This document shows, in pieces, positions 1 to 48,618 of a stretch of DNA of 48,618 bases. The stretch covers positions 1 through 48,618 of the forward strand of contig NZ_JADNQZ010000039.1 of assembly GCF_015709515.1 (NCBI RefSeq), given 5' to 3'. Position 1 is the stretch's first letter, and each line of letters opens with the position of its first letter. This DNA is from Methylocystis sp. H62 (GTDB lineage: Bacteria; Pseudomonadota; Alphaproteobacteria; Rhizobiales; Beijerinckiaceae). Under the pieces are notes generated by a model. That model was given only the letters and a program-made list of their open reading frames with translations. It was not told where the DNA came from and ran no database searches. Position numbers and translations under genes: made by a program.

Positions 1-2
1 CG

Positions 3-422
3 AGCCCATTTGGGGACCATTGGGACGCCGCCAAAATCGGAGAGGAGCTTGTCAATCGTCACTTGCGGGGCGAGCCGACGCCGCTAGCATCCCCTATTGC
101 GATGATGCGGCTTTTGCTGATCTTAAATCGCCCGCAGACGACGCAGCCCCCCGAAGGCTACAATAAGAGCTGGTTGCTCAACGAGATCGTTCCAGGATTT
201 GACGCCGAAGCATTACGCATAGCGCCGTCCATCAGCAAAGGCGCAAACGCTATGGTGCCGCTCTATTTACGCATCGCGCTACTCGCCGGTCTCGCAGTCG
301 CCGCGAAAAACGCGGCGGATACGATTCAGCGCCTGCGCCCCTTCTGTCGCCCCGTCTATCGAAAGCGATTCGACGAGCTCGCCTACGCCGCGCTCGGGAT
401 GCCGCTGGAGTTCTCAATTTAA
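3..422 (+). CDS. Unrecognised protein, C-terminal part (open at left edge)
   Basis: The frame is open from the window edge to a stop at 420-422, so this is probably the C-terminal ~139 residues of a longer gene. An internal TTG at 63 could be a start but has no clear ribosome binding site. The middle has a short hydrophobic stretch (LRIALLAGLAVAA) and an Arg/Phe-rich tail. I do not recognise the family. It ends just before an IS630 remnant on the other strand, so it may itself be truncated or shifted. Confidence 0.4.
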   Translation, partial: SPFGDHWDAAKIGEELVNRHLRGEPTPLASPIAMMRLLLILNRPQTTQPPEGYNKSWLLNEIVPGFDAEALRIAPSISKGANAMVPLYLRIALLAGLAVAAKNAADTIQRLRPFCRPVYRKRFDELAYAALGMPLEFSI

Positions 423-504
423 GCGTCAAAGCTCGAAAATGCGCGCCGAAATTCTCAAATATGATGTCAACGCGCCGCGCGAACAGGGATTTTCTAATCA
501 AAGG

Positions 505-1057
505 ATGTATCCTGACAACGTCCTCCATCGCCGCGACGAAGCTGGCGTCGGCCTGCGGGGGAATCACCCACTGCTGCTTGCGATGGGGTTTGAGAATGTT
601 TTTTTAAGACACGACCGATCGTGCTGTCGCTCGCCGTCTCGACGATTTCGAGCTCGACGACTTTCTTTTCCAGCAGCCGCAACGTCCAGCGCGCATAGCC
701 TTTCGGCGGCGTCGAGCAGGACAGGGCGATCAGCCTGGCTTCCTTCTCGCCGTCAAAAATCCGCGGCACGGAGGGACGCGTGTGCGGCTTGCGCGTCAAG
801 ACCGCGGCGAAGCCCTCCTCTATGAGCTGCTTGCGCACCCGATAGACCATCGACGCGCTCGTCTCCAATTGTTCGATGATCTCGCCGTCGCTCAAGCCTT
901 CGCCCGCCTCGGAAACGTCCGCCTTCAGCAAAATTTGAGCCTTTATCAGCGTCTTCGCCCCATACTTGCCCTTGCGCAGCATGGCTTCCAGATGCGCCCG
1001 CTCCTCGCCGCTCAAGCGCACCACATACCGCTTCACGCCGACTGCTTCCCGCGCCAT
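505..1057 (-). pseudogene. IS630-family transposase remnant
   Basis: The N-terminal part is a typical IS630 transposase: a helix-turn-helix region (GLSDGEIIEQLETSASMVYRVRKQL) followed by GYARWTLRLL and VVELEIVETASDSTIGRVLKK. At a run of seven A on the minus strand (599-605) the frame changes by +1. Homology then continues in another frame (WVIPPQADASFVAAMEDVV) and ends near position 510, before the catalytic DDE core is complete. The element is therefore frameshifted and truncated. Some IS630 elements use translational frameshifting, but the lost C-terminus rules out an active copy here. Confidence 0.85.
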
Positions 1058-1160
1058 CTTCGCCTCCTGAAGGTCGAATCAATGGCAGTAGCGAATCAGG
1101 GATAGCCAGCCGGGGGAAGCGCCCTATTCAAATTCGCTGAAGCGACCCACTAGCAGGACC

Positions 1161-1228
1161 GGTACACTTTTGCGCCGCCGTAAAAATAACAGAGCAAAGC
1201 CGGTTTAGTGGTACACTTTGCGTCCGCC
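1161..1228. repeat. Two imperfect 19-bp direct repeats, possible IS21-type end
   Basis: The sequence GGTACACTTTTGCGCCGCC at 1161-1179 recurs as GGTACACTTTGCGTCCGCC at 1210-1228, with starts 49 bp apart. Spaced repeats of this kind resemble the multiple terminal repeats of IS21-family elements, but no IS21 gene is nearby. The rest of 1100-1368 shows no credible gene. Confidence 0.4.
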
Positions 1229-1368
1229 ATTTAGAGCTGTAGGACCTTGCCACGCGACGATTATTTGCTCGTTCGCCGTCAGCACAAGTCGATAAAGGTC
1301 TGCATCGGCATCTTTCGTGAAACATCAGCGGCCTTGATGCGTAAACCACTGATTATAGGTACAAAACT

Positions 1369-2745
1369 CTATGGAGCGTAACCGAACGCTTGGTTGAGCC
1401 GCGAGATTGCGACGCCAACGTTGATCGCGGCGTTCGCCTGCATACGCTGGGCCTCGAGTTGGATCTGCCGCACGCGATAGAGGTCGAACGCGCTTACCTC
1501 GCCAATTCGATATGATTTGCGCGACAGTTCGAATTGTTCATCGGCGACTGAGAGTCGGTTGTTGGCGATTTCAGCGGCGCGCCGCGTAGCAGCGAGCATC
1601 ACGCGCGCCGCCTTTATCTCCGCCGTTACGACGCGCTTGGCGCGATCATATTCGGCCCGGGCGCGATCCATTTCGGCTCGCGCTTCTGCGCGTCTCGGCG
1701 CATTGCGACCAGGTGTTGGCAATGGAATGCGAATGCGAACGCCAATAGTGGTCGAATCCGTGCGTTGGTTCGAGACGATTTGCGAAGGGTCGGTCGAATA
1801 CTGATTGTTGTATTCGCGCCGTCCGAACACGCCGATATCGGGACTGGCGATGGGTGTCGCGTCGACGAGCCGCAGCTGGGCTTCAGCTCGTACGAGCGCT
1901 GCCCGCGGCGTTCGCAAAGCTGGATGATCTTCTATATCAGTTGCGGGACGCACCGATTCGAGCGTGCCCTCCGGGGGCGCGCCGCCAGTCAGCGCCATGT
2001 AGTTCACCCGAGCAACCTTCATGGCGCCTTCCGCCTGGGCGAGCTCCGTTTCGGCGGCGAGTGTCTCGTTCGTCGCGAGCAGCGCGTCGCTCTGGGCGGC
2101 GTCGCCGAGTTCGACGCGGCGGGTCATATCCCGGCCGATATCATGGGCTGTCATCACGCGCGTCCGGGCAACGGCGACATTTCGCGCCGCGCGACTCGCA
2201 TTCCACCAGGCGTCACGCAATAGGCCCGCGACATCCAGCCGACGTAACGCGAAGCGTTGCTCAACTTCGCGAATCCCGGTCGTCACCGTCGCCTCAAAGG
2301 CGTCGCGCTGCCCCGGCAGCCATAGGGGCATGCCGGCTTCCATTTCCAGTTCATTGTAGTTGCGTAAGTTTCCGGATAGCGCACTACGCTGCGAGCCGCC
2401 GACATATGGCGATCCTGGCGTGATCGAATTCGCGGTGGCGTAGCGCGCGGAGATCGCGCGATATTGCGCTTCAAGCGACTTGCTTTGCGCATCGATAGCG
2501 ACGGCCATGTCGAGATGTTGGGCTAGCACTTGATTGGATGCAGGCTTGCGGACGCGCGGCCTCTTGTCGACACGTAACGACTTGGCGCGTTTGACCCGGA
2601 CCTTCTTCTTGCCCTCGAAAAGGACTTCAACGCGCAGCATTTCTTGTGCTGGCATTAATGGGGGTGTCGCCTTAGTTTCGGCGCGTAACGCGGAAGACGT
2701 ATAGGCGAGAAATATTGCCGCGACAAGGATCAACCAAGAGCTCAT
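1369..2745 (-). CDS. TolC-like outer-membrane channel of heavy-metal RND efflux system
   Basis: This 458-aa protein has an N-terminal signal peptide (MSSWLILVAAIFLAYTSSALRA) and long alpha-helical segments typical of the outer membrane efflux protein family (CzcC/CusC/TolC). The C-terminal half contains the usual heptad-rich region (AEARAEMDRARAEYDRAKR) and ends in a short aromatic tail. The basic, Lys/Arg-rich segment at about residues 45-70 is unusual. Its ATG overlaps the RND pump stop codon by four bases (ATGA on the minus strand), so it is translationally coupled as the last gene of a membrane fusion protein-pump-channel operon. It would form the exit duct across the outer membrane. Confidence 0.9.
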   Translation of the reverse strand: MSSWLILVAAIFLAYTSSALRAETKATPPLMPAQEMLRVEVLFEGKKKVRVKRAKSLRVDKRPRVRKPASNQVLAQHLDMAVAIDAQSKSLEAQYRAISARYATANSITPGSPYVGGSQRSALSGNLRNYNELEMEAGMPLWLPGQRDAFEATVTTGIREVEQRFALRRLDVAGLLRDAWWNASRAARNVAVARTRVMTAHDIGRDMTRRVELGDAAQSDALLATNETLAAETELAQAEGAMKVARVNYMALTGGAPPEGTLESVRPATDIEDHPALRTPRAALVRAEAQLRLVDATPIASPDIGVFGRREYNNQYSTDPSQIVSNQRTDSTTIGVRIRIPLPTPGRNAPRRAEARAEMDRARAEYDRAKRVVTAEIKAARVMLAATRRAAEIANNRLSVADEQFELSRKSYRIGEVSAFDLYRVRQIQLEAQRMQANAAINVGVAISRLNQAFGYAP

Positions 2746-5700
2746 AAACGCGCGTCCTCGCGCCAGCGAGCCGTTGGCGATCGAGTTCCACGGGCGCTCA
2801 GCTTCTGGCGTAGAAAAAGACTAAGATTAGCGGAGCGATCGTAAAGAATCGGCAGCAGCACGAGCGTCAGCACGGTCGCTGAAATCAGTCCGCCGATGAC
2901 CACGACCGCGAGGGGCCGCTGGATCTCGGCGCCCGGCCCATGTGCAAACAAAAAGGGTATTAGACCGAAGGCTGCAATGGCCGCGGTGAGCATCACCGGC
3001 CGCATGCGCCGGCGCGCGCCCTCGACGACAGCTTCGCGCGTCGTGCGCGTGCCTTCCGCGACTAGCTTGTTAATGTACGAGATCAGCACAACGCCGTTGA
3101 GCACGGCGATGCCGATAAGGGCAATGAAACCGACAGACGACGGCACAGACATGAATTCTCCCGAAAGCCACAGGGCCAGAATGCCTCCAATCGCCGCAAA
3201 GGGCACATTGCAAAATACCAGCGTCGCCTGCAGCATCGAACTGAAGGTCAGATAGAGCAGGAGAAAGATCAACGCCAGCGCGATGGGCACGACGATGGCA
3301 AGACGCGCTGAGGCGCGCTGTTGGTTCTCAAACTGCCCGCCCCATTGGTAACGATAGCCCGGCGGCGTCTTCACATTTTGCCCGACCGCCTTTTTCGCCT
3401 CGTCAACGAAGCCGACGAGATCACGTTCCGACACGTTGGCGAGCACAGTCGCGAATCGGCGACCTTGTTCACGAATCACTTGGATGGGGCCGTCCTCCGC
3501 CTGCACCTGGGCAATTTGCGACAGTTCGACAACTTTTCCTTCCGAAGACACCACCGGCAGCCGCGCGAAGTCCACCGAAGAGCGGCGCGAAGTTTCGGAT
3601 CCACGAATGACAAGCGGCGTGCGTATCGGTCCTTCGAGAACAATGCCAACTTGTTGTCCGTCGACCCAGACGCGCAGCGCATCCTGGATCTCCTCAGCAT
3701 TGAGACCGAAGCGTCCGGCGGCAAGCCGGTCGACGCGCGCGGTGAGATAACGCATGCCATCGTTCTGCAGGCCGAAGACGTCGCGCGCGCCTTTGATCTT
3801 ACGCAGAATCTCCTCCACGTCGCGTGTGAGGCGATTGAGCTCGTTGATGTCGTCACCAAAGATTTTGACAACGACATCGCCGCGCGCGCCGATGATCATC
3901 TCCTGCACGCGCATGTCGATCGGCTGCGAAAAGGCGTAAGAAATGCCTGGCGTGGAGTCGAGCACCGCGCGGATTTCGCCCATCAACCAGGCCATGCCCT
4001 TGCCGCGCCATTCGTTTGGCGGCGCGAGTGAGAGGAAGTTGTCGGTATCGTTGAGTCCGACAGGGTCGATGCCGAGTTCGTCAGCGCCGGCGCGCGCCAT
4101 CATGCCCTTGACTTCGGGCACCCGACTCATGATTTCGCGTTGAATGCGCATGTCGGTCTCGGCGGTTTCTTTGACACTAACCGTTGGATGTTTGCGCACA
4201 GTGATGACTGGCGTTCCCTCGTCCATCACCGGCATGAATGTCTGGCCGATGCGGGAATAGGCGACGCCGGCGACAATAAGGCCGAAGAAGGCGATGGCGG
4301 CGACCCACGACGGCTTCGAGAGCGCGCGCAGGAGCAAGGGCTCGTAGATCGCGGCGATCTTGCGCACGAGCCAGGGCTCGTCGGAATGACCGGGCCTGAG
4401 CAGCGTGGCGCTCAGCGCTGGCACCACGGTTAGCGACAGGACGAGCGCAGAGCCGAGGGCGAATGCGATGGTGAGCGCGACGGGCGAAAACAAACGACCT
4501 TCCAACCCTTCGAGCGAGAGCAACGGAAGGAAGACGGTGACGATGATGATAACGCCAGAGACAAGCGGCGTTGCGACCTCTTTCGTCGCCTCCAGAGTCA
4601 TGAAAATGCGGTCAGAGAGAGTCGCGTCATGCGCATTCGCCATGCGATGCTCGACATTCTCGACGACGACAACGGCGCAGTCGACGAGCAGGCCGATGGC
4701 GATAGCGAGGCCGCCGAGAGACATGATATTGGCGGAGAGGCCCGACAGCCGCATGATGCCGAAGGTCGCGAGCGCGGCGAGCGGCAGGATGACCGAGACG
4801 ACGATCGCCGCGCGCAGATTGCCCAAGAATAGTGCAAGCAGAACCACGACGAGGACGATCGCTTCGAGTAGAACCTTTTGCACCGTCCACACCGCCTTGC
4901 CGATCAGTTCGCTGCGGTCGTAGAAGATTTCGAATCTGGCGCCCTTTGGTAGGGTCGGCTCGAGTTCGGCGAGTTTCGCCTTGACGCCACTTACGACGGT
5001 GCGCGCATCGGCGCCGCGCAGGCCAAGCACGAGGCCCCATACCGCCTCGTCCTCGCCATTGCGGACGACGACGCCGTTGCGCGCCAATGAGCCATAGCGC
5101 ACTTCTGCCACGTCGCCGACACGCACGATGCCGGAGTCGTGCGCCGCGATGACGACCGAGCGAATATCGTCGAGAGAACGTAACCTCCCTTCGGCGCGCA
5201 CCAGCAGCGCCTCCTCGCCGTCCCGTACGCGGCCGGCGCCGTCATTTCTGTTATTGTTTCGAAGGCTCGAATCGAGCATCTTTACTGTAACGCCGCGCGC
5301 CGCCATGGCGGAAGGCGATGGCGCGACTTCGAATGTGCGCACGAAACCGCCAAGTCTATTGAGATCAGCGACGCCAGGCAGGCCGCGGAGGGCGGGACGA
5401 ATCGTCCAGTCGAAAAGCGTGCGCTGTTCCGACGGGGATAAATCACCGCCCACGATTGTGAACATCAGCATCTCGCCGAGCGGCGTCACGATCGGCGCAA
5501 GCCCGCCACTGACGCCATCGGGTAACTGATCCTGGGCTAAGGCAAGCCGCTCATTGACTTGTACGCGCGCCCAATAAATGTCGGTTCCCTCCTCGAATTC
5601 GAAAGTCAGCAACGCCACCGAATAGCGCGTGATGGAGCGCATCCGGACAAGATGAGGAATACCTTTAGCGGCGAGTTCGATCGGCGCTGTGACGCGAGCT

Positions 5701-5885
5701 TCCAGCTCCTCAGGCGTGAGGCCCGGCGCACGCATGGCGACCAGCACCTGTGCTGGAGCGACGTCAGGGAAAGCGTCGATTGGGAGTTTGAAATAGCTGA
5801 CGGCGCCCCAGACCGCGAGTCCGAGCGCGGCGATGAGAACCAGGAGCCGTTGTCCAAGCGCAAGGCGGATCAGTTTTTCGAGCAT
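2742..5885 (-). CDS. Heavy-metal RND efflux pump, CzcA/CusA family
   Basis: This 1047-aa inner-membrane proton antiporter has the normal length for the HME-RND family. The fourth transmembrane helix carries the proton-relay residues D402 and E409 in AIGLLVDCAVVVVEN. The periplasmic part contains DIYWARVQVNERL and GLPGVADLNRLGGFVR, typical of the family. Of the three methionines that bind Cu(I)/Ag(I) in E. coli CusA, only the last has a counterpart (QPIDM); the first two positions read VITVRKH and PVGLND. The substrate is therefore more likely a divalent cation (Co, Ni, Zn or Cd) than copper. It lies 10 nt after the fusion-protein gene and overlaps the channel gene. Confidence 0.92.
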   Translation of the reverse strand: MLEKLIRLALGQRLLVLIAALGLAVWGAVSYFKLPIDAFPDVAPAQVLVAMRAPGLTPEELEARVTAPIELAAKGIPHLVRMRSITRYSVALLTFEFEEGTDIYWARVQVNERLALAQDQLPDGVSGGLAPIVTPLGEMLMFTIVGGDLSPSEQRTLFDWTIRPALRGLPGVADLNRLGGFVRTFEVAPSPSAMAARGVTVKMLDSSLRNNNRNDGAGRVRDGEEALLVRAEGRLRSLDDIRSVVIAAHDSGIVRVGDVAEVRYGSLARNGVVVRNGEDEAVWGLVLGLRGADARTVVSGVKAKLAELEPTLPKGARFEIFYDRSELIGKAVWTVQKVLLEAIVLVVVLLALFLGNLRAAIVVSVILPLAALATFGIMRLSGLSANIMSLGGLAIAIGLLVDCAVVVVENVEHRMANAHDATLSDRIFMTLEATKEVATPLVSGVIIIVTVFLPLLSLEGLEGRLFSPVALTIAFALGSALVLSLTVVPALSATLLRPGHSDEPWLVRKIAAIYEPLLLRALSKPSWVAAIAFFGLIVAGVAYSRIGQTFMPVMDEGTPVITVRKHPTVSVKETAETDMRIQREIMSRVPEVKGMMARAGADELGIDPVGLNDTDNFLSLAPPNEWRGKGMAWLMGEIRAVLDSTPGISYAFSQPIDMRVQEMIIGARGDVVVKIFGDDINELNRLTRDVEEILRKIKGARDVFGLQNDGMRYLTARVDRLAAGRFGLNAEEIQDALRVWVDGQQVGIVLEGPIRTPLVIRGSETSRRSSVDFARLPVVSSEGKVVELSQIAQVQAEDGPIQVIREQGRRFATVLANVSERDLVGFVDEAKKAVGQNVKTPPGYRYQWGGQFENQQRASARLAIVVPIALALIFLLLYLTFSSMLQATLVFCNVPFAAIGGILALWLSGEFMSVPSSVGFIALIGIAVLNGVVLISYINKLVAEGTRTTREAVVEGARRRMRPVMLTAAIAAFGLIPFLFAHGPGAEIQRPLAVVVIGGLISATVLTLVLLPILYDRSANLSLFLRQKLSARGTRSPTARWREDARL

Positions 5886-5895
5886 TGTTTCCTGA

Positions 5896-7029
5896 TTACT
5901 TCGCGGCCGCGGCGAGTTCCGCCAGCAGGGTCAATAGACCGCCTGTCGCGACGCGTTCTTCAGCTTTCAAAGACCCCTGCACGGAGGCGAATTGCGGCGT
6001 TTCGGAAACAAGGGTCACGGGTCGTGCGACGAAACCGTCCGCTGTACGCACGAACACCCAATTGTGATTCTGGTGGCTGACGACCGCATCCGCTGGAACA
6101 CGCCATTGAGTGCGTGAATTGCCATTGATGTGTAGGATTGCTTGCACAGCCTGGCCAGGGCGCAGCGGGCGGCGACCAGGACGAAATTCGGCTACGGCAT
6201 TTACCGATTGCGTGGGAGTATCGACTGAGCGGCCAATTCGAATGAGTTTGCCGTCGAGGCCGGCGATCGGCAGGTGCACACGGTCGACACTTTCAAGTGC
6301 TGCAGCGCGAATAATCGGTATTTGCAAATTAACCCAAATCGGATCAAGGCACGCGATCGTAACAAGGGGCGTCGAGGCTTGAACGCGCTCGCCCGTTTTG
6401 CCATGGCGCTGCAGAATGGTGCCGGCAATCGGCGCGCGCACTTGGAGGGAACTCGCGAGTGTTCGTTCGCGCTGCAATGAGGCGACGTCCTCGTCTGACA
6501 TTCCGACGAGCGACAATATTTGCTTACGTTCCTCTAGCGCTGAGCGCGCCTGGATAGCTTCGGCTCGTGTGACGATTAGACGTCGCTCCGCAATGATATG
6601 TTCTTTGAACAGTTGTTCGTCGCGCCGCAGTTTCTCGGCTGCTAGATTCGCAGCTGAAAGCGCATGGAGAAAGCTTCTCTGCGCTTCGATCAGGTCCCAA
6701 GATTTCAGCGTGGCGATAGGCGCGCCCTGCTTCACATCTTCGTCAGGTACGACAAGCAATGTTTCGACGAGGCCTGCAGCCGGCGCAGCGACAACACGCA
6801 TTTGCTGCGGGGGGACGGTGACGACCCCCGGCACGACTAGTTCGCCCAAACTCGACTCATGCACTACTAGCTGAGTCTCGATCCCACCCGCACGGATCTG
6901 CGCTTCGTTGAACTGAAGAACGACTTCGTGACCTGCGCCAGCGTTCGTTTCCGAACTCGCCCGGACGGGAATGGCCATTGTAAGGGCCAGGAGCAAGCGC
7001 TGAGCGCCAAGGTATCGGGCGTGATGCAT
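5896..7029 (-). CDS. Periplasmic membrane fusion protein of RND efflux system
   Basis: This 377-aa HlyD/CzcB-type adaptor is the first gene of the operon. It has an N-terminal hydrophobic export segment, a split lipoyl/barrel-sandwich domain (VVAAPAAGLVETLLVVPDEDVKQG and VRAPIAGTILQRHGKTGERV) flanking a helical hairpin, and a beta-barrel domain (DPIWVNLQIP). No heavy-metal-binding domain (YHS/HMBD) is visible, unlike the CusB at 42.0 kb. A ribosome binding site (AGAAGG) lies 4 nt before the ATG. It joins the pump to the outer-membrane channel. Confidence 0.9.
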   Translation of the reverse strand: MHHARYLGAQRLLLALTMAIPVRASSETNAGAGHEVVLQFNEAQIRAGGIETQLVVHESSLGELVVPGVVTVPPQQMRVVAAPAAGLVETLLVVPDEDVKQGAPIATLKSWDLIEAQRSFLHALSAANLAAEKLRRDEQLFKEHIIAERRLIVTRAEAIQARSALEERKQILSLVGMSDEDVASLQRERTLASSLQVRAPIAGTILQRHGKTGERVQASTPLVTIACLDPIWVNLQIPIIRAAALESVDRVHLPIAGLDGKLIRIGRSVDTPTQSVNAVAEFRPGRRPLRPGQAVQAILHINGNSRTQWRVPADAVVSHQNHNWVFVRTADGFVARPVTLVSETPQFASVQGSLKAEERVATGGLLTLLAELAAAAK

Positions 7030-7433
7030 TAGACCTTCTGGGGAATTAACGGATTCTGGCCATTAGGGGCAGCGAGCTGCGGCGTGTTCCGAGGGAGGTT
7101 GATTGCTGCTTACTGCATCATTCTCGATGCCAGCATGTCGGCTCGGGAGTTGCGTTATTGTCCGTTCCAGGAACGTCGGCGGATAGCGTGCGCATGCGCC
7201 ATGATGACGCGTCCAACTAAGCGATTCGCTTAATTACGTCGATCAACCGTGGCGTCGAAGCTGCTGTGCGCATAGGGCTTTCACCTTATTGGGTCTGCTG
7301 TCCACATGTTCAACTCAATTGCGTCGTGCTTGGGCTCCACCGTCTGGATTGAGCCCCAAGAGTGACCGTTGCATTCATTTTTCGCAAACGCAAAATTGTT
7401 GAAAATAGAACAAAAGAAATTTATATGTAAAAT
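7030..7433. promoter_or_regulatory. Divergent intergenic region between RND operon and LysR gene
   Basis: This 404-bp region separates the efflux operon (minus) from the LysR gene (plus), the classic arrangement for LysR autoregulation and control of the divergent target. Just upstream of the LysR start it becomes AT-rich and contains an inverted repeat, TTGTT (7396-7400) and AACAA (7409-7413), which could be part of a LysR box. No ORF of substance is seen. Confidence 0.4.
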
Positions 7434-8405
7434 ATGGACGTCAATCTAGCGAAGACCTTCTTGGAAGTGGTTGCGAGTGGAAGCTTCATTGCTGCTGCGG
7501 ATCGTCTACACCTGACGCAAGCAGCGGTGAGCGCCAGAATTCGAACTCTAGAAAGTCAGCTCAAGCGACCACTCTTCGTTCGCAATAAAGCGGGCGCGCG
7601 TCTGACGTCGGCGGGCGAACGCTTCGCGCGCTACGCGACGACGATGGTTCAGTTATGGGAGGGCGCTTGTCGACAAGTGGCTCTGCCCGTGGGGCGAGCG
7701 AGTGGTTTCAGCATAGGTGGAGAATTCAGTCTCTGGTATCCGCTCCTAGCAGATTGGCTCATATGGATGCATGCGGAATCGTATGAAACAGCGATAACAG
7801 CGGACGTTGACACCCCTGCGCGACTTCTCGAGCGCGTGCAGGAGGGCTCGCTTGACCTCGCCGTTCTCCATAATCCGCCGCAACGGTCTGATCTTGTCTG
7901 CGAACTGCTCATTGAAGAGAAATTGATTCAGGTAACAACCGACCCAAAGGGTAGAATCGATCCAAATGAGTATGTTTTCGTCGATTGGGGGCCAGAATTC
8001 GCTGTCAATCACCAGGCCGCTTTTCCCAAGCTGAGCATTGCGCCCTTGTCAATATCGCTGGGTCCGCTCGCGTTGACCTTTATACTGAGCGTCGGCGGAG
8101 CGGGGTATTTTCGTATTGGCGGTGCGCAGCCATTTTTGGCCGACGGACGGTTGCATCGTGTAAGTCGAGCTCCTGAGTTCTCATATTCCACGTACGCCAT
8201 CTACGCCACGGGGCGCGAGGATGATGTCATGCAACGCGTCCTTAAGGGATTACGGTTGGTGGCGTCAGGTCACGAGAGGGCGGGAATACCGCCGGCGATC
8301 GGTGCGAGAGCGTTGTCGCGAAATTTATCGCAACGATCTCCGTCGAAGAAACGGAGAAAGTCAGCAAGAGGTACTGGTAGCGCAATCGTCGCTCAGAACG
8401 ACTAG
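7434..8405 (+). CDS. LysR-family transcriptional regulator
   Basis: This 323-aa protein has an N-terminal winged helix (residues about 3-62: FLEVVASGSFIAAADRLHLT then AAVSARIRTLESQL) and a C-terminal substrate-binding domain, the standard LysR layout. The last ~40 residues (after VLKGLRLVASG) are Arg/Ser-rich and look like an extension. The gene stops about 20 bp before an IS110 fragment. Its divergent position suggests it controls the metal-efflux operon, though LysR proteins are not the usual regulators of CzcCBA-type systems. The effector cannot be told from sequence. Confidence 0.88.
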   Translation: MDVNLAKTFLEVVASGSFIAAADRLHLTQAAVSARIRTLESQLKRPLFVRNKAGARLTSAGERFARYATTMVQLWEGACRQVALPVGRASGFSIGGEFSLWYPLLADWLIWMHAESYETAITADVDTPARLLERVQEGSLDLAVLHNPPQRSDLVCELLIEEKLIQVTTDPKGRIDPNEYVFVDWGPEFAVNHQAAFPKLSIAPLSISLGPLALTFILSVGGAGYFRIGGAQPFLADGRLHRVSRAPEFSYSTYAIYATGREDDVMQRVLKGLRLVASGHERAGIPPAIGARALSRNLSQRSPSKKRRKSARGTGSAIVAQND

Positions 8406-8427
8406 CACGCTGTTGAAACGGCTCTGA

Positions 8428-8541
8428 TGGGGTGGACGCCCCCCGACGGCCTCGATGTGCCAGAGTGGAGGTGTTGAATCTCACTCGAGGGAGGCGTCCA
8501 TGAAAAAAGTTAGCACTATCGGATTGGATTTGGGGAAGCCA
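8428..8541 (+). mobile_element. IS110-family left-end remnant
   Basis: A non-coding IS leader is followed at 8500 by ATG and MKKVSTIGLDLGK, the characteristic opening of IS110-family DEDD transposases, with GGGAGG just upstream. Similarity stops after about 13 codons and the frame terminates at 8551-8553. The rest of the element is missing, and the junction abuts the truncated end of the neighbouring membrane-protein gene. Confidence 0.75.
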
Positions 8542-9000
8542 GCCGCGCGCTAATTGCGCCTGCACCCAATTGCGCTGACGACGTCGAATGAATGCGCCGA
8601 CGCCCACGCCAACCAGGCTGGCGGCCATACCAGCGCCAATGCCCGCAACGATCGCCTCGGCGAAACTGCCGTAGATGGTCCAAACGGCGATCGCGCCAGC
8701 AATGGCGCCAACATAGAAGAGCAGGCCGATGAGCGCAGCTTTGCCTTCATTAAGCGACTCGGCTTCGATGTAGGAAATGCGAGGAGCTTCATCGCTGTCC
8801 TCGATCTCGACCGAGCGTTTCGATCCAATCTTTTCGCGCGTCTTCGCGTCTTCGGTGAGCAGGCTGATTTCGGATCGATCGAATCCATGAGTCATCAAAT
8901 AGTCAATGGCGGACTGCAGCTTATCAAGCGAGTCGAACAGGCCTACGGCTTCGGAAAATTCGCGAGACTGTTCGAGCGCAGTCGTTTCATTCGATTCCAT
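8537..9000 (-). pseudogene. Two-TM stress-type membrane protein, 3' end lost at IS110 junction
   Basis: From the start at 9000 (SD GGGAGGA 5 nt upstream) the frame encodes an N-terminal alpha/beta domain (EAVGLFDSLDKLQSAIDYLMTHGFDRSEISLL), an acidic linker and two glycine-rich hydrophobic helices (ALIGLLFYVGAIAGAIAVW; AIVAGIGAGMAASLVGVGVG). This is a small membrane protein common in Rhizobiales. Similarity ends at QAQLARG, where the frame enters the IS110 fragment and runs on as nonsense to 8242. Relatives usually continue with a conserved C-terminal segment, so the gene was probably cut by the IS. Confidence 0.7.
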
Positions 9001-9479
9001 GGAGTTCCTCCCGAAGCTCATTACTCTTGAATCGAAGCCGGCCTCTGTGTGCGCCCTTGCCCATCTGAGCGGTCATTTGCCCTGTGATCGGCGTATCAAA
9101 TATCAGCATGCCCCCGCTTGAAGCCTTCGACAAGGCCAAGCGCTAACGGAGCCCCGGAGAAAAGCTCTTCCCAGGACAGATGCTGCATGAAGCGTCCGCA
9201 CATAGGCGGGACGATAGCGCCAAGGCCACGCAAAACCAAAAAAGCCTCGCGAGCGCACGTCCGCACGGCGGCTGAGCAGCTGGATCCCGGCTGAAGTTGA
9301 AAAAAGGCCCGCGGCCGTGAACCGCGGGCAAAGGAGATTGGAGCGTCGCGATGAAGGCGACGCCGGCCAAATTGCGCCGAGGCGCGCTGAGGCAAGCGTG
9401 GCAGTCAGATCATAAGGGTCACGCTTGGCCATTGATGGCGCGACCCCACGCAATGCGCGCATAGGAGCGCATATGCTGA
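9001..9479. other. No credible gene; intergenic debris
   Basis: About 480 bp between the truncated membrane-protein gene and the tniB relic. Short overlapping ORFs on the minus strand are Cys/Arg-rich and look non-coding. The only structure I see is the hairpin at 9307-9329. Confidence 0.5.
9307..9329. terminator. Perfect 8-bp GC hairpin, possible terminator
   Basis: GCCCGCGG (9307-9314), a 7-nt loop (CCGTGAA) and CCGCGGGC (9322-9329) form a perfect stem. On the minus strand it is followed by CC then a run of T (9301-9305 read as TTTTT), so it fits an intrinsic terminator for minus-strand transcription. Confidence 0.5.
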
Positions 9480-10200
9480 ACCAGTCCGATTTTCGCCAAC
9501 CCTTCAGGAAGCGCGGTTTGACGCCGACGCTGCAGATCGAGCGTGGCGCGTTATGCCGACTATCCGCGGGCCAAACAGGCCCTCGACCGTTTGGGGCTCC
9601 TGCTCGACCATCCTCGGGGAAGGAGGAGGCCTTCCGTTGCGATTTATGGCGACAGCGGCATGGGCAAAACCATGATCATGAAGCGATTCCGTGATGAACA
9701 CCCGCCGGGCTTCAATGCGGTCACGGGAGCGCTCCGAACGCCTGCGCTCGCGATGGAGATGACCAGTCGACCTGGAGAACGCCGCTTCTATGCTGAACTG
9801 CTCACGCTTCTTGGCGGGCCGCAGCGTCCGCGCGCAGACATTGCGCAGATGGTGCAGTCCGCATTGCGGATCTCGGTGTTCAAGTTCTTGTTATCGACGA
9901 AGTCCACAATATTCTCGCCGGTTCCTATCGCGAACAGAGAGTCGTGCTGAACACCCTTCGATTCTTGAGCAATCGCCTTCAAATCTCGCTTGTTTGCTTT
10001 GGCGTCAACGAAGCGCGCGAAGCCATCAGCGGTGACGTTCAACTTGCCCGCCGGTTTGAACAGTTCACGCTGAACCGTTGGGCGGCGGATGAAATTTGAA
10101 TCGCTCGTCGCGTCCACTCTGCGTAACACGCCGCTACGTAATCCTTCCGTGCTCAGCACGAAATCATTGCGTTGGATGCTGCAGCAACGGGCGCGAACTG
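9480..10200 (+). pseudogene. tniB-like transposition ATPase, frameshifted and truncated
   Basis: The first recognisable frame (from about 9543) gives RYADYPRAKQALDRL and a Walker A motif GDSGMGKT, typical of TniB/TnsC-like AAA proteins. Near 9866 the reading moves to another frame with Walker B (VLVIDEVHNILAG) and LARRFEQFTLNRW. Near 10095 it returns to the first frame (ESLVASTLRNTPLRNPSVLSTKSLR). Similarity is lost near 10200, where an IS5 remnant begins. Two compensating frameshifts and a missing C-terminus make it a relic of a Tn5053/Tn402-like transposon. No tniA or tniQ is seen. Confidence 0.8.
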
Positions 10201-10221
10201 GCGCATTCTTACAATTAAGCG

Positions 10222-10548
10222 CAGCGTGACAGACGGGCTCGCATCGCGGTCAGCGCGTTCCCGGTCGATCATCAGCGCCACGTCGTGGATGGTCTCGAAC
10301 AGAAAACGGCGCATGAAGCGGCGAAACCACCAGTAGATGGTTTGCCAGGGCGGAAAATCCTTGGGCAGCATGCGCCAGCCGCAGCCGGCGCGGGCGATGT
10401 AGCGGATGGCGTTCAAAACCTCGCGTGGGTCGACCGAAGGCTTGCGCCCTCTGCGCGCAGGTGAGGGAAGGAACGGCTCAACGCGCTCCCACTCCTCATC
10501 GGTCTAATCCGTCGGGTAACGTTTGGTTTTCTTCTCAATGGCGGCCAT
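10222..10548 (-). pseudogene. IS5-family transposase N-terminal remnant with amber stop
   Basis: From the ATG at 10548 the frame reads MAAIEKKTKRYPTD, then a TAG stop at 10504-10506, then TDEEWERVEPFLPSPARRGR and VLNAIRYIARAGCGWRMLPKDF, the N-terminal domain of IS5 transposases. Relatives have a leucine where the amber codon is. The match ends at DRERADRDASPS, before the catalytic DDE region, at the junction with the tniB relic. It is therefore doubly inactive. Confidence 0.85.
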
Positions 10549-10628
10549 CTTGGCGCGATTCGCTCGGGTCCACATCCCTAGCTTGAATCACGCCCCTATC
10601 TCCGTCGCAACCATTCTCAAACGGTCTC

Positions 10629-12221
10629 TCAGGGCTGCTCCATCAGTTCCTCGGCGGAAAGCCGTGCGAGCGATTGTTTGCGCTTCTTGGACGCGTAGCT
10701 TGGATAGGCGAGCCAGACGACTCCCGAGAGCAGGATGAACGCCATTGCGCCGAACAGAAAGACGTCGTTGAGCGCGAGGATCGACGCCTGCTGTCGAATG
10801 AGCTGCGCCGCGCGGCTCTGCGCGGCGGTGGGCGACATGCCCATCGCCTGCATGCGATCCAGGAAAGTGGCGAGCAGGTCGAGCGAGGCGAAGCGCCGTC
10901 CGCCGAAATGATCGGCGAGATCGAGCTGATGGAACGGCGTTCGGCGGAAGAAGAGAACGCCGAGCAGCGAGATGCCCAGGGCGCCGGCCACGGTGCGCAG
11001 CATCGCGAGCTCTTCCGCCGCGCGGATCAGTCGTTCGCCGACGAGCCCGGTCATGGCGAGGGTCGCGAGCGGCGCAAAGAACATCGCGAGCGAGAAGCCG
11101 AAAAAGAACATCGGCGTCTTGACGTCATCGAAATAGGCGTTCTTGTCGTATTGTCCGAGCCAGACAAAGGTCACTGCGAGACCGATGAAGTTGAGGAACA
11201 CGATCAGTCGCGCGTCGACGTTCCTCGTGATTTCATGCACGACGGCCGCGGCCGCCATCGCCAGAAAAATCATGATCAGATAGACCATGCCGGCGAGCGA
11301 GGACGTGTAGCCGAGCAGCACCTGCAATTGCACGATGAACACCGAGAGCAGGCCCTGAATCACCAGGAAGCCGACGATCGAGCAGAAAGTCGCGATGGCG
11401 AAGTTGCGATGCAGAAACAGACGCAGGTCTAGCGCGGGCCGTCGTTCGCCGAACTCCCAAAAGATGAACATCGGCAGCGCCAGCAGCACGACGAGCAGCA
11501 GCCATCCGAGGAGAGGCTCCGCGAACCAGTCGAAATCATTGCCCATGTTGAGAATCGTCTGCACGCCGAGCAGCACCGCGGCGAGCAGAATGAAGCCGAT
11601 CGTATCGAAGCGCGTCATGCGGCGCTGAAAGCCGCGCCGGTAGAACAGCGCGGCAATGATCGCCGCGACGGGCATCACGACCAAGACGTTGGAATAAAAT
11701 AGCCAGCGCCAGTCGAAATATTCGGCCCAGAAGCCGCCCATGAATACGCCGATGGTGAAGGGCGCCATGCTCATGACGCCCCAGAAGCCGACGCCGAGCG
11801 TGCGCTGGTGATCCGGATATTGCGCAAGCGTCACGGATTGGGCGAGCGGAAGGGCGACGCCGCCGGCAAGGCCGAGGAGAAATCGCATCGGCGCGAAAAA
11901 CCAGATGGTTTCGCTCGCCGCGCACATCAGCGAGAAGATGGCGTAGAACATGAGCGCGCCGATCAGCACGCGATAGTCGCCGAAGCGCCCGGAGAACCAC
12001 CGCGACAGTGGCAGGCCGAGCGCGATTCCCACCATGTGGTCGGTGGTCGCCCAGGTGCCGAAGCTCGGCGTCACGCCCTGCAGACTGCCGGCGGCATAGG
12101 GCGCGAGCACCGTGTAGCCCGGAACGTTCGAGAGCATGACGACATTCGCCGCCCCCGCCGCGCCATTCAGCAGCAGGAATCGCCAGCCTATCATTCGGGC
12201 CGGCCTATCCATGATCGCCAC
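10629..12221 (-). CDS. MFS drug exporter, DHA2 (14-TM) family
   Basis: This 530-aa, highly hydrophobic protein fits the DHA2 branch (EmrB/QacA type) of the major facilitator superfamily. It has GLPLSRWFSGRFGDYRVLIGAL at the loop 2-3 motif A position, RFLLGLAGGVALPLAQS in helix 4-5 and GFWGVMSMAPFTIGVFMGG near motif C. The C-terminus is basic and cytosolic (SKKRKQSLARLSAEELMEQP). DHA2 exporters use proton-motive force to expel amphipathic drugs and often work with a membrane fusion protein, but none lies next to it. The frame is intact in an area where many others are broken. Confidence 0.88.
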   Translation of the reverse strand: MAIMDRPARMIGWRFLLLNGAAGAANVVMLSNVPGYTVLAPYAAGSLQGVTPSFGTWATTDHMVGIALGLPLSRWFSGRFGDYRVLIGALMFYAIFSLMCAASETIWFFAPMRFLLGLAGGVALPLAQSVTLAQYPDHQRTLGVGFWGVMSMAPFTIGVFMGGFWAEYFDWRWLFYSNVLVVMPVAAIIAALFYRRGFQRRMTRFDTIGFILLAAVLLGVQTILNMGNDFDWFAEPLLGWLLLVVLLALPMFIFWEFGERRPALDLRLFLHRNFAIATFCSIVGFLVIQGLLSVFIVQLQVLLGYTSSLAGMVYLIMIFLAMAAAAVVHEITRNVDARLIVFLNFIGLAVTFVWLGQYDKNAYFDDVKTPMFFFGFSLAMFFAPLATLAMTGLVGERLIRAAEELAMLRTVAGALGISLLGVLFFRRTPFHQLDLADHFGGRRFASLDLLATFLDRMQAMGMSPTAAQSRAAQLIRQQASILALNDVFLFGAMAFILLSGVVWLAYPSYASKKRKQSLARLSAEELMEQP

Positions 12222-12708
12222 CCTCGCTCCGTTCTATAATCGCTACTGGGCGGTATTACGCGACATCATCCGCGGTTGTCGACTAGAGCAACGACGGACT
12301 CCGACACAATGTAGAGCAGGGGTCATCAGCCGCAGGCGGTTGAGCGCGAACTCGATCGCCGGGACAAGGATAACTGAATCGGACCTAAGCCTGTCAATGG
12401 TGAAAGTAGCAGGAAGAACATCAGACAGGACGCCATCCTTGGGTGAAAGACAGAAAATTGCTCACCGATCACGCAAGCTGCATCTTTGCCGTCTTCATCG
12501 GCTAATTGCGTGCCCGTTGTTGGATTCAAAATTGGCGGGTTGATACAAAGGCTTGGCAAAATGGTAACGTGGCTGTTTGCTATCAGTATCAGCCTCAGCA
12601 TGGCAATTTCCGTAGCGTGAACCTGTCCCATTCAGCAGTCATCTTCGTCCCCGCCGTCGTCATCTGCTGTTTCTTGGTCGGCAAGTCGTTCTGGATCGTA
12701 TTCCAGAC
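12222..12708. other. No gene recognised
   Basis: About 490 bp upstream of the MFS gene. The small ORFs on both strands have no recognisable domain. The last part may contain a rearranged trace of the encapsulin N-terminus (GRQVVLDRIP just before 12712), but this is tentative. Confidence 0.45.
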
Positions 12709-13198
12709 GGTCTGACGCGGCAATCGATCGACGACGTGGAGCGCGGCGCAATGGATTCAGATTGGGTGCCCGGGAAATCCCCTTTGCAAAGGATCGCGCT
12801 GTGTCCGATGGGTGCGCTGCGGCAGGCATTCACCATTCGCGAGGCCAGCAGCAATCAGGGCGTTGTGCTGCCTTCCAACGTCCGGGTTACCCAAGCGCCT
12901 CGCTCAGCCAGTTGTGCGACATGGTCCGTACGCGCTCATGCTCGGGCTAGACACCTACACCGCCGCGAGTGGTGGAAGCGTCCAGGGCTATCCGGTTTTT
13001 CACCATCTTGAGCGTGTGGTGGACGGAGGGATCATCTGGGCGCCCGCCATTGAAGGCGGCGTCGTGCGCACGACCTGCAGCGGTGACTTCGAGTTAGATA
13101 TCGGTCGGGACATATCCGTTGGTTACACGAGCTATTCCAGCACGGCCGTCGAACTGAATTTTCTGGAGACCTTCACCTTCCGGCTGCCGACGACCTAG
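12709..13198 (+). pseudogene. Family 1 encapsulin shell protein, broken by several frameshifts
   Basis: Pieces of one encapsulin are spread over three frames in the right order: LTRQSIDDVERGAMDSDW, then AKDRAVSDGCAAAGI, then REASSNQGVVLPSNVR, then GYPSASLSQL, then a long intact end with GPYALMLGLDTYTAASGG, GYPVFHHLERVVDGGIIWAP, GDFELDIGRDISVGY and ETFTFRLPTT. The E-loop/A-domain signature is clear. Functional family 1 encapsulins are about 265-280 aa and carry an N-terminal helix that is absent here. No cargo gene (DyP peroxidase, ferritin-like) with a targeting tail is seen nearby. Confidence 0.8.
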
Positions 13199-13281
13199 GC
13201 TTCCGTGGTGCTGGCGCCGGGCATAGACTTCGGATCCATCTGTTTGGGAGAAGCGCTTCTTGGAACCGGGAGGACGCGGCG

Positions 13282-13491
13282 ATGGCAAGGAAGTTTAAGA
13301 TCGGCGATCATGTGAGCTGGAACTCCGAGGCCGGACGCGTGTCGGGGACTATCATCGCCATTCACATTAGAGATTTCGATTATAAAGGCCACACGCATCA
13401 CGCGTCGAAAGACGATCCCCAGTACGAAATCAAAAGCGACAAGACAGATCACATCGCAGCGCATAAGGGCGGCGCGCTCGACTATGCATAA
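13282..13491 (+). CDS. DUF2945 / HVA1-type small protein
   Basis: This 69-aa protein opens with KFKIGDHVSWNSEAGRVSG and ends with YEIKSDKTDHIAAHKGGAL, the signature of DUF2945 (hypervirulence-associated, Tudor-like fold). The start has AGGA and GGAGG nearby upstream. It lies 12 bp ahead of the DUF488 gene and they probably form an operon. The molecular role is unknown. Confidence 0.85.
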   Translation: MARKFKIGDHVSWNSEAGRVSGTIIAIHIRDFDYKGHTHHASKDDPQYEIKSDKTDHIAAHKGGALDYA

Positions 13492-13503
13492 CGAAGGCCG
13501 CGC

Positions 13504-14031
13504 GTGAAGCTTCCGTTTTTCACCATCGGCCATTCCAACCGAACCCTCGAGGCTTTCATCGGTCTACTGCGCGAAGCCGATATCGCTCTTGTCGCGGACA
13601 TCAGAACGATTCCGAAGTCACGAACCAATCCACAGTTCGACAAGAACACGCTTCCCGGCGCCTTGGCGGCCGTCGCCATCTCTTATGAACATATGGCTGC
13701 CCTCGGTGGCCTTCGTGGAAGGTCACGCGGCATATCTCCGACTGTCAACGCCTTCTGGACGAACGAGAGTTTCCACAACTACGCCGATTATGCGCTTACT
13801 GCACAGTTTCAGGCAGGCCTCCAACACCTCTTGGACAGAGGACGCAAGCGGCGCTGTACCATCATGTGTTCGGAAGCCGTATGGTGGCGATGCCACCGCC
13901 GCATCGTCGCCGATTATCTTATCGCCAGCGGGGAGACCGTTTTCCACATTATGGGGGAAGGTCGTCTGGAGCCGGCCCATCTCACTCCAGGCGCGGTCAT
14001 TCAACCTGACGGCGCCGTGATCTATCCGTAG
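13504..14031 (+). CDS. DUF488 family protein
   Basis: This 175-aa protein has the DUF488 hallmarks: FTIGHSNRTLEAFIGLLR at the N-terminus, LVADIRTIPKSRTNPQFDK, and a C-terminal CSEAVWWRCHRRIVADYL motif with conserved Cys and His. Length and layout match the family, which often neighbours stress genes. The biochemical function is not established. It begins 12 bp after the DUF2945 gene. Confidence 0.9.
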   Translation: MKLPFFTIGHSNRTLEAFIGLLREADIALVADIRTIPKSRTNPQFDKNTLPGALAAVAISYEHMAALGGLRGRSRGISPTVNAFWTNESFHNYADYALTAQFQAGLQHLLDRGRKRRCTIMCSEAVWWRCHRRIVADYLIASGETVFHIMGEGRLEPAHLTPGAVIQPDGAVIYP

Positions 14032-14147
14032 TCCGCCGCTCGCAGCATTGGCAGCGCTTCGACGCCAGAGCTTCGAGCAACGCCTCGATGCTCGCGCCCA
14101 AGCGAACAAACCCGGCCACACGCCTAAAGCTAAAAATATTTCTGCAT

Positions 14148-14190
14148 CGGGAACGCAGCACGGAATGGTCGCATCTAATATACAGGGCGC
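14148..14190 (+). promoter_or_regulatory. ECF-type promoter-like element, copy A
   Basis: GGGAAC (14149-14154), exactly 15 nt, then CGCATCTAA (14170-14178). It sits in a 43-bp stretch repeated with few changes at 14440. No ORF starts directly downstream, so it may be a second promoter for the 14538 cluster, a promoter for a small RNA, or a relic of duplication. Confidence 0.55.
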
Positions 14191-14279
14191 AAGTGCGGAG
14201 AAAAACTGAGCGGCAGCTACCGCTCTGCACAGAAATATCGTACCGTCGGGAACCCCCGTAAAATCACGCTGGTGCGATA

Positions 14280-14310
14280 GCGGAGGCGCTATGAGTTTTA
14301 GCGCCTCCGC
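14280..14310. other. Perfect 12-bp inverted repeat (hairpin)
   Basis: GCGGAGGCGCTA (14280-14291), loop TGAGTTT, TAGCGCCTCCGC (14299-14310). The stem is perfect and GC-rich. It lies between the two ECF-like promoter copies and has no following T-run on the plus strand. It could end transcripts from copy A or form the 3' end of a small RNA. Confidence 0.6.
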
Positions 14311-14439
14311 AGCCCGTTTACGAAGTAATGAGAGCCTATCCAGCGCTTGTGTTGTCGCAGGATGTTTTAGAGCTGACCGTACTCTGCCGCTCGACGTGCT
14401 CGGAAGCTTTCTCTTTTCCCCCAAAAAAATCTCGTGCAA

Positions 14440-14483
14440 CGGGAACGCAGCGCGAAAGGGTCGCATCGAATATACGGGGCCGC
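14440..14483 (+). promoter_or_regulatory. ECF-type promoter-like element, copy B
   Basis: GGGAAC (14441-14446), 15 nt, CGCATCGAA (14462-14470), 67 nt before the ATG of the secreted protein gene. It is very similar to copy A over about 43 bp. It is placed to drive the cluster that contains the ECF sigma gene, which suggests autoregulation. Confidence 0.6.
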
Positions 14484-14537
14484 ATCGAGTCGATCACACC
14501 GGCCGCTACGCAAACTGATCGACCAAGGAGAACCGTC

Positions 14538-15230
14538 ATGACACGCGTGCAGATGTTCCACCGGGCCGTTAATCGCCGCCTCGCCCTTGCGGGCTTCGCC
14601 GCCGCACTTATGGCTACTCCCGTTTTCCGCCCGACCGCCGCCTATTCCGTTAACACCTCGCACACCGAAGCCGCGCAGATCATTCGCAGCCCGAGCGGAC
14701 TCGCGCTCAATAATGCGATGCGTGAATTGTGGGCTCAGCATATGGAATGGACCTATGCGGCAGTCACGGCCTTGGCCAACGGCTCGCCATCTTTCGACGC
14801 CACCGCAGCGCGGCTGATGCAGAACCAGGCCGATATCGGCGACGCTATCAAGCCCTTCTATGGCGATGCAGCTGGTAACGCGCTCACCAAGCTGCTTCAG
14901 GAGCATATCGGCGCAGCCGTCGAGGTCGTGAAAGCCGCCAAGGCCGGCGACAAGCCGGCCACCGACAAGGCCGTCGCAGCCGCCTACGCAAACGCGCAGG
15001 AAATTGCCGATTTTCTCGCCAAGGCGAACAAGAACTGGCCGCAAACCACGGTACGCGACATGCTCAAGGGGCATATCGACACAACTGTGGTCTACGCCAC
15101 GGGGCTTTTGCAGGGCAAATATGCCGACGGCATCGCCGAATATGGAAAGGCCGAAGCTCATATGATGATGCTGGCCGATGCCCTGACCAACGGTTTGATC
15201 GCCGCCTTCCCAACGAAGTTCGAGAATTAG
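14538..15230 (+). CDS. Secreted helical protein of unknown function
   Basis: The start at 14538 is set by AAGGAG 9 nt upstream; an open frame runs further 5' but through the promoter region. The 230-aa product has a basic N-terminus with a hydrophobic core ([16 protein letters not shown]) that looks like an export signal. A mostly helical mature domain follows, with [38 protein letters not shown] and [20 protein letters not shown]. This pattern with several His and Met residues resembles small periplasmic helical-bundle proteins found beside ECF sigma genes; I cannot name the family. It probably forms an operon with the 41-aa ORF and the sigma gene. Confidence 0.8.
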
Positions 15231-15296
15231 TCGGACAACGCCAAGGGCGACGACGGAACGGCGCCCCGCCATTGCCCGTACGCCCGGAAAGGAGCC

Positions 15297-15422
15297 GTGA
15301 TACTCATCGACGCGTTGATCGCTTTCGCGATGGTCGCGGGCATGATGGAATTGCTGCGCGATCCGGAAGACGCGGCGCGCGCGATCCCTATAGCGGCAGC
15401 GCCGGCAAAGGCACGCCGGTAG
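15297..15422 (+). CDS. 41-aa small membrane-type peptide
   Basis: A GTG start at 15297 is preceded by GGAAAGGAG with good spacing. The product begins with a hydrophobic helix (VILIDALIAFAMVAGMMELL), then an acidic turn (RDPEDAARA) and a basic Ala/Pro tail. It sits between the secreted protein gene and the ECF sigma gene, with short gaps on both sides. No homologue is known to me. A role in sensing or in holding the sigma factor is possible but is only inference. Confidence 0.5.
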   Translation: MILIDALIAFAMVAGMMELLRDPEDAARAIPIAAAPAKARR

Positions 15423-15450
15423 CCTACCTGTTCAATGAATGGAGGCGAAA

Positions 15451-16164
15451 ATGCAATCACTTCAGCGTCAGGCGGCAAATAGCTTCTCGAAAACCACGCC
15501 GGAGGCAGAGCTGATCTCGCGCGCCGCTGACGGTGACGGAGTGGCGTTCGAAGCCATCATGCGACGGCACAACCAGCTTCTGTTCCGTACGGCGCGTAGC
15601 ATCGTGCACAATGATGCGGAGGCGGAGGATGTCGTCCAGGACGCCTATCTGCGGGCGTGGCGCGCGCTTGGAAACTATCGCGCCGAGAGCAAGCTCTCTA
15701 CCTGGCTTGTGCGGATCACGACCAATGAAGCGCTCGGCCGCTTGCGGCGAAAGAGTGCCCAGATCATTCCTTTGGAAGCTGCCATGACGCCCCATGAATC
15801 TGAAGCCCAGACAGCGCTGAACGATGAGCCTGAGCGTAGCCCAGAACAATCGATGATGCGGGTTCAGATGCGCAAGCTCTTGGAGGCGCGCATCGACCTT
15901 CTGCCGGAGGCCTTCCGGACGGTGTTCATGCTGCGCGCGATCGAGGAGATGAGCGTCGAAGAAATCGCCGAGGCGCTGGAGATCCCCGAGGCGACGGTGC
16001 GTACGCGCTTCTTCCGAGCTCGCAGCCTGTTGCGCGAAAGCCTTGCCCAGGAGATGGACGCGGGCTTAAGCGACGTTTTCGCCTTCGCCGGCGAGCGGTG
16101 CGACCGCATCGTGACCGGTGTCCTCGAACGCTGTAAAGCGGAAGGGCTGGCCAGCGAAGAGTAG
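15451..16164 (+). CDS. ECF RNA polymerase sigma factor
   Basis: The ATG at 15451 follows GGAGGCGAAA, so it is preferred over the ATG at 15439. The 237-aa protein has sigma region 2 (NQLLFRTARSIVHNDAEAED then VVQDAYLRAWRAL; YRAESKLSTWLVRITTNEAL) and region 4 (LPEAFRTVFMLRAIEEMSVE, then EIAEALEIPEATVRTRFFRA). A C-terminal extension (FAFAGERCDRIVTGVLERC) with two Cys is typical of one alphaproteobacterial ECF subgroup. No zinc-finger anti-sigma gene follows. The duplicated promoter elements upstream of the cluster suggest self-control. Confidence 0.93.
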   Translation: MQSLQRQAANSFSKTTPEAELISRAADGDGVAFEAIMRRHNQLLFRTARSIVHNDAEAEDVVQDAYLRAWRALGNYRAESKLSTWLVRITTNEALGRLRRKSAQIIPLEAAMTPHESEAQTALNDEPERSPEQSMMRVQMRKLLEARIDLLPEAFRTVFMLRAIEEMSVEEIAEALEIPEATVRTRFFRARSLLRESLAQEMDAGLSDVFAFAGERCDRIVTGVLERCKAEGLASEE

Positions 16165-16293
16165 CGGCGGGTCGAGAGCCCCGTACCTCAGCCGCATAAG
16201 CCTGCTTGATGGAACTATTCGGAAGGGAAGATATGAGGTGGGATAGCCGGACGCTGAATAGGGCATAAGAGGGCCGGAGGCGGTAGACGCAGC

Positions 16294-16606
16294 CTAAAAA
16301 CCGGGCGCGCCAACCGTCGCTAGGGGATTTGCGCTGGCGTTGGCAAAAATGGGACCGAGGAATCCGTCCAGATTGAAGGGAAGGGGCGTCCTGCTTATCA
16401 CGCGTTCCCAAAAGGCGCGCAGGCGCTCGACGCGCTTTTCCAGATGATTGCCGCAAATGATCACGACGTTGATCGCGCCGATCGAAATGCCGGCGAGCCC
16501 CTTCGGACAATATCCCCGCCGCGAGCGCCCCGAACGGGCCCGCCTAATAGGCGCCGAGCGCGCCGCCGCCTTGAAAAACCAGCGCGACAACTTCTTTATT
16601 CGTCAT
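16294..16606 (-). pseudogene. Patatin-like phospholipase N-terminal relic
   Basis: From the ATG at 16606 the frame reads MTNKEVVALVFQGGGALGAY, the oxyanion-hole glycine motif of patatin-like acyl hydrolases, then hits TAG where relatives have a glutamine codon. Another frame continues with LAGISIGAINVVIICGN, the GxSxG nucleophile elbow, and RVERLRAFWERV. It then ends at GAPGF with a stop. Amber codon, frameshift and loss of about two thirds of the protein make it dead. Confidence 0.75.
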
Positions 16607-16869
16607 GCGCTCATGCGCCGCCGCTCCGCATCTTCCGCGCGCGTCGCCCCTGGATCCTCCCATTCCACCGTCGGCGTGTTGCGGCCTTTGCCTTCCACAA
16701 CTCTGAGCCTATTTTGGACAACGTCGGAAAAGCGCTCCAGATCCGAATTGACCCTTTTTTCTGAACCAGCCTGCCGAGGCAGTGGGAAATCGGATATTCG
16801 GCATCTATGTGGCGATGATGGCTCTCTCGGGCCATCTCGACTCGTCCGTGCCGGCCTGCGCGATCGCCG

Positions 16870-17453
16870 ACGTGCCGACCGCTTCCGCGACATGTGGACA
16901 GGGCGGATCTGCGCGCTGGCGCCGAGACGATGGATCCATTCGACTACTTCAAATTCCGTTACTACGAGAAGTGGCTCAGCGGCATCCCCATTCCTCGTCG
17001 ACAAGGGATACCTGCGCGAGGACGAATTAGCCTCGCGGACAAGCGAACTGCGTGGCGAAGCGGCCAGGCCGGACGGCGCTCGGCCAGGGGGACCCGATCG
17101 GGCTGAAGCCATCGACGAGCAGATCATCGCATATCTACGCAGCGGCGACAGCCCGCGGCGCGACGTCGCGCATCCGAAGTTCGCCGTCGGGCAGCGGGTC
17201 CGGATCGCAAATGTCCCAGCTGGCGCGCACACTCGCCTGCCCGGCTATCTGCGGGGGCGGAGCGGCACGGTGGCGCAGGTGCTCGAAGGCGACTACGCCT
17301 ACTTCTGGCACACTGGCGACGGCATCGGCGATCCAATGCCCGTCTACATCGTCGAGTTCACGCCGACCGAATTGTGGGGTCCCGCGCGCGGAACCCGGCG
17401 CGCAGACGCTTTACGCCGAACTGTTCGAGGCATACTTGGAGGAACCTGCATGA
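16870..17453 (+). pseudogene. Nitrile hydratase beta subunit, multiply frameshifted
   Basis: Fragments in order: MDPFDYFKFRYYEKWLSGI, then in another frame FLVDKGYLREDELASR, IIAYLRSGDSPRRDV, FAVGQRVRIANVPAGAHTRL and PGYLRGRSGTV, VYIVEFTPTELWG, then in a third frame AEPGAQTLYAELFEAYLEEP. These match the C-terminal half of nitrile hydratase beta (SH3-like barrel). The last frame ends in TGA overlapping the alpha ATG (ATGA). Beta-before-alpha order is the one seen in several nitrile hydratases. At least two frameshifts make it non-functional unless they are sequence errors. Confidence 0.8.
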
Positions 17454-18069
17454 GCGGCCAGTTCAAGTATCCGCAGGACCGCGAGAAGTCCAGCGCGGCC
17501 AAAGTCGCTGCGCTGAAATCGCTTCTGATCGAAAACGGCGTCATCACGCCCCAGACCGTCGATAAGGTGCTGGCCTACTTCGAATCGGAGATGACGCCGC
17601 TCAACGGCAAGAAGATCGTCGTGCGGGCGTGGACCGACGCGGGCTTCTTGGCCCGGCTGCTGGCCGACACCCCGGCCGCAATTGCCGAACTCGACCTGCC
17701 CGAGGGAATGGCCGGCGCCGAGGCGAGCACCTGCGGGCGGTCGCCAACGCGCCCGGGGTGCACAATCTGATCATCTGCTCGCTCTGCTCGTGCTTTCCAT
17801 GGCCGGTGCTGGGGTTACCGCCGTACTGGTACAAGGATCCGGTATTTCGCGCCCGCGCGGCCCGCGAGCCGCGGAAAGTGCTCGCCGAGGTTGGCGTCCA
17901 CCTGCCCGAGGAAACGGAGATCGGGGTGTGGGACAGCAGCGGGACGGCGCGGTGGTTCGTAATTCCTGAAAGGCCAGCAGCGACAGAGGATTTTACTGAG
18001 GCGCAGCTGATGGAGCTCGTGACGACCGAGTCGATGATGGGCGTCGCGCTGGCCGGAGCGCCATCATGA
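17450..18069 (+). pseudogene. nthA: Nitrile hydratase alpha subunit with one 1-nt frameshift
   Basis: From ATG 17450 the frame gives SSAAKVAALKSLLIENGVIT and VVRAWTDAGFLARLLADTPA. Near 17721 one G appears to be missing and the reading continues in another frame: GEHLRAVANAPGVHNLIICS, then LCSCFPWPVLGLPPYWYKDP and ETEIGVWDSSGTARWFVIPE. The metal-binding CSLCSC motif is intact; its serine at the second position is the form usual for Fe-type enzymes. Except for this single deletion it would be a full-length subunit (~206 aa). It overlaps its neighbours by ATGA on both sides, a coupled operon. Confidence 0.85.
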
Positions 18070-18359
18070 GGTTGCACGGATCCTGCACCACTGATCAGGG
18101 AGCGCCGCGGTTTGACCACGAGTGGCAGTGACGCGAGTTCGGCTTGGCCATCGCGTTATCGAATTCGGCCACTATCGCTCAGCTGCCCGCGGCGGTTCGC
18201 GGAAGAAGTCGTCGATATCTATATCGTCGCGGTCACAAGGGCGAAAAACCCCAGCGCAGCCCACACCCGTGGCGCGCGACGCTTTCCCTGCAACGCCTTC
18301 GCGATCTGCGGGGAATCCGCGTAGAAGAAGGAATGGTGTCGCAAGAGAAGGCCTATTGA
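18066..18359 (+). pseudogene. Nitrile hydratase accessory (activator) protein relic
   Basis: The ATG at 18066 overlaps the alpha stop. The frame reads GAPRFDHEWQ, then TGA at 18129-18131, then REFGLAIALSNS in the same frame. This resembles the N-terminus of the small beta-like accessory proteins (P14K/nitrile hydratase activator). Further pieces lie in other frames (RFAEEVVDIY) and near the end (WRATLSLQRLRDL, EEGMVSQEKAY). It is the third member of a decayed beta-alpha-accessory operon. Confidence 0.55.
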
Positions 18360-18482
18360 TCTTCCCCTCCCCTCTGTGACATTCCGCTTGGTTTCTAACG
18401 AGAGGCTCGCGACCTGCGCGCTCGATGTGTGCGTTGGTGACCGAGCGCCAGCCCATCATCAATTCCAAAGGGGAAGTCAACG

Positions 18483-19691
18483 ATGCCTCCAATTCCGCGA
18501 TATCGCGCTCAGGCGAGTCAAAACCCTGTGGCGATCTTTCTTTCCGCGGGTTTCCGCCCCTTCTTCCTTTTTGCCGCGCTCTGGGCCGCTGTCGGGCTGC
18601 CGCTCTCCATCGCCTATCTGGAGGCGGCGGCCGAACTGCCGACACGCTTCGCGCCCTCTCTCTGGCACGCGCATGAAATGGCCTTCGGTTTTGGCGGCGC
18701 CGTCGTCGCGGGATTCTTGCTGACGGCCATTCCAAACTGGACCGGTCGGCTGCCCCTGCAAGGCGCGCCGCTCGCCGGCCTCGTCGCCCTTTGGCTTCTC
18801 GGCCGCATCGCCGTCCTGACTTCGAATAGTGCGCCTGCGCTTGTCTCCGCGGCGCTCGACCTCGCTTTCCCGGCGGTCTTTATCTTCGTTGTCGCGCGCG
18901 AGATCGCCACGGGGCGAAACTGGCGCAACTTGCCCATGGTCGCCGCTCTCGCGCTTCTGTTCTTCGGGAATCTGCTCACGCATCTCGAAGCGATGGACCT
19001 TGCCGCGACGGGCGCCATCGGGGCCCGCGTCGGCGTCGCGACCCTCATCATGCTCATCGCCATCATCGGGGGGCGCATCGCGCCGAGCTTCACCCGCAAC
19101 TGGCTGGCGAAGAATTCGCCAGCTGAAGTGGAGCCCGCGCCTTTCGGCGCGCTCGATCGTTTCGCGCTCGCGGCGACGCTCGTGGCGCTCGTCGCCTGGG
19201 TCGCGTTTCCCGACGCCGGACTTACCGCGGCTCCGCTCATTATCGCCGGCGCGGCGCTCTTTCTACGTCTTATCCGCTGGCGCGGCGTCAGCACGCGCGC
19301 GGAACCGATGCTCTTCGTGCTGCATCTGGGCTATGGCTGGGTGCCCTTGGGCTTCCTGCTCATCGGCGGCAATGAACTATGGGGAGTCGCGGGTCCTGCC
19401 GCGCCTCTGCATGCCCTCACCGTCGGCGCCATCGGAACAATGACGCTCGCGGTGATGACCCGCGCAACGCGCGGCCACACCGGTCGCCCGCTCCTCGCAG
19501 ATCGGTGGACGGCCGCGATCTACGTCGCCATAACTTTGGCGGCCATCCTGCGCATCGGCGCGCCTTTCATGGGCGAGCACTACTTCGCAGCCCTCGCGGT
19601 CGCCGGCGGGATGTGGAGCCTGGCCTACGGCCTCTTCGTGGTGCTCTATTTCGGGATGGTGACGACGAGGCGCTTGCATCAAACCGCCTAA
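18483..19691 (+). CDS. nnrS: NnrS family haem-copper membrane protein
   Basis: This 402-aa protein is almost entirely hydrophobic, with about twelve membrane helices, and matches NnrS over its length: GFRPFFLFAALWA near the N-terminus, WHAHEMAFGFGGAVVAGFLL, GRIAPSFTRNWL, PLHALTVGAIGTMTLAVMTR and GHTGRPL. NnrS proteins protect cells during nitric oxide stress and usually lie beside NO or nitrite reductase genes. Here it is convergent with a NO reductase gene on the other strand. A ribosome site (GGGGAAG) precedes ATG 18483. Confidence 0.93.
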   Translation: MPPIPRYRAQASQNPVAIFLSAGFRPFFLFAALWAAVGLPLSIAYLEAAAELPTRFAPSLWHAHEMAFGFGGAVVAGFLLTAIPNWTGRLPLQGAPLAGLVALWLLGRIAVLTSNSAPALVSAALDLAFPAVFIFVVAREIATGRNWRNLPMVAALALLFFGNLLTHLEAMDLAATGAIGARVGVATLIMLIAIIGGRIAPSFTRNWLAKNSPAEVEPAPFGALDRFALAATLVALVAWVAFPDAGLTAAPLIIAGAALFLRLIRWRGVSTRAEPMLFVLHLGYGWVPLGFLLIGGNELWGVAGPAAPLHALTVGAIGTMTLAVMTRATRGHTGRPLLADRWTAAIYVAITLAAILRIGAPFMGEHYFAALAVAGGMWSLAYGLFVVLYFGMVTTRRLHQTA

Positions 19692-19733
19692 AGGCCAGTT
19701 CCCGGAAAGGTCGACCAAGCTTGCCGACGTTTC

Positions 19734-20132
19734 TCACCCGAGGGCAAACTTGCCAAGCGGGCTATGCTTGCGTGCGATGCTATAAATGAAAAGAAAAGCT
19801 GCGATCGCGCCGGCCATCGCCGCCAACCGCAACTTGAACGCCTTGGCTCGGAGCGCCCAGTAACCCAGAAAAATATAGAGCGGCAGCATGACCACGACCT
19901 TCATGGTCAGCCAAGTGTCAACAAACGGGTATTGACGCGTGACGGCCGTCAGCATGAGGGCAGCCGTGAAGAGCACGGTGTCGATAGCGTAGGAGGCAAG
20001 CCGCGCGAGCAGCGACGGTGGCCATGACGCCGCGAGCAAGTTCAAAGCGAGCGCCCGCATAAGGCAGAAGCCGCCGCTCGCCAGCGCCGCCGCGACGTGG
20101 ACGGCGCGAATCTCGAAGTAATAGGCTTCCAT
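19734..20132 (-). CDS. SirB2-like four-TM membrane protein
   Basis: This 132-aa protein has four hydrophobic helices, with RAVHVAAALASGGFCLMRAL early, an inner VDTWLTMKVVVMLPLYIFLG segment and a basic loop (RAKAFKLR). This matches the SirB family of small inner-membrane proteins, often found beside NO-reductase and NnrS genes. It lies 12 bp after the NO-reductase gene on the same strand and probably shares its transcript. The function is not established. Confidence 0.8.
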   Translation of the reverse strand: MEAYYFEIRAVHVAAALASGGFCLMRALALNLLAASWPPSLLARLASYAIDTVLFTAALMLTAVTRQYPFVDTWLTMKVVVMLPLYIFLGYWALRAKAFKLRLAAMAGAIAAFLFIYSIARKHSPLGKFALG

Positions 20133-20144
20133 GCAAGTGGCGGA

Positions 20145-22451
20145 TCACGCCGCACGCTTCGCCGGTCCCGCCTCCAGTTCCCTGTCCTCCTGCTCCACTT
20201 CATGAGGCTGGCGGCGCGGCCGGAGCCACAGGCTGACAACGAACCAGGCGAAGGCCAATGCGCCTATCGAGAAGACCGTGTCGCCCGGCACGCGCATCCA
20301 TACCAAAAGATCGACGATCGGCTGCTGCATGAACTGCTCAGAGCGGGCGTACCAATAACCTTCATTGATCGCGGCAAGGAGTTGCAGCGTGCCGAGCGGC
20401 AGGAGCGTGAACAACGCCATCATCGCCAGCCCCACGTTGAAGCACCAGAAGCTGATGCTGAGGATCTTCTCGTTCCAGACGAGTTCGGGCATCATTCCGC
20501 GCAGGCAGAACAACACGAGGCCGATGCCGAGCATCCCATAGACGCCGAACAGCGCCGTGTGGCCGTGCAGCGGTGTCAGGTTGAGCCCCTGCATGTAATA
20601 GAGCGAGAGCGGCGGGTTGATCAGGAAACCGAACAGACCGGCTCCCACGAGATTCCAGAAGGAGACAGCGATGAAGAACAGCACGGGCCATTTATAGCGC
20701 TGCATCCATGGCGTGGCGCCGCAAAACCGCCAATGCTCATAGGCCTCGAAGCCGATGTAGGCGAGCGGCACGACTTCCAGCGCGGAGAAACTGGCGCCAA
20801 GCGCCAGCACCGACGTCGGAGTGCCGGCGAAATAGAGATGATGCAGTGTGCCGATCACGCCGCCGGCCATAAAGACAATCGTCGCGAACAGCACCGCCGA
20901 AGTTGCCGGCTTGACTGCGACCAGGCCGAGGCGGGTGAACAGGAAGGCGACGACGGCGGTGGCGAACACCTCGAAAAACCCTTCGACCCACAAGTGCACC
21001 AGCCACCACCGCCAATACTCGACCATCGACAGATGCGTATGCTCGTTCCACATCAGCCCCGCGCCGTAGAACAGGCCGATCGCAACGGTCGAGAGGAAGA
21101 AAAGAGCGACGATGGAGCGTGACTCATTTTTTACCAGCAGCGCCGGCCACAAGGCGCGGCCGACGAGGATGAGCCACAGCAGCAGTCCGATAAAGAGGAA
21201 CCACTGCCAGAAACGCCCGATATCGGCATACTCCCAGCCCTGATGCCCGAACCAGAAATTGTGTTCCAATCCCAGCCGTTGCATGACCGCGAGCCATTGG
21301 CCCGCGAAGGCGCCGACGACAATGATCAGCAAGCAGATCCAGAGCACATTCACCCCGAGCGCCTGGAACTTCGGCTCGTAGCCGGAAATCGCCGGCGCCA
21401 TGTAGAGCCCAGTGCCCAGCCAGGCCGTGGCGATCCACAGCACGGCCAATTGCGTGTGCCAGGTGCGGGTGATCGAATAGGGAAGGATCTCCGCCATCGG
21501 GTAGCCGTAAAACAGCTGCCCCTCGACCTGGTAATGGGCGCTTATGGCGCCAAACAGGATCTGGACGAGAAACAGGGCAAGAAGCACCCAAAAATACTTG
21601 GCGGTCGCGCGCATGGACGGCGTGACCCTCACGTTGCGCATCGGATCACGCGCGGGCACGTCGCACGTCTCGCCGCCGCGCGCATGACTGACGGCGCGGT
21701 GCCAGCCGAGAAGCCCGATGCCGGCAAGCAGAAAAACCACGCTGAACGCAGACCAGATGAAGGTGGTTGCAGGCGGGCGGTTGTCGATCAACGGCTAGCT
21801 CGGCCAGTTGTTGGTGTAGGTGACGTGGCTTCCCGGCCGCTCCGTGGTCGCGGCCCACGCGGTCCACCAGAAGAAGGCGCATAGCGCCCGTCGATGCTCG
21901 GCGTCGGCGACAGTGCCGTTCTTCATTGCGTAGTTCTCGCGAAGCTCCGCGCTGCGCGGATCGTCGCCGAATAGGCTCTCATAGTGGCTAGAGACGAGGA
22001 CGATCGCCTGAGCCCGCTCCTCAGACACAGTGATTGTCCCAGTTTTCGGATCGAACGTGTTTCGCCTCATCATCGGGCGCAGCCGTCCCCGCAGAGAACT
22101 CTGCTGCTCCTCGCTGAGATCAGCGTAGCGGCCGGCCGCGAACTCGCGGCGCGCCCAGGCGTCCAGGATGGCGACGAGTTCCCGGTGCTGCCAGTCGGCG
22201 GTCCAGTCCGGCGCGACGTAGCCGCCATGGCCCCAGACGGAGCCGAGTTGCATACCGCCGATCGACTGCCATACCTGCCGGCCGCGCTGGATGTCGTCGA
22301 TTGTATAGACCGTTCGGCCTCTTTCCGTAACGACGCGCTCCGGCAATGGCGGCGCCTTGACGCTGATTTCGCGGCCAATGAGCAAAAGCACGGCGAAGGA
22401 AAGCGCCAACAGGGCGACGAGCGAGATCCAGAGTTTACGCGCGCTTTCCAC
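20145..22451 (-). pseudogene. norZ: Quinol-dependent nitric oxide reductase (qNOR) split by one amber codon
   Basis: GTG 22451 follows AGGAGG at good spacing. Codons run in one frame to 20145 apart from a TAG at 21795-21797. The 5' part (218 aa) has one membrane helix and the periplasmic domain with RGRQVWQSIGGMQLGSVWGH. The 3' part (~548 aa) is the catalytic NorB-like core with HTQLAVLWIATAWLG, WNEHTHLSMVEYW, GTLHHLYFAGTP and PLHGHTALFGVYG carrying haem and Fe ligands. Together they are the normal qNOR length. Relatives have Glu where TAG stands (NNWPSE-PL), so a single GAG-to-TAG change explains it. It would reduce NO to N2O with quinol. Either it is a recent pseudogene or two polypeptides are made. 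Confidence 0.9.
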
Positions 22452-22535
22452 GACGCCCTCCTAGAACTCAACAGCGAAACGGCCGGCGCGGCGCATCGTA
22501 AAGGAAAGCGCCCAGTGCGAGTTCAAGAGTCGCCG

Positions 22536-22830
22536 CTACCTTCCAAACAGACGCTCTCGGTTCACGTCATCTAGGGAGCTTCGCGGAATCGCCAATACAG
22601 GACAAGGCGCTTCGTGTATGACGCGCTCGGTTGTGCTCCCGATGATCGAGTCCAAAGCGCTATCGCGACCATCGGTCTGCATAACGATCAGGTCAGCGCG
22701 CATTTCTACCGCACAAGCAACTATCGTTCCAACGAGACTCACCGTTGCGGATCTCCAGATTTGGAAACCCCCCGTCTTCCAGATTCAAGGCTCGAGCTAT
22801 TATCGGCGACAACGCTCGTGCAACGGTCTC
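22536..22830 (-). pseudogene. Universal stress protein (UspA) C-terminal relic
   Basis: The open frame from a GTG at 22742 gives ADLIVMQTDGRDSALDSIIG and TTERVIHEAPCPVLAIP, the ATP-binding end of UspA-type proteins. Upstream, in another frame, lies ARALNLEDGGFPNLEIRNGE, which fits the preceding strand and helix. The shift is near 22738. The N-terminal half is missing. It lies just upstream of the NO-reductase gene. Confidence 0.65.
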
Positions 22831-22946
22831 CATCTAGAGCCGGTCCCTCAGGTCGAGGCAAAATTACAAGCGGGAGAACTTAGAGAATGCCATCTTCCAT
22901 GGCGTTCCGCTCCCAATGCTTCTTTCGTCAGCCGCTGGTCCAAATT

Positions 22947-23552
22947 CTAGGCTCGGCGCACCATGCCGAGGAATTCCTCTCGTGAGCGGGCGTCGTCGCG
23001 GATTACGCCGAGTAACCGGCTAGTGGTCAATGTGGATCCGAGCGTGTTCACGCCACGCAAGGTCATGCAACTGTGTTCGGCCTCGACGACCACTCCTACT
23101 CCTTGCGGCTCGAGAATTTCCTGGATGGCTTCGGCGATCTCAGCGGTTAGCTTCTCCTGAATCTGTAATCGACGCGCGAATCCGTGCACGACCCGCGCCA
23201 GTTTGGAGATTCCCACGACCCTGTTTGTCGGCAGGTAACCGACATGCGCGCGTCCGATCACCGGCAGCATGTGATGTTCGCAAAAAGTAACGACGCGGAT
23301 GTTCTTCAATACGACCAGCTCGTCATAACCGCCCACTTCTTCGAACGTGCGCTTGAGATATTCGCGAGGATCGGCGGCGTAGCCAGCGAACAATTCGCGA
23401 TAAGAACGCGCCACCCGCTCAGGCGTATCGATCAAACCTTCGCGGTTCGGATCGTCGCCTGCCCATTCGATAAGAACCCGCACAGCCGCTTCAGCTTCAG
23501 CCTGGGTACGCTTCGACCTTCGGACTCCGCTAAAGTTGTTGTCCAAACCCAT
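22947..23552 (-). CDS. folE: GTP cyclohydrolase I
   Basis: The start at 23552 ([12 protein letters not shown]) gives 201 aa, the usual length; the open frame further upstream does not look coding. It has the substrate and zinc motifs: [37 protein letters not shown] (zinc Cys and His), [19 protein letters not shown] and [15 protein letters not shown] with the second zinc Cys. It converts GTP to dihydroneopterin triphosphate for folate or pterin synthesis. A second, broken copy of its 3' end lies at 38.1 kb. An accessory folE in such a region may be a backup enzyme or serve a pterin-requiring pathway. Confidence 0.93.
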
Positions 23553-23693
23553 TAAACGACTCGGGCCGTCACGAAATCGATCTGCATGGGCCGAAACTAG
23601 ATATTCAGTTTGTTGGCTTGACGCTCGATCATTCGCGCATCTCCTAACATTATTCGGCGGGTGCTGCGTCTGTTGCGGTAACAACTGATCACC

Positions 23694-23726
23694 CCGATGG
23701 AAGCCCTGCTTGGGGCTATCCATCGG
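23694..23726 (-). terminator. Strong hairpin downstream of copper-propeller gene
   Basis: CCGATGGA (23694-23701) pairs perfectly with TCCATCGG (23719-23726); inside, AGCCC pairs with GGGCT around a TGCTTG loop, with one bulged base. It begins 18 bp after the end of the copper-propeller gene, so it probably ends that operon. No long T-run follows. Confidence 0.6.
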
Positions 23727-23743
23727 AGCTGACTTGCAGTGGC

Positions 23744-25585
23744 TCAGTTGCCGCGTTGCTCCTTGTTCAAAAGCTTGAGCCATCCCTCGACTTCGGCGCT
23801 CAACTTGCCCGTTCCCGCGAGTTTTAGCGTGGGCGCCAGCATGCCACGCTCGACGATCGGCAAGGGCAGCACGCCCTGTCCGCCCATGCCGTTATGCGCG
23901 GTGATCTGACCGTCCTTCGAATCCGCGAGCAGAATGCGGCCTACGACTTCGAGCTTATCCATGTCGATAACGATCAAGTCATTGGCGAATTTGCTCGCCA
24001 CATAGGCGTAATAGCCGCCCCCCTTCTTATGTCCGAAGTTGACGCCGTGGCAGCCTGCTTCGCAGGGCAGGCTTTTCACCACCTTGTCGGTCTTCACGTC
24101 GACAATCGTGACTGTGGCGCTCAATGTGTTCGCCGTGACGACGTATTTGCCGTCCGGGCTGACCGGGGTCTGGATCGGAAGCAGGCCATAAGCCTCGCCC
24201 TTGTGCGCGCCGCTGATCGGGTCGTAATCGGCAGCGAGGTCGATGTCTTTGACCTTCTTCTTGTTGTCAATGTCGATGACCGTCAATGAGGAGAGCATGG
24301 CGGGGGGCGTGCCGAGCAGATTGGCGGCATAGCCCTTATGGTTCATGTCGCTCCAGATCGCGATCGGAATAACGCCGCCGGTCGGAATTTCCGTCGCTTT
24401 CTCGGTCGCGAGATCGACGACGGTAACGCTTCCCGCCAGCGCGTTCGGCGTCATCATATATTTGCCGTCGTCGGTGATGTGATGGCCGTGGGGGCCGGAA
24501 TGCGGGCCGACATTAATGTTGCCCATCGCCGAAGGGAATTCGCCAGGCGACAGTTTCGCCACGCGGTCCTCGCCATTGATGGCGACATAGAGCATGCCGT
24601 TTACCGGGCTCGTCATCACATGAGACGGATTTTGTCCAACGACCTGCGTGTTAAGAACCTTTCCGCTCTCGCGGTCGAAGGTGGTCAGCCGTTTGTCGAA
24701 CCATTCCGTCTGATAAATGTATTTATATGTCGGATCGGGCCACATATTGTGAGGGTTGTTCATATTCTGCTCGACGCCCTTGACTTTTTTCTTGAGCGTC
24801 CAATCCGCCGCGTCGATTTGCGTCGCCGTTCCGAACTTCGTCTTGCCGCTCACCCCTTCAAACTGCGTGTTGACCCAGACCTCGCCGACGCCGGGCGTCT
24901 TGGGCGTCAGCAGCGTGTTCGGCGCCGAAAGGCTGAGCGCGCTCAGATTGATCTGCGCGCCGCCGAGATTGAGTCCGAGATCGGGAAGCTTCACCTCCCA
25001 CTTCGGCTGCCGATAGTCGCGCCATAGCGCCGGCGTCGTGGCGACGAAGAAGGTGCGGAGCAGCTTCTTGGCGATGTCGCTTGTCGTCGGAACTTTGGCG
25101 CCGGTCACGAGCTGCAATTCGCCGCCGATGTCCAGCCCTTCCGTCTTCGGATCGTCGACGACAACGGCGCCGAACATGTAGGGATGGACCTTGCAAGTGA
25201 AGACATAGAGCCCCGGTTTGTCGAAGGTCTGCGTAACGCTGGCGTTCGACGGCTTCTCCTGATCGACCGGGAATTTGTCCGCGCCAGGCTGCCAGGCAAG
25301 ACTGGTGATGGTGTGATCCGTATTGGTGTCCGTCATCTTGATGAGCACCGCCTCGCCAGGCTTCACCACAACGAGCGAGCCGCCGCTCTTGGGATCCTTG
25401 AACCATTTGCCGGGCTCGTCGGTCATCTCCAGCACGGCCGACGGTAGGACCCCGGGGCGGCTGATGATGACGTCGTCAGATTTCACGGCGTCTTTCGCCT
25501 GCGCCGCCAGCGGCGCAGCAAGCGAGGTCGTCGCCACGGCCAACGTCAGAAAGGATACGCGGTTCATGATTGTTGCGTGGTTCAT
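23744..25585 (-). CDS. Amicyanin-like cupredoxin fused to YVTN beta-propeller, periplasmic
   Basis: ATG 25585 is chosen for its GGGGGAG 8 nt upstream, giving 613 aa. Residues 1-30 are a signal peptide ([19 protein letters not shown]). Residues 36-50 hold [15 protein letters not shown], shared with the 29.7-kb membrane protein. Residues about 65-145 form a cupredoxin with type 1 copper ligands H91, C131, H134 and M137 (CKVHPYM, the short amicyanin loop). From about 260 on there are YVTN-type blades ([60 protein letters not shown]). NosZ has propeller then cupredoxin with CuA; here the order is reversed and the copper site mononuclear. It follows the oxidase by 28 nt, so it may exchange electrons with it. 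Confidence 0.88.
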
Positions 25586-25613
25586 GCCTTTAACTCCCCC
25601 GTTCCGCCATTGA

Positions 25614-26591
25614 TCATTCGATGACGCGGAAATCACCCATCATTCCAGACTGCATGTGTTGGATAACGTGACAGTGGTAGTGCCAGTCGCCGGGGCCAAC
25701 ACCCTCGCCGGCCTTCACGATGAACGAGGTGCGGCTGATTGGACCGATGTTGACGGTGTCAACGCCGGCGGTTGCTCCGGGCTCGATCCAGCGATGCGCA
25801 TGGAGATGGAAAGTATGGAACGCGGTGCCAATCCCCATGACGTGGAAGCGAACCTTTTCGCCCAGGCGCGCGCCGACGGTCGGATTAGTCCATAACGGAA
25901 TCTCCTTGCCGCCCTCGATGATATGATTGAGCTCCTGACCCCAAAAGGTCGTTTCATGCATCCAGATGATGAATTCGCGTTTCACATCGGCAAGATCAAC
26001 GTCGACGATCTTGCCGTCGATGAGCGCAGGAACCTTCCCGCTCGCCGGATTGATGATGAGCGTACCGAACAGCCCCTTGTCCTCGGCTCCGAGCATCGGA
26101 TTGCCGAATGCATGATCGTGATAGGCCCACGTGCCTGCCGTTCCAGGCGCGGCCGTCCATTTGTATGTGTAAGGTTTGTCTGGGAACGCAGCTTCGTCGG
26201 CGACGCCATTCAAAACCTTCATGGTGCCATCGCTGTCGATCTTGAAGTGCACGCCGTGGACATGGATGCTGACCGGCAACGCCGAGTCGGCGATGCCATG
26301 TTGAAGAGTCACCTCGGCGACGTCCCCCTCTTTCATGACGAGCGTGGGACCAGGGATGGTAGGACCGCTCGCATACCGATCCGTAAGGTCGCTTTCTTTT
26401 CCCGTGGAAGATTTGACCTTGTGACTGACCATCTCATAGGCCAGCTGACCCGACGGCATTGCGCTTGCTTTGAGCGTGATCAAATGTTGGTCGGCGGCAG
26501 AGGCTGCGCTAGCGGCGAGAAGCGCGGCTGGCCACATGAGCAAAAACGCGAACGAACGTGAAATCCCCAACTGCGCCCAGGTTCTTAGCAT
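25614..26591 (-). CDS. Two-domain multicopper oxidase (small-laccase type)
   Basis: ATG 26591 (GGAG 9 nt upstream) gives 325 aa with a signal peptide (FAFLLMWPAALLAASAASA). All copper ligands are visible: H110/H112 and H158/H160 in domain 1, and H259, H262/H264, H306, C307, H308, H312 and M317 in domain 2 (HTFHLHAHRW; WHYHCHVIQHMQSGMMGDF). The type 1 copper is in the second domain only, as in type-B two-domain laccases, not NirK, whose type 1 site is in domain 1. Such enzymes work as trimers reducing O2 to water. The substrate is unknown; a phenol, Cu(I) or the neighbouring cupredoxin are options. An ECF-like promoter lies upstream. Confidence 0.9.
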   Translation of the reverse strand: MLRTWAQLGISRSFAFLLMWPAALLAASAASAADQHLITLKASAMPSGQLAYEMVSHKVKSSTGKESDLTDRYASGPTIPGPTLVMKEGDVAEVTLQHGIADSALPVSIHVHGVHFKIDSDGTMKVLNGVADEAAFPDKPYTYKWTAAPGTAGTWAYHDHAFGNPMLGAEDKGLFGTLIINPASGKVPALIDGKIVDVDLADVKREFIIWMHETTFWGQELNHIIEGGKEIPLWTNPTVGARLGEKVRFHVMGIGTAFHTFHLHAHRWIEPGATAGVDTVNIGPISRTSFIVKAGEGVGPGDWHYHCHVIQHMQSGMMGDFRVIE

Positions 26592-26678
26592 CGCATCACA
26601 CTCCTTCGAGCGGAGAACCGGGGACAATGCCGGCGATCGATCCGATCGCGCGCGCCAACCAGTTCGATCCGATACGAC

Positions 26679-26708
26679 TTAGATGCGACGGAACGCTGAG
26701 GTCTTACC
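26679..26708 (-). promoter_or_regulatory. ECF-type promoter-like element before oxidase operon
   Basis: On the minus strand GGTAAG (26708-26703), 15 nt, CGCATCTAA (26687-26679). Spacing and the second half match copy A at 14.15 kb exactly. It overlaps the last codons of the anti-sigma gene and leaves a leader of about 80 nt to the oxidase ATG, so the oxidase operon can be transcribed apart from the sigma genes. Confidence 0.6.
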
Positions 26709-26964
26709 TCGAAGGAAAAGTTTTTTCTGCGTTCACGAGTCTCAGAAGGGCGAGATAAACCTCTTCGCACTCGGGGCACTGATGCATATGGTGTTTAACC
26801 TCGGGCAATAAGGCTCCGGCGTCCTGACCGGATGCCTCAATGTCGACGTAACGTGGAAGTTCATCAAAATATTCCGTGCACAGCATCTCCTCTCCGCTCT
26901 TAGCGGCGAAGACGGTGTCAATGAGGCGGGTAAAGTCTTTGTGTTTCATGTCGGGTTCCGGCAC
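26704..26964 (-). CDS. Zinc-finger anti-sigma factor (soluble, 86 aa)
   Basis: A GTG start at 26964 lies 6 bp after the sigma stop; an ATG five codons later is an alternative. The product has an acidic helical N-terminus and HHMHQCPECEEVYLALLRLV. The HxxxCxxC arrangement is typical of ZAS-domain anti-sigma factors. There is no membrane helix, so it would act in the cytoplasm, perhaps as a redox or metal sensor on its zinc cysteines. Position directly after the ECF gene supports the role. Confidence 0.8.
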   Translation of the reverse strand: MPEPDMKHKDFTRLIDTVFAAKSGEEMLCTEYFDELPRYVDIEASGQDAGALLPEVKHHMHQCPECEEVYLALLRLVNAEKTFPSR

Positions 26965-26970
26965 GACTGA

Positions 26971-27675
26971 CTATAAGATGCGTTGAACGGAGGAAGTCTT
27001 ACCCTCCGAATGGAGATGGGTTCCCGATTTTGGCTCGTCAAACACGGCAATAAGATCTTTGTGCGTCACGCCTTCTTCGAGCAAAGCCTGCTTGAGCCGT
27101 TTACGCGCATCGTGGATGAGTTTGTAAAGATTATTCCGATTAGAACCCAACCATTCGGCGACCTCGTCCAAGGGCATCCCCTGAAAAGCGTGAGCGACAA
27201 GTGCGGTCCGTTGCAAGGGAGTAAGCTTGGCGCCGATAAGTCGCGCAAGTAGAGTCCACGCTTCGCGCTGCTGTAGACTGCGCTCCGGCCCCGGTTCTTG
27301 AATCGGCCAAGCCGGCAAAGTCTGTCCAAGCTGAGCGCGCTCGATCGTAGCTTCTCGCCAGCGACGGCGGCGCAGCTCTCCGAGCACGACTCTGATTGCG
27401 ATTGAATAAGCCCAAGTCATAAAGCGGCTTTCGCCGCGAAAGTCTCCAAGTTTTGATTGTATAATGAGAATGGCCTCTTGTGCGCAGTCTTCAGCAAGGT
27501 GCTGCGCTTCATCTGAACGCGTTGATTCTTGCGTGGCGTAGCCTTTCGCCAAATAGGCCCGAATTGCCGCAAGCAGTCGTGCTCGAAGGTCCGCAAGCGC
27601 CAACTGTTGGTCTCGACCGCTCTCCTGAAGCGCCGTCAGCCACTCTGCATTGGATCGTTGCATAATTTCCATCAC
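26971..27675 (-). CDS. ECF RNA polymerase sigma factor
   Basis: This protein of up to 234 aa has region 2 (EDCAQEAILIIQSKLGDFRG, then ESRFMTWAYSIAIRVVLGEL) and region 4 (LTPLQRTALVAHAFQGMPLD, then EVAEWLGSNRNNLYKLIHDA). The N-terminus begins GTG-ATG at 27675 with no strong ribosome site; the ATG at 27663 is another candidate. A weak ECF-like element ends only about 13 nt upstream, so the transcript may be nearly leaderless. The product is followed by the anti-sigma, oxidase and copper-propeller genes, which are probably its targets. Confidence 0.9.
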   Translation of the reverse strand: MMEIMQRSNAEWLTALQESGRDQQLALADLRARLLAAIRAYLAKGYATQESTRSDEAQHLAEDCAQEAILIIQSKLGDFRGESRFMTWAYSIAIRVVLGELRRRRWREATIERAQLGQTLPAWPIQEPGPERSLQQREAWTLLARLIGAKLTPLQRTALVAHAFQGMPLDEVAEWLGSNRNNLYKLIHDARKRLKQALLEEGVTHKDLIAVFDEPKSGTHLHSEGKTSSVQRIL

Positions 27676-27687
27676 GGCTCAGGAGAA

Positions 27688-27717
27688 ATTAACGCGGGTG
27701 CGTGACAAACGCGTACC
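27688..27717 (-). promoter_or_regulatory. Weak ECF-type promoter-like element before sigma gene
   Basis: On the minus strand GGTACG (27717-27712), 15 nt, CGCGTTAAT (27696-27688). The spacing equals the other copies, while the second half matches less well. It would allow autoregulation. The rest of 27718-27959 shows no gene. Confidence 0.35.
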
Positions 27718-27959
27718 GCAGCCAAATGTAGCAACACTTTAGGGAAATGCCATCCTCATGAACGGCTGGGATTTTTTGCGGCGCAACTAAGTCTCTGATC
27801 CGCTGCGGGCAGGGAAAGCTGCTAAACGGCGCCCGCGGCATGGACGATAGTCCTTGGAATTTCGAAGCGCCGTTATAGCTAAAGAGAACAAGACTGATTC
27901 GGGCAGTCTGGCGCCATTGAATTGCGAGCGTCTCCCCCGTTTCGCAAAAAAGATGCTAT

Positions 27960-28937
27960 TCAACGCCGGACCGCAACGCCTTCAGGCGCTGTCGGAACGA
28001 AGATTGTCTTCACAATCTCATCCGTCTGCGTGTCGAAGATCGAGAGGCTGTTGGCTCCCGTATTGGTGATGAGGAGCCAGCGACCGTCGCCGGCGAAGCC
28101 GACGCCGTGACTACCCGCGTCCGGCGCTATGGAGATCGTTTTGATGACTTTGTTCACGGCAAGGTCGATTTTCTGCACCGTGCCCGCCCCGTCATTAGCG
28201 ACATAAGCGAAGGTCTGATTTGGCGCGACCGTGACTTGCACCGGTCCCGCATCGGTCTCGATATCCGCGATCCGCCGAAGGCTTTCGGCGTCGATCACGG
28301 CGACGAGATTGGCGTTGTGACAGGCGACATAAACGCGCTTGCCGTCCTTGGTCGCGCCTTGGCCCAGCGGCCCTGTTCCGACAGCGATCGTCGCGAGCGC
28401 CTGGCGTTTTGCGCGTGAGAGCACCGTCACGTCGCCGCCGCCGAAATTGGAGACGAAAAGCCTGTCGCCTGAAGCGAGCGCGAAATGCGGCATCGCGCCG
28501 ACCTTGACGACGCCAAGCGATGCACCCGCCTGCGCGTCAAAAATTTCGACCCGGTCGTCGAACTCGTTCGTAACGTATGCTTCCTTGCCATCGGCGCTGA
28601 AAAAGATGTGTCGCGGACCCTTTCCTGTTGGCAGCGCTTTGATCACGCTGTTTGCTTGCGTATCGATGATGGATAAGGTCCCCGCGTTGTTGTTCGTGAC
28701 CCAAGCTTGTTTCTGATCGGGACGCAGCGTGACGTTATGATTGTGGATGCCGACTGGGATTTTCTTCTTCAGTGCGCCTGATGCGAGATCTATAACGGAA
28801 ACGACGCCGCCGAACCACGAGGTCACATAGGCGGTCCCCTTGATGGGCGTCGCAGGTTCGGCGCGCAGCTGCGGCGCGCCTATTGCAAGCGCCAGGGCGC
28901 TCGTTAAGAGAACAATGCGAATGATCGCGGAAACCAA
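27960..28937 (-). CDS. Secreted YVTN-family beta-propeller protein
   Basis: The start is a TTG at 28935-28937, since AAAGGAG lies 7-8 nt upstream, giving 325 aa. A signal peptide (IVLLTSALALAIGAPQLRA) is followed by about seven repeats of the kind AYVTSWFGGVVSVIDLASGA, AWVTNNNAGTLSIIDTQANS, AYVTNEFDDRVEIFDAQAGA and VYVACHNANLVAVIDAESLR. It is a pure propeller without a copper domain. It resembles the propeller half of the 23.7-kb protein and may be its partner or a simpler paralogue. Ligand and activity are unknown. Confidence 0.85.
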   Translation of the reverse strand: MVSAIIRIVLLTSALALAIGAPQLRAEPATPIKGTAYVTSWFGGVVSVIDLASGALKKKIPVGIHNHNVTLRPDQKQAWVTNNNAGTLSIIDTQANSVIKALPTGKGPRHIFFSADGKEAYVTNEFDDRVEIFDAQAGASLGVVKVGAMPHFALASGDRLFVSNFGGGDVTVLSRAKRQALATIAVGTGPLGQGATKDGKRVYVACHNANLVAVIDAESLRRIADIETDAGPVQVTVAPNQTFAYVANDGAGTVQKIDLAVNKVIKTISIAPDAGSHGVGFAGDGRWLLITNTGANSLSIFDTQTDEIVKTIFVPTAPEGVAVRR

Positions 28938-29583
28938 GTGCTTTCTCCTTTTGATTTTGGATGGATTCGAAGCGCCCGCCGGCCTGCGTTCAAGGCGAGG
29001 CGCAATGAGAAAGCCGCCGCGTGCTGCGCGCGCAGCTTTGCTGGCGCGACAACAGACGCTCCGGGGCACGCCGCCAAATGTAGAGCCGAGCGGTCAAGTC
29101 CATAGACAGACGTCGATATAAAGACGGCATCCGGAATCCTCGGCTTTGAAGAGCCGTCCGCGATGCTTGGGCATACCGCCTGGAATAGGGATCGCCACCC
29201 TCGCAGGCGCGATGATCCACCAATTTCCTTCGTTGTCAACGAAAGCTGCGACACGCAAGCCGCTCGGTGCGGTAATAGCAAGCAACGCCCGCTATAAAAG
29301 GGTGACGTGATTGGCGCGTGTGAGTGAACGTCGCGGCTGAGAACGGATTGCCTTTCCCGCGTGACTGTCGATGCTAAGGGGGCACCACACCGCTCGCTTC
29401 CGCAATAGCGCGAGCGAGGCTTGCGGTCCTCCGAAATCGATACCTTGGAATTCATCCTCGCGCACGGCGTTGGTCGAACGAACGCTCGCTTGGCTCAATC
29501 GCCGCTAAGGCTCTCCAGAGATCGGAGGCATCCATCGACGCATCGCCCTGGATAATCGAGATGTGAATTTGAGTCCGACTCTA
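28938..29583. other. Long intergenic region; no firm gene
   Basis: About 650 bp. A minus-strand ORF at 29094-29285 (TTG start, 63 aa, with VAAFVDNEGNWWIIAPARVA) has protein-like composition but no ribosome site and no family I recognise. It could be a gene fragment. Nothing else is supported. Confidence 0.4.
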
Positions 29584-29613
29584 AGTAAGATTTCGTCTTT
29601 TCATCACATCTAA
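29584..29613 (+). promoter_or_regulatory. ECF-type promoter-like element before 29.7-kb membrane protein
   Basis: AGTAAG (29584-29589), 15 nt, CACATCTAA (29605-29613), 73 nt before ATG 29687. Compared with the oxidase promoter, both halves differ by one base and the spacing is the same. Confidence 0.55.
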
Positions 29614-29686
29614 GAGGCGTCATGCATTCGGCACGATGGGCGATCTCCGAGTCGGCGAATAACTCCAAGTAGCAGGACCCAATGGC

Positions 29687-30235
29687 ATGAACCACGTTTT
29701 CTACCTACTTGCGCTCGCCACTTTCCTACTCACGCCTCCGCCGGCGGCAAACGCCATTGAACTACCTTGGCGATCCGACGACGTGTTCCTTAGCCGCCCC
29801 GGGGTTCCGCCTTCCGCAAATCAAGTGAACGGAACTGGCGCGAAAAGTGTTGAAAATGGCGGAATGCAAGTCGGCGTGTTTCGGTGCGGAGAGCTTGTCG
29901 GAGATGATGCACAAAATAGCGCTGCAGAAACAAAAAATGAAAGCAACCGCACTTCTGGAGCCGATTTATATGCCTGGGCGAAGAATCCCCCTGCGCAAAT
30001 GATCGTGCTATCTTTGTTTTTTGCCTTTCTAGGCCTCATCATTGACATTGGAGCGATGCCGCCCTTCCAAGGGTTGATGCCCGAAGAAGCGCTCGCAAAC
30101 TACAGGACGACGTGGATAGCGATCATGATCGTAGCCATACTTGGAGGAGCGCTACTGTTGCCTGTCACAACCAGTATCATACGGTATTCGATGACTCGTC
30201 TGGATCACCGAGACGTTCCGCAAGGCGCCATGTGA
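29687..30235 (+). CDS. Membrane protein sharing SRPGV motif with copper-propeller protein
   Basis: This 182-aa protein starts with a signal peptide (MNHVFYLLALATFLLTPPPA) and then carries SDDVFLSRPGVPPSA at residues 30-44, identical at 12 of 15 positions to residues 36-50 of the copper-propeller protein. A variable hydrophilic part with one Cys and several Asn follows, then two membrane helices (MIVLSLFFAFLGLIIDIGAM; WIAIMIVAILGGALLLPVTT). I know no family for it. The shared motif and a similar promoter suggest that it works with the copper proteins, perhaps as a membrane anchor. Confidence 0.75.
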   Translation: MNHVFYLLALATFLLTPPPAANAIELPWRSDDVFLSRPGVPPSANQVNGTGAKSVENGGMQVGVFRCGELVGDDAQNSAAETKNESNRTSGADLYAWAKNPPAQMIVLSLFFAFLGLIIDIGAMPPFQGLMPEEALANYRTTWIAIMIVAILGGALLLPVTTSIIRYSMTRLDHRDVPQGAM

Positions 30236-30251
30236 GGCATTCTGCGTTTCG

Positions 30252-30416
30252 CTAATAGTTGCCAATTGAGATTTCTTTGCATCCGACGACCCACGCGGCT
30301 TTCCGCGCTGGGACCATTAAATTATGGCGCCGAAGATCGCCGTCGGGGACGGGGCGGTTGGGCAGATCGAACAGCGTCGCATGGGCCTGCGCCAAGACGA
30401 TTTCATGCTTCTTCAT
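30252..30416 (-). CDS. 54-aa unrecognised small protein
   Basis: ATG 30416 is preceded by AAAGGAG with 6 nt spacing, one of the best ribosome sites in this stretch. The product starts MKKHEIVLAQAHATLFDLPN and has a short basic, then hydrophobic end (AAWVVGCKEI). It could be a complete small protein or the start of a gene truncated at the neighbouring IS66 debris. No function is assigned. Confidence 0.45.
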   Translation of the reverse strand: MKKHEIVLAQAHATLFDLPNRPVPDGDLRRHNLMVPARKAAWVVGCKEISIGNY

Positions 30417-30604
30417 CGCCGGCTCCTTTGGTGCGCAATAGGGCCTTCGCGCAGCGGTCCGGCTTATCTGCGCAACTCCATCCCGAGATACCAGCGAACC
30501 TCCATCAGCGCTTTAGCGTAAGATTATGGAATGGCTCCCCCCTTTTTCGGCATAGTTGAGTTGCCGCATCAGAAATGAACGGAGGGGAATGATGAAGAAT
30601 ATTG

Positions 30605-30842
30605 CAACCCGCCGCCTCTGCCCTCCGGCGCGCCTCCCTTCGCCAGGTGAACAGTTGCTGTGGCGTAGCGCCATGTCGACGCGCGACCTGCGAGACGACC
30701 GCGTCAGGAGCCAGCGACTCCCTTCGACTGCCAGCGCCTTCTCCCCTTCGGACCACCGGCGCCGACCACCAGCTCCAGTGATCACCTCGATGCGCCGTAA
30801 CCCGGAGCCGTTCGGCTCAAGCGAAAGATCAAGTCTAGACAT
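30605..30842 (-). pseudogene. IS66-family TnpA relic
   Basis: From 30842 the frame reads MSRLDLSLEPNGSGLRRIEV and ITGAGGRRRWSEGEKALAVE; after one extra base it continues in another frame with ESLAPDAVVSQVARRHGATP and QQLFTWRREARRRAEA. This is the DNA-binding TnpA of IS66 elements. The end is lost and no tnpB or tnpC is present. A GTAAG-type sequence near 30518 may be the IS end. Confidence 0.75.
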
Positions 30843-31012
30843 AAGCCTTATCTCCAAATCAGGAGATCAGACTCGCCGCTTTCATCGTTCGTTTGAAGGT
30901 GGGGCCGTAACAGCACTGACCGCTGATCAGCTCCTATCGCTCTGTGATTGTGCAAGTTCCCGACTTGATATCCTGCTCCAAGGGTCCAGCTAATTGTCAG
31001 GTTGGAGAAACG

Positions 31013-31297
31013 ATGAATAAGGCCAATCACATAGCCGCCGGCGCTAATGCAGTCGCCGTTTTTCAACAGGAGTGCGGCACTGTCGAGGCGCATGCTATTG
31101 CGGACTTGATATGTGATCTCGGTCACTTGGCGGACGACCGCGGTCTCGATTTTCTTAGCAAGGTTAAACGGGGCGTTGGACATTGGTTCGCGGAGCGCCA
31201 TGCCCAAAGTTGTAACAGCCTCGGGGCGGAGGCCATCGTCGAAATAGCCATCAGTCCACTGTCAACGAATTCGGTAGCTCGATCCTCTCCGCCTTAG
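31013..31297 (+). CDS. 94-aa conserved-looking hypothetical protein
   Basis: ATG 31013 follows TTGGAG at 6 nt. The product begins MNKANHIAAGANAVAVFQQE and contains ADLICDLGHLADDRGLDFLS, then a Gly-His-Trp-Phe element (VGHWFAERHA). This layout resembles small plasmid-type hypotheticals with a helical D-L-x-D-L-x-H-x-A-D pattern. The last 20 residues are low-complexity and may be read-through of a truncated end. The role is unknown. Confidence 0.5.
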   Translation: MNKANHIAAGANAVAVFQQECGTVEAHAIADLICDLGHLADDRGLDFLSKVKRGVGHWFAERHAQSCNSLGAEAIVEIAISPLSTNSVARSSPP

Positions 31298-31623
31298 ATG
31301 CTACTCTGCTTTGGTTCGACGCGACTGAGCGCGTCATCAGATTTGTACCTTTCTGCAAGGGCTTATTGCCTTCATGATGCCGTGCTCGAACTGTGATTGG
31401 CGGCATACGTCCGCGTTATGGCCGCTGCTCGAGAGATCCTCTACTCGTCTTGTATGAGGGGCATCGGTGTAAAAGGACGATACGCTCGCGCCAGAACGAA
31501 ACCCGATGCTTAAATGGCACGCAACTAACGGCAGCGTCCTGGTTGAGCCGGGGCTGGATCGATTTTCTGAAGTCGTGGCAGCCCGGCGAGTCGAAGATGA
31601 GCGTTACCAAGGCGCTATCAGAC
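31298..31623. other. No gene recognised
   Basis: A stretch of about 330 bp. Overlapping short ORFs on both strands lack domains and good ribosome sites. Confidence 0.5.
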
Positions 31624-32193
31624 TTATCGACCTAATTCTGGAAGCTGGACGACCATGAACGGGTCGGCGTCTGGTGATTTAATGCGCCATTGGTAGACGA
31701 GGAAATGGTTCAAATTCGACCGCTTGGTCTGCGCATTATGTTTGACGACATTGACGCCTTTTTCTAACCTGACGGTGAGCCGTCCGTCGATTTCTGCATC
31801 TGTTCCGGAAAGTTGACATGGGGCGTTAGCGTCTGGTCGAGAGCCGCCAATCACGATAGCGCCGTCGGCTTGCGGCTGAATGCAAAACACCTTCATCTCG
31901 CGTGATGGGAAACAGGACGATTGGCCTCTAGCGACCGATCGCTCCAAGAATACTGCGTAACGTCCTCGGGCAAGATATTGGGCATATCGAAAGCCTTCGT
32001 CGCGCAATTGCGCAGCGGCATGTTTAAGTCGGGCCTCCAGGCGTGCTTCCAGGAAACCCGCTCGGCAGGCCTGAATAAGAGCGGGCACGAAAATAAGAAT
32101 GCCGTCGTACGAATAAAAATAGCTTCCGTCGGCGCGGATTGCGACGCTCGCATCGAATTGCTCGGGCGCAAGTGTTCGAAAAAAGTTGCGCAT
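31624..32193 (-). CDS. 189-aa orphan protein
   Basis: ATG 32193 is supported by CGGAG 5 nt upstream. The product is soluble and well-composed, with ADGSYFYSYDGILIFVPALI, EARLEARLKHAAAQLRDEGF, YAVFLERSVARGQ and NLNHFLVYQWRIKSPDADPF. There is no signal peptide or membrane helix. I do not recognise the family. The even composition suggests a real gene rather than a shadow. It is isolated, with non-coding DNA on both sides. Confidence 0.55.
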   Translation of the reverse strand: MRNFFRTLAPEQFDASVAIRADGSYFYSYDGILIFVPALIQACRAGFLEARLEARLKHAAAQLRDEGFRYAQYLARGRYAVFLERSVARGQSSCFPSREMKVFCIQPQADGAIVIGGSRPDANAPCQLSGTDAEIDGRLTVRLEKGVNVVKHNAQTKRSNLNHFLVYQWRIKSPDADPFMVVQLPELGR

Positions 32194-32623
32194 TCTAGCT
32201 CCGGAGGGAAGGCTTTCTTCGCGCAACTGGCAAGTTGGCGGCATCGGCCGTAGCGCTTTGGTCCCGGCGAAATGTCGGCGACCCTAATCTCGCAACTCTG
32301 TAAAGCGTTGCGATATGAAAAGGTAGCCACAAAGATCAAGATAGAGCTTGGTTATGGGGGCGGTTACGCTAATGGGGCCCTATATCCCACGTCTCCGATC
32401 GCTCGATTAAGATCTCGCTGAACCAGAAAACCTGATCGCCGTCTGGGCAGCTCAGCCATGGCGTCCCCTTTTTTCCAGCCAACGCTCTATGGAGAGGATC
32501 AATGCCACGGTTCTCCGCTTGTTCCGCTCAGCGGAAAAGTGAGTAATCAGCTCCCGCTCGCCGCGCTCCTAACGTATCCAACTCTACTTAAGCGCGACGC
32601 CACGGGAGAGGAAGGCCTGTCCC
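32194..32623. other. No gene recognised
   Basis: About 430 bp between the orphan gene and the TetR promoter. No domain-bearing ORF is seen. Confidence 0.5.
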
Positions 32624-32670
32624 TTGACAACGCAGTCGGCTAACCAATAATAGTAATTGCTTACTATTAT
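32624..32670 (+). promoter_or_regulatory. Promoter with palindromic TetR operator
   Basis: TTGACA (32624-32629) is a consensus -35. At the right distance lies a perfect palindrome: ATAATAGTAA (32647-32656), TTGC, TTACTATTAT (32661-32670), whose left arm overlaps the -10 box. It ends 17 bp before the TetR ATG. Binding here would block the promoter, so the regulator likely represses itself and the exporter genes downstream. Confidence 0.75.
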
Positions 32671-32687
32671 CCGAGCCAAGCCGCAGC

Positions 32688-33341
32688 ATGCAGTCCAAGT
32701 ATCTTCCGGCCGAGGAGCGCCGATCACTCACCGTCGAAGCAGTTGTCGTACTTTCCGGCGCGCAGAACCCCAGCGAGATCACGACAGCAGCGATCGCTAA
32801 GCACATGAACGTGACGCAGGGCGCCTTGTTTCGTCACTTCCCCACGAAGGATGCGATCTGGGAGGCGGTGATGGAGTGGGTGACCAATCGTTTGCTGGAT
32901 CGCATTGATCATGCGGCAGAAGGCGCATGCTCGCCGATGGACGGATTGCGAGCGATGTTCATGAGTCATATCGAGTTCGTGATCGAATATCCTGGCGTGC
33001 CTCGAATGATGTTCGGTGAATTGCAGCGCGCCGAAGCCGCACCCGCCACGAAAATCGCACGGATGCTCATCAAGCGCTATGCCGAGCGGCTTGCAAAAAA
33101 GCTTGAGGAGGCCAAGGCGGCTGGAGAAGCAGCCAATGATCTGGACACGCATGCGGCGGCGATCCTGTTCATCGGGATGATCCAGGGTCTGGTGATGCAA
33201 TCATTGCTGTCGGGCGACATCAAAGGCGTTCGCACCCATGCTCATGGAGTTCTCGGCATCTACCTCCGTGGCGTGAAGTCAGGCGCCTCCGATGCTGAGA
33301 CGCTGAATGCAAGAACTCCAAGAGGAAAGATCAGGCGATGA
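32688..33341 (+). CDS. TetR-family repressor
   Basis: This 217-aa protein has an N-terminal helix-turn-helix (EITTAAIAKHMNVTQGALFR then HFPTKDAIWEAVMEW), typical of TetR regulators, and an all-helical ligand domain. Immediately upstream is a near-perfect operator. Downstream is a membrane-fusion/ABC exporter set, so it probably senses an exported compound. The 288 bp between it and the exporter hold only a small unassigned frame. Confidence 0.9.
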   Translation: MQSKYLPAEERRSLTVEAVVVLSGAQNPSEITTAAIAKHMNVTQGALFRHFPTKDAIWEAVMEWVTNRLLDRIDHAAEGACSPMDGLRAMFMSHIEFVIEYPGVPRMMFGELQRAEAAPATKIARMLIKRYAERLAKKLEEAKAAGEAANDLDTHAAAILFIGMIQGLVMQSLLSGDIKGVRTHAHGVLGIYLRGVKSGASDAETLNARTPRGKIRR

Positions 33342-33629
33342 TGCGCGCAAGTTCATGGCAAGCGGGAACGAACTTGGGAGCCGCGCTGGCGTTCTAGCTC
33401 GGCATGTCGGGAGGCTCCGACGCGACATGGCGAAAACACTACCGATCAGGCCAATCGGGCTCGATCCATGCTCAACGTGACAAGGAAGTGGGAGAGCGAC
33501 GCGCCACTGCCGGCCGGCATGGAACGCATTCGCACGCTGGCCGAGGGCTGGAGGATCTCCGACGTGGCGGCAATGAATGAACGATAGTCCCTCATTGGAG
33601 CGGAACTCTATGCGACCGGGAGACTGATC

Positions 33630-34880
33630 ATGAATGAGTCCTCCGAACGATCGGCCAGGGGGCCTGACACGTCTATTGGCGAAAAGACCGGAGCCAGCCT
33701 CTTGTATGCCGCAGCGCTTCGCGGGCGTATCGCTAGATACGCCCTGGCGACCTCCGGCGTACTGTTTGCCATCGCCGTGGCTCTAATCGTTTACGCGAAC
33801 CGTCCGATCGCCGTCGAGGTCGCGTCAATTGAAAAGAACGTGCCGATCCGAGTCTTTGGGCTTGGCACGGTCGAGGCCCGTGTGATGTCGAAAATCGGTT
33901 TCGAAGTGGGGGCCACGCTGGTCGAACTGCACGCGGACCACGGCGACCGCGTGACGAAGGGCCAGGTCCTCGCGCGCCTCGCCAGTAGCGAACAAGAGGC
34001 CAAGGTCGCAAAGGCGCGCGCTGCGCTCTTGATCGCCGAGACGAACATCAACCGGGCGGATGCCAATCTCGAGAGGGCGCGGGCGGTGATGGCGCAAAGA
34101 CAGGAAGCCAATCGGCGCAAGCAGGCGCTTGTTGCGCGAAGCATCGTCACAAAGCAAGTCGCAGAGGAGGCTTTCAGAGACGAGGCCGTAGCCCGCGCCG
34201 ATGTTGCCGTTGCAGATAGCGAGATTGCCAGCGCGAAGGCGCAACTGGCCGATGCGCGAGCTCAGTATCAGTTCGAAGAAACGATGTTGCGCCATAGGAC
34301 GCTCACGGCTCCCTACGACGCCGTGATTATGGAGCGCCACAAGGAACTGGGCTCTGTCGTCAAGGCTGGCGATCCAATTTTCACGCTCATTGCGGCTGAC
34401 ACGTACTGGGGTCTCGCTCATGTCGACGAAGCGCGCGCGGGATTTATCCAGGAAGGGCAACATGTCGATGCACGCCTTCGCTCGCGTCCGCAGGATGCGT
34501 TCACAGGACGGGTCGCCCGCATTGGCCTCGAAAGCGATCGCATTACGGAGGAACGGCGCGTTCTCATTAAGGGCGACAATCCGCCATTCCGAGTCTATCT
34601 CGGCGAGCAGGTGGAGGTCTGGATCACCGTCGCTCAGCTTGATAGAGCGATCCTCGTTCCAGAGGCCGTCGTGCAGGGCTACGACGGACGGCAAGGCCGG
34701 GTATGGACGGTCGAGTCCGGCCGGTTGCGGAGGCGTCTGGTAAAATTCCGACATCGCACGGAGGACGCGCGTCTTGAGATCGTGGATGGCCTGCCCGGAG
34801 ATGCGCGTGTCGTGGCGAACCTGGAGAGCGGCTTACGCGAAGGCCGCTTTATTTGGACGATCGAGGCCAGCAAGAAATGA
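33630..34880 (+). CDS. HlyD-type membrane fusion protein of ABC exporter
   Basis: This 416-aa protein has one N-terminal membrane helix (YALATSGVLFAIAVALIVYA), a lipoyl half-motif (VGATLVELHADHGDRVTKGQ), a long coiled coil (residues about 120-210, with ARAALLIAETNINRADANLE) and the second lipoyl half (LTAPYDAVIMERHKELGSVV). It matches the RND/MacA-like adaptor family. GGGAGA precedes the ATG. Its stop overlaps the permease ATG (ATGA), so the two are coupled. Confidence 0.9.
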   Translation: MNESSERSARGPDTSIGEKTGASLLYAAALRGRIARYALATSGVLFAIAVALIVYANRPIAVEVASIEKNVPIRVFGLGTVEARVMSKIGFEVGATLVELHADHGDRVTKGQVLARLASSEQEAKVAKARAALLIAETNINRADANLERARAVMAQRQEANRRKQALVARSIVTKQVAEEAFRDEAVARADVAVADSEIASAKAQLADARAQYQFEETMLRHRTLTAPYDAVIMERHKELGSVVKAGDPIFTLIAADTYWGLAHVDEARAGFIQEGQHVDARLRSRPQDAFTGRVARIGLESDRITEERRVLIKGDNPPFRVYLGEQVEVWITVAQLDRAILVPEAVVQGYDGRQGRVWTVESGRLRRRLVKFRHRTEDARLEIVDGLPGDARVVANLESGLREGRFIWTIEASKK

Positions 34881-36010
34881 ACCTTGCATATCGCGACATT
34901 ATGCACAATCTCGGTCGGTTCCTATTGACCTGCCTGGGACTTGGCCTCCTGCTCGGAGTCGTGCTCGCAATGATCGGCATCTATCGCGGGCTCGTCGTTG
35001 AGGCGCTGACCATCGCCCGAGCGCCGGCTGTCGATTTGTGGGTTGTGGAATCCAGTACGCGCGGTCCCTTCGCGGAGATATCTCGCATTCCAGGAGACAC
35101 GCGGGAGGCGATCGCCCGCATCGCGGGCGTGGACGCCGCCGGAAGCGTCACGTATCAGACGGTAGAGAGTGAGCACATGGGCAACAAGCTCCGGCTCTAC
35201 GTCATCGGTTACGAGCCGACGCGACCAGGCGGTCCGCCAGTAATCATCGAAGGTCGCGGAGTTGCTCGCAGCCACTATGAGATAGTCGCCGACCGCGCTG
35301 CCGGTCTTGTCCTCGGCGATCGGGTCGCGCTCGGCCGAAGCATGTTCACGGTGGTTGGTCTCACGCAGCACCAGGTCAGTTCGGGAGGCGACCCGGCCGT
35401 CTACGTCACGCTGCAGGACGCGCAGAAACTGCAGTTCGATCTCGCGCCGTCGGCGGCGCGACTCAAACTCGCTCGTGGCGAGGGCGGATCAACTCGGGAC
35501 ACCGTCAATGCGGTCGTGGCGCGTCTGCATCCGAACTCTTCTTCGGAGGCCGTCGCTAGCACAATCAAGCGGTGGAAGCATCTCGCGGCCATTACCCAGG
35601 AAGCTCAAGAGAACATTCTGACACTTTCGCTCGTTGACCGTGCGCGCCGACAAATCGCGCTTTTTACAGGCCTGCTGCTGGTCGTCTCCGCGGTGATCAT
35701 CGCGCTTATTATCTACACGATGACCATGGAGAAACTGAAGCAGATCGCCACCTTGAAATTGATTGGAGCGCCCGACAGAACGATCATCGGGATGATCGTG
35801 CAGCAAGCCATGGCGCTCGGCTTCATCGGATTTGCAATCGGTGGCGCACTTATCGTCAATATTCAGGACTACTTTCCACGACGTGTGGTGCTGGAGCCGG
35901 ATAATGTTGTCATTCTGGGAGCCATTGTCTTCGTAGTATGCCTTCTATCGAGCGTCCTTGGCGTCCGCGCCGCGCTCAGGGTCGATCCGGCGACCGCGCT
36001 TGGGGGCTGA
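34877..36010 (+). CDS. ABC exporter permease, DevC/MacB-like (FtsX fold)
   Basis: This 377-aa protein has one N-terminal helix (FLLTCLGLGLLLGVVLAMIG), a large periplasmic domain, and three C-terminal helices with LKQIATLKLIGAPDRTIIGM, the FtsX-domain signature. This layout (1 + 3 helices) is that of MacB and DevC type permeases, which act as mechanotransmitters with a fusion protein. It overlaps the adaptor gene and is 1 bp from the ATPase gene. Confidence 0.9.
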   Translation: MNLAYRDIMHNLGRFLLTCLGLGLLLGVVLAMIGIYRGLVVEALTIARAPAVDLWVVESSTRGPFAEISRIPGDTREAIARIAGVDAAGSVTYQTVESEHMGNKLRLYVIGYEPTRPGGPPVIIEGRGVARSHYEIVADRAAGLVLGDRVALGRSMFTVVGLTQHQVSSGGDPAVYVTLQDAQKLQFDLAPSAARLKLARGEGGSTRDTVNAVVARLHPNSSSEAVASTIKRWKHLAAITQEAQENILTLSLVDRARRQIALFTGLLLVVSAVIIALIIYTMTMEKLKQIATLKLIGAPDRTIIGMIVQQAMALGFIGFAIGGALIVNIQDYFPRRVVLEPDNVVILGAIVFVVCLLSSVLGVRAALRVDPATALGG

Positions 36011-36011
36011 G

Positions 36012-36758
36012 ATGCAAACCACAAGCTCTGGCGCGCCGCTTGTTCGGCTGGATCGCATCTCAAAACACTTTGGCGAGGGAGAAACCCGCGTCGATGCAGT
36101 GCGCGATGTTTCGCTAGAGGTTTACCCCCGACAGGTCGTAGCGCTGCTTGGCCCCTCCGGTTCCGGCAAGACCACCCTCCTTAACATCATCGGCTGCATT
36201 TTGGATCCGTCCTCGGGGTGCATGGAGCTCGACGGCGAACTGGTCGTCCGCGATGGCCGCCGGCTTCGGGGTGATTTGCGGCGTCTCAGGCTCGACAAGA
36301 TCGGGTTCATCTTCCAGTTCCACAACCTGCTGCCGTTCCTCGATGTGACCGATAACGTGGCGATCGTGTTGCAATTGGCCGGCGTCGACATTGCTAATGC
36401 GCGCAAGCGGGCCGTGGCTTTGCTCGATTATCTCGAGATCGGCCACCGCGCAAAAGCGATGCCGGCCAAGCTCTCCGGTGGCGAAGCGCAGCGGGTGGCC
36501 ATCGCGCGGGCGCTAGCGAACAGCCCTCGCATCATTCTCGCGGACGAACCAACGGCCGCCCTCGACTCCAAGCGCGCCGGCATCGTCATGGACCTCTTGC
36601 GCAAGCTCGCGGTCGAGCACGACGCCGCGATCATCGCCGTAACGCATGACGAGAAGATTTTCGATCGCTTCGATCACATCCATCAGCTACGGGACGGCAG
36701 GCTGTTCGGGATGCACGACGAGCAGATCGACGTCTCAAGACTGGACTCGCCTTTGTGA
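36012..36758 (+). CDS. ABC exporter ATPase, LolD/DevA-like
   Basis: The start at 36012 directly follows the permease stop (TGAG-ATG) and gives 248 aa. It has Walker [11 protein letters not shown]-loop [11 protein letters not shown], signature [15 protein letters not shown], Walker [13 protein letters not shown] and the H-loop VTHDEKIF, so all catalytic parts are intact. It is the motor of the tripartite exporter with the two genes before it. Confidence 0.93.
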
Positions 36759-37000
36759 GAGGCTGAGCTCTTTTGTCTCAAGCGGAGCATCCAAAACAAC
36801 AACGCGTGTCGAAGCTGCGATGACACCCATCATGGTGCGTGCGTAGTAAAATACTGGAAGCGTCTTCTCGTTGGCGATGCGATACGGGCGCCCTTTTCGA
36901 GCCCCGCCATTTCATCGGTCCTGTTAACACGGATTTGTTACGCACTGCGGAAACAACCTGCCGCGGGCGAAAATAGCCAGCCTTGCTAAGATGGCTCAAC
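36759..37000. other. Intergenic; nothing recognised
   Basis: Non-coding DNA after the exporter operon. The ORFs are short and shadow-like. Confidence 0.5.
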
Positions 37001-37300
37001 CTATCTTTCATTATGCTCGACGCCTGAGCCGCCTCGGTCATCGTCAGCCATTCTGAAGATTATAGGCTTGGATACCGCGCGCGACGCACGGGAGCGCACT
37101 TGAGGTTTGCCCTTGCCGGAGGGATGACCATTCGATTGAGCGCCCCGGCGAAACGTTCGTCTGACCAGCGCCCAACCCAGTCCCTTATAATCGCCAAGGT
37201 GTTCCTGTTCATGAGATAAGCCCTCTGAGTGAGTTTTGATGAGGTCTGAGATTTCGAAGAGGAGCAGAGCCATGCTATTCTCACGTTCCGCCGATTTCAT
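37001..37300 (-). pseudogene. Possible recombinase (serine-type) C-terminal relic
   Basis: One minus-strand frame gives AIIRDWVGRWSDERFAGALN followed by RM; a second continues with GHPSGKGKPQVRSRASRAVS. Joined by one frameshift they resemble the repeated segments in recombinases and related proteins (ALNRMGxxSGxGKxWTxxRV). The match is short and no catalytic part is present, so the call is tentative. Confidence 0.35.
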
Positions 37301-37715
37301 TCCAACCTGCTCCCAGGAGTCATCTTCACTCCAAGGCAGGACGCGGTGATCGCTGAGCGTATCGGCGTCTGCGGCGCGCTTTGGAGCCCAAGGCCGCGGC
37401 GCGTGCGCAGGAAAAGAGCGGAGAAGCGCATTCTGCGGCGCTCACGCGCGCCGTTAGCACGCAAGATCGCGCGGCTGTTCAGCCGGACGGCACGTGGCGG
37501 CGATTGAGCGGCGATGAGATGTAGGTCCAGCGAAAATCGACCTCCTTTAAGCTCAGGTCAGCCCCATTGTTGCCGAAGCCGAGCCTAAAGGCGTTTTGAT
37601 GAACCGCTGAATCGAAGCACGCCTCTTTCGCCGCGACACGACCCTGCCTCGTCGGCTATAAAGCAACGGCACTTGATTTTGGGTGCCGGCCTTGACCCGG
37701 CGAGCGGAGGACAGG
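37301..37715. other. No firm gene; one short open frame
   Basis: An open plus-strand frame ending in TAG near 37523 reads ALEPKAAARAQEKSGEAHSA and DRAAVQPDGTWRRLSGDEM. It has protein-like composition and may be the tail of a lost gene. No start or family is evident. Confidence 0.4.
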
Positions 37716-38012
37716 ATGGCCAATCCCAGATGTGCGGACATTGTCCGTGACGGCGAAGACTTCGTTGTGGACGCGACTTTCGTTGCGCCAAAATTCGGAC
37801 TCTCCGTCGAAGCCTTTCGCACGGAACTGCAGCGGGGAACAATCGTGGCGACCTGCGAGCGGGGAGAAGGCGAGGATTATGGCAAAACTCGCCTCACCTT
37901 CCGGCGCGGAATATTGCTTTGGCGCTTCGTCCTGGATGGGGACGGCGCGGTCCACGAAGACCCGCTCCTGGCTAAACGCGCCAGCTCTTCGCGACCACAA
38001 TCCCGTCCATGA
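37716..38012 (+). CDS. DUF6522-type small protein
   Basis: ATG 37716 follows GCGGAGGA. The 98-aa product contains RDGEDFVVDATFVAPKFGLS then VEAFRTELQRGTIVA, and GEGEDYGKTRLTFRRGILLW. This matches a small family (DUF6522) found in Rhizobiales, often near nitrogen-oxide or folE-type genes. The function is not known. It is convergent with a folE relic. Confidence 0.7.
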   Translation: MANPRCADIVRDGEDFVVDATFVAPKFGLSVEAFRTELQRGTIVATCERGEGEDYGKTRLTFRRGILLWRFVLDGDGAVHEDPLLAKRASSSRPQSRP

Positions 38013-38109
38013 GCTATGGCTGCGCCGGCGCTCTTGCCAATAAATCACATCGACTCGTCTGGGCGCCTTGCAAGTACCGCCGCCGGCGCGGCGCTAATTT
38101 CCACAACTT

Positions 38110-38287
38110 GCTAGGCGCAGCGCTCGCCTCCCCTGCACCATGGCAAGGAATTCCTTGCGGGTGCGCGAGTGGTCGCGGTTCACGCCGAGCAGCCGGCTCA
38201 TCGTCAGGAGCGAGTCCGTCGTGTTGACCCCCACAGCGTCGTGCAGCTGTGCTCCGCCTCGATGACGACGCCGACGCCCTGCGGCCG
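38110..38287 (-). pseudogene. folE (GTP cyclohydrolase I) 3' relic
   Basis: The minus-strand reading gives RPQGVGVVIEAEHSCTTL, then after a frameshift GVNTTDSLLTMSRLLGVNRD and HSRTRKEFLAMVQG. It is the last ~55 residues of a FolE, similar to but not identical with the intact gene at 22.9-23.6 kb (for example NRDHSRTRKEFL against [12 protein letters not shown]). The 5' two thirds are gone. Confidence 0.8.
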
Positions 38288-38522
38288 ACGTGGCGAGGGC
38301 GTAGCATTGACGCGTTGCCGCGCGAGCTGCGGCCTATGGGCTCGGGCCAACGAAAAGCTGTCTGCAAACCTCTGAGGGGTCCGACTCGCCGACCTCTTCT
38401 AATTTACAGCACGAGGCGCTGCTGCTTACCATCGACCATTCCCGCCGGCTCGCAATGCGCACCACAAAAAGGACCGCGATCCTGGCCGTGCCCCGGATTC
38501 GTTCAGAATGGCGAATCTGAAT

Positions 38523-38849
38523 TTAGCGTGTGAGATAGAGGAGAGTTTCATATAAAAAACCGATGCATTCGTCTGATTGAGAACTCAACGCGTCTTTCTT
38601 GAAATTCCACCAACACGACAGGGTCTCAATATTTGACAGGCACCTGCGATCAGAGACGTCCTTCATAAGCAGCACCTTAATGTCGACAATGCCGATTACG
38701 TCGCTCGCGCTTGCAGCGCAATTTGGACGGCTTTCAATTCTTTTGACCAGCTCCGGATTGGCTTGGAGGCAAGCTAATGTGAGGGCTTTCAATTTGTCCT
38801 CGTAAGAAACTCGGGGGTTGACCCACATCGAAAGAACCCTTTCTGTCAT
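38523..38849 (-). CDS. Unrecognised small protein
   Basis: The 108-aa frame includes VSYEDKLKALTLACLQANPE, LVKRIESRPNCAASASDVIG and VDIKVLLMKDVSDRRCL. The composition looks natural, with Cys spread out. The ATG at 38849 has no ribosome site; an ATG seven codons in (MWVNPRVSYED) follows AAAGGG and may be the start. No family is recognised. Confidence 0.45.
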   Translation of the reverse strand: MTERVLSMWVNPRVSYEDKLKALTLACLQANPELVKRIESRPNCAASASDVIGIVDIKVLLMKDVSDRRCLSNIETLSCWWNFKKDALSSQSDECIGFLYETLLYLTR

Positions 38850-38968
38850 AGGCAGAGCCTAAGCGTCTTTGGCATCTTCTCTCGAGCCGCGCTACCCAAG
38901 TGCATCATCGATAGGCGTAGGATGGGCGATGTGAGGGACTAGGTGCGGACAAAAAAAGAGAGCGAGAT

Positions 38969-39260
38969 GCCTTTTTCGAAAACTCTGGGCTACAGATTCA
39001 TCACGCTTGTACTGCGCGTGCAAAAACGGGGCTGGCGTCGTATGTCGTCGCCAGCCGGCGGGCCGCCCATCCATCCTCGACCGACAGCGAACGGATTCGG
39101 CAATACCATCTTACTCGAGTCGGGAAAGCCGTTCGGTGGACAAGCAACGATCGATTTTAACCCAAACGGGTTGATCTTCGAACTTCGGCTTCCTCTTAAG
39201 GCTATTACTGAACGCGCATCTTCTCTGATAAATCACAAGGACGTCGGCGAGCCGAGCTAA
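38969..39260 (+). pseudogene. HWE/HisKA_2-type histidine kinase C-terminal relic
   Basis: The frame ends with GGPPIHPRPTANGFGNTILL then ESGKPFGGQATIDFNPNGLI and FELRLPL. It resembles the end of the ATP-binding domain of HWE-type sensor kinases (GGPPVxPPxxxGFGxxLI...GGxxxxxxxPxGLxxxxxxPL). The sensor, H-box and most of the ATPase domain are missing upstream. Confidence 0.5.
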
Positions 39261-39808
39261 CCAAGGAAGCTCTGTCGCTGGATTTGGAACATGAACACGG
39301 CCGATTCGCGTGCGCGGGGGCAGGAACTCAGGGGACCGCGTTTGAGAAAGGACGCCGAGGGCGCATTCCAGGCAAACACCGCAACTGCCCTTCCTTCGCC
39401 TTCGGTCGATCTCGGGCGCTTTCTTCTCGCCCTTCTTATGGGCATCGCCTATCGCTCCGATTTGGGTCGTTGTCACGGCCAGACAAGCGACGATGGTCTT
39501 TGCGCCGGTATCTGGCATGCGCATGAAACAACTTTGCGCCAAAAGTTCTTCAACAATCTCATCGCACGATAGGTCGACAGTCGACGGTATGAGCACGAAA
39601 TCATGCCGCTCCGAAGTTTTAGTTCAGCACCTTCACGCTTTAGTACGCTTTTCAAGTCCAATCCTATTCCGGCCAGCCACTGGCGAGAGACAATCTAGCG
39701 GAGTCCAGCTATCCGGGCGCACACCGTCCGTAGCCGACCTTCGCCGGATCAGAAAATGGTTTGGGCGTGGCGCTTGCCATGGTAGTTTGCGGCTGACAGA
39801 GTAGAGAA
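39261..39808. other. No firm gene
   Basis: About 550 bp. Long overlapping ORFs run on both strands (161 aa on minus, about 90 aa on plus), but neither has a domain, good start or signal peptide. It is probably decayed DNA between the relics and the copper island. Confidence 0.45.
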
Positions 39809-40132
39809 ATGCTTCGCTGCCTTCGCCTTTTGATCTCTGTGGTTATTCTCGCTACAGCTTTAGCTGGGGCGGGCGGAGCTTTTGCCGCGAAGATGAACCA
39901 TGCTTGCATCGAAATGAGCATGGACGATTGTCCCGACCACAACGGCCATGACGGCGCAGCACTCCCCGTGTGCGCTGAGATCCTCTGCGGGCCCAGTCAA
40001 GCAGCGCTTCCGCAGTTTCAACCATTCGTTGATGCCGTTCTTTGGGTGTGTGCGCCGCCGCTAATTCCCTCCGACGACATTGAGCTCGGTGGATTGCGAA
40101 GCCCGCCCGCTCTTCGGCCTCCAATCGTCTAA
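39809..40132 (+). CDS. Small secreted Cys/His/Met-rich protein
   Basis: The start has GTAGAGAA just upstream. The 107-aa product has a signal peptide (LLISVVILATALAGAGGAFA) and a mature N-terminus rich in metal-type ligands (KMNHACIEMSMDDCPDHNGH, then VCAEILC). The C-terminal half is Pro-rich. It leads the cus cluster in the same direction, so a periplasmic copper-binding role is likely. No named family is known to me. Confidence 0.7.
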   Translation: MLRCLRLLISVVILATALAGAGGAFAAKMNHACIEMSMDDCPDHNGHDGAALPVCAEILCGPSQAALPQFQPFVDAVLWVCAPPLIPSDDIELGGLRSPPALRPPIV

Positions 40133-40292
40133 AGCCGAAAGTCCAATCTCGCTCACGGTTGCGCCCGGAGCAGATTTGGCGCGACCTCAAGCGGTCGCTG
40201 CGGCTAGCCGAGGGGGATCGTTATCCACGATCCCATTCCCGCAGGAACCAGCGCCGTTGTCGCATCGACGCGTGAGGCGCGATGACGTCCCT

Positions 40293-40327
40293 CGTCGGGA
40301 TTGAGCGCGGCTGCAATCCGCCCGACG
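40293..40327. other. Inverted repeat before the cus operon
   Basis: CGTCGGG (40293-40299) and CCCGACG (40321-40327), with an inner ATT/AAT pair, form an imperfect hairpin 34 bp before the FixH/YtkA-like gene. It could be a regulator site or an attenuator. No T-run follows. Confidence 0.35.
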
Positions 40328-40361
40328 ACCATGCGCATTAATGGGATACGGAGAGAATCTG

Positions 40362-40766
40362 ATGATGCTCGTGACCTCGAGCAAGGCGCGCTTATTCGCG
40401 CTGGTCGCGCTTGCCATCCTAGGCCTAGCGCCGTTCGCCCGCGCCAATATCAACGACTACGAATTCCGACTCGTCGCAGCGCAATTCAAGACGGGGCAAG
40501 CGATCGTATCGGTACGTCTCGTCCATAAGCCCGACGACAAGCCGGCGCCAGACGCGGTGATCTTCGCGATGCGTCTCGATATGGCTCCAGATGGCATGGA
40601 GACGATGACCAGCATGATCGAACCGGCGCAAAGCCCCGATCCCGGAATTTATCGATTCAAGGTCGATCTGACTGATGCGGGAACGTGGCGGATATCACTC
40701 GCTGCAAAGGTGCAGGGCGAGAGCGGCACGGTCCAAGGCCGACTAATTCTAAAGGTGGCGCCATGA
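40362..40766 (+). CDS. FixH/YtkA-like periplasmic protein
   Basis: ATG 40362 is chosen because GGAGAG precedes it. The 134-aa product has a signal peptide (FALVALAILGLAPFARA) and a single beta-sandwich domain: YEFRLVAAQFKTGQAIVSVR, a DMAPDGMETMTSMIEPAQSP stretch rich in Met, and YRFKVDLTDAGTWRISLAA. YtkA/FixH-like domains occur in copper handling and oxidase assembly. It overlaps cusC by ATGA, so it is part of the operon. Confidence 0.8.
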   Translation: MMLVTSSKARLFALVALAILGLAPFARANINDYEFRLVAAQFKTGQAIVSVRLVHKPDDKPAPDAVIFAMRLDMAPDGMETMTSMIEPAQSPDPGIYRFKVDLTDAGTWRISLAAKVQGESGTVQGRLILKVAP

Positions 40767-42010
40767 GTCGAGGACGGCGCCTTCGCGCCATCTCATTTGT
40801 GGAATCGGCGGCGGTATTGATGTGCTCAACATCGCTTTCGGCAACCGAGCGAAACTTGCCCGGCGCCAACGTCGAAAGCGTCGTCGCCCTTGCAAATCAG
40901 CTAAGCCCTGAACTAGCGGCGGCCGCGCTGGATGCCGATGCGGCAGCGCATAAAGTGGGCGCGGCAGGCGTGCTGGCCGATCCGACGGTAACGCTGCAAG
41001 CATGGGATGTGAATGGACGCGGCATCGGCCAGCGTTGGATCGGCTTCGAGCAGGAATTCAAACTTTGGGGCAAACTCGATCTGGAGCGCGGCGTCGCAGA
41101 GGCCGACGCCGAGGCTGCGAGGCATCAGAGTCGCGCCGTCGCCACAGATTTGATCGCCCGCGTCAAAGCCGCCTATGCGCAATACGGCGCCGCGCATCGG
41201 GCGATCGACCTTTCGCTTGGATTAAAGCGCCGGCTCGACGAAATTCTCGCGCTCCTGCGCTTGCGTTATGGCGCGAGCTCGGTCGACCAGCAGGAAGTGA
41301 TCAAAGCCGAGATCGAGGCGGCGACGGCTGAAACAGAGGTCGCGCGCCGTCAAGGCGAGGCAAAGGCCGCCGCCGCTCGCTTAAATGCCTTGGTCGGTCG
41401 CGGCTCGCAAGAGCCACTCGCTATGCCCAAAGGCTTTCGGCCGCTGAAAACAAAGCTGACGCTCGCCGGCGTTCAGGAGCTCGCGAGAGTCGCCAATCCA
41501 GCCCTCGCCACGACCGGCGCGCAGGTCCGCGCAGCGATCGGAACTAAAGAACTCACGGACCTGAATTACTATCCGAACGTCACCGTTGGCGCGAATTTCG
41601 TGCAGCGTCCCACCGGCGACAATAGCGGCATGTTCATGCTCGGATTCAAGGTGCCGCTGCAATATGAAGCGAAAGACGCCGAACAGCGCGCCGCCAGTTC
41701 GCGGCTCGGCGCCGCGCAGATGCGCTACGACGCCATCCGAATCCGGCTCGACGGCGATGTGGCCGAAGCGTGGTTCGGGCTGGAGGCGGTGCGCAAGGCG
41801 ATCCGGATCGTCGAACAACGCCAGCTCAGTCCGGCGCGGCTGTCGGTGGAGACGGCGCGAAGCGGCTTTGCGGCCGGAGCCGCCGACTTGGCGACGTCTC
41901 TGGAAGCCGAACGACGCCTGCGAGCGATCGAACTCGAAATCCTTAAGCTCAAAGTCGAAGAGCAAGCCAGATACGCGGAGCTTGAACGTCTGGCGGGAGG
42001 CTCTCTATGA
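40763..42010 (+). CDS. cusC: CusC-like outer-membrane channel
   Basis: The ATG at 40763 overlaps the stop of the preceding gene and gives 415 aa. It has an N-terminal export region and two long helical hairpins typical of TolC-like channels: AALDADAAAHKVGAAGVLAD, ADPTVTLQAWD, EFKLWGKLDLERGVAEADAE, FMLGFKVPL and AGAADLATSLEAERRLRAIE. It forms the outer-membrane exit for CusBA. It overlaps cusB by ATGA. Confidence 0.9.
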   Translation: MSRGRRLRAISFVESAAVLMCSTSLSATERNLPGANVESVVALANQLSPELAAAALDADAAAHKVGAAGVLADPTVTLQAWDVNGRGIGQRWIGFEQEFKLWGKLDLERGVAEADAEAARHQSRAVATDLIARVKAAYAQYGAAHRAIDLSLGLKRRLDEILALLRLRYGASSVDQQEVIKAEIEAATAETEVARRQGEAKAAAARLNALVGRGSQEPLAMPKGFRPLKTKLTLAGVQELARVANPALATTGAQVRAAIGTKELTDLNYYPNVTVGANFVQRPTGDNSGMFMLGFKVPLQYEAKDAEQRAASSRLGAAQMRYDAIRIRLDGDVAEAWFGLEAVRKAIRIVEQRQLSPARLSVETARSGFAAGAADLATSLEAERRLRAIELEILKLKVEEQARYAELERLAGGSL

Positions 42011-43431
42011 CTCGCCGTCACTTCGCAATTCTTTTGGGCTTTGTCGTCGTCGCGGCCAGCCTCGCTTGGCTGGCCGAGGGACGTTTCAAATGGGTCACAC
42101 CTACAGGAACGCTGGGTGACGCCGGGCCTAGTATCTCGGGTAAGCCGCCTGCAACGACAGGCCCGATCATTTACTACAGGGATCCCGACGGTCGCCCAGC
42201 CTATTCCTCGACGCCCAAGAAGACATCGGCAGGCAAAGATTATCTGCCGGTGCGCGCCAGCGAGGATGTGAGTTTCGAGGACAAGCCTCCTGCAGGCTCC
42301 GCCAAGATTGGTGGCGAACGACGCGTGCGCTTCTATCGCCATCCAATGGGCCTGCCTGACACATCGCCCGTTCCCAAGAAAGACGAGATGGGAATGGATT
42401 ACGTACCCGTCTACGAGGACGAGGCGGAGAACGGCACGACCATCACGATCAGCCCCGGAAAGCTGCAAAAGACCGGCGTTCGCTCCGAACCCGTCCAACG
42501 CCGGACGCTGAGCGTCCCTGTTCGAGCGACGGGCAGGATCGACTTCGACCCGCGACGTATCTCGATCGTCTCCCTGCGCTTCGAAGGCTTCATCGAATCG
42601 GTCGGGAAGTTTGCGGAGGGCGATTATGTTCGCAAGGGCCAGACGCTGATGCGCGTGTATGGGCCGAATCTTTCGAGCGCAGCCGCCGAATATGTCGCCG
42701 TCCTCAACATGCGGCGTGGCGGCGGGATCGACGCCCAGCGTCTGGAGGGAGCCAAGCGGCGGCTCGTCAATCTCGGCCTCGACGAAAGCGCCATCGCCGC
42801 GATCGGGCGCGCCCGCAGCGTTCCACGTGTGATTGCATGGCCCGCGCCGCAAGACGGCCATGTCTTGGAGCGAGCGGCAATTAACGGCATGCGCGCCGCG
42901 CCGGGCGACATGCTGTTTCGCATCGTCGATCATTCCCTAGTTTGGGTGCTGGCGGACATCGCCGAGCGGGACATCGCCTTGATCAAGCCCGGACAAAAGG
43001 TCGATGTGCGGCCACGGGCTTACCCAGATCGAGCCTTTAAGGGGCAAGTCGCTCTGATTTATCCCCATCTCAATATGGAGACACGAACGGCGCGCGTCAG
43101 AATCGAACTGCCGAACCCCGACGGGTTGCTGCGGGGAGATATGTATGCGGAGGTCGAGATCGCAGCCGGTGGAAACGAGAAGGTGCTAACGGCGCCAGAA
43201 AGCGCCATCATCGACACCGGTAAACGGCAAGTGGCGATTGTCGACAAGGGCGAAGGGCGCTTCGAGCCGCGAGAAGTAAAGATCGGCCGGCGCGGCGAAG
43301 GCTTCGTCGAAATCAAGAGCGGCGTGAGCGAAAACGAACGCGTAGTTACGACCGCGAACTTCCTCATCGACGCCGAAAGCAATTTGAAGGCGGCGTTACG
43401 AGCTCTCGACCAAGGGGAGGCGGGCAAGTGA
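42007..43431 (+). CDS. cusB: CusB-like membrane fusion protein with two heavy-metal-binding repeats
   Basis: This 474-aa adaptor has an N-terminal helix (FAILLGFVVVAASLAWLA), then two YHS-like heavy-metal-binding repeats at about residues 56-82 (YYRDPDGRPAYSSTPKK...DYLPV) and 109-137 (FYRHPMGLPDTSPVPKK...DYVPVYED). The first lacks the Met residues of the second. The lipoyl and barrel domains follow (FEGFIESVGKFAEGDYVRKG; PAPQDGHVLERAAINGMRAA; VLADIAERDIALIKPGQKVD). It passes Cu(I) or Ag(I) to CusA and links it to CusC. The stop overlaps the cusA GTG. Confidence 0.92.
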   Translation: MTRRHFAILLGFVVVAASLAWLAEGRFKWVTPTGTLGDAGPSISGKPPATTGPIIYYRDPDGRPAYSSTPKKTSAGKDYLPVRASEDVSFEDKPPAGSAKIGGERRVRFYRHPMGLPDTSPVPKKDEMGMDYVPVYEDEAENGTTITISPGKLQKTGVRSEPVQRRTLSVPVRATGRIDFDPRRISIVSLRFEGFIESVGKFAEGDYVRKGQTLMRVYGPNLSSAAAEYVAVLNMRRGGGIDAQRLEGAKRRLVNLGLDESAIAAIGRARSVPRVIAWPAPQDGHVLERAAINGMRAAPGDMLFRIVDHSLVWVLADIAERDIALIKPGQKVDVRPRAYPDRAFKGQVALIYPHLNMETRTARVRIELPNPDGLLRGDMYAEVEIAAGGNEKVLTAPESAIIDTGKRQVAIVDKGEGRFEPREVKIGRRGEGFVEIKSGVSENERVVTTANFLIDAESNLKAALRALDQGEAGK

Positions 43432-46400
43432 TCGCCCGTCTCATCGCCTGGTCGGCGCGCAACCTATTGCTCATATTCGTGGGCGCTGCCTTCGCGGTCG
43501 CAGGGGGCGTCTATGCCGTGCGCACACTGCCACTCGACGCCATTCCCGATCTCTCCGATGTGCAAGCGATCGTTTATACGGAATATCCGGGCCAGGCGCC
43601 GCAAGTCGTCGAGGATCAAGTCACTTATCCGCTCACCACTTCGATGTTGACCGTTCCGCGCTCCAAAGTGGTGCGCGGATTTTCATTCTTCGGCGTATCC
43701 TTCGTCTACGTCATCTTCGACGATGGCGTCGATATTTATTGGGCGCGCGCGCGCGTCCTCGAATATTTGAGCGCGGCGAGTAAGAGATTGCCGGCGGGCG
43801 TGACGCCTGTTCTTGGTCCCGATGCGACGGGCGTCGGCTGGGTCTATCAATATGCGCTCATCGCCAAGGATATGACGCTCGCCGAATTGCGCTCGATCCA
43901 GGACTGGACGATCCGCTACGGCCTCGCCAAGGCTGAAGGCGTCGCTGAGATCGCGAGCGTCGGCGGCTTCGTCAAGCAGTATAATGTCGTTGTCGATCCT
44001 AACCGACTACGCGCGCTCGGCCTTCCACTGTCGAAAGTGCGTGGCGCCATCCGCGCCAGCAATACCGATGTAGGCGGTCGCACGGTCGAACTTTCCGAAT
44101 TTGAATTCATTGTGCGTGGACGAGGCTATCTGCGCAGCGTGAACGACCTGAAAAGTATTGTCCTGCGCGTCGAAAACGGCACACCACTTCTCCTGAAGGA
44201 TGTCGCGCGCGTCGAGCTCGGCCCCGACGAGCGGCGTGGCGTCACCGAACTCAATGGTGAGGGCGAGGTTGCGAGCGGCATCGCGCTACAGCGTTATGGC
44301 GCCAATGCGCTCACAGTGATCGACAATGTCAAATCGACCCTTGCGCAGATGGCGACAAGCTTGCCCAAGGGCGTTGAGATCGTCTCGGTTTACGACCGCT
44401 CCCAGCTCATTCATGCAGCCGTCGAGACGCTCAGGAGCACACTCGTCGAAGAAGGCGTCATTGTTGCTCTCGTCTGCGTCGTCTTTCTAATGCATGTGCG
44501 CAGCGCACTCGTCGCCATCATCATGCTTCCCGTTGGCGTACTCATGGCGTTCGCCGCGATGAAGGCGCTGGGAATCGGCTCCAACATCATGAGTTTGGGC
44601 GGCATAGCCATCGCTATCGGCGCAATGGTGGACGCCGCCATCGTCATGATTGAGAACGCGCATAAGCATCTGGAGCGCGCGCTGCCCGACAAGCGGCGTA
44701 TCGAGATATTGATCGATGCTGCGACTGAGGTTGGCCCCGCGCTGTTCTTCAGCCTGTTGATCATTACGGTTTCGTTCCTGCCGATCTTCACGCTCGAAGC
44801 GCAAGAGGGACGTTTATTCAGTCCGCTCGCCTTCACTAAGACGTTCGCCATGGCGGCGTCGGCGCTCCTTTCCGTGACGCTCGTGCCGGCGCTGATGGTC
44901 GTCTTCGTGCGCGGAAAAATCGTTCCCGAGGCGAGGAACCCCATTAATCGCGCGCTCATTTGGCTCTATCGGCCCATCATACGTTTGGTGCTCAAAGCGA
45001 AGGTCGCCACGCTTCTGCTGGCGCTCGGCGCGCTGGCGCTGACCATCATTCCGGCGCGGCAGCTCGGAGCCGAATTCATGCCCACTCTCAATGAGGGTGC
45101 GCTCCTTTACATGCCGACGACGCTGCCCGGGCTCTCGGTCACCAAGGCCGCCGAGCTCCTGCAAAAGCAGGACCGTATCATCAAATCCTTCCCCGAAGTT
45201 CACACCGCGTATGGCAAGGCTGGGCGCGCCTCCACGGCGACCGATCCGGCGCCGCTCGAAATGTCAGAGACCGTCATCCAGTTGAAGCCGAAGGATCAGT
45301 GGCGTTCTGGAATAACGATCGACAAGCTCATTGGCGAAATGGACGCGGCGCTGCAATTCCCCGGCGTGTCGAATGCCTGGACCATGCCGATCCGAAACAG
45401 GATTGACATGCTGGCGACCGGGATCAGAACGCCGATCGGCGTCAAGATTTTTGGCCGCGACCTGTCGCAAATGGAGGGGCTCGCGCGCCAAGTCGAGGCC
45501 GTCTTGAAGCGCGTGCCCGGAACTTCGAGCGCCTACGCCGAACGCGTCATCGGCGGCTATTATCTCGATATTGTTCCTGATCGCGCGATGCTCGCGCGCT
45601 ACGGCCTCATGATCGGCGACATGCAAGCGATAATCGCCACGGCGCTCGGCGGCGAGACCGTCACAACGACGGTTGAAGGACGCGAACGCTACGGCGTCAA
45701 CATCCGCTATCCGCGCGACTTCCGCTCCGATCCGAGAGCGATCGCCAGCGAAGTGCTGATTCCCCTACCTGGCGGCGGGACGGTTCCGCTCGGCGAAGTG
45801 GCGAGTGTCGGACTCGTTCGTGGCCCGACCTCGATTCGCACCGAGAACGGCCAGCTCACAGTCTACATCTTCGTTGATATCCGCGACCGCGATCTCGGCG
45901 GCTTTGTCGAAGAAGCGCGCCAGGCGGTCGTCGATGCGATCGAGTTCCCGGCAGGCGCTTATGTCGTCTGGAGCGGTCAGTTCGAATATCTGGAGCGCGC
46001 ACGAGGGCGCATGCAGATCGTGGTACCGGTGACGCTGCTCATCATCTTCCTGCTGCTCTACCTGAATTTCCGCCGCTTGACCGAGACATTGATTGTCATG
46101 CTGTCGCTGCCCTTCGCGCTGGTCGGCGGCGTGTGGCTGATGTGGCTCTTGAACTTCAATATGTCCGTCGCGGTTGCGGTCGGCTTCATCGCGCTTGCTG
46201 GCGTCGCCGCCGAGACCGGCGTCGTGATGCTGATCTATCTCGATGCGGCAATGCGCGAGGTCGCGGCCAAGCGCGTGGCCAAAGGGAAGATCTTCACTCG
46301 CGCCGATTTGCGAGAAGCGATTATGCTCGGCGCGGTCGAGCGCGTGCGGCCGAAGATGATGACGGTCGTCGCAATCATGGCGGGGCTTGTGCCGATCCTC

Positions 46401-46589
46401 TGGAGCACTGGCGCAGGGTCAGAAGTTATGCAGCGCATCGCCGTTCCGATGATTGGCGGGATGGTGTCTTCGACGGCTCTGACGCTCGTTGTCATTCCGG
46501 CGATCTATGCGCTGATCAAGGGGTTTGGCCTGCCTCAAAAAGGAGAGGTCAAACAGGAGTTGGGGGGAACTATCCACGCAGCTCCATAG
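43428..46589 (+). CDS. cusA: CusA-like Cu(I)/Ag(I) RND efflux pump
   Basis: The GTG start overlaps the cusB stop. The 1053-aa pump has the proton-relay motif AIGAMVDAAIVMIEN with D402 and E409, exactly the E. coli CusA form. The three methionines of the copper site are all present: M562 (LLYMPTTLPG), M612 (APLEMSET) and M661 (NRIDMLATG), with the same 50- and 49-residue spacing as M573/M623/M672 in E. coli CusA. It expels periplasmic and cytoplasmic Cu(I)/Ag(I) in exchange for protons. Contrast with the pump at 2.7 kb, which lacks two of these residues. Confidence 0.95.
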   Translation: MIARLIAWSARNLLLIFVGAAFAVAGGVYAVRTLPLDAIPDLSDVQAIVYTEYPGQAPQVVEDQVTYPLTTSMLTVPRSKVVRGFSFFGVSFVYVIFDDGVDIYWARARVLEYLSAASKRLPAGVTPVLGPDATGVGWVYQYALIAKDMTLAELRSIQDWTIRYGLAKAEGVAEIASVGGFVKQYNVVVDPNRLRALGLPLSKVRGAIRASNTDVGGRTVELSEFEFIVRGRGYLRSVNDLKSIVLRVENGTPLLLKDVARVELGPDERRGVTELNGEGEVASGIALQRYGANALTVIDNVKSTLAQMATSLPKGVEIVSVYDRSQLIHAAVETLRSTLVEEGVIVALVCVVFLMHVRSALVAIIMLPVGVLMAFAAMKALGIGSNIMSLGGIAIAIGAMVDAAIVMIENAHKHLERALPDKRRIEILIDAATEVGPALFFSLLIITVSFLPIFTLEAQEGRLFSPLAFTKTFAMAASALLSVTLVPALMVVFVRGKIVPEARNPINRALIWLYRPIIRLVLKAKVATLLLALGALALTIIPARQLGAEFMPTLNEGALLYMPTTLPGLSVTKAAELLQKQDRIIKSFPEVHTAYGKAGRASTATDPAPLEMSETVIQLKPKDQWRSGITIDKLIGEMDAALQFPGVSNAWTMPIRNRIDMLATGIRTPIGVKIFGRDLSQMEGLARQVEAVLKRVPGTSSAYAERVIGGYYLDIVPDRAMLARYGLMIGDMQAIIATALGGETVTTTVEGRERYGVNIRYPRDFRSDPRAIASEVLIPLPGGGTVPLGEVASVGLVRGPTSIRTENGQLTVYIFVDIRDRDLGGFVEEARQAVVDAIEFPAGAYVVWSGQFEYLERARGRMQIVVPVTLLIIFLLLYLNFRRLTETLIVMLSLPFALVGGVWLMWLLNFNMSVAVAVGFIALAGVAAETGVVMLIYLDAAMREVAAKRVAKGKIFTRADLREAIMLGAVERVRPKMMTVVAIMAGLVPILWSTGAGSEVMQRIAVPMIGGMVSSTALTLVVIPAIYALIKGFGLPQKGEVKQELGGTIHAAP

Positions 46590-46625
46590 AACAATGCACA
46601 ACAATCTTCACAGGAGGAAAGACTA

Positions 46626-46838
46626 ATGCTTAGACTCTCTATTGCCTTAGCGACGATGCTGGCCCTATCCGTTCCCGCGATGGCCCAAGAGCTCCAGGAG
46701 CACGACCCGCAGACTCACGGAATGGTCCCCGGCGGGCATGGCCGTCACATGCATCGTGATTGGAGCACTCCTGGCCAACACAGACATAATGTGTGCTGGC
46801 ACCGCCATCATGGAAAATGGGTGTGGGTCTGTCGCTGA
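46626..46838 (+). CDS. His-rich periplasmic peptide after cusA
   Basis: CAGGAGGAAAG lies just before ATG 46626. The 70-aa product has a signal peptide ending at AMA and a 50-residue mature part containing ten His, two Cys and several Met/Trp (HGMVPGGHGRHMHRDW; NVCWHRHHGKWVWVCR). It is 36 bp after cusA. A copper-binding or copper-chaperone role for the efflux system is likely from composition and position. The paired CW...CR could form a disulphide. Confidence 0.8.
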   Translation: MLRLSIALATMLALSVPAMAQELQEHDPQTHGMVPGGHGRHMHRDWSTPGQHRHNVCWHRHHGKWVWVCR

Positions 46839-47282
46839 TGGAGAGAGCTTCGTGATTGAACGCATATTCGATGCGAAGCTGACGTACGGTAATTGTCGTC
46901 GACAATAATGGAACGGTCCGACCATCGATTTGCTGTCGGGCCGTGTTCCTTAGGCAACAGTACGAGGCGCGGAAGGTCTCATCGGCGTGATATCATCCAA
47001 GGAGTCCGCGCCCCTCATAAACCGTCGAGCAAAATGGCGGACCGCATCCAGTGACTTGCAGTTCCGCCGTTAAACTTTGCGTTGTTGATCTTTTCGAGCG
47101 ACGATACACGACGACATCGGTCGAGCGGGAGCCTCCGCAGCCAATGGTGTCGAGGCCGTGACTGAAGGAACCGCCATTTCTGGAAGCGGGGCGGCCGTAT
47201 TGCCGAGTGAGCAACGACGATCGACCTTGCGCAAAGGACGCCTAGATCAATTACGATGCCGCTTCTGACGGCGCAAGGAAGG
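46839..47282. other. Intergenic, no gene recognised
   Basis: About 440 bp between the His-rich peptide and the P-type ATPase. The ORFs here are short and lack starts or domains. It may hold the promoter of the ATPase gene. Confidence 0.5.
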
Positions 47283-48618
47283 ATGAACCGAGTGGCCCAC
47301 GAGCATCGGCATGATCGCGCCTCGCATGAGGAATCGAAGACGGCCCGTGGCGGTGTCACAATCGAGGATGCGCATCAAGACCCATCCCATGTAGCGGACG
47401 TTATCTACACATGCCCGATGCATCCGCAGATTCGTCAGATCGGGCCCGGAAATTGTCCAATCTGCGGCATGACGCTTGAGCCACTCGTCGCTTCGACCGA
47501 AGCCGAACCGAACGCCGAACTCGTCGACATGACTAGGCGGTTCTGGATCGGGCTGGCGTTGGCGGCGCCGGTGCTCGTCTTGGAGATGGGCGGACATTTA
47601 TTCAATCTCCATCACTTGCTAGCGCCGCAGGCGTCGAACTGGCTTCAGCTTATTTTGGCGACGCCGGTCGTGATTTGGGCTGGCTGGCCGTTTTTGGTTC
47701 GAGGCGCGCAATCGCTCGTGACACGTAATCTGAATATGTTCACGCTCATCGCCATGGGAACGGGCATCGCCTGGATTTACAGCGTCATCGCAACATTGGC
47801 GCCGTCGCTCTTCCCGCCGGCATTCCGCAACCTCGATGGCTCTGTCCCGATCTATTTCGAGGCGGCGGCGGTTATCACCGTCCTTGTTCTGCTTGGACAA
47901 GTTCTTGAATTGCGCGCGCGGGAACAGACCGGCGGCGCCATACGCGCGCTCCTCGATCTCGCGCCAAAAATGGCGACTCGGATTAACGCTGACGGATCCG
48001 ACGAAGAAGTTGTGCTGGATCTTGTGAAGGTCGGCGAGCGCCTGCGCGTCCGTCCAGGAGAAAAGGTTCCTGTGGACGGCGAACTCGTCGAGGGCCGCAG
48101 TTCGGTCGATGAGTCCATGGTCACCGGCGAATCCATGCCGGTGACGAAGATTGCAGGCGACAGAGTCATCGGCGGCACGCTTAATCAGACTGGCGGCTTT
48201 GTGATGCGCGCGGAGAAGGTTGGCCGCGACACCGTGCTCTCAAGGATTGTCGAGATGGTCGCATCCGCGCAGAGAAGCCGCGCGCCAATACAGCGCCTCG
48301 CCGATCAAGTGGCGGGATGGTTCGTGCCCGCCGTCATTCTCATCGCCGTTATTGCATTTCTTGCCTGGGCAATCTGGGGACCGGAACCACGCATGACGTA
48401 TGGCCTTGTTGCAGCGGTCTCCGTTCTCATCATCGCTTGCCCTTGCGCGCTCGGTCTTGCGACGCCGATGTCGATCATGGTCGGCGTGGGACGCGGCGCG
48501 CAGTCGGGCGTGCTGATAAAAAGCGCCGAGGCGCTGGAGCGCTTGGAAAAAATAGACACGCTGGTGGTGGACAAGACCGGGACGCTCACCGAAGGCAAGC
48601 CGCGCGTCACGGCCATCC
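47283..48618 (+). CDS. copA: Copper P1B-type ATPase, N-terminal 445 residues (open at right edge)
   Basis: The frame runs off the window. It starts with a His-rich segment ([16 protein letters not shown]) and a heavy-metal-binding domain (YTCPMHP...CPICGM, about residues 47-69) in place of CxxC HMA domains. Membrane helices, the TGES loop ([14 protein letters not shown]), the CPC metal motif in [12 protein letters not shown] and the phosphorylation site DKTGTLTEG follow. CPC marks a P1B-1 Cu(I)/Ag(I) exporter. ATG 47283 has AAGGAAGG directly before it; the GTG at 47292 is better spaced and may be the true start, while ATG 47256 is also in frame. It pumps cytoplasmic Cu(I) to the periplasm, where CusCBA can expel it. 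Confidence 0.93.

Follow-up and report, generated by a model that had tools for sequence, protein, structure and literature searches.

The source plasmid of the methane-oxidizing bacterium Methylocystis sp. H62 carries two stress-type (ECF) sigma factors, and the genes of both lie in the window, i.e. the whole 48,618-nt stretch of DNA analyzed here (Table 1). The sigma factor encoded at 26971 possesses sigma regions 2 and 4 (PF04542, 34.0 bits, and PF08281, 34.7 bits, both over cutoff) and matched TIGR02937 with 80.7 bits (cutoff 42.9). The adjacent anti-sigma gene encodes a protein with the HX3CX2C motif and upstream cysteine that define zinc-type anti-sigma factors (ZAS): C24, H54 and C58 were invariant and C61 nearly so in an alignment of 14 sequences. 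The zf-HC2 family matched six of these 14 sequences at E ≤ 0.1 and was not among the Pfam matches of the window's own anti-sigma factor. FolE, which is presumably co-transcribed with the multicopper oxidase, often neighbours this sigma family. The propeller protein encoded at 23744 was rejected as a lactonase-type N2O reductase (62.4 bits, curated cutoff 700). The island also contains genes for NnrS, SirB and a quinol NO reductase, the last of which is interrupted by an in-frame stop.

Table 1 Genes and candidate promoter boxes in the window.
Feature	Coordinates	Strand	Remarks
Class-B box GGGAAC-N15-CGCATCTAA	14149..14178	+	class-B matrix rank 1
Class-B box GGGAAC-N15-CGCATCGAA, upstream of the 14538 gene and the second ECF gene	14441..14470	+	class-B matrix rank 2
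Helical protein, signal-like N-terminus	14538..15230	+	without Pfam family
Class-B ECF sigma factor, PRK11922 type	15439..16164	+	NF008888 303.1 bits, cutoff 204
GTP cyclohydrolase I (FolE)	22947..23783	-	
Beta-propeller protein, N-terminal part weakly cupredoxin-like	23744..25567	-	predicted start codon
Multicopper oxidase	25614..26594	-	predicted start codon
Class-A box GGTAAG-N15-CGCATCTAA, upstream of the putative multicopper oxidase operon	26679..26708	-	exact match, class-A matrix rank 1
Anti-sigma factor, C plus HX3CX2C zinc-finger type	26704..26949	-	
Class-A ECF sigma factor	26971..27675	-	start codon uncertain, ATG at 27663 likely
Class-A box GGTAAG-N15-CGCATCTTA, within the sigma gene 3' end	26974..27003	-	class-A matrix rank 3
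Fifth reported site, GGTACG-N15-CGCGTTAAT	27688..27717	-	chance match
Class-A box AGTAAG-N15-CACATCTAA, upstream of the membrane-protein gene	29584..29613	+	class-A matrix rank 2
Small membrane protein	29687..30235	+	N-terminus similar to the one of the propeller protein

A sequence-only reading of this DNA had listed five sites (14149, 14441, 26708 minus, 29584 and, as a weaker member, 27717 minus) as one shared promoter motif linked to the ECF sigma factors, and had suggested a whole-genome search. All five are present, each with a 6-mer and a 9-mer separated by 15 nt. The exact pattern GGNAAS-N15-CGCATCTAA matched the 4.54-Mb genome twice, both times inside the window, and its reversed control did not match at all. 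The loose pattern GGNAA-N17-GCATCTAA with up to two mismatches was not enriched (162 genome matches vs. 201 for the reversed pattern), and likeness to the consensus alone is therefore no proof. Genome-wide consensus matches were dropped as proof, as degenerate patterns did not exceed their reversed-pattern controls. Conservation among related sequences, by comparison, distinguishes the probably real sites from chance ones.

Two weight matrices separated the sites into classes. The class-A matrix drew on 16 different −35/spacer-length/−10 combinations from 21 loci, which were selected using the motif itself and included orthologous loci; the contig of the window and near-identical copies of it were left out. 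Its best scores in the window were 26.0 bits (26708 minus), 22.5 bits (29584 plus) and 20.9 bits (27003 minus), with 10.0 bits for the fourth-ranked window site and a maximum of 18.1 bits over 20 Markov-randomized windows. The other reported sites scored 12.9 (14149 plus), 7.6 (14441 plus) and 0.6 bits (27717 minus). The class-B matrix, derived from eight boxes in the vicinity of second-sigma relatives, favored 14149 and 14441, followed by 26708. Therefore, the earlier reading had merged two classes, taken in a chance site and overlooked the box at 27003–26974 minus. Site 27717 was present only in near-identical copies of the locus (L031–L035) and absent from the diverged oxidase-type loci L036, L037, L046 and L047; with its low score, it was also discarded as a site of sigma autoregulation.

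Class-A boxes have the form GGTAAGA-N14-CGCATCTAA. In 39 genomes of the genus, GGTAAGN{14,18}SRTCTAA gave 28 matches, of which 23 fell on the class-A boxes described below and a further two were situated up to 3 kb ahead of a sigma gene; the pattern occurred in 13 of 15 genomes with a class-A sigma factor vs. 2 of 24 without one. The counts showed no excess over the reversed control (28 vs. 63 in the 39 genomes, and 4 vs. 3 in another count), so that the case depends on the placement of the boxes. This placement was uniform, as the order sigma-[box]-anti-sigma-[box]-target was found in all 26 Methylocystis loci with a class-A sigma factor. The target was a truncated hemoglobin in 17 loci, 15 of which also contained a 2Fe-2S/FAD reductase, and a multicopper oxidase in the other nine, each with a class-A-type box upstream of the oxidase (9/9). 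The box at 29584 has a counterpart, AGTAAG-N15-CGCATCTAA, ahead of an oxidase/membrane-protein pair in genome G004, with the membrane proteins being 59–65% identical. Since 26708 and 29584 belong to the same box class, the proposed grouping of the oxidase, the copper-propeller protein and the membrane gene at 29.7 kb is supported. The propeller gene at 27960–28937 had no high-scoring class-A box in the matrix scan of the window.

The target genes bear on the signal that the class-A regulon may perceive. The truncated hemoglobin (PF01152, 62.0 bits in L065, gathering score 21) and its reductase domains match known pairs of the NO detoxification type, but differ from these in the GGTAAGA box and the predicted ECF sigma control; a function in NO turnover is suggested by the protein families. 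Copper proteins feature no less prominently than nitrogen-oxide proteins, and a response to copper (excess or redox state) instead of nitrogen oxides is plausible, though not the reading we favor. The predicted class-A targets include the oxidase and the cupredoxin-like propeller, a protein that appears cupredoxin-like by eye lies downstream of a class-B box, and copper and heavy-metal efflux genes are located farther along the same plasmid. However, the target found most often across the genus, the truncated hemoglobin (17/26), is a heme protein, and the efflux genes lack a high-scoring class-A box in the matrix scan of the window. A nitrogen-oxide signal is also suggested by the NnrS, SirB and interrupted NO reductase genes of the island and by the NO-reductase relative beside the sigma gene in L125. 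The likeliest signals would be nitric oxide or similar nitrogen species, perhaps together with copper.

The class-B boxes at 14149 and 14441 (GGGAAC-N15-CGCATCKAA) match those found beside genes related to the second sigma factor (15.4 kb). GGGAACC...GCATCYA boxes were found at four of five diverged class-B sigma loci, with a spacer of 14 nt vs. 15 nt in the window, and GGGAACCTTTN{9,12}GCATCYAA matched six times in 39 genomes (control 0), always within about 1.1 kb of a class-B-type sigma gene. A 12-bp hairpin is located ~100 nt downstream of the box at 14149..14178. One AGTAAG...GCATCTAA match was observed 2.8 kb past the class-B sigma gene of G004 (L230, 6706). The protein encoded at 14538 had no Pfam match, and no family was common to more than 3 of 17 members of its own family at E ≤ 0.1. 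The family appears all-helical, its best match to a solved sequence had an E value of 0.21, and matches to rhodopsin folds stayed within the helical-bundle background and were set aside, leaving no clear fold match. Relatives of this protein adjoin class-A sigma genes in other phyla.

Whether the two box classes belong to one regulon or to two was assessed from their distribution. It is unlikely that a single sigma factor, or both interchangeably, reads every box with the −35 difference being tolerated. Such a regulon would accord with the identical −10 core and the equal spacing within the window, with the third rank of 26708 for the class-B matrix, and with the exchange of target families, given that class-A boxes accompany the 14.5-kb gene family in Chloroflexi and that, in one Methylocystis, the hemoglobin pair carries a class-B box. 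Yet the −35 halves, GGTAAG in class A and GGGAAC in class B, each follow their own sigma family in the genomes examined: GGGAACCTTT boxes were restricted to three genomes, all of which hold diverged class-B sigma genes; a scan of the 26 class-A loci that allowed GGNAAC retrieved only GGTAAG and AGTAAG boxes; and the five loci surrounding diverged class-B sigma genes yielded no [AG]GTAAG box. The best fit is the alternative that the sequence-only reading had offered, namely two regulons whose specificities overlap, given the identical −10, near-equal spacing, different −35 and common target families. The boxes look like ECF-type sites and are paired with the two sigma genes, so the suggested link to ECF sigma factors stands.

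The class-A box at 26974..27003 lies 54 nt ahead of the anti-sigma start, and GGTAAG was found at the sigma 3' end in all 26 Methylocystis loci, 51–56 nt ahead of the anti-sigma match. In each of the 22 distinct sigma genes of Methylocystis, the box is in frame and codes for Gly-Lys, as would be expected if it were coding sequence or a ribosome-binding region of the anti-sigma gene and no promoter; we regard this as highly improbable. Despite the rarity of GGT, the codon pair was GGT-AAG in 22 of 22 of these related sequences (usage-based probability for Gly-Lys ~4%), and the C-terminal tail is otherwise variable. The frame of the −10 shifts between clades, with TCTAA forming the in-frame sigma stop in L042, L043, L054 and L055 and being out of frame in L041, L044 and L053. 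Moreover, the box sequence recurs upstream of targets, and in other phyla the identical −35 sits on, or directly after, the sigma stop codon. A constraint at the protein level was judged an unlikely cause from the codon choice, the −10 frame shifts and the variable tail. The least probable reading takes the motif for the operator of a DNA-binding regulator, whose dimer would suit half-sites about two helical turns apart, but the motif is non-palindromic, points toward downstream genes and is paired with sigma/anti-sigma genes across phyla, and its two halves resemble ECF promoters in general.

Of 326 loci counted, 80 were kept. With L128 left out, as its sigma stop had been set by the GTAAGA string itself, 20 of 62 non-Methylocystis loci had GTAAGA no more than 60 nt from the sigma stop (opposite strand none, ~0.7 expected), and in 12 of the 62 it contained the stop codon. 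Upstream of the sigma gene, GTAAG was present in 23 of 31 mostly actinobacterial loci. A relative of NO reductase adjoins the sigma gene in the Chloroflexi locus L125. Rfam gave no match in the window at the gathering score and only tRNAs in six relatives; therefore, the leader that separates the box from the gene in L122, L125, L135 and L129 corresponds to no catalogued RNA. We are evenly divided about a broader proposal, according to which a GGTAAGA-reading ECF family would extend over Methylocystis, Chloroflexi, an Acidobacteria bin and Actinobacteria. In its Chloroflexi/Methylocystis branch the −35 would be overprinted on the end of the sigma gene, often on the stop codon, so that the anti-sigma factor and targets are transcribed and the sigma factor is not, while in the mostly actinobacterial branch the box would lie upstream of sigma. 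The second sigma type would have come to share the −10 and, very nearly, the spacing of the first and would trade targets with it, forming a modular nitrosative-stress response that includes FolE and the uncharacterized helical family.

Taken together, we have considerable confidence that the window is best explained by two parallel ECF sigma regulons, with anti-sigma-only feedback in class A, that serve a nitrosative or copper-linked stress response. The class-A sigma factor would start transcription of its own anti-sigma gene from the box in the last sigma codons, and also of the putative oxidase/cupredoxin-propeller/FolE operon and the membrane-protein gene. Upstream of the sigma gene, no class-A box with ≤2 mismatches was found in the 26 Methylocystis loci (1500-nt flank; 823 nt in L046). 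Activation would therefore raise the anti-sigma factor and the targets, but not sigma, resulting in a negative-feedback loop. In G025 and G037, the sigma gene is preceded at a distance of 2.3–2.5 kb by a class-A box of like orientation, so that read-through into sigma may occur in these two genomes. The anti-sigma factor probably frees sigma once a thiol-reactive signal removes its metal. The class-B sigma factor would use the boxes ahead of the 14538 gene and of itself.

A C...HX3CX2C anti-sigma gene right after the sigma gene is likewise found in Streptomyces sigma-R/RsrA and other ZAS pairs, and the sigma-R-type promoter differs from GGTAAGA/CGCATCTAA. The RsrA model (TIGR03988) matched the window's anti-sigma factor only weakly (20.3 bits, cutoff 62.5). 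In contrast to sigma-R/RsrA, the Methylocystis anti-sigma gene has its own box, whereas none was found ≤1.5 kb upstream of sigma. According to PMC3961337, zinc is released in such systems on disulfide stress. The sigma factor at 15439 belongs to the PRK11922 type by the curated cutoff, with boxes of the form GGGAAC...GCATCYA here, and no regulon of this type was encountered in the literature searched. Plasmids of Methylocystis sp. SC2 carry NO and N2O reductases and thus nitrogen-oxide genes, as here; the island in the window is a different gene set, and the consulted portion of that source (PMC3794950) does not mention ECF sigma control. In a literature search with subscription journals mostly outside it, we recognized no account of the class-A sigma family, the GGTAAGA box or an anti-sigma promoter within a sigma gene. 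The novel part would be the feedback through the anti-sigma factor only.

If true, these findings would provide a readable promoter code for a multi-phylum ECF family, whose regulon could be listed from sequence. They also predict an unusual wiring, in which anti-sigma-only feedback is set by the overlap of promoter and gene end and could produce fast, self-limiting pulses. Copper proteins, truncated hemoglobin, FolE and the helical family would then form one stress response of methanotrophs, organisms in which nitrogen oxides and copper are both relevant to methane oxidation.

The window, which is the whole of contig C39 in a genome of 4.54 Mb, is most likely methanotroph plasmid DNA, because 20 kb of it match two plasmids of Methylocystis rosea (214 and 219 kb) at 100% and 99.9% identity. 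A quinol-type NO reductase gene (20145-22451, minus strand) contains an in-frame TAG near 21795. Its relative in locus L060 has no stop at the matching position, and the incomplete gene table of the M. rosea GW6 plasmid has no gene entered there. Pieces in several frames at 16448-18120, named by eye, read like nitrile hydratase and are perhaps decayed genes.

Genes of the two putative ECF systems in the window
Feature	Position	Strand	Remark
Protein without Pfam family	14538-15230	+	upstream of class-B ECF sigma gene
ECF sigma factor, PRK11922 type	15439-16164	+	class B
Small anti-sigma	26704-26949	-	
ECF sigma factor, class A	26971-27675	-	opposite to 14538 and 15439 genes
Multicopper oxidase, weakly cupredoxin-like propeller protein, FolE		-	same strand as 26971 sigma
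Membrane-protein gene	start 29687		

All five putative promoters for which the sequence-only reading had claimed a 15-nt spacing were found with that spacing, and a similar sixth (GGTAAG-N15-CGCATCTTA) lies at 27003-26974 on the minus strand. Apart from 27717, rejected as a chance match, these sites probably split into two classes, A (GGTAAG-type) and B (GGGAAC-type). In the proposed genome-wide search the exact form GGNAAS-N15-CGCATCTAA had two matches, both inside the window, and none for the reversed control; a looser form with two mismatches had 162 matches versus 201 for its reversed control. As the loose pattern is no commoner than its control, similarity to the consensus is no evidence. 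GTAAGN{14,18}SRTCTAA matched four times in the own genome (26708-; 29585+; upstream of the haemoglobin pair on C44; elsewhere on C35) and its control three times. Across 39 genomes of the genus, GGTAAGN{14,18}SRTCTAA had 28 matches versus 63 for the control, and therefore placement, not number, counts: 23 lie at the class-A boxes ahead of anti-sigma or target genes, two precede a sigma gene by no more than 3 kb (in G025, ahead of a small membrane protein, and in G037), and three are at other places (G000 C35, G002 and G027). The pattern is present in 13 of the 15 genomes with a class-A sigma gene and in 2 of the 24 without.

Out of 101 genomes, 15 contain relatives of the class-A sigma factor (E ≤ 1e-20), and these 15 all belong to its own genus. 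The relatives occupy 26 loci, each arranged as sigma, box, anti-sigma, box, target. The first box lies 51-56 nt upstream of the anti-sigma match; the second precedes an oxidase in nine loci and a truncated haemoglobin in 17, two of which (L054, L055) match the haemoglobin only in part and a reductase not at all. Ahead of the sigma gene, a scan that allowed up to two mismatches found no box in any of the 26 loci, over a flank of 1500 nt (823 nt in L046). GGT-AAG (Gly-Lys) is present in all 22 distinct sigma genes, within an otherwise variable tail. In the rest of these genes GGT accounts for 10% of glycine codons and AAG for 44% of lysine codons. In L042, L043, L054 and L055 the -10 TCTAA also supplies the stop codon of the sigma gene; in L041, L044 and L053 it does not fall in frame. 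We give anti-sigma-only feedback about an even chance of being a real circuit. Frames resembling 5-aminolevulinate synthase by eye lie near haemoglobin-type clusters (L076 1583-2869, in G025 C9; L072 5354-6802, in G031), the G025 frame with a class-A box upstream and the sigma gene downstream.

A class-A matrix built from 26 distinct strings at 21 loci, which amount to 16 different combinations of -35, -10 and spacer length, with nothing from the window contig or its near-identical copies L031-L035, ranked 26708- first, 29584+ second and 27003- third, the fourth far below. These three outscored all 20 randomised windows, with a training set that was picked by the motif itself and includes orthologous loci whose proteins are 80-88% identical, as well as the own genome's other copy (C44).

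Besides near-identical copies, a single full-length relative of the 29687 membrane gene (59-65% identity) occurs in the genus, in genome G004. It lies downstream of a second oxidase and a second anti-sigma gene, with no class-A sigma gene there; AGTAAG-N15-CGCATCTAA lies between the anti-sigma and oxidase genes. In the window, the 29584 box and the membrane gene appear to be what is left of such a copy. In G004 (L230 10156-11913) a transposase-like frame, so named by eye, occupies the place where the sigma gene would precede the second anti-sigma gene. The N-termini of the membrane protein (29687-29900) and the propeller protein (25343-25567) resemble each other, at 49% across 72 residues with a weak E-value of 7e-5.

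For class B, five diverged relatives of the 15439 sigma factor were compared: four have GGGAACC...GCATCYA boxes around the sigma gene, and no [AG]GTAAG box was found in any of the five loci. GGGAACCTTTN{9,12}GCATCYAA matched six times in 39 genomes, always within about 1.1 kb of a 15439-type sigma gene, and the window form GGGAACN{14,16}CGCATCKAATA nine times, always in one of the five genomes that carry a window-type cluster; both controls gave zero. A matrix of eight such boxes, with gap weights set by hand, ranked 14149 first and 14441 second in the window. The 14149 box is followed, at a distance of about 100 nt, by a 12-bp hairpin (14280-14312, about -26 kcal/mol) that is kept in G028; the box may drive a short untranslated RNA. 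The otr(A) tetracycline resistance gene predicted by PLSDB at ~14291-14518 (plasmid NZ_CP034088) corresponds to a short open frame across the class-B promoter region, and the prediction appears spurious.

A scan of 84,980 species genomes gave 326 relatives of the class-A sigma factor, 80 of them listed; 63 of the 80 (L115-L177) fall outside the Methylocystis type. Among these listed matches, less L128, 20 of 62 loci carry GTAAGA on the coding strand no more than 60 nt from the sigma stop (about 0.7 expected), 12 of them with the TAA stop codon inside it, and none carries it on the other strand. Also among the matches listed, GTAAG occurred within 400 nt upstream of sigma in 4 of 31 loci in L115-L146 (mostly Chloroflexi), none with a fitting -10 by eye, and in 23 of 31 in L147-L177 (mostly Actinobacteria); the opposite-strand control gave nine of the listed loci with 400 nt upstream. 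Feedback wiring thus seems unlike between the branches. A PrkA kinase gene follows the anti-sigma gene in L140 (Pfam) and L131 (by eye), in L131 behind GGTAAG-N15-CGCATCTAA, whose halves are identical to those at 26708.

C24, H54 and C58 are invariant and C61 nearly so in the anti-sigma family, which is the residue pattern of zinc-binding anti-sigma proteins. Thiol chemistry on the anti-sigma protein would release sigma, and the boxes would then direct transcription and feedback. Nitrogen oxides are favoured as the signal by the haemoglobin pair, the NnrS and SirB genes and the NO-reductase neighbours, though we hold this at about evens; copper may be the signal instead.

Targets are shared between the classes. 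Among the matches listed, relatives of the 14538 protein lie inside 12 of the 63 non-Methylocystis class-A loci and FolE inside seven, two on the other strand. [AG]GTAAGA stands upstream of the 14538-type gene in seven of the 12; it is absent in L150, L155, L158 and L172, and one locus is unreadable (N). Between box and gene, three Chloroflexi loci have a long conserved leader with complementary stretches (L122 7019-7231, L125 7023-7264, L135 6650-6895) and an Acidobacteria locus a similar, less alike one (L129 1643-1861); Rfam gave no match. Conversely, class-B boxes occur at the haemoglobin-reductase pair in G024 and, in L231, L232 and L233, ahead of a DUF4142 gene that has a cupredoxin-like gene, named by eye without a Pfam match, behind it. 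This exchange of targets suggests that the class-A and class-B systems serve related stresses.
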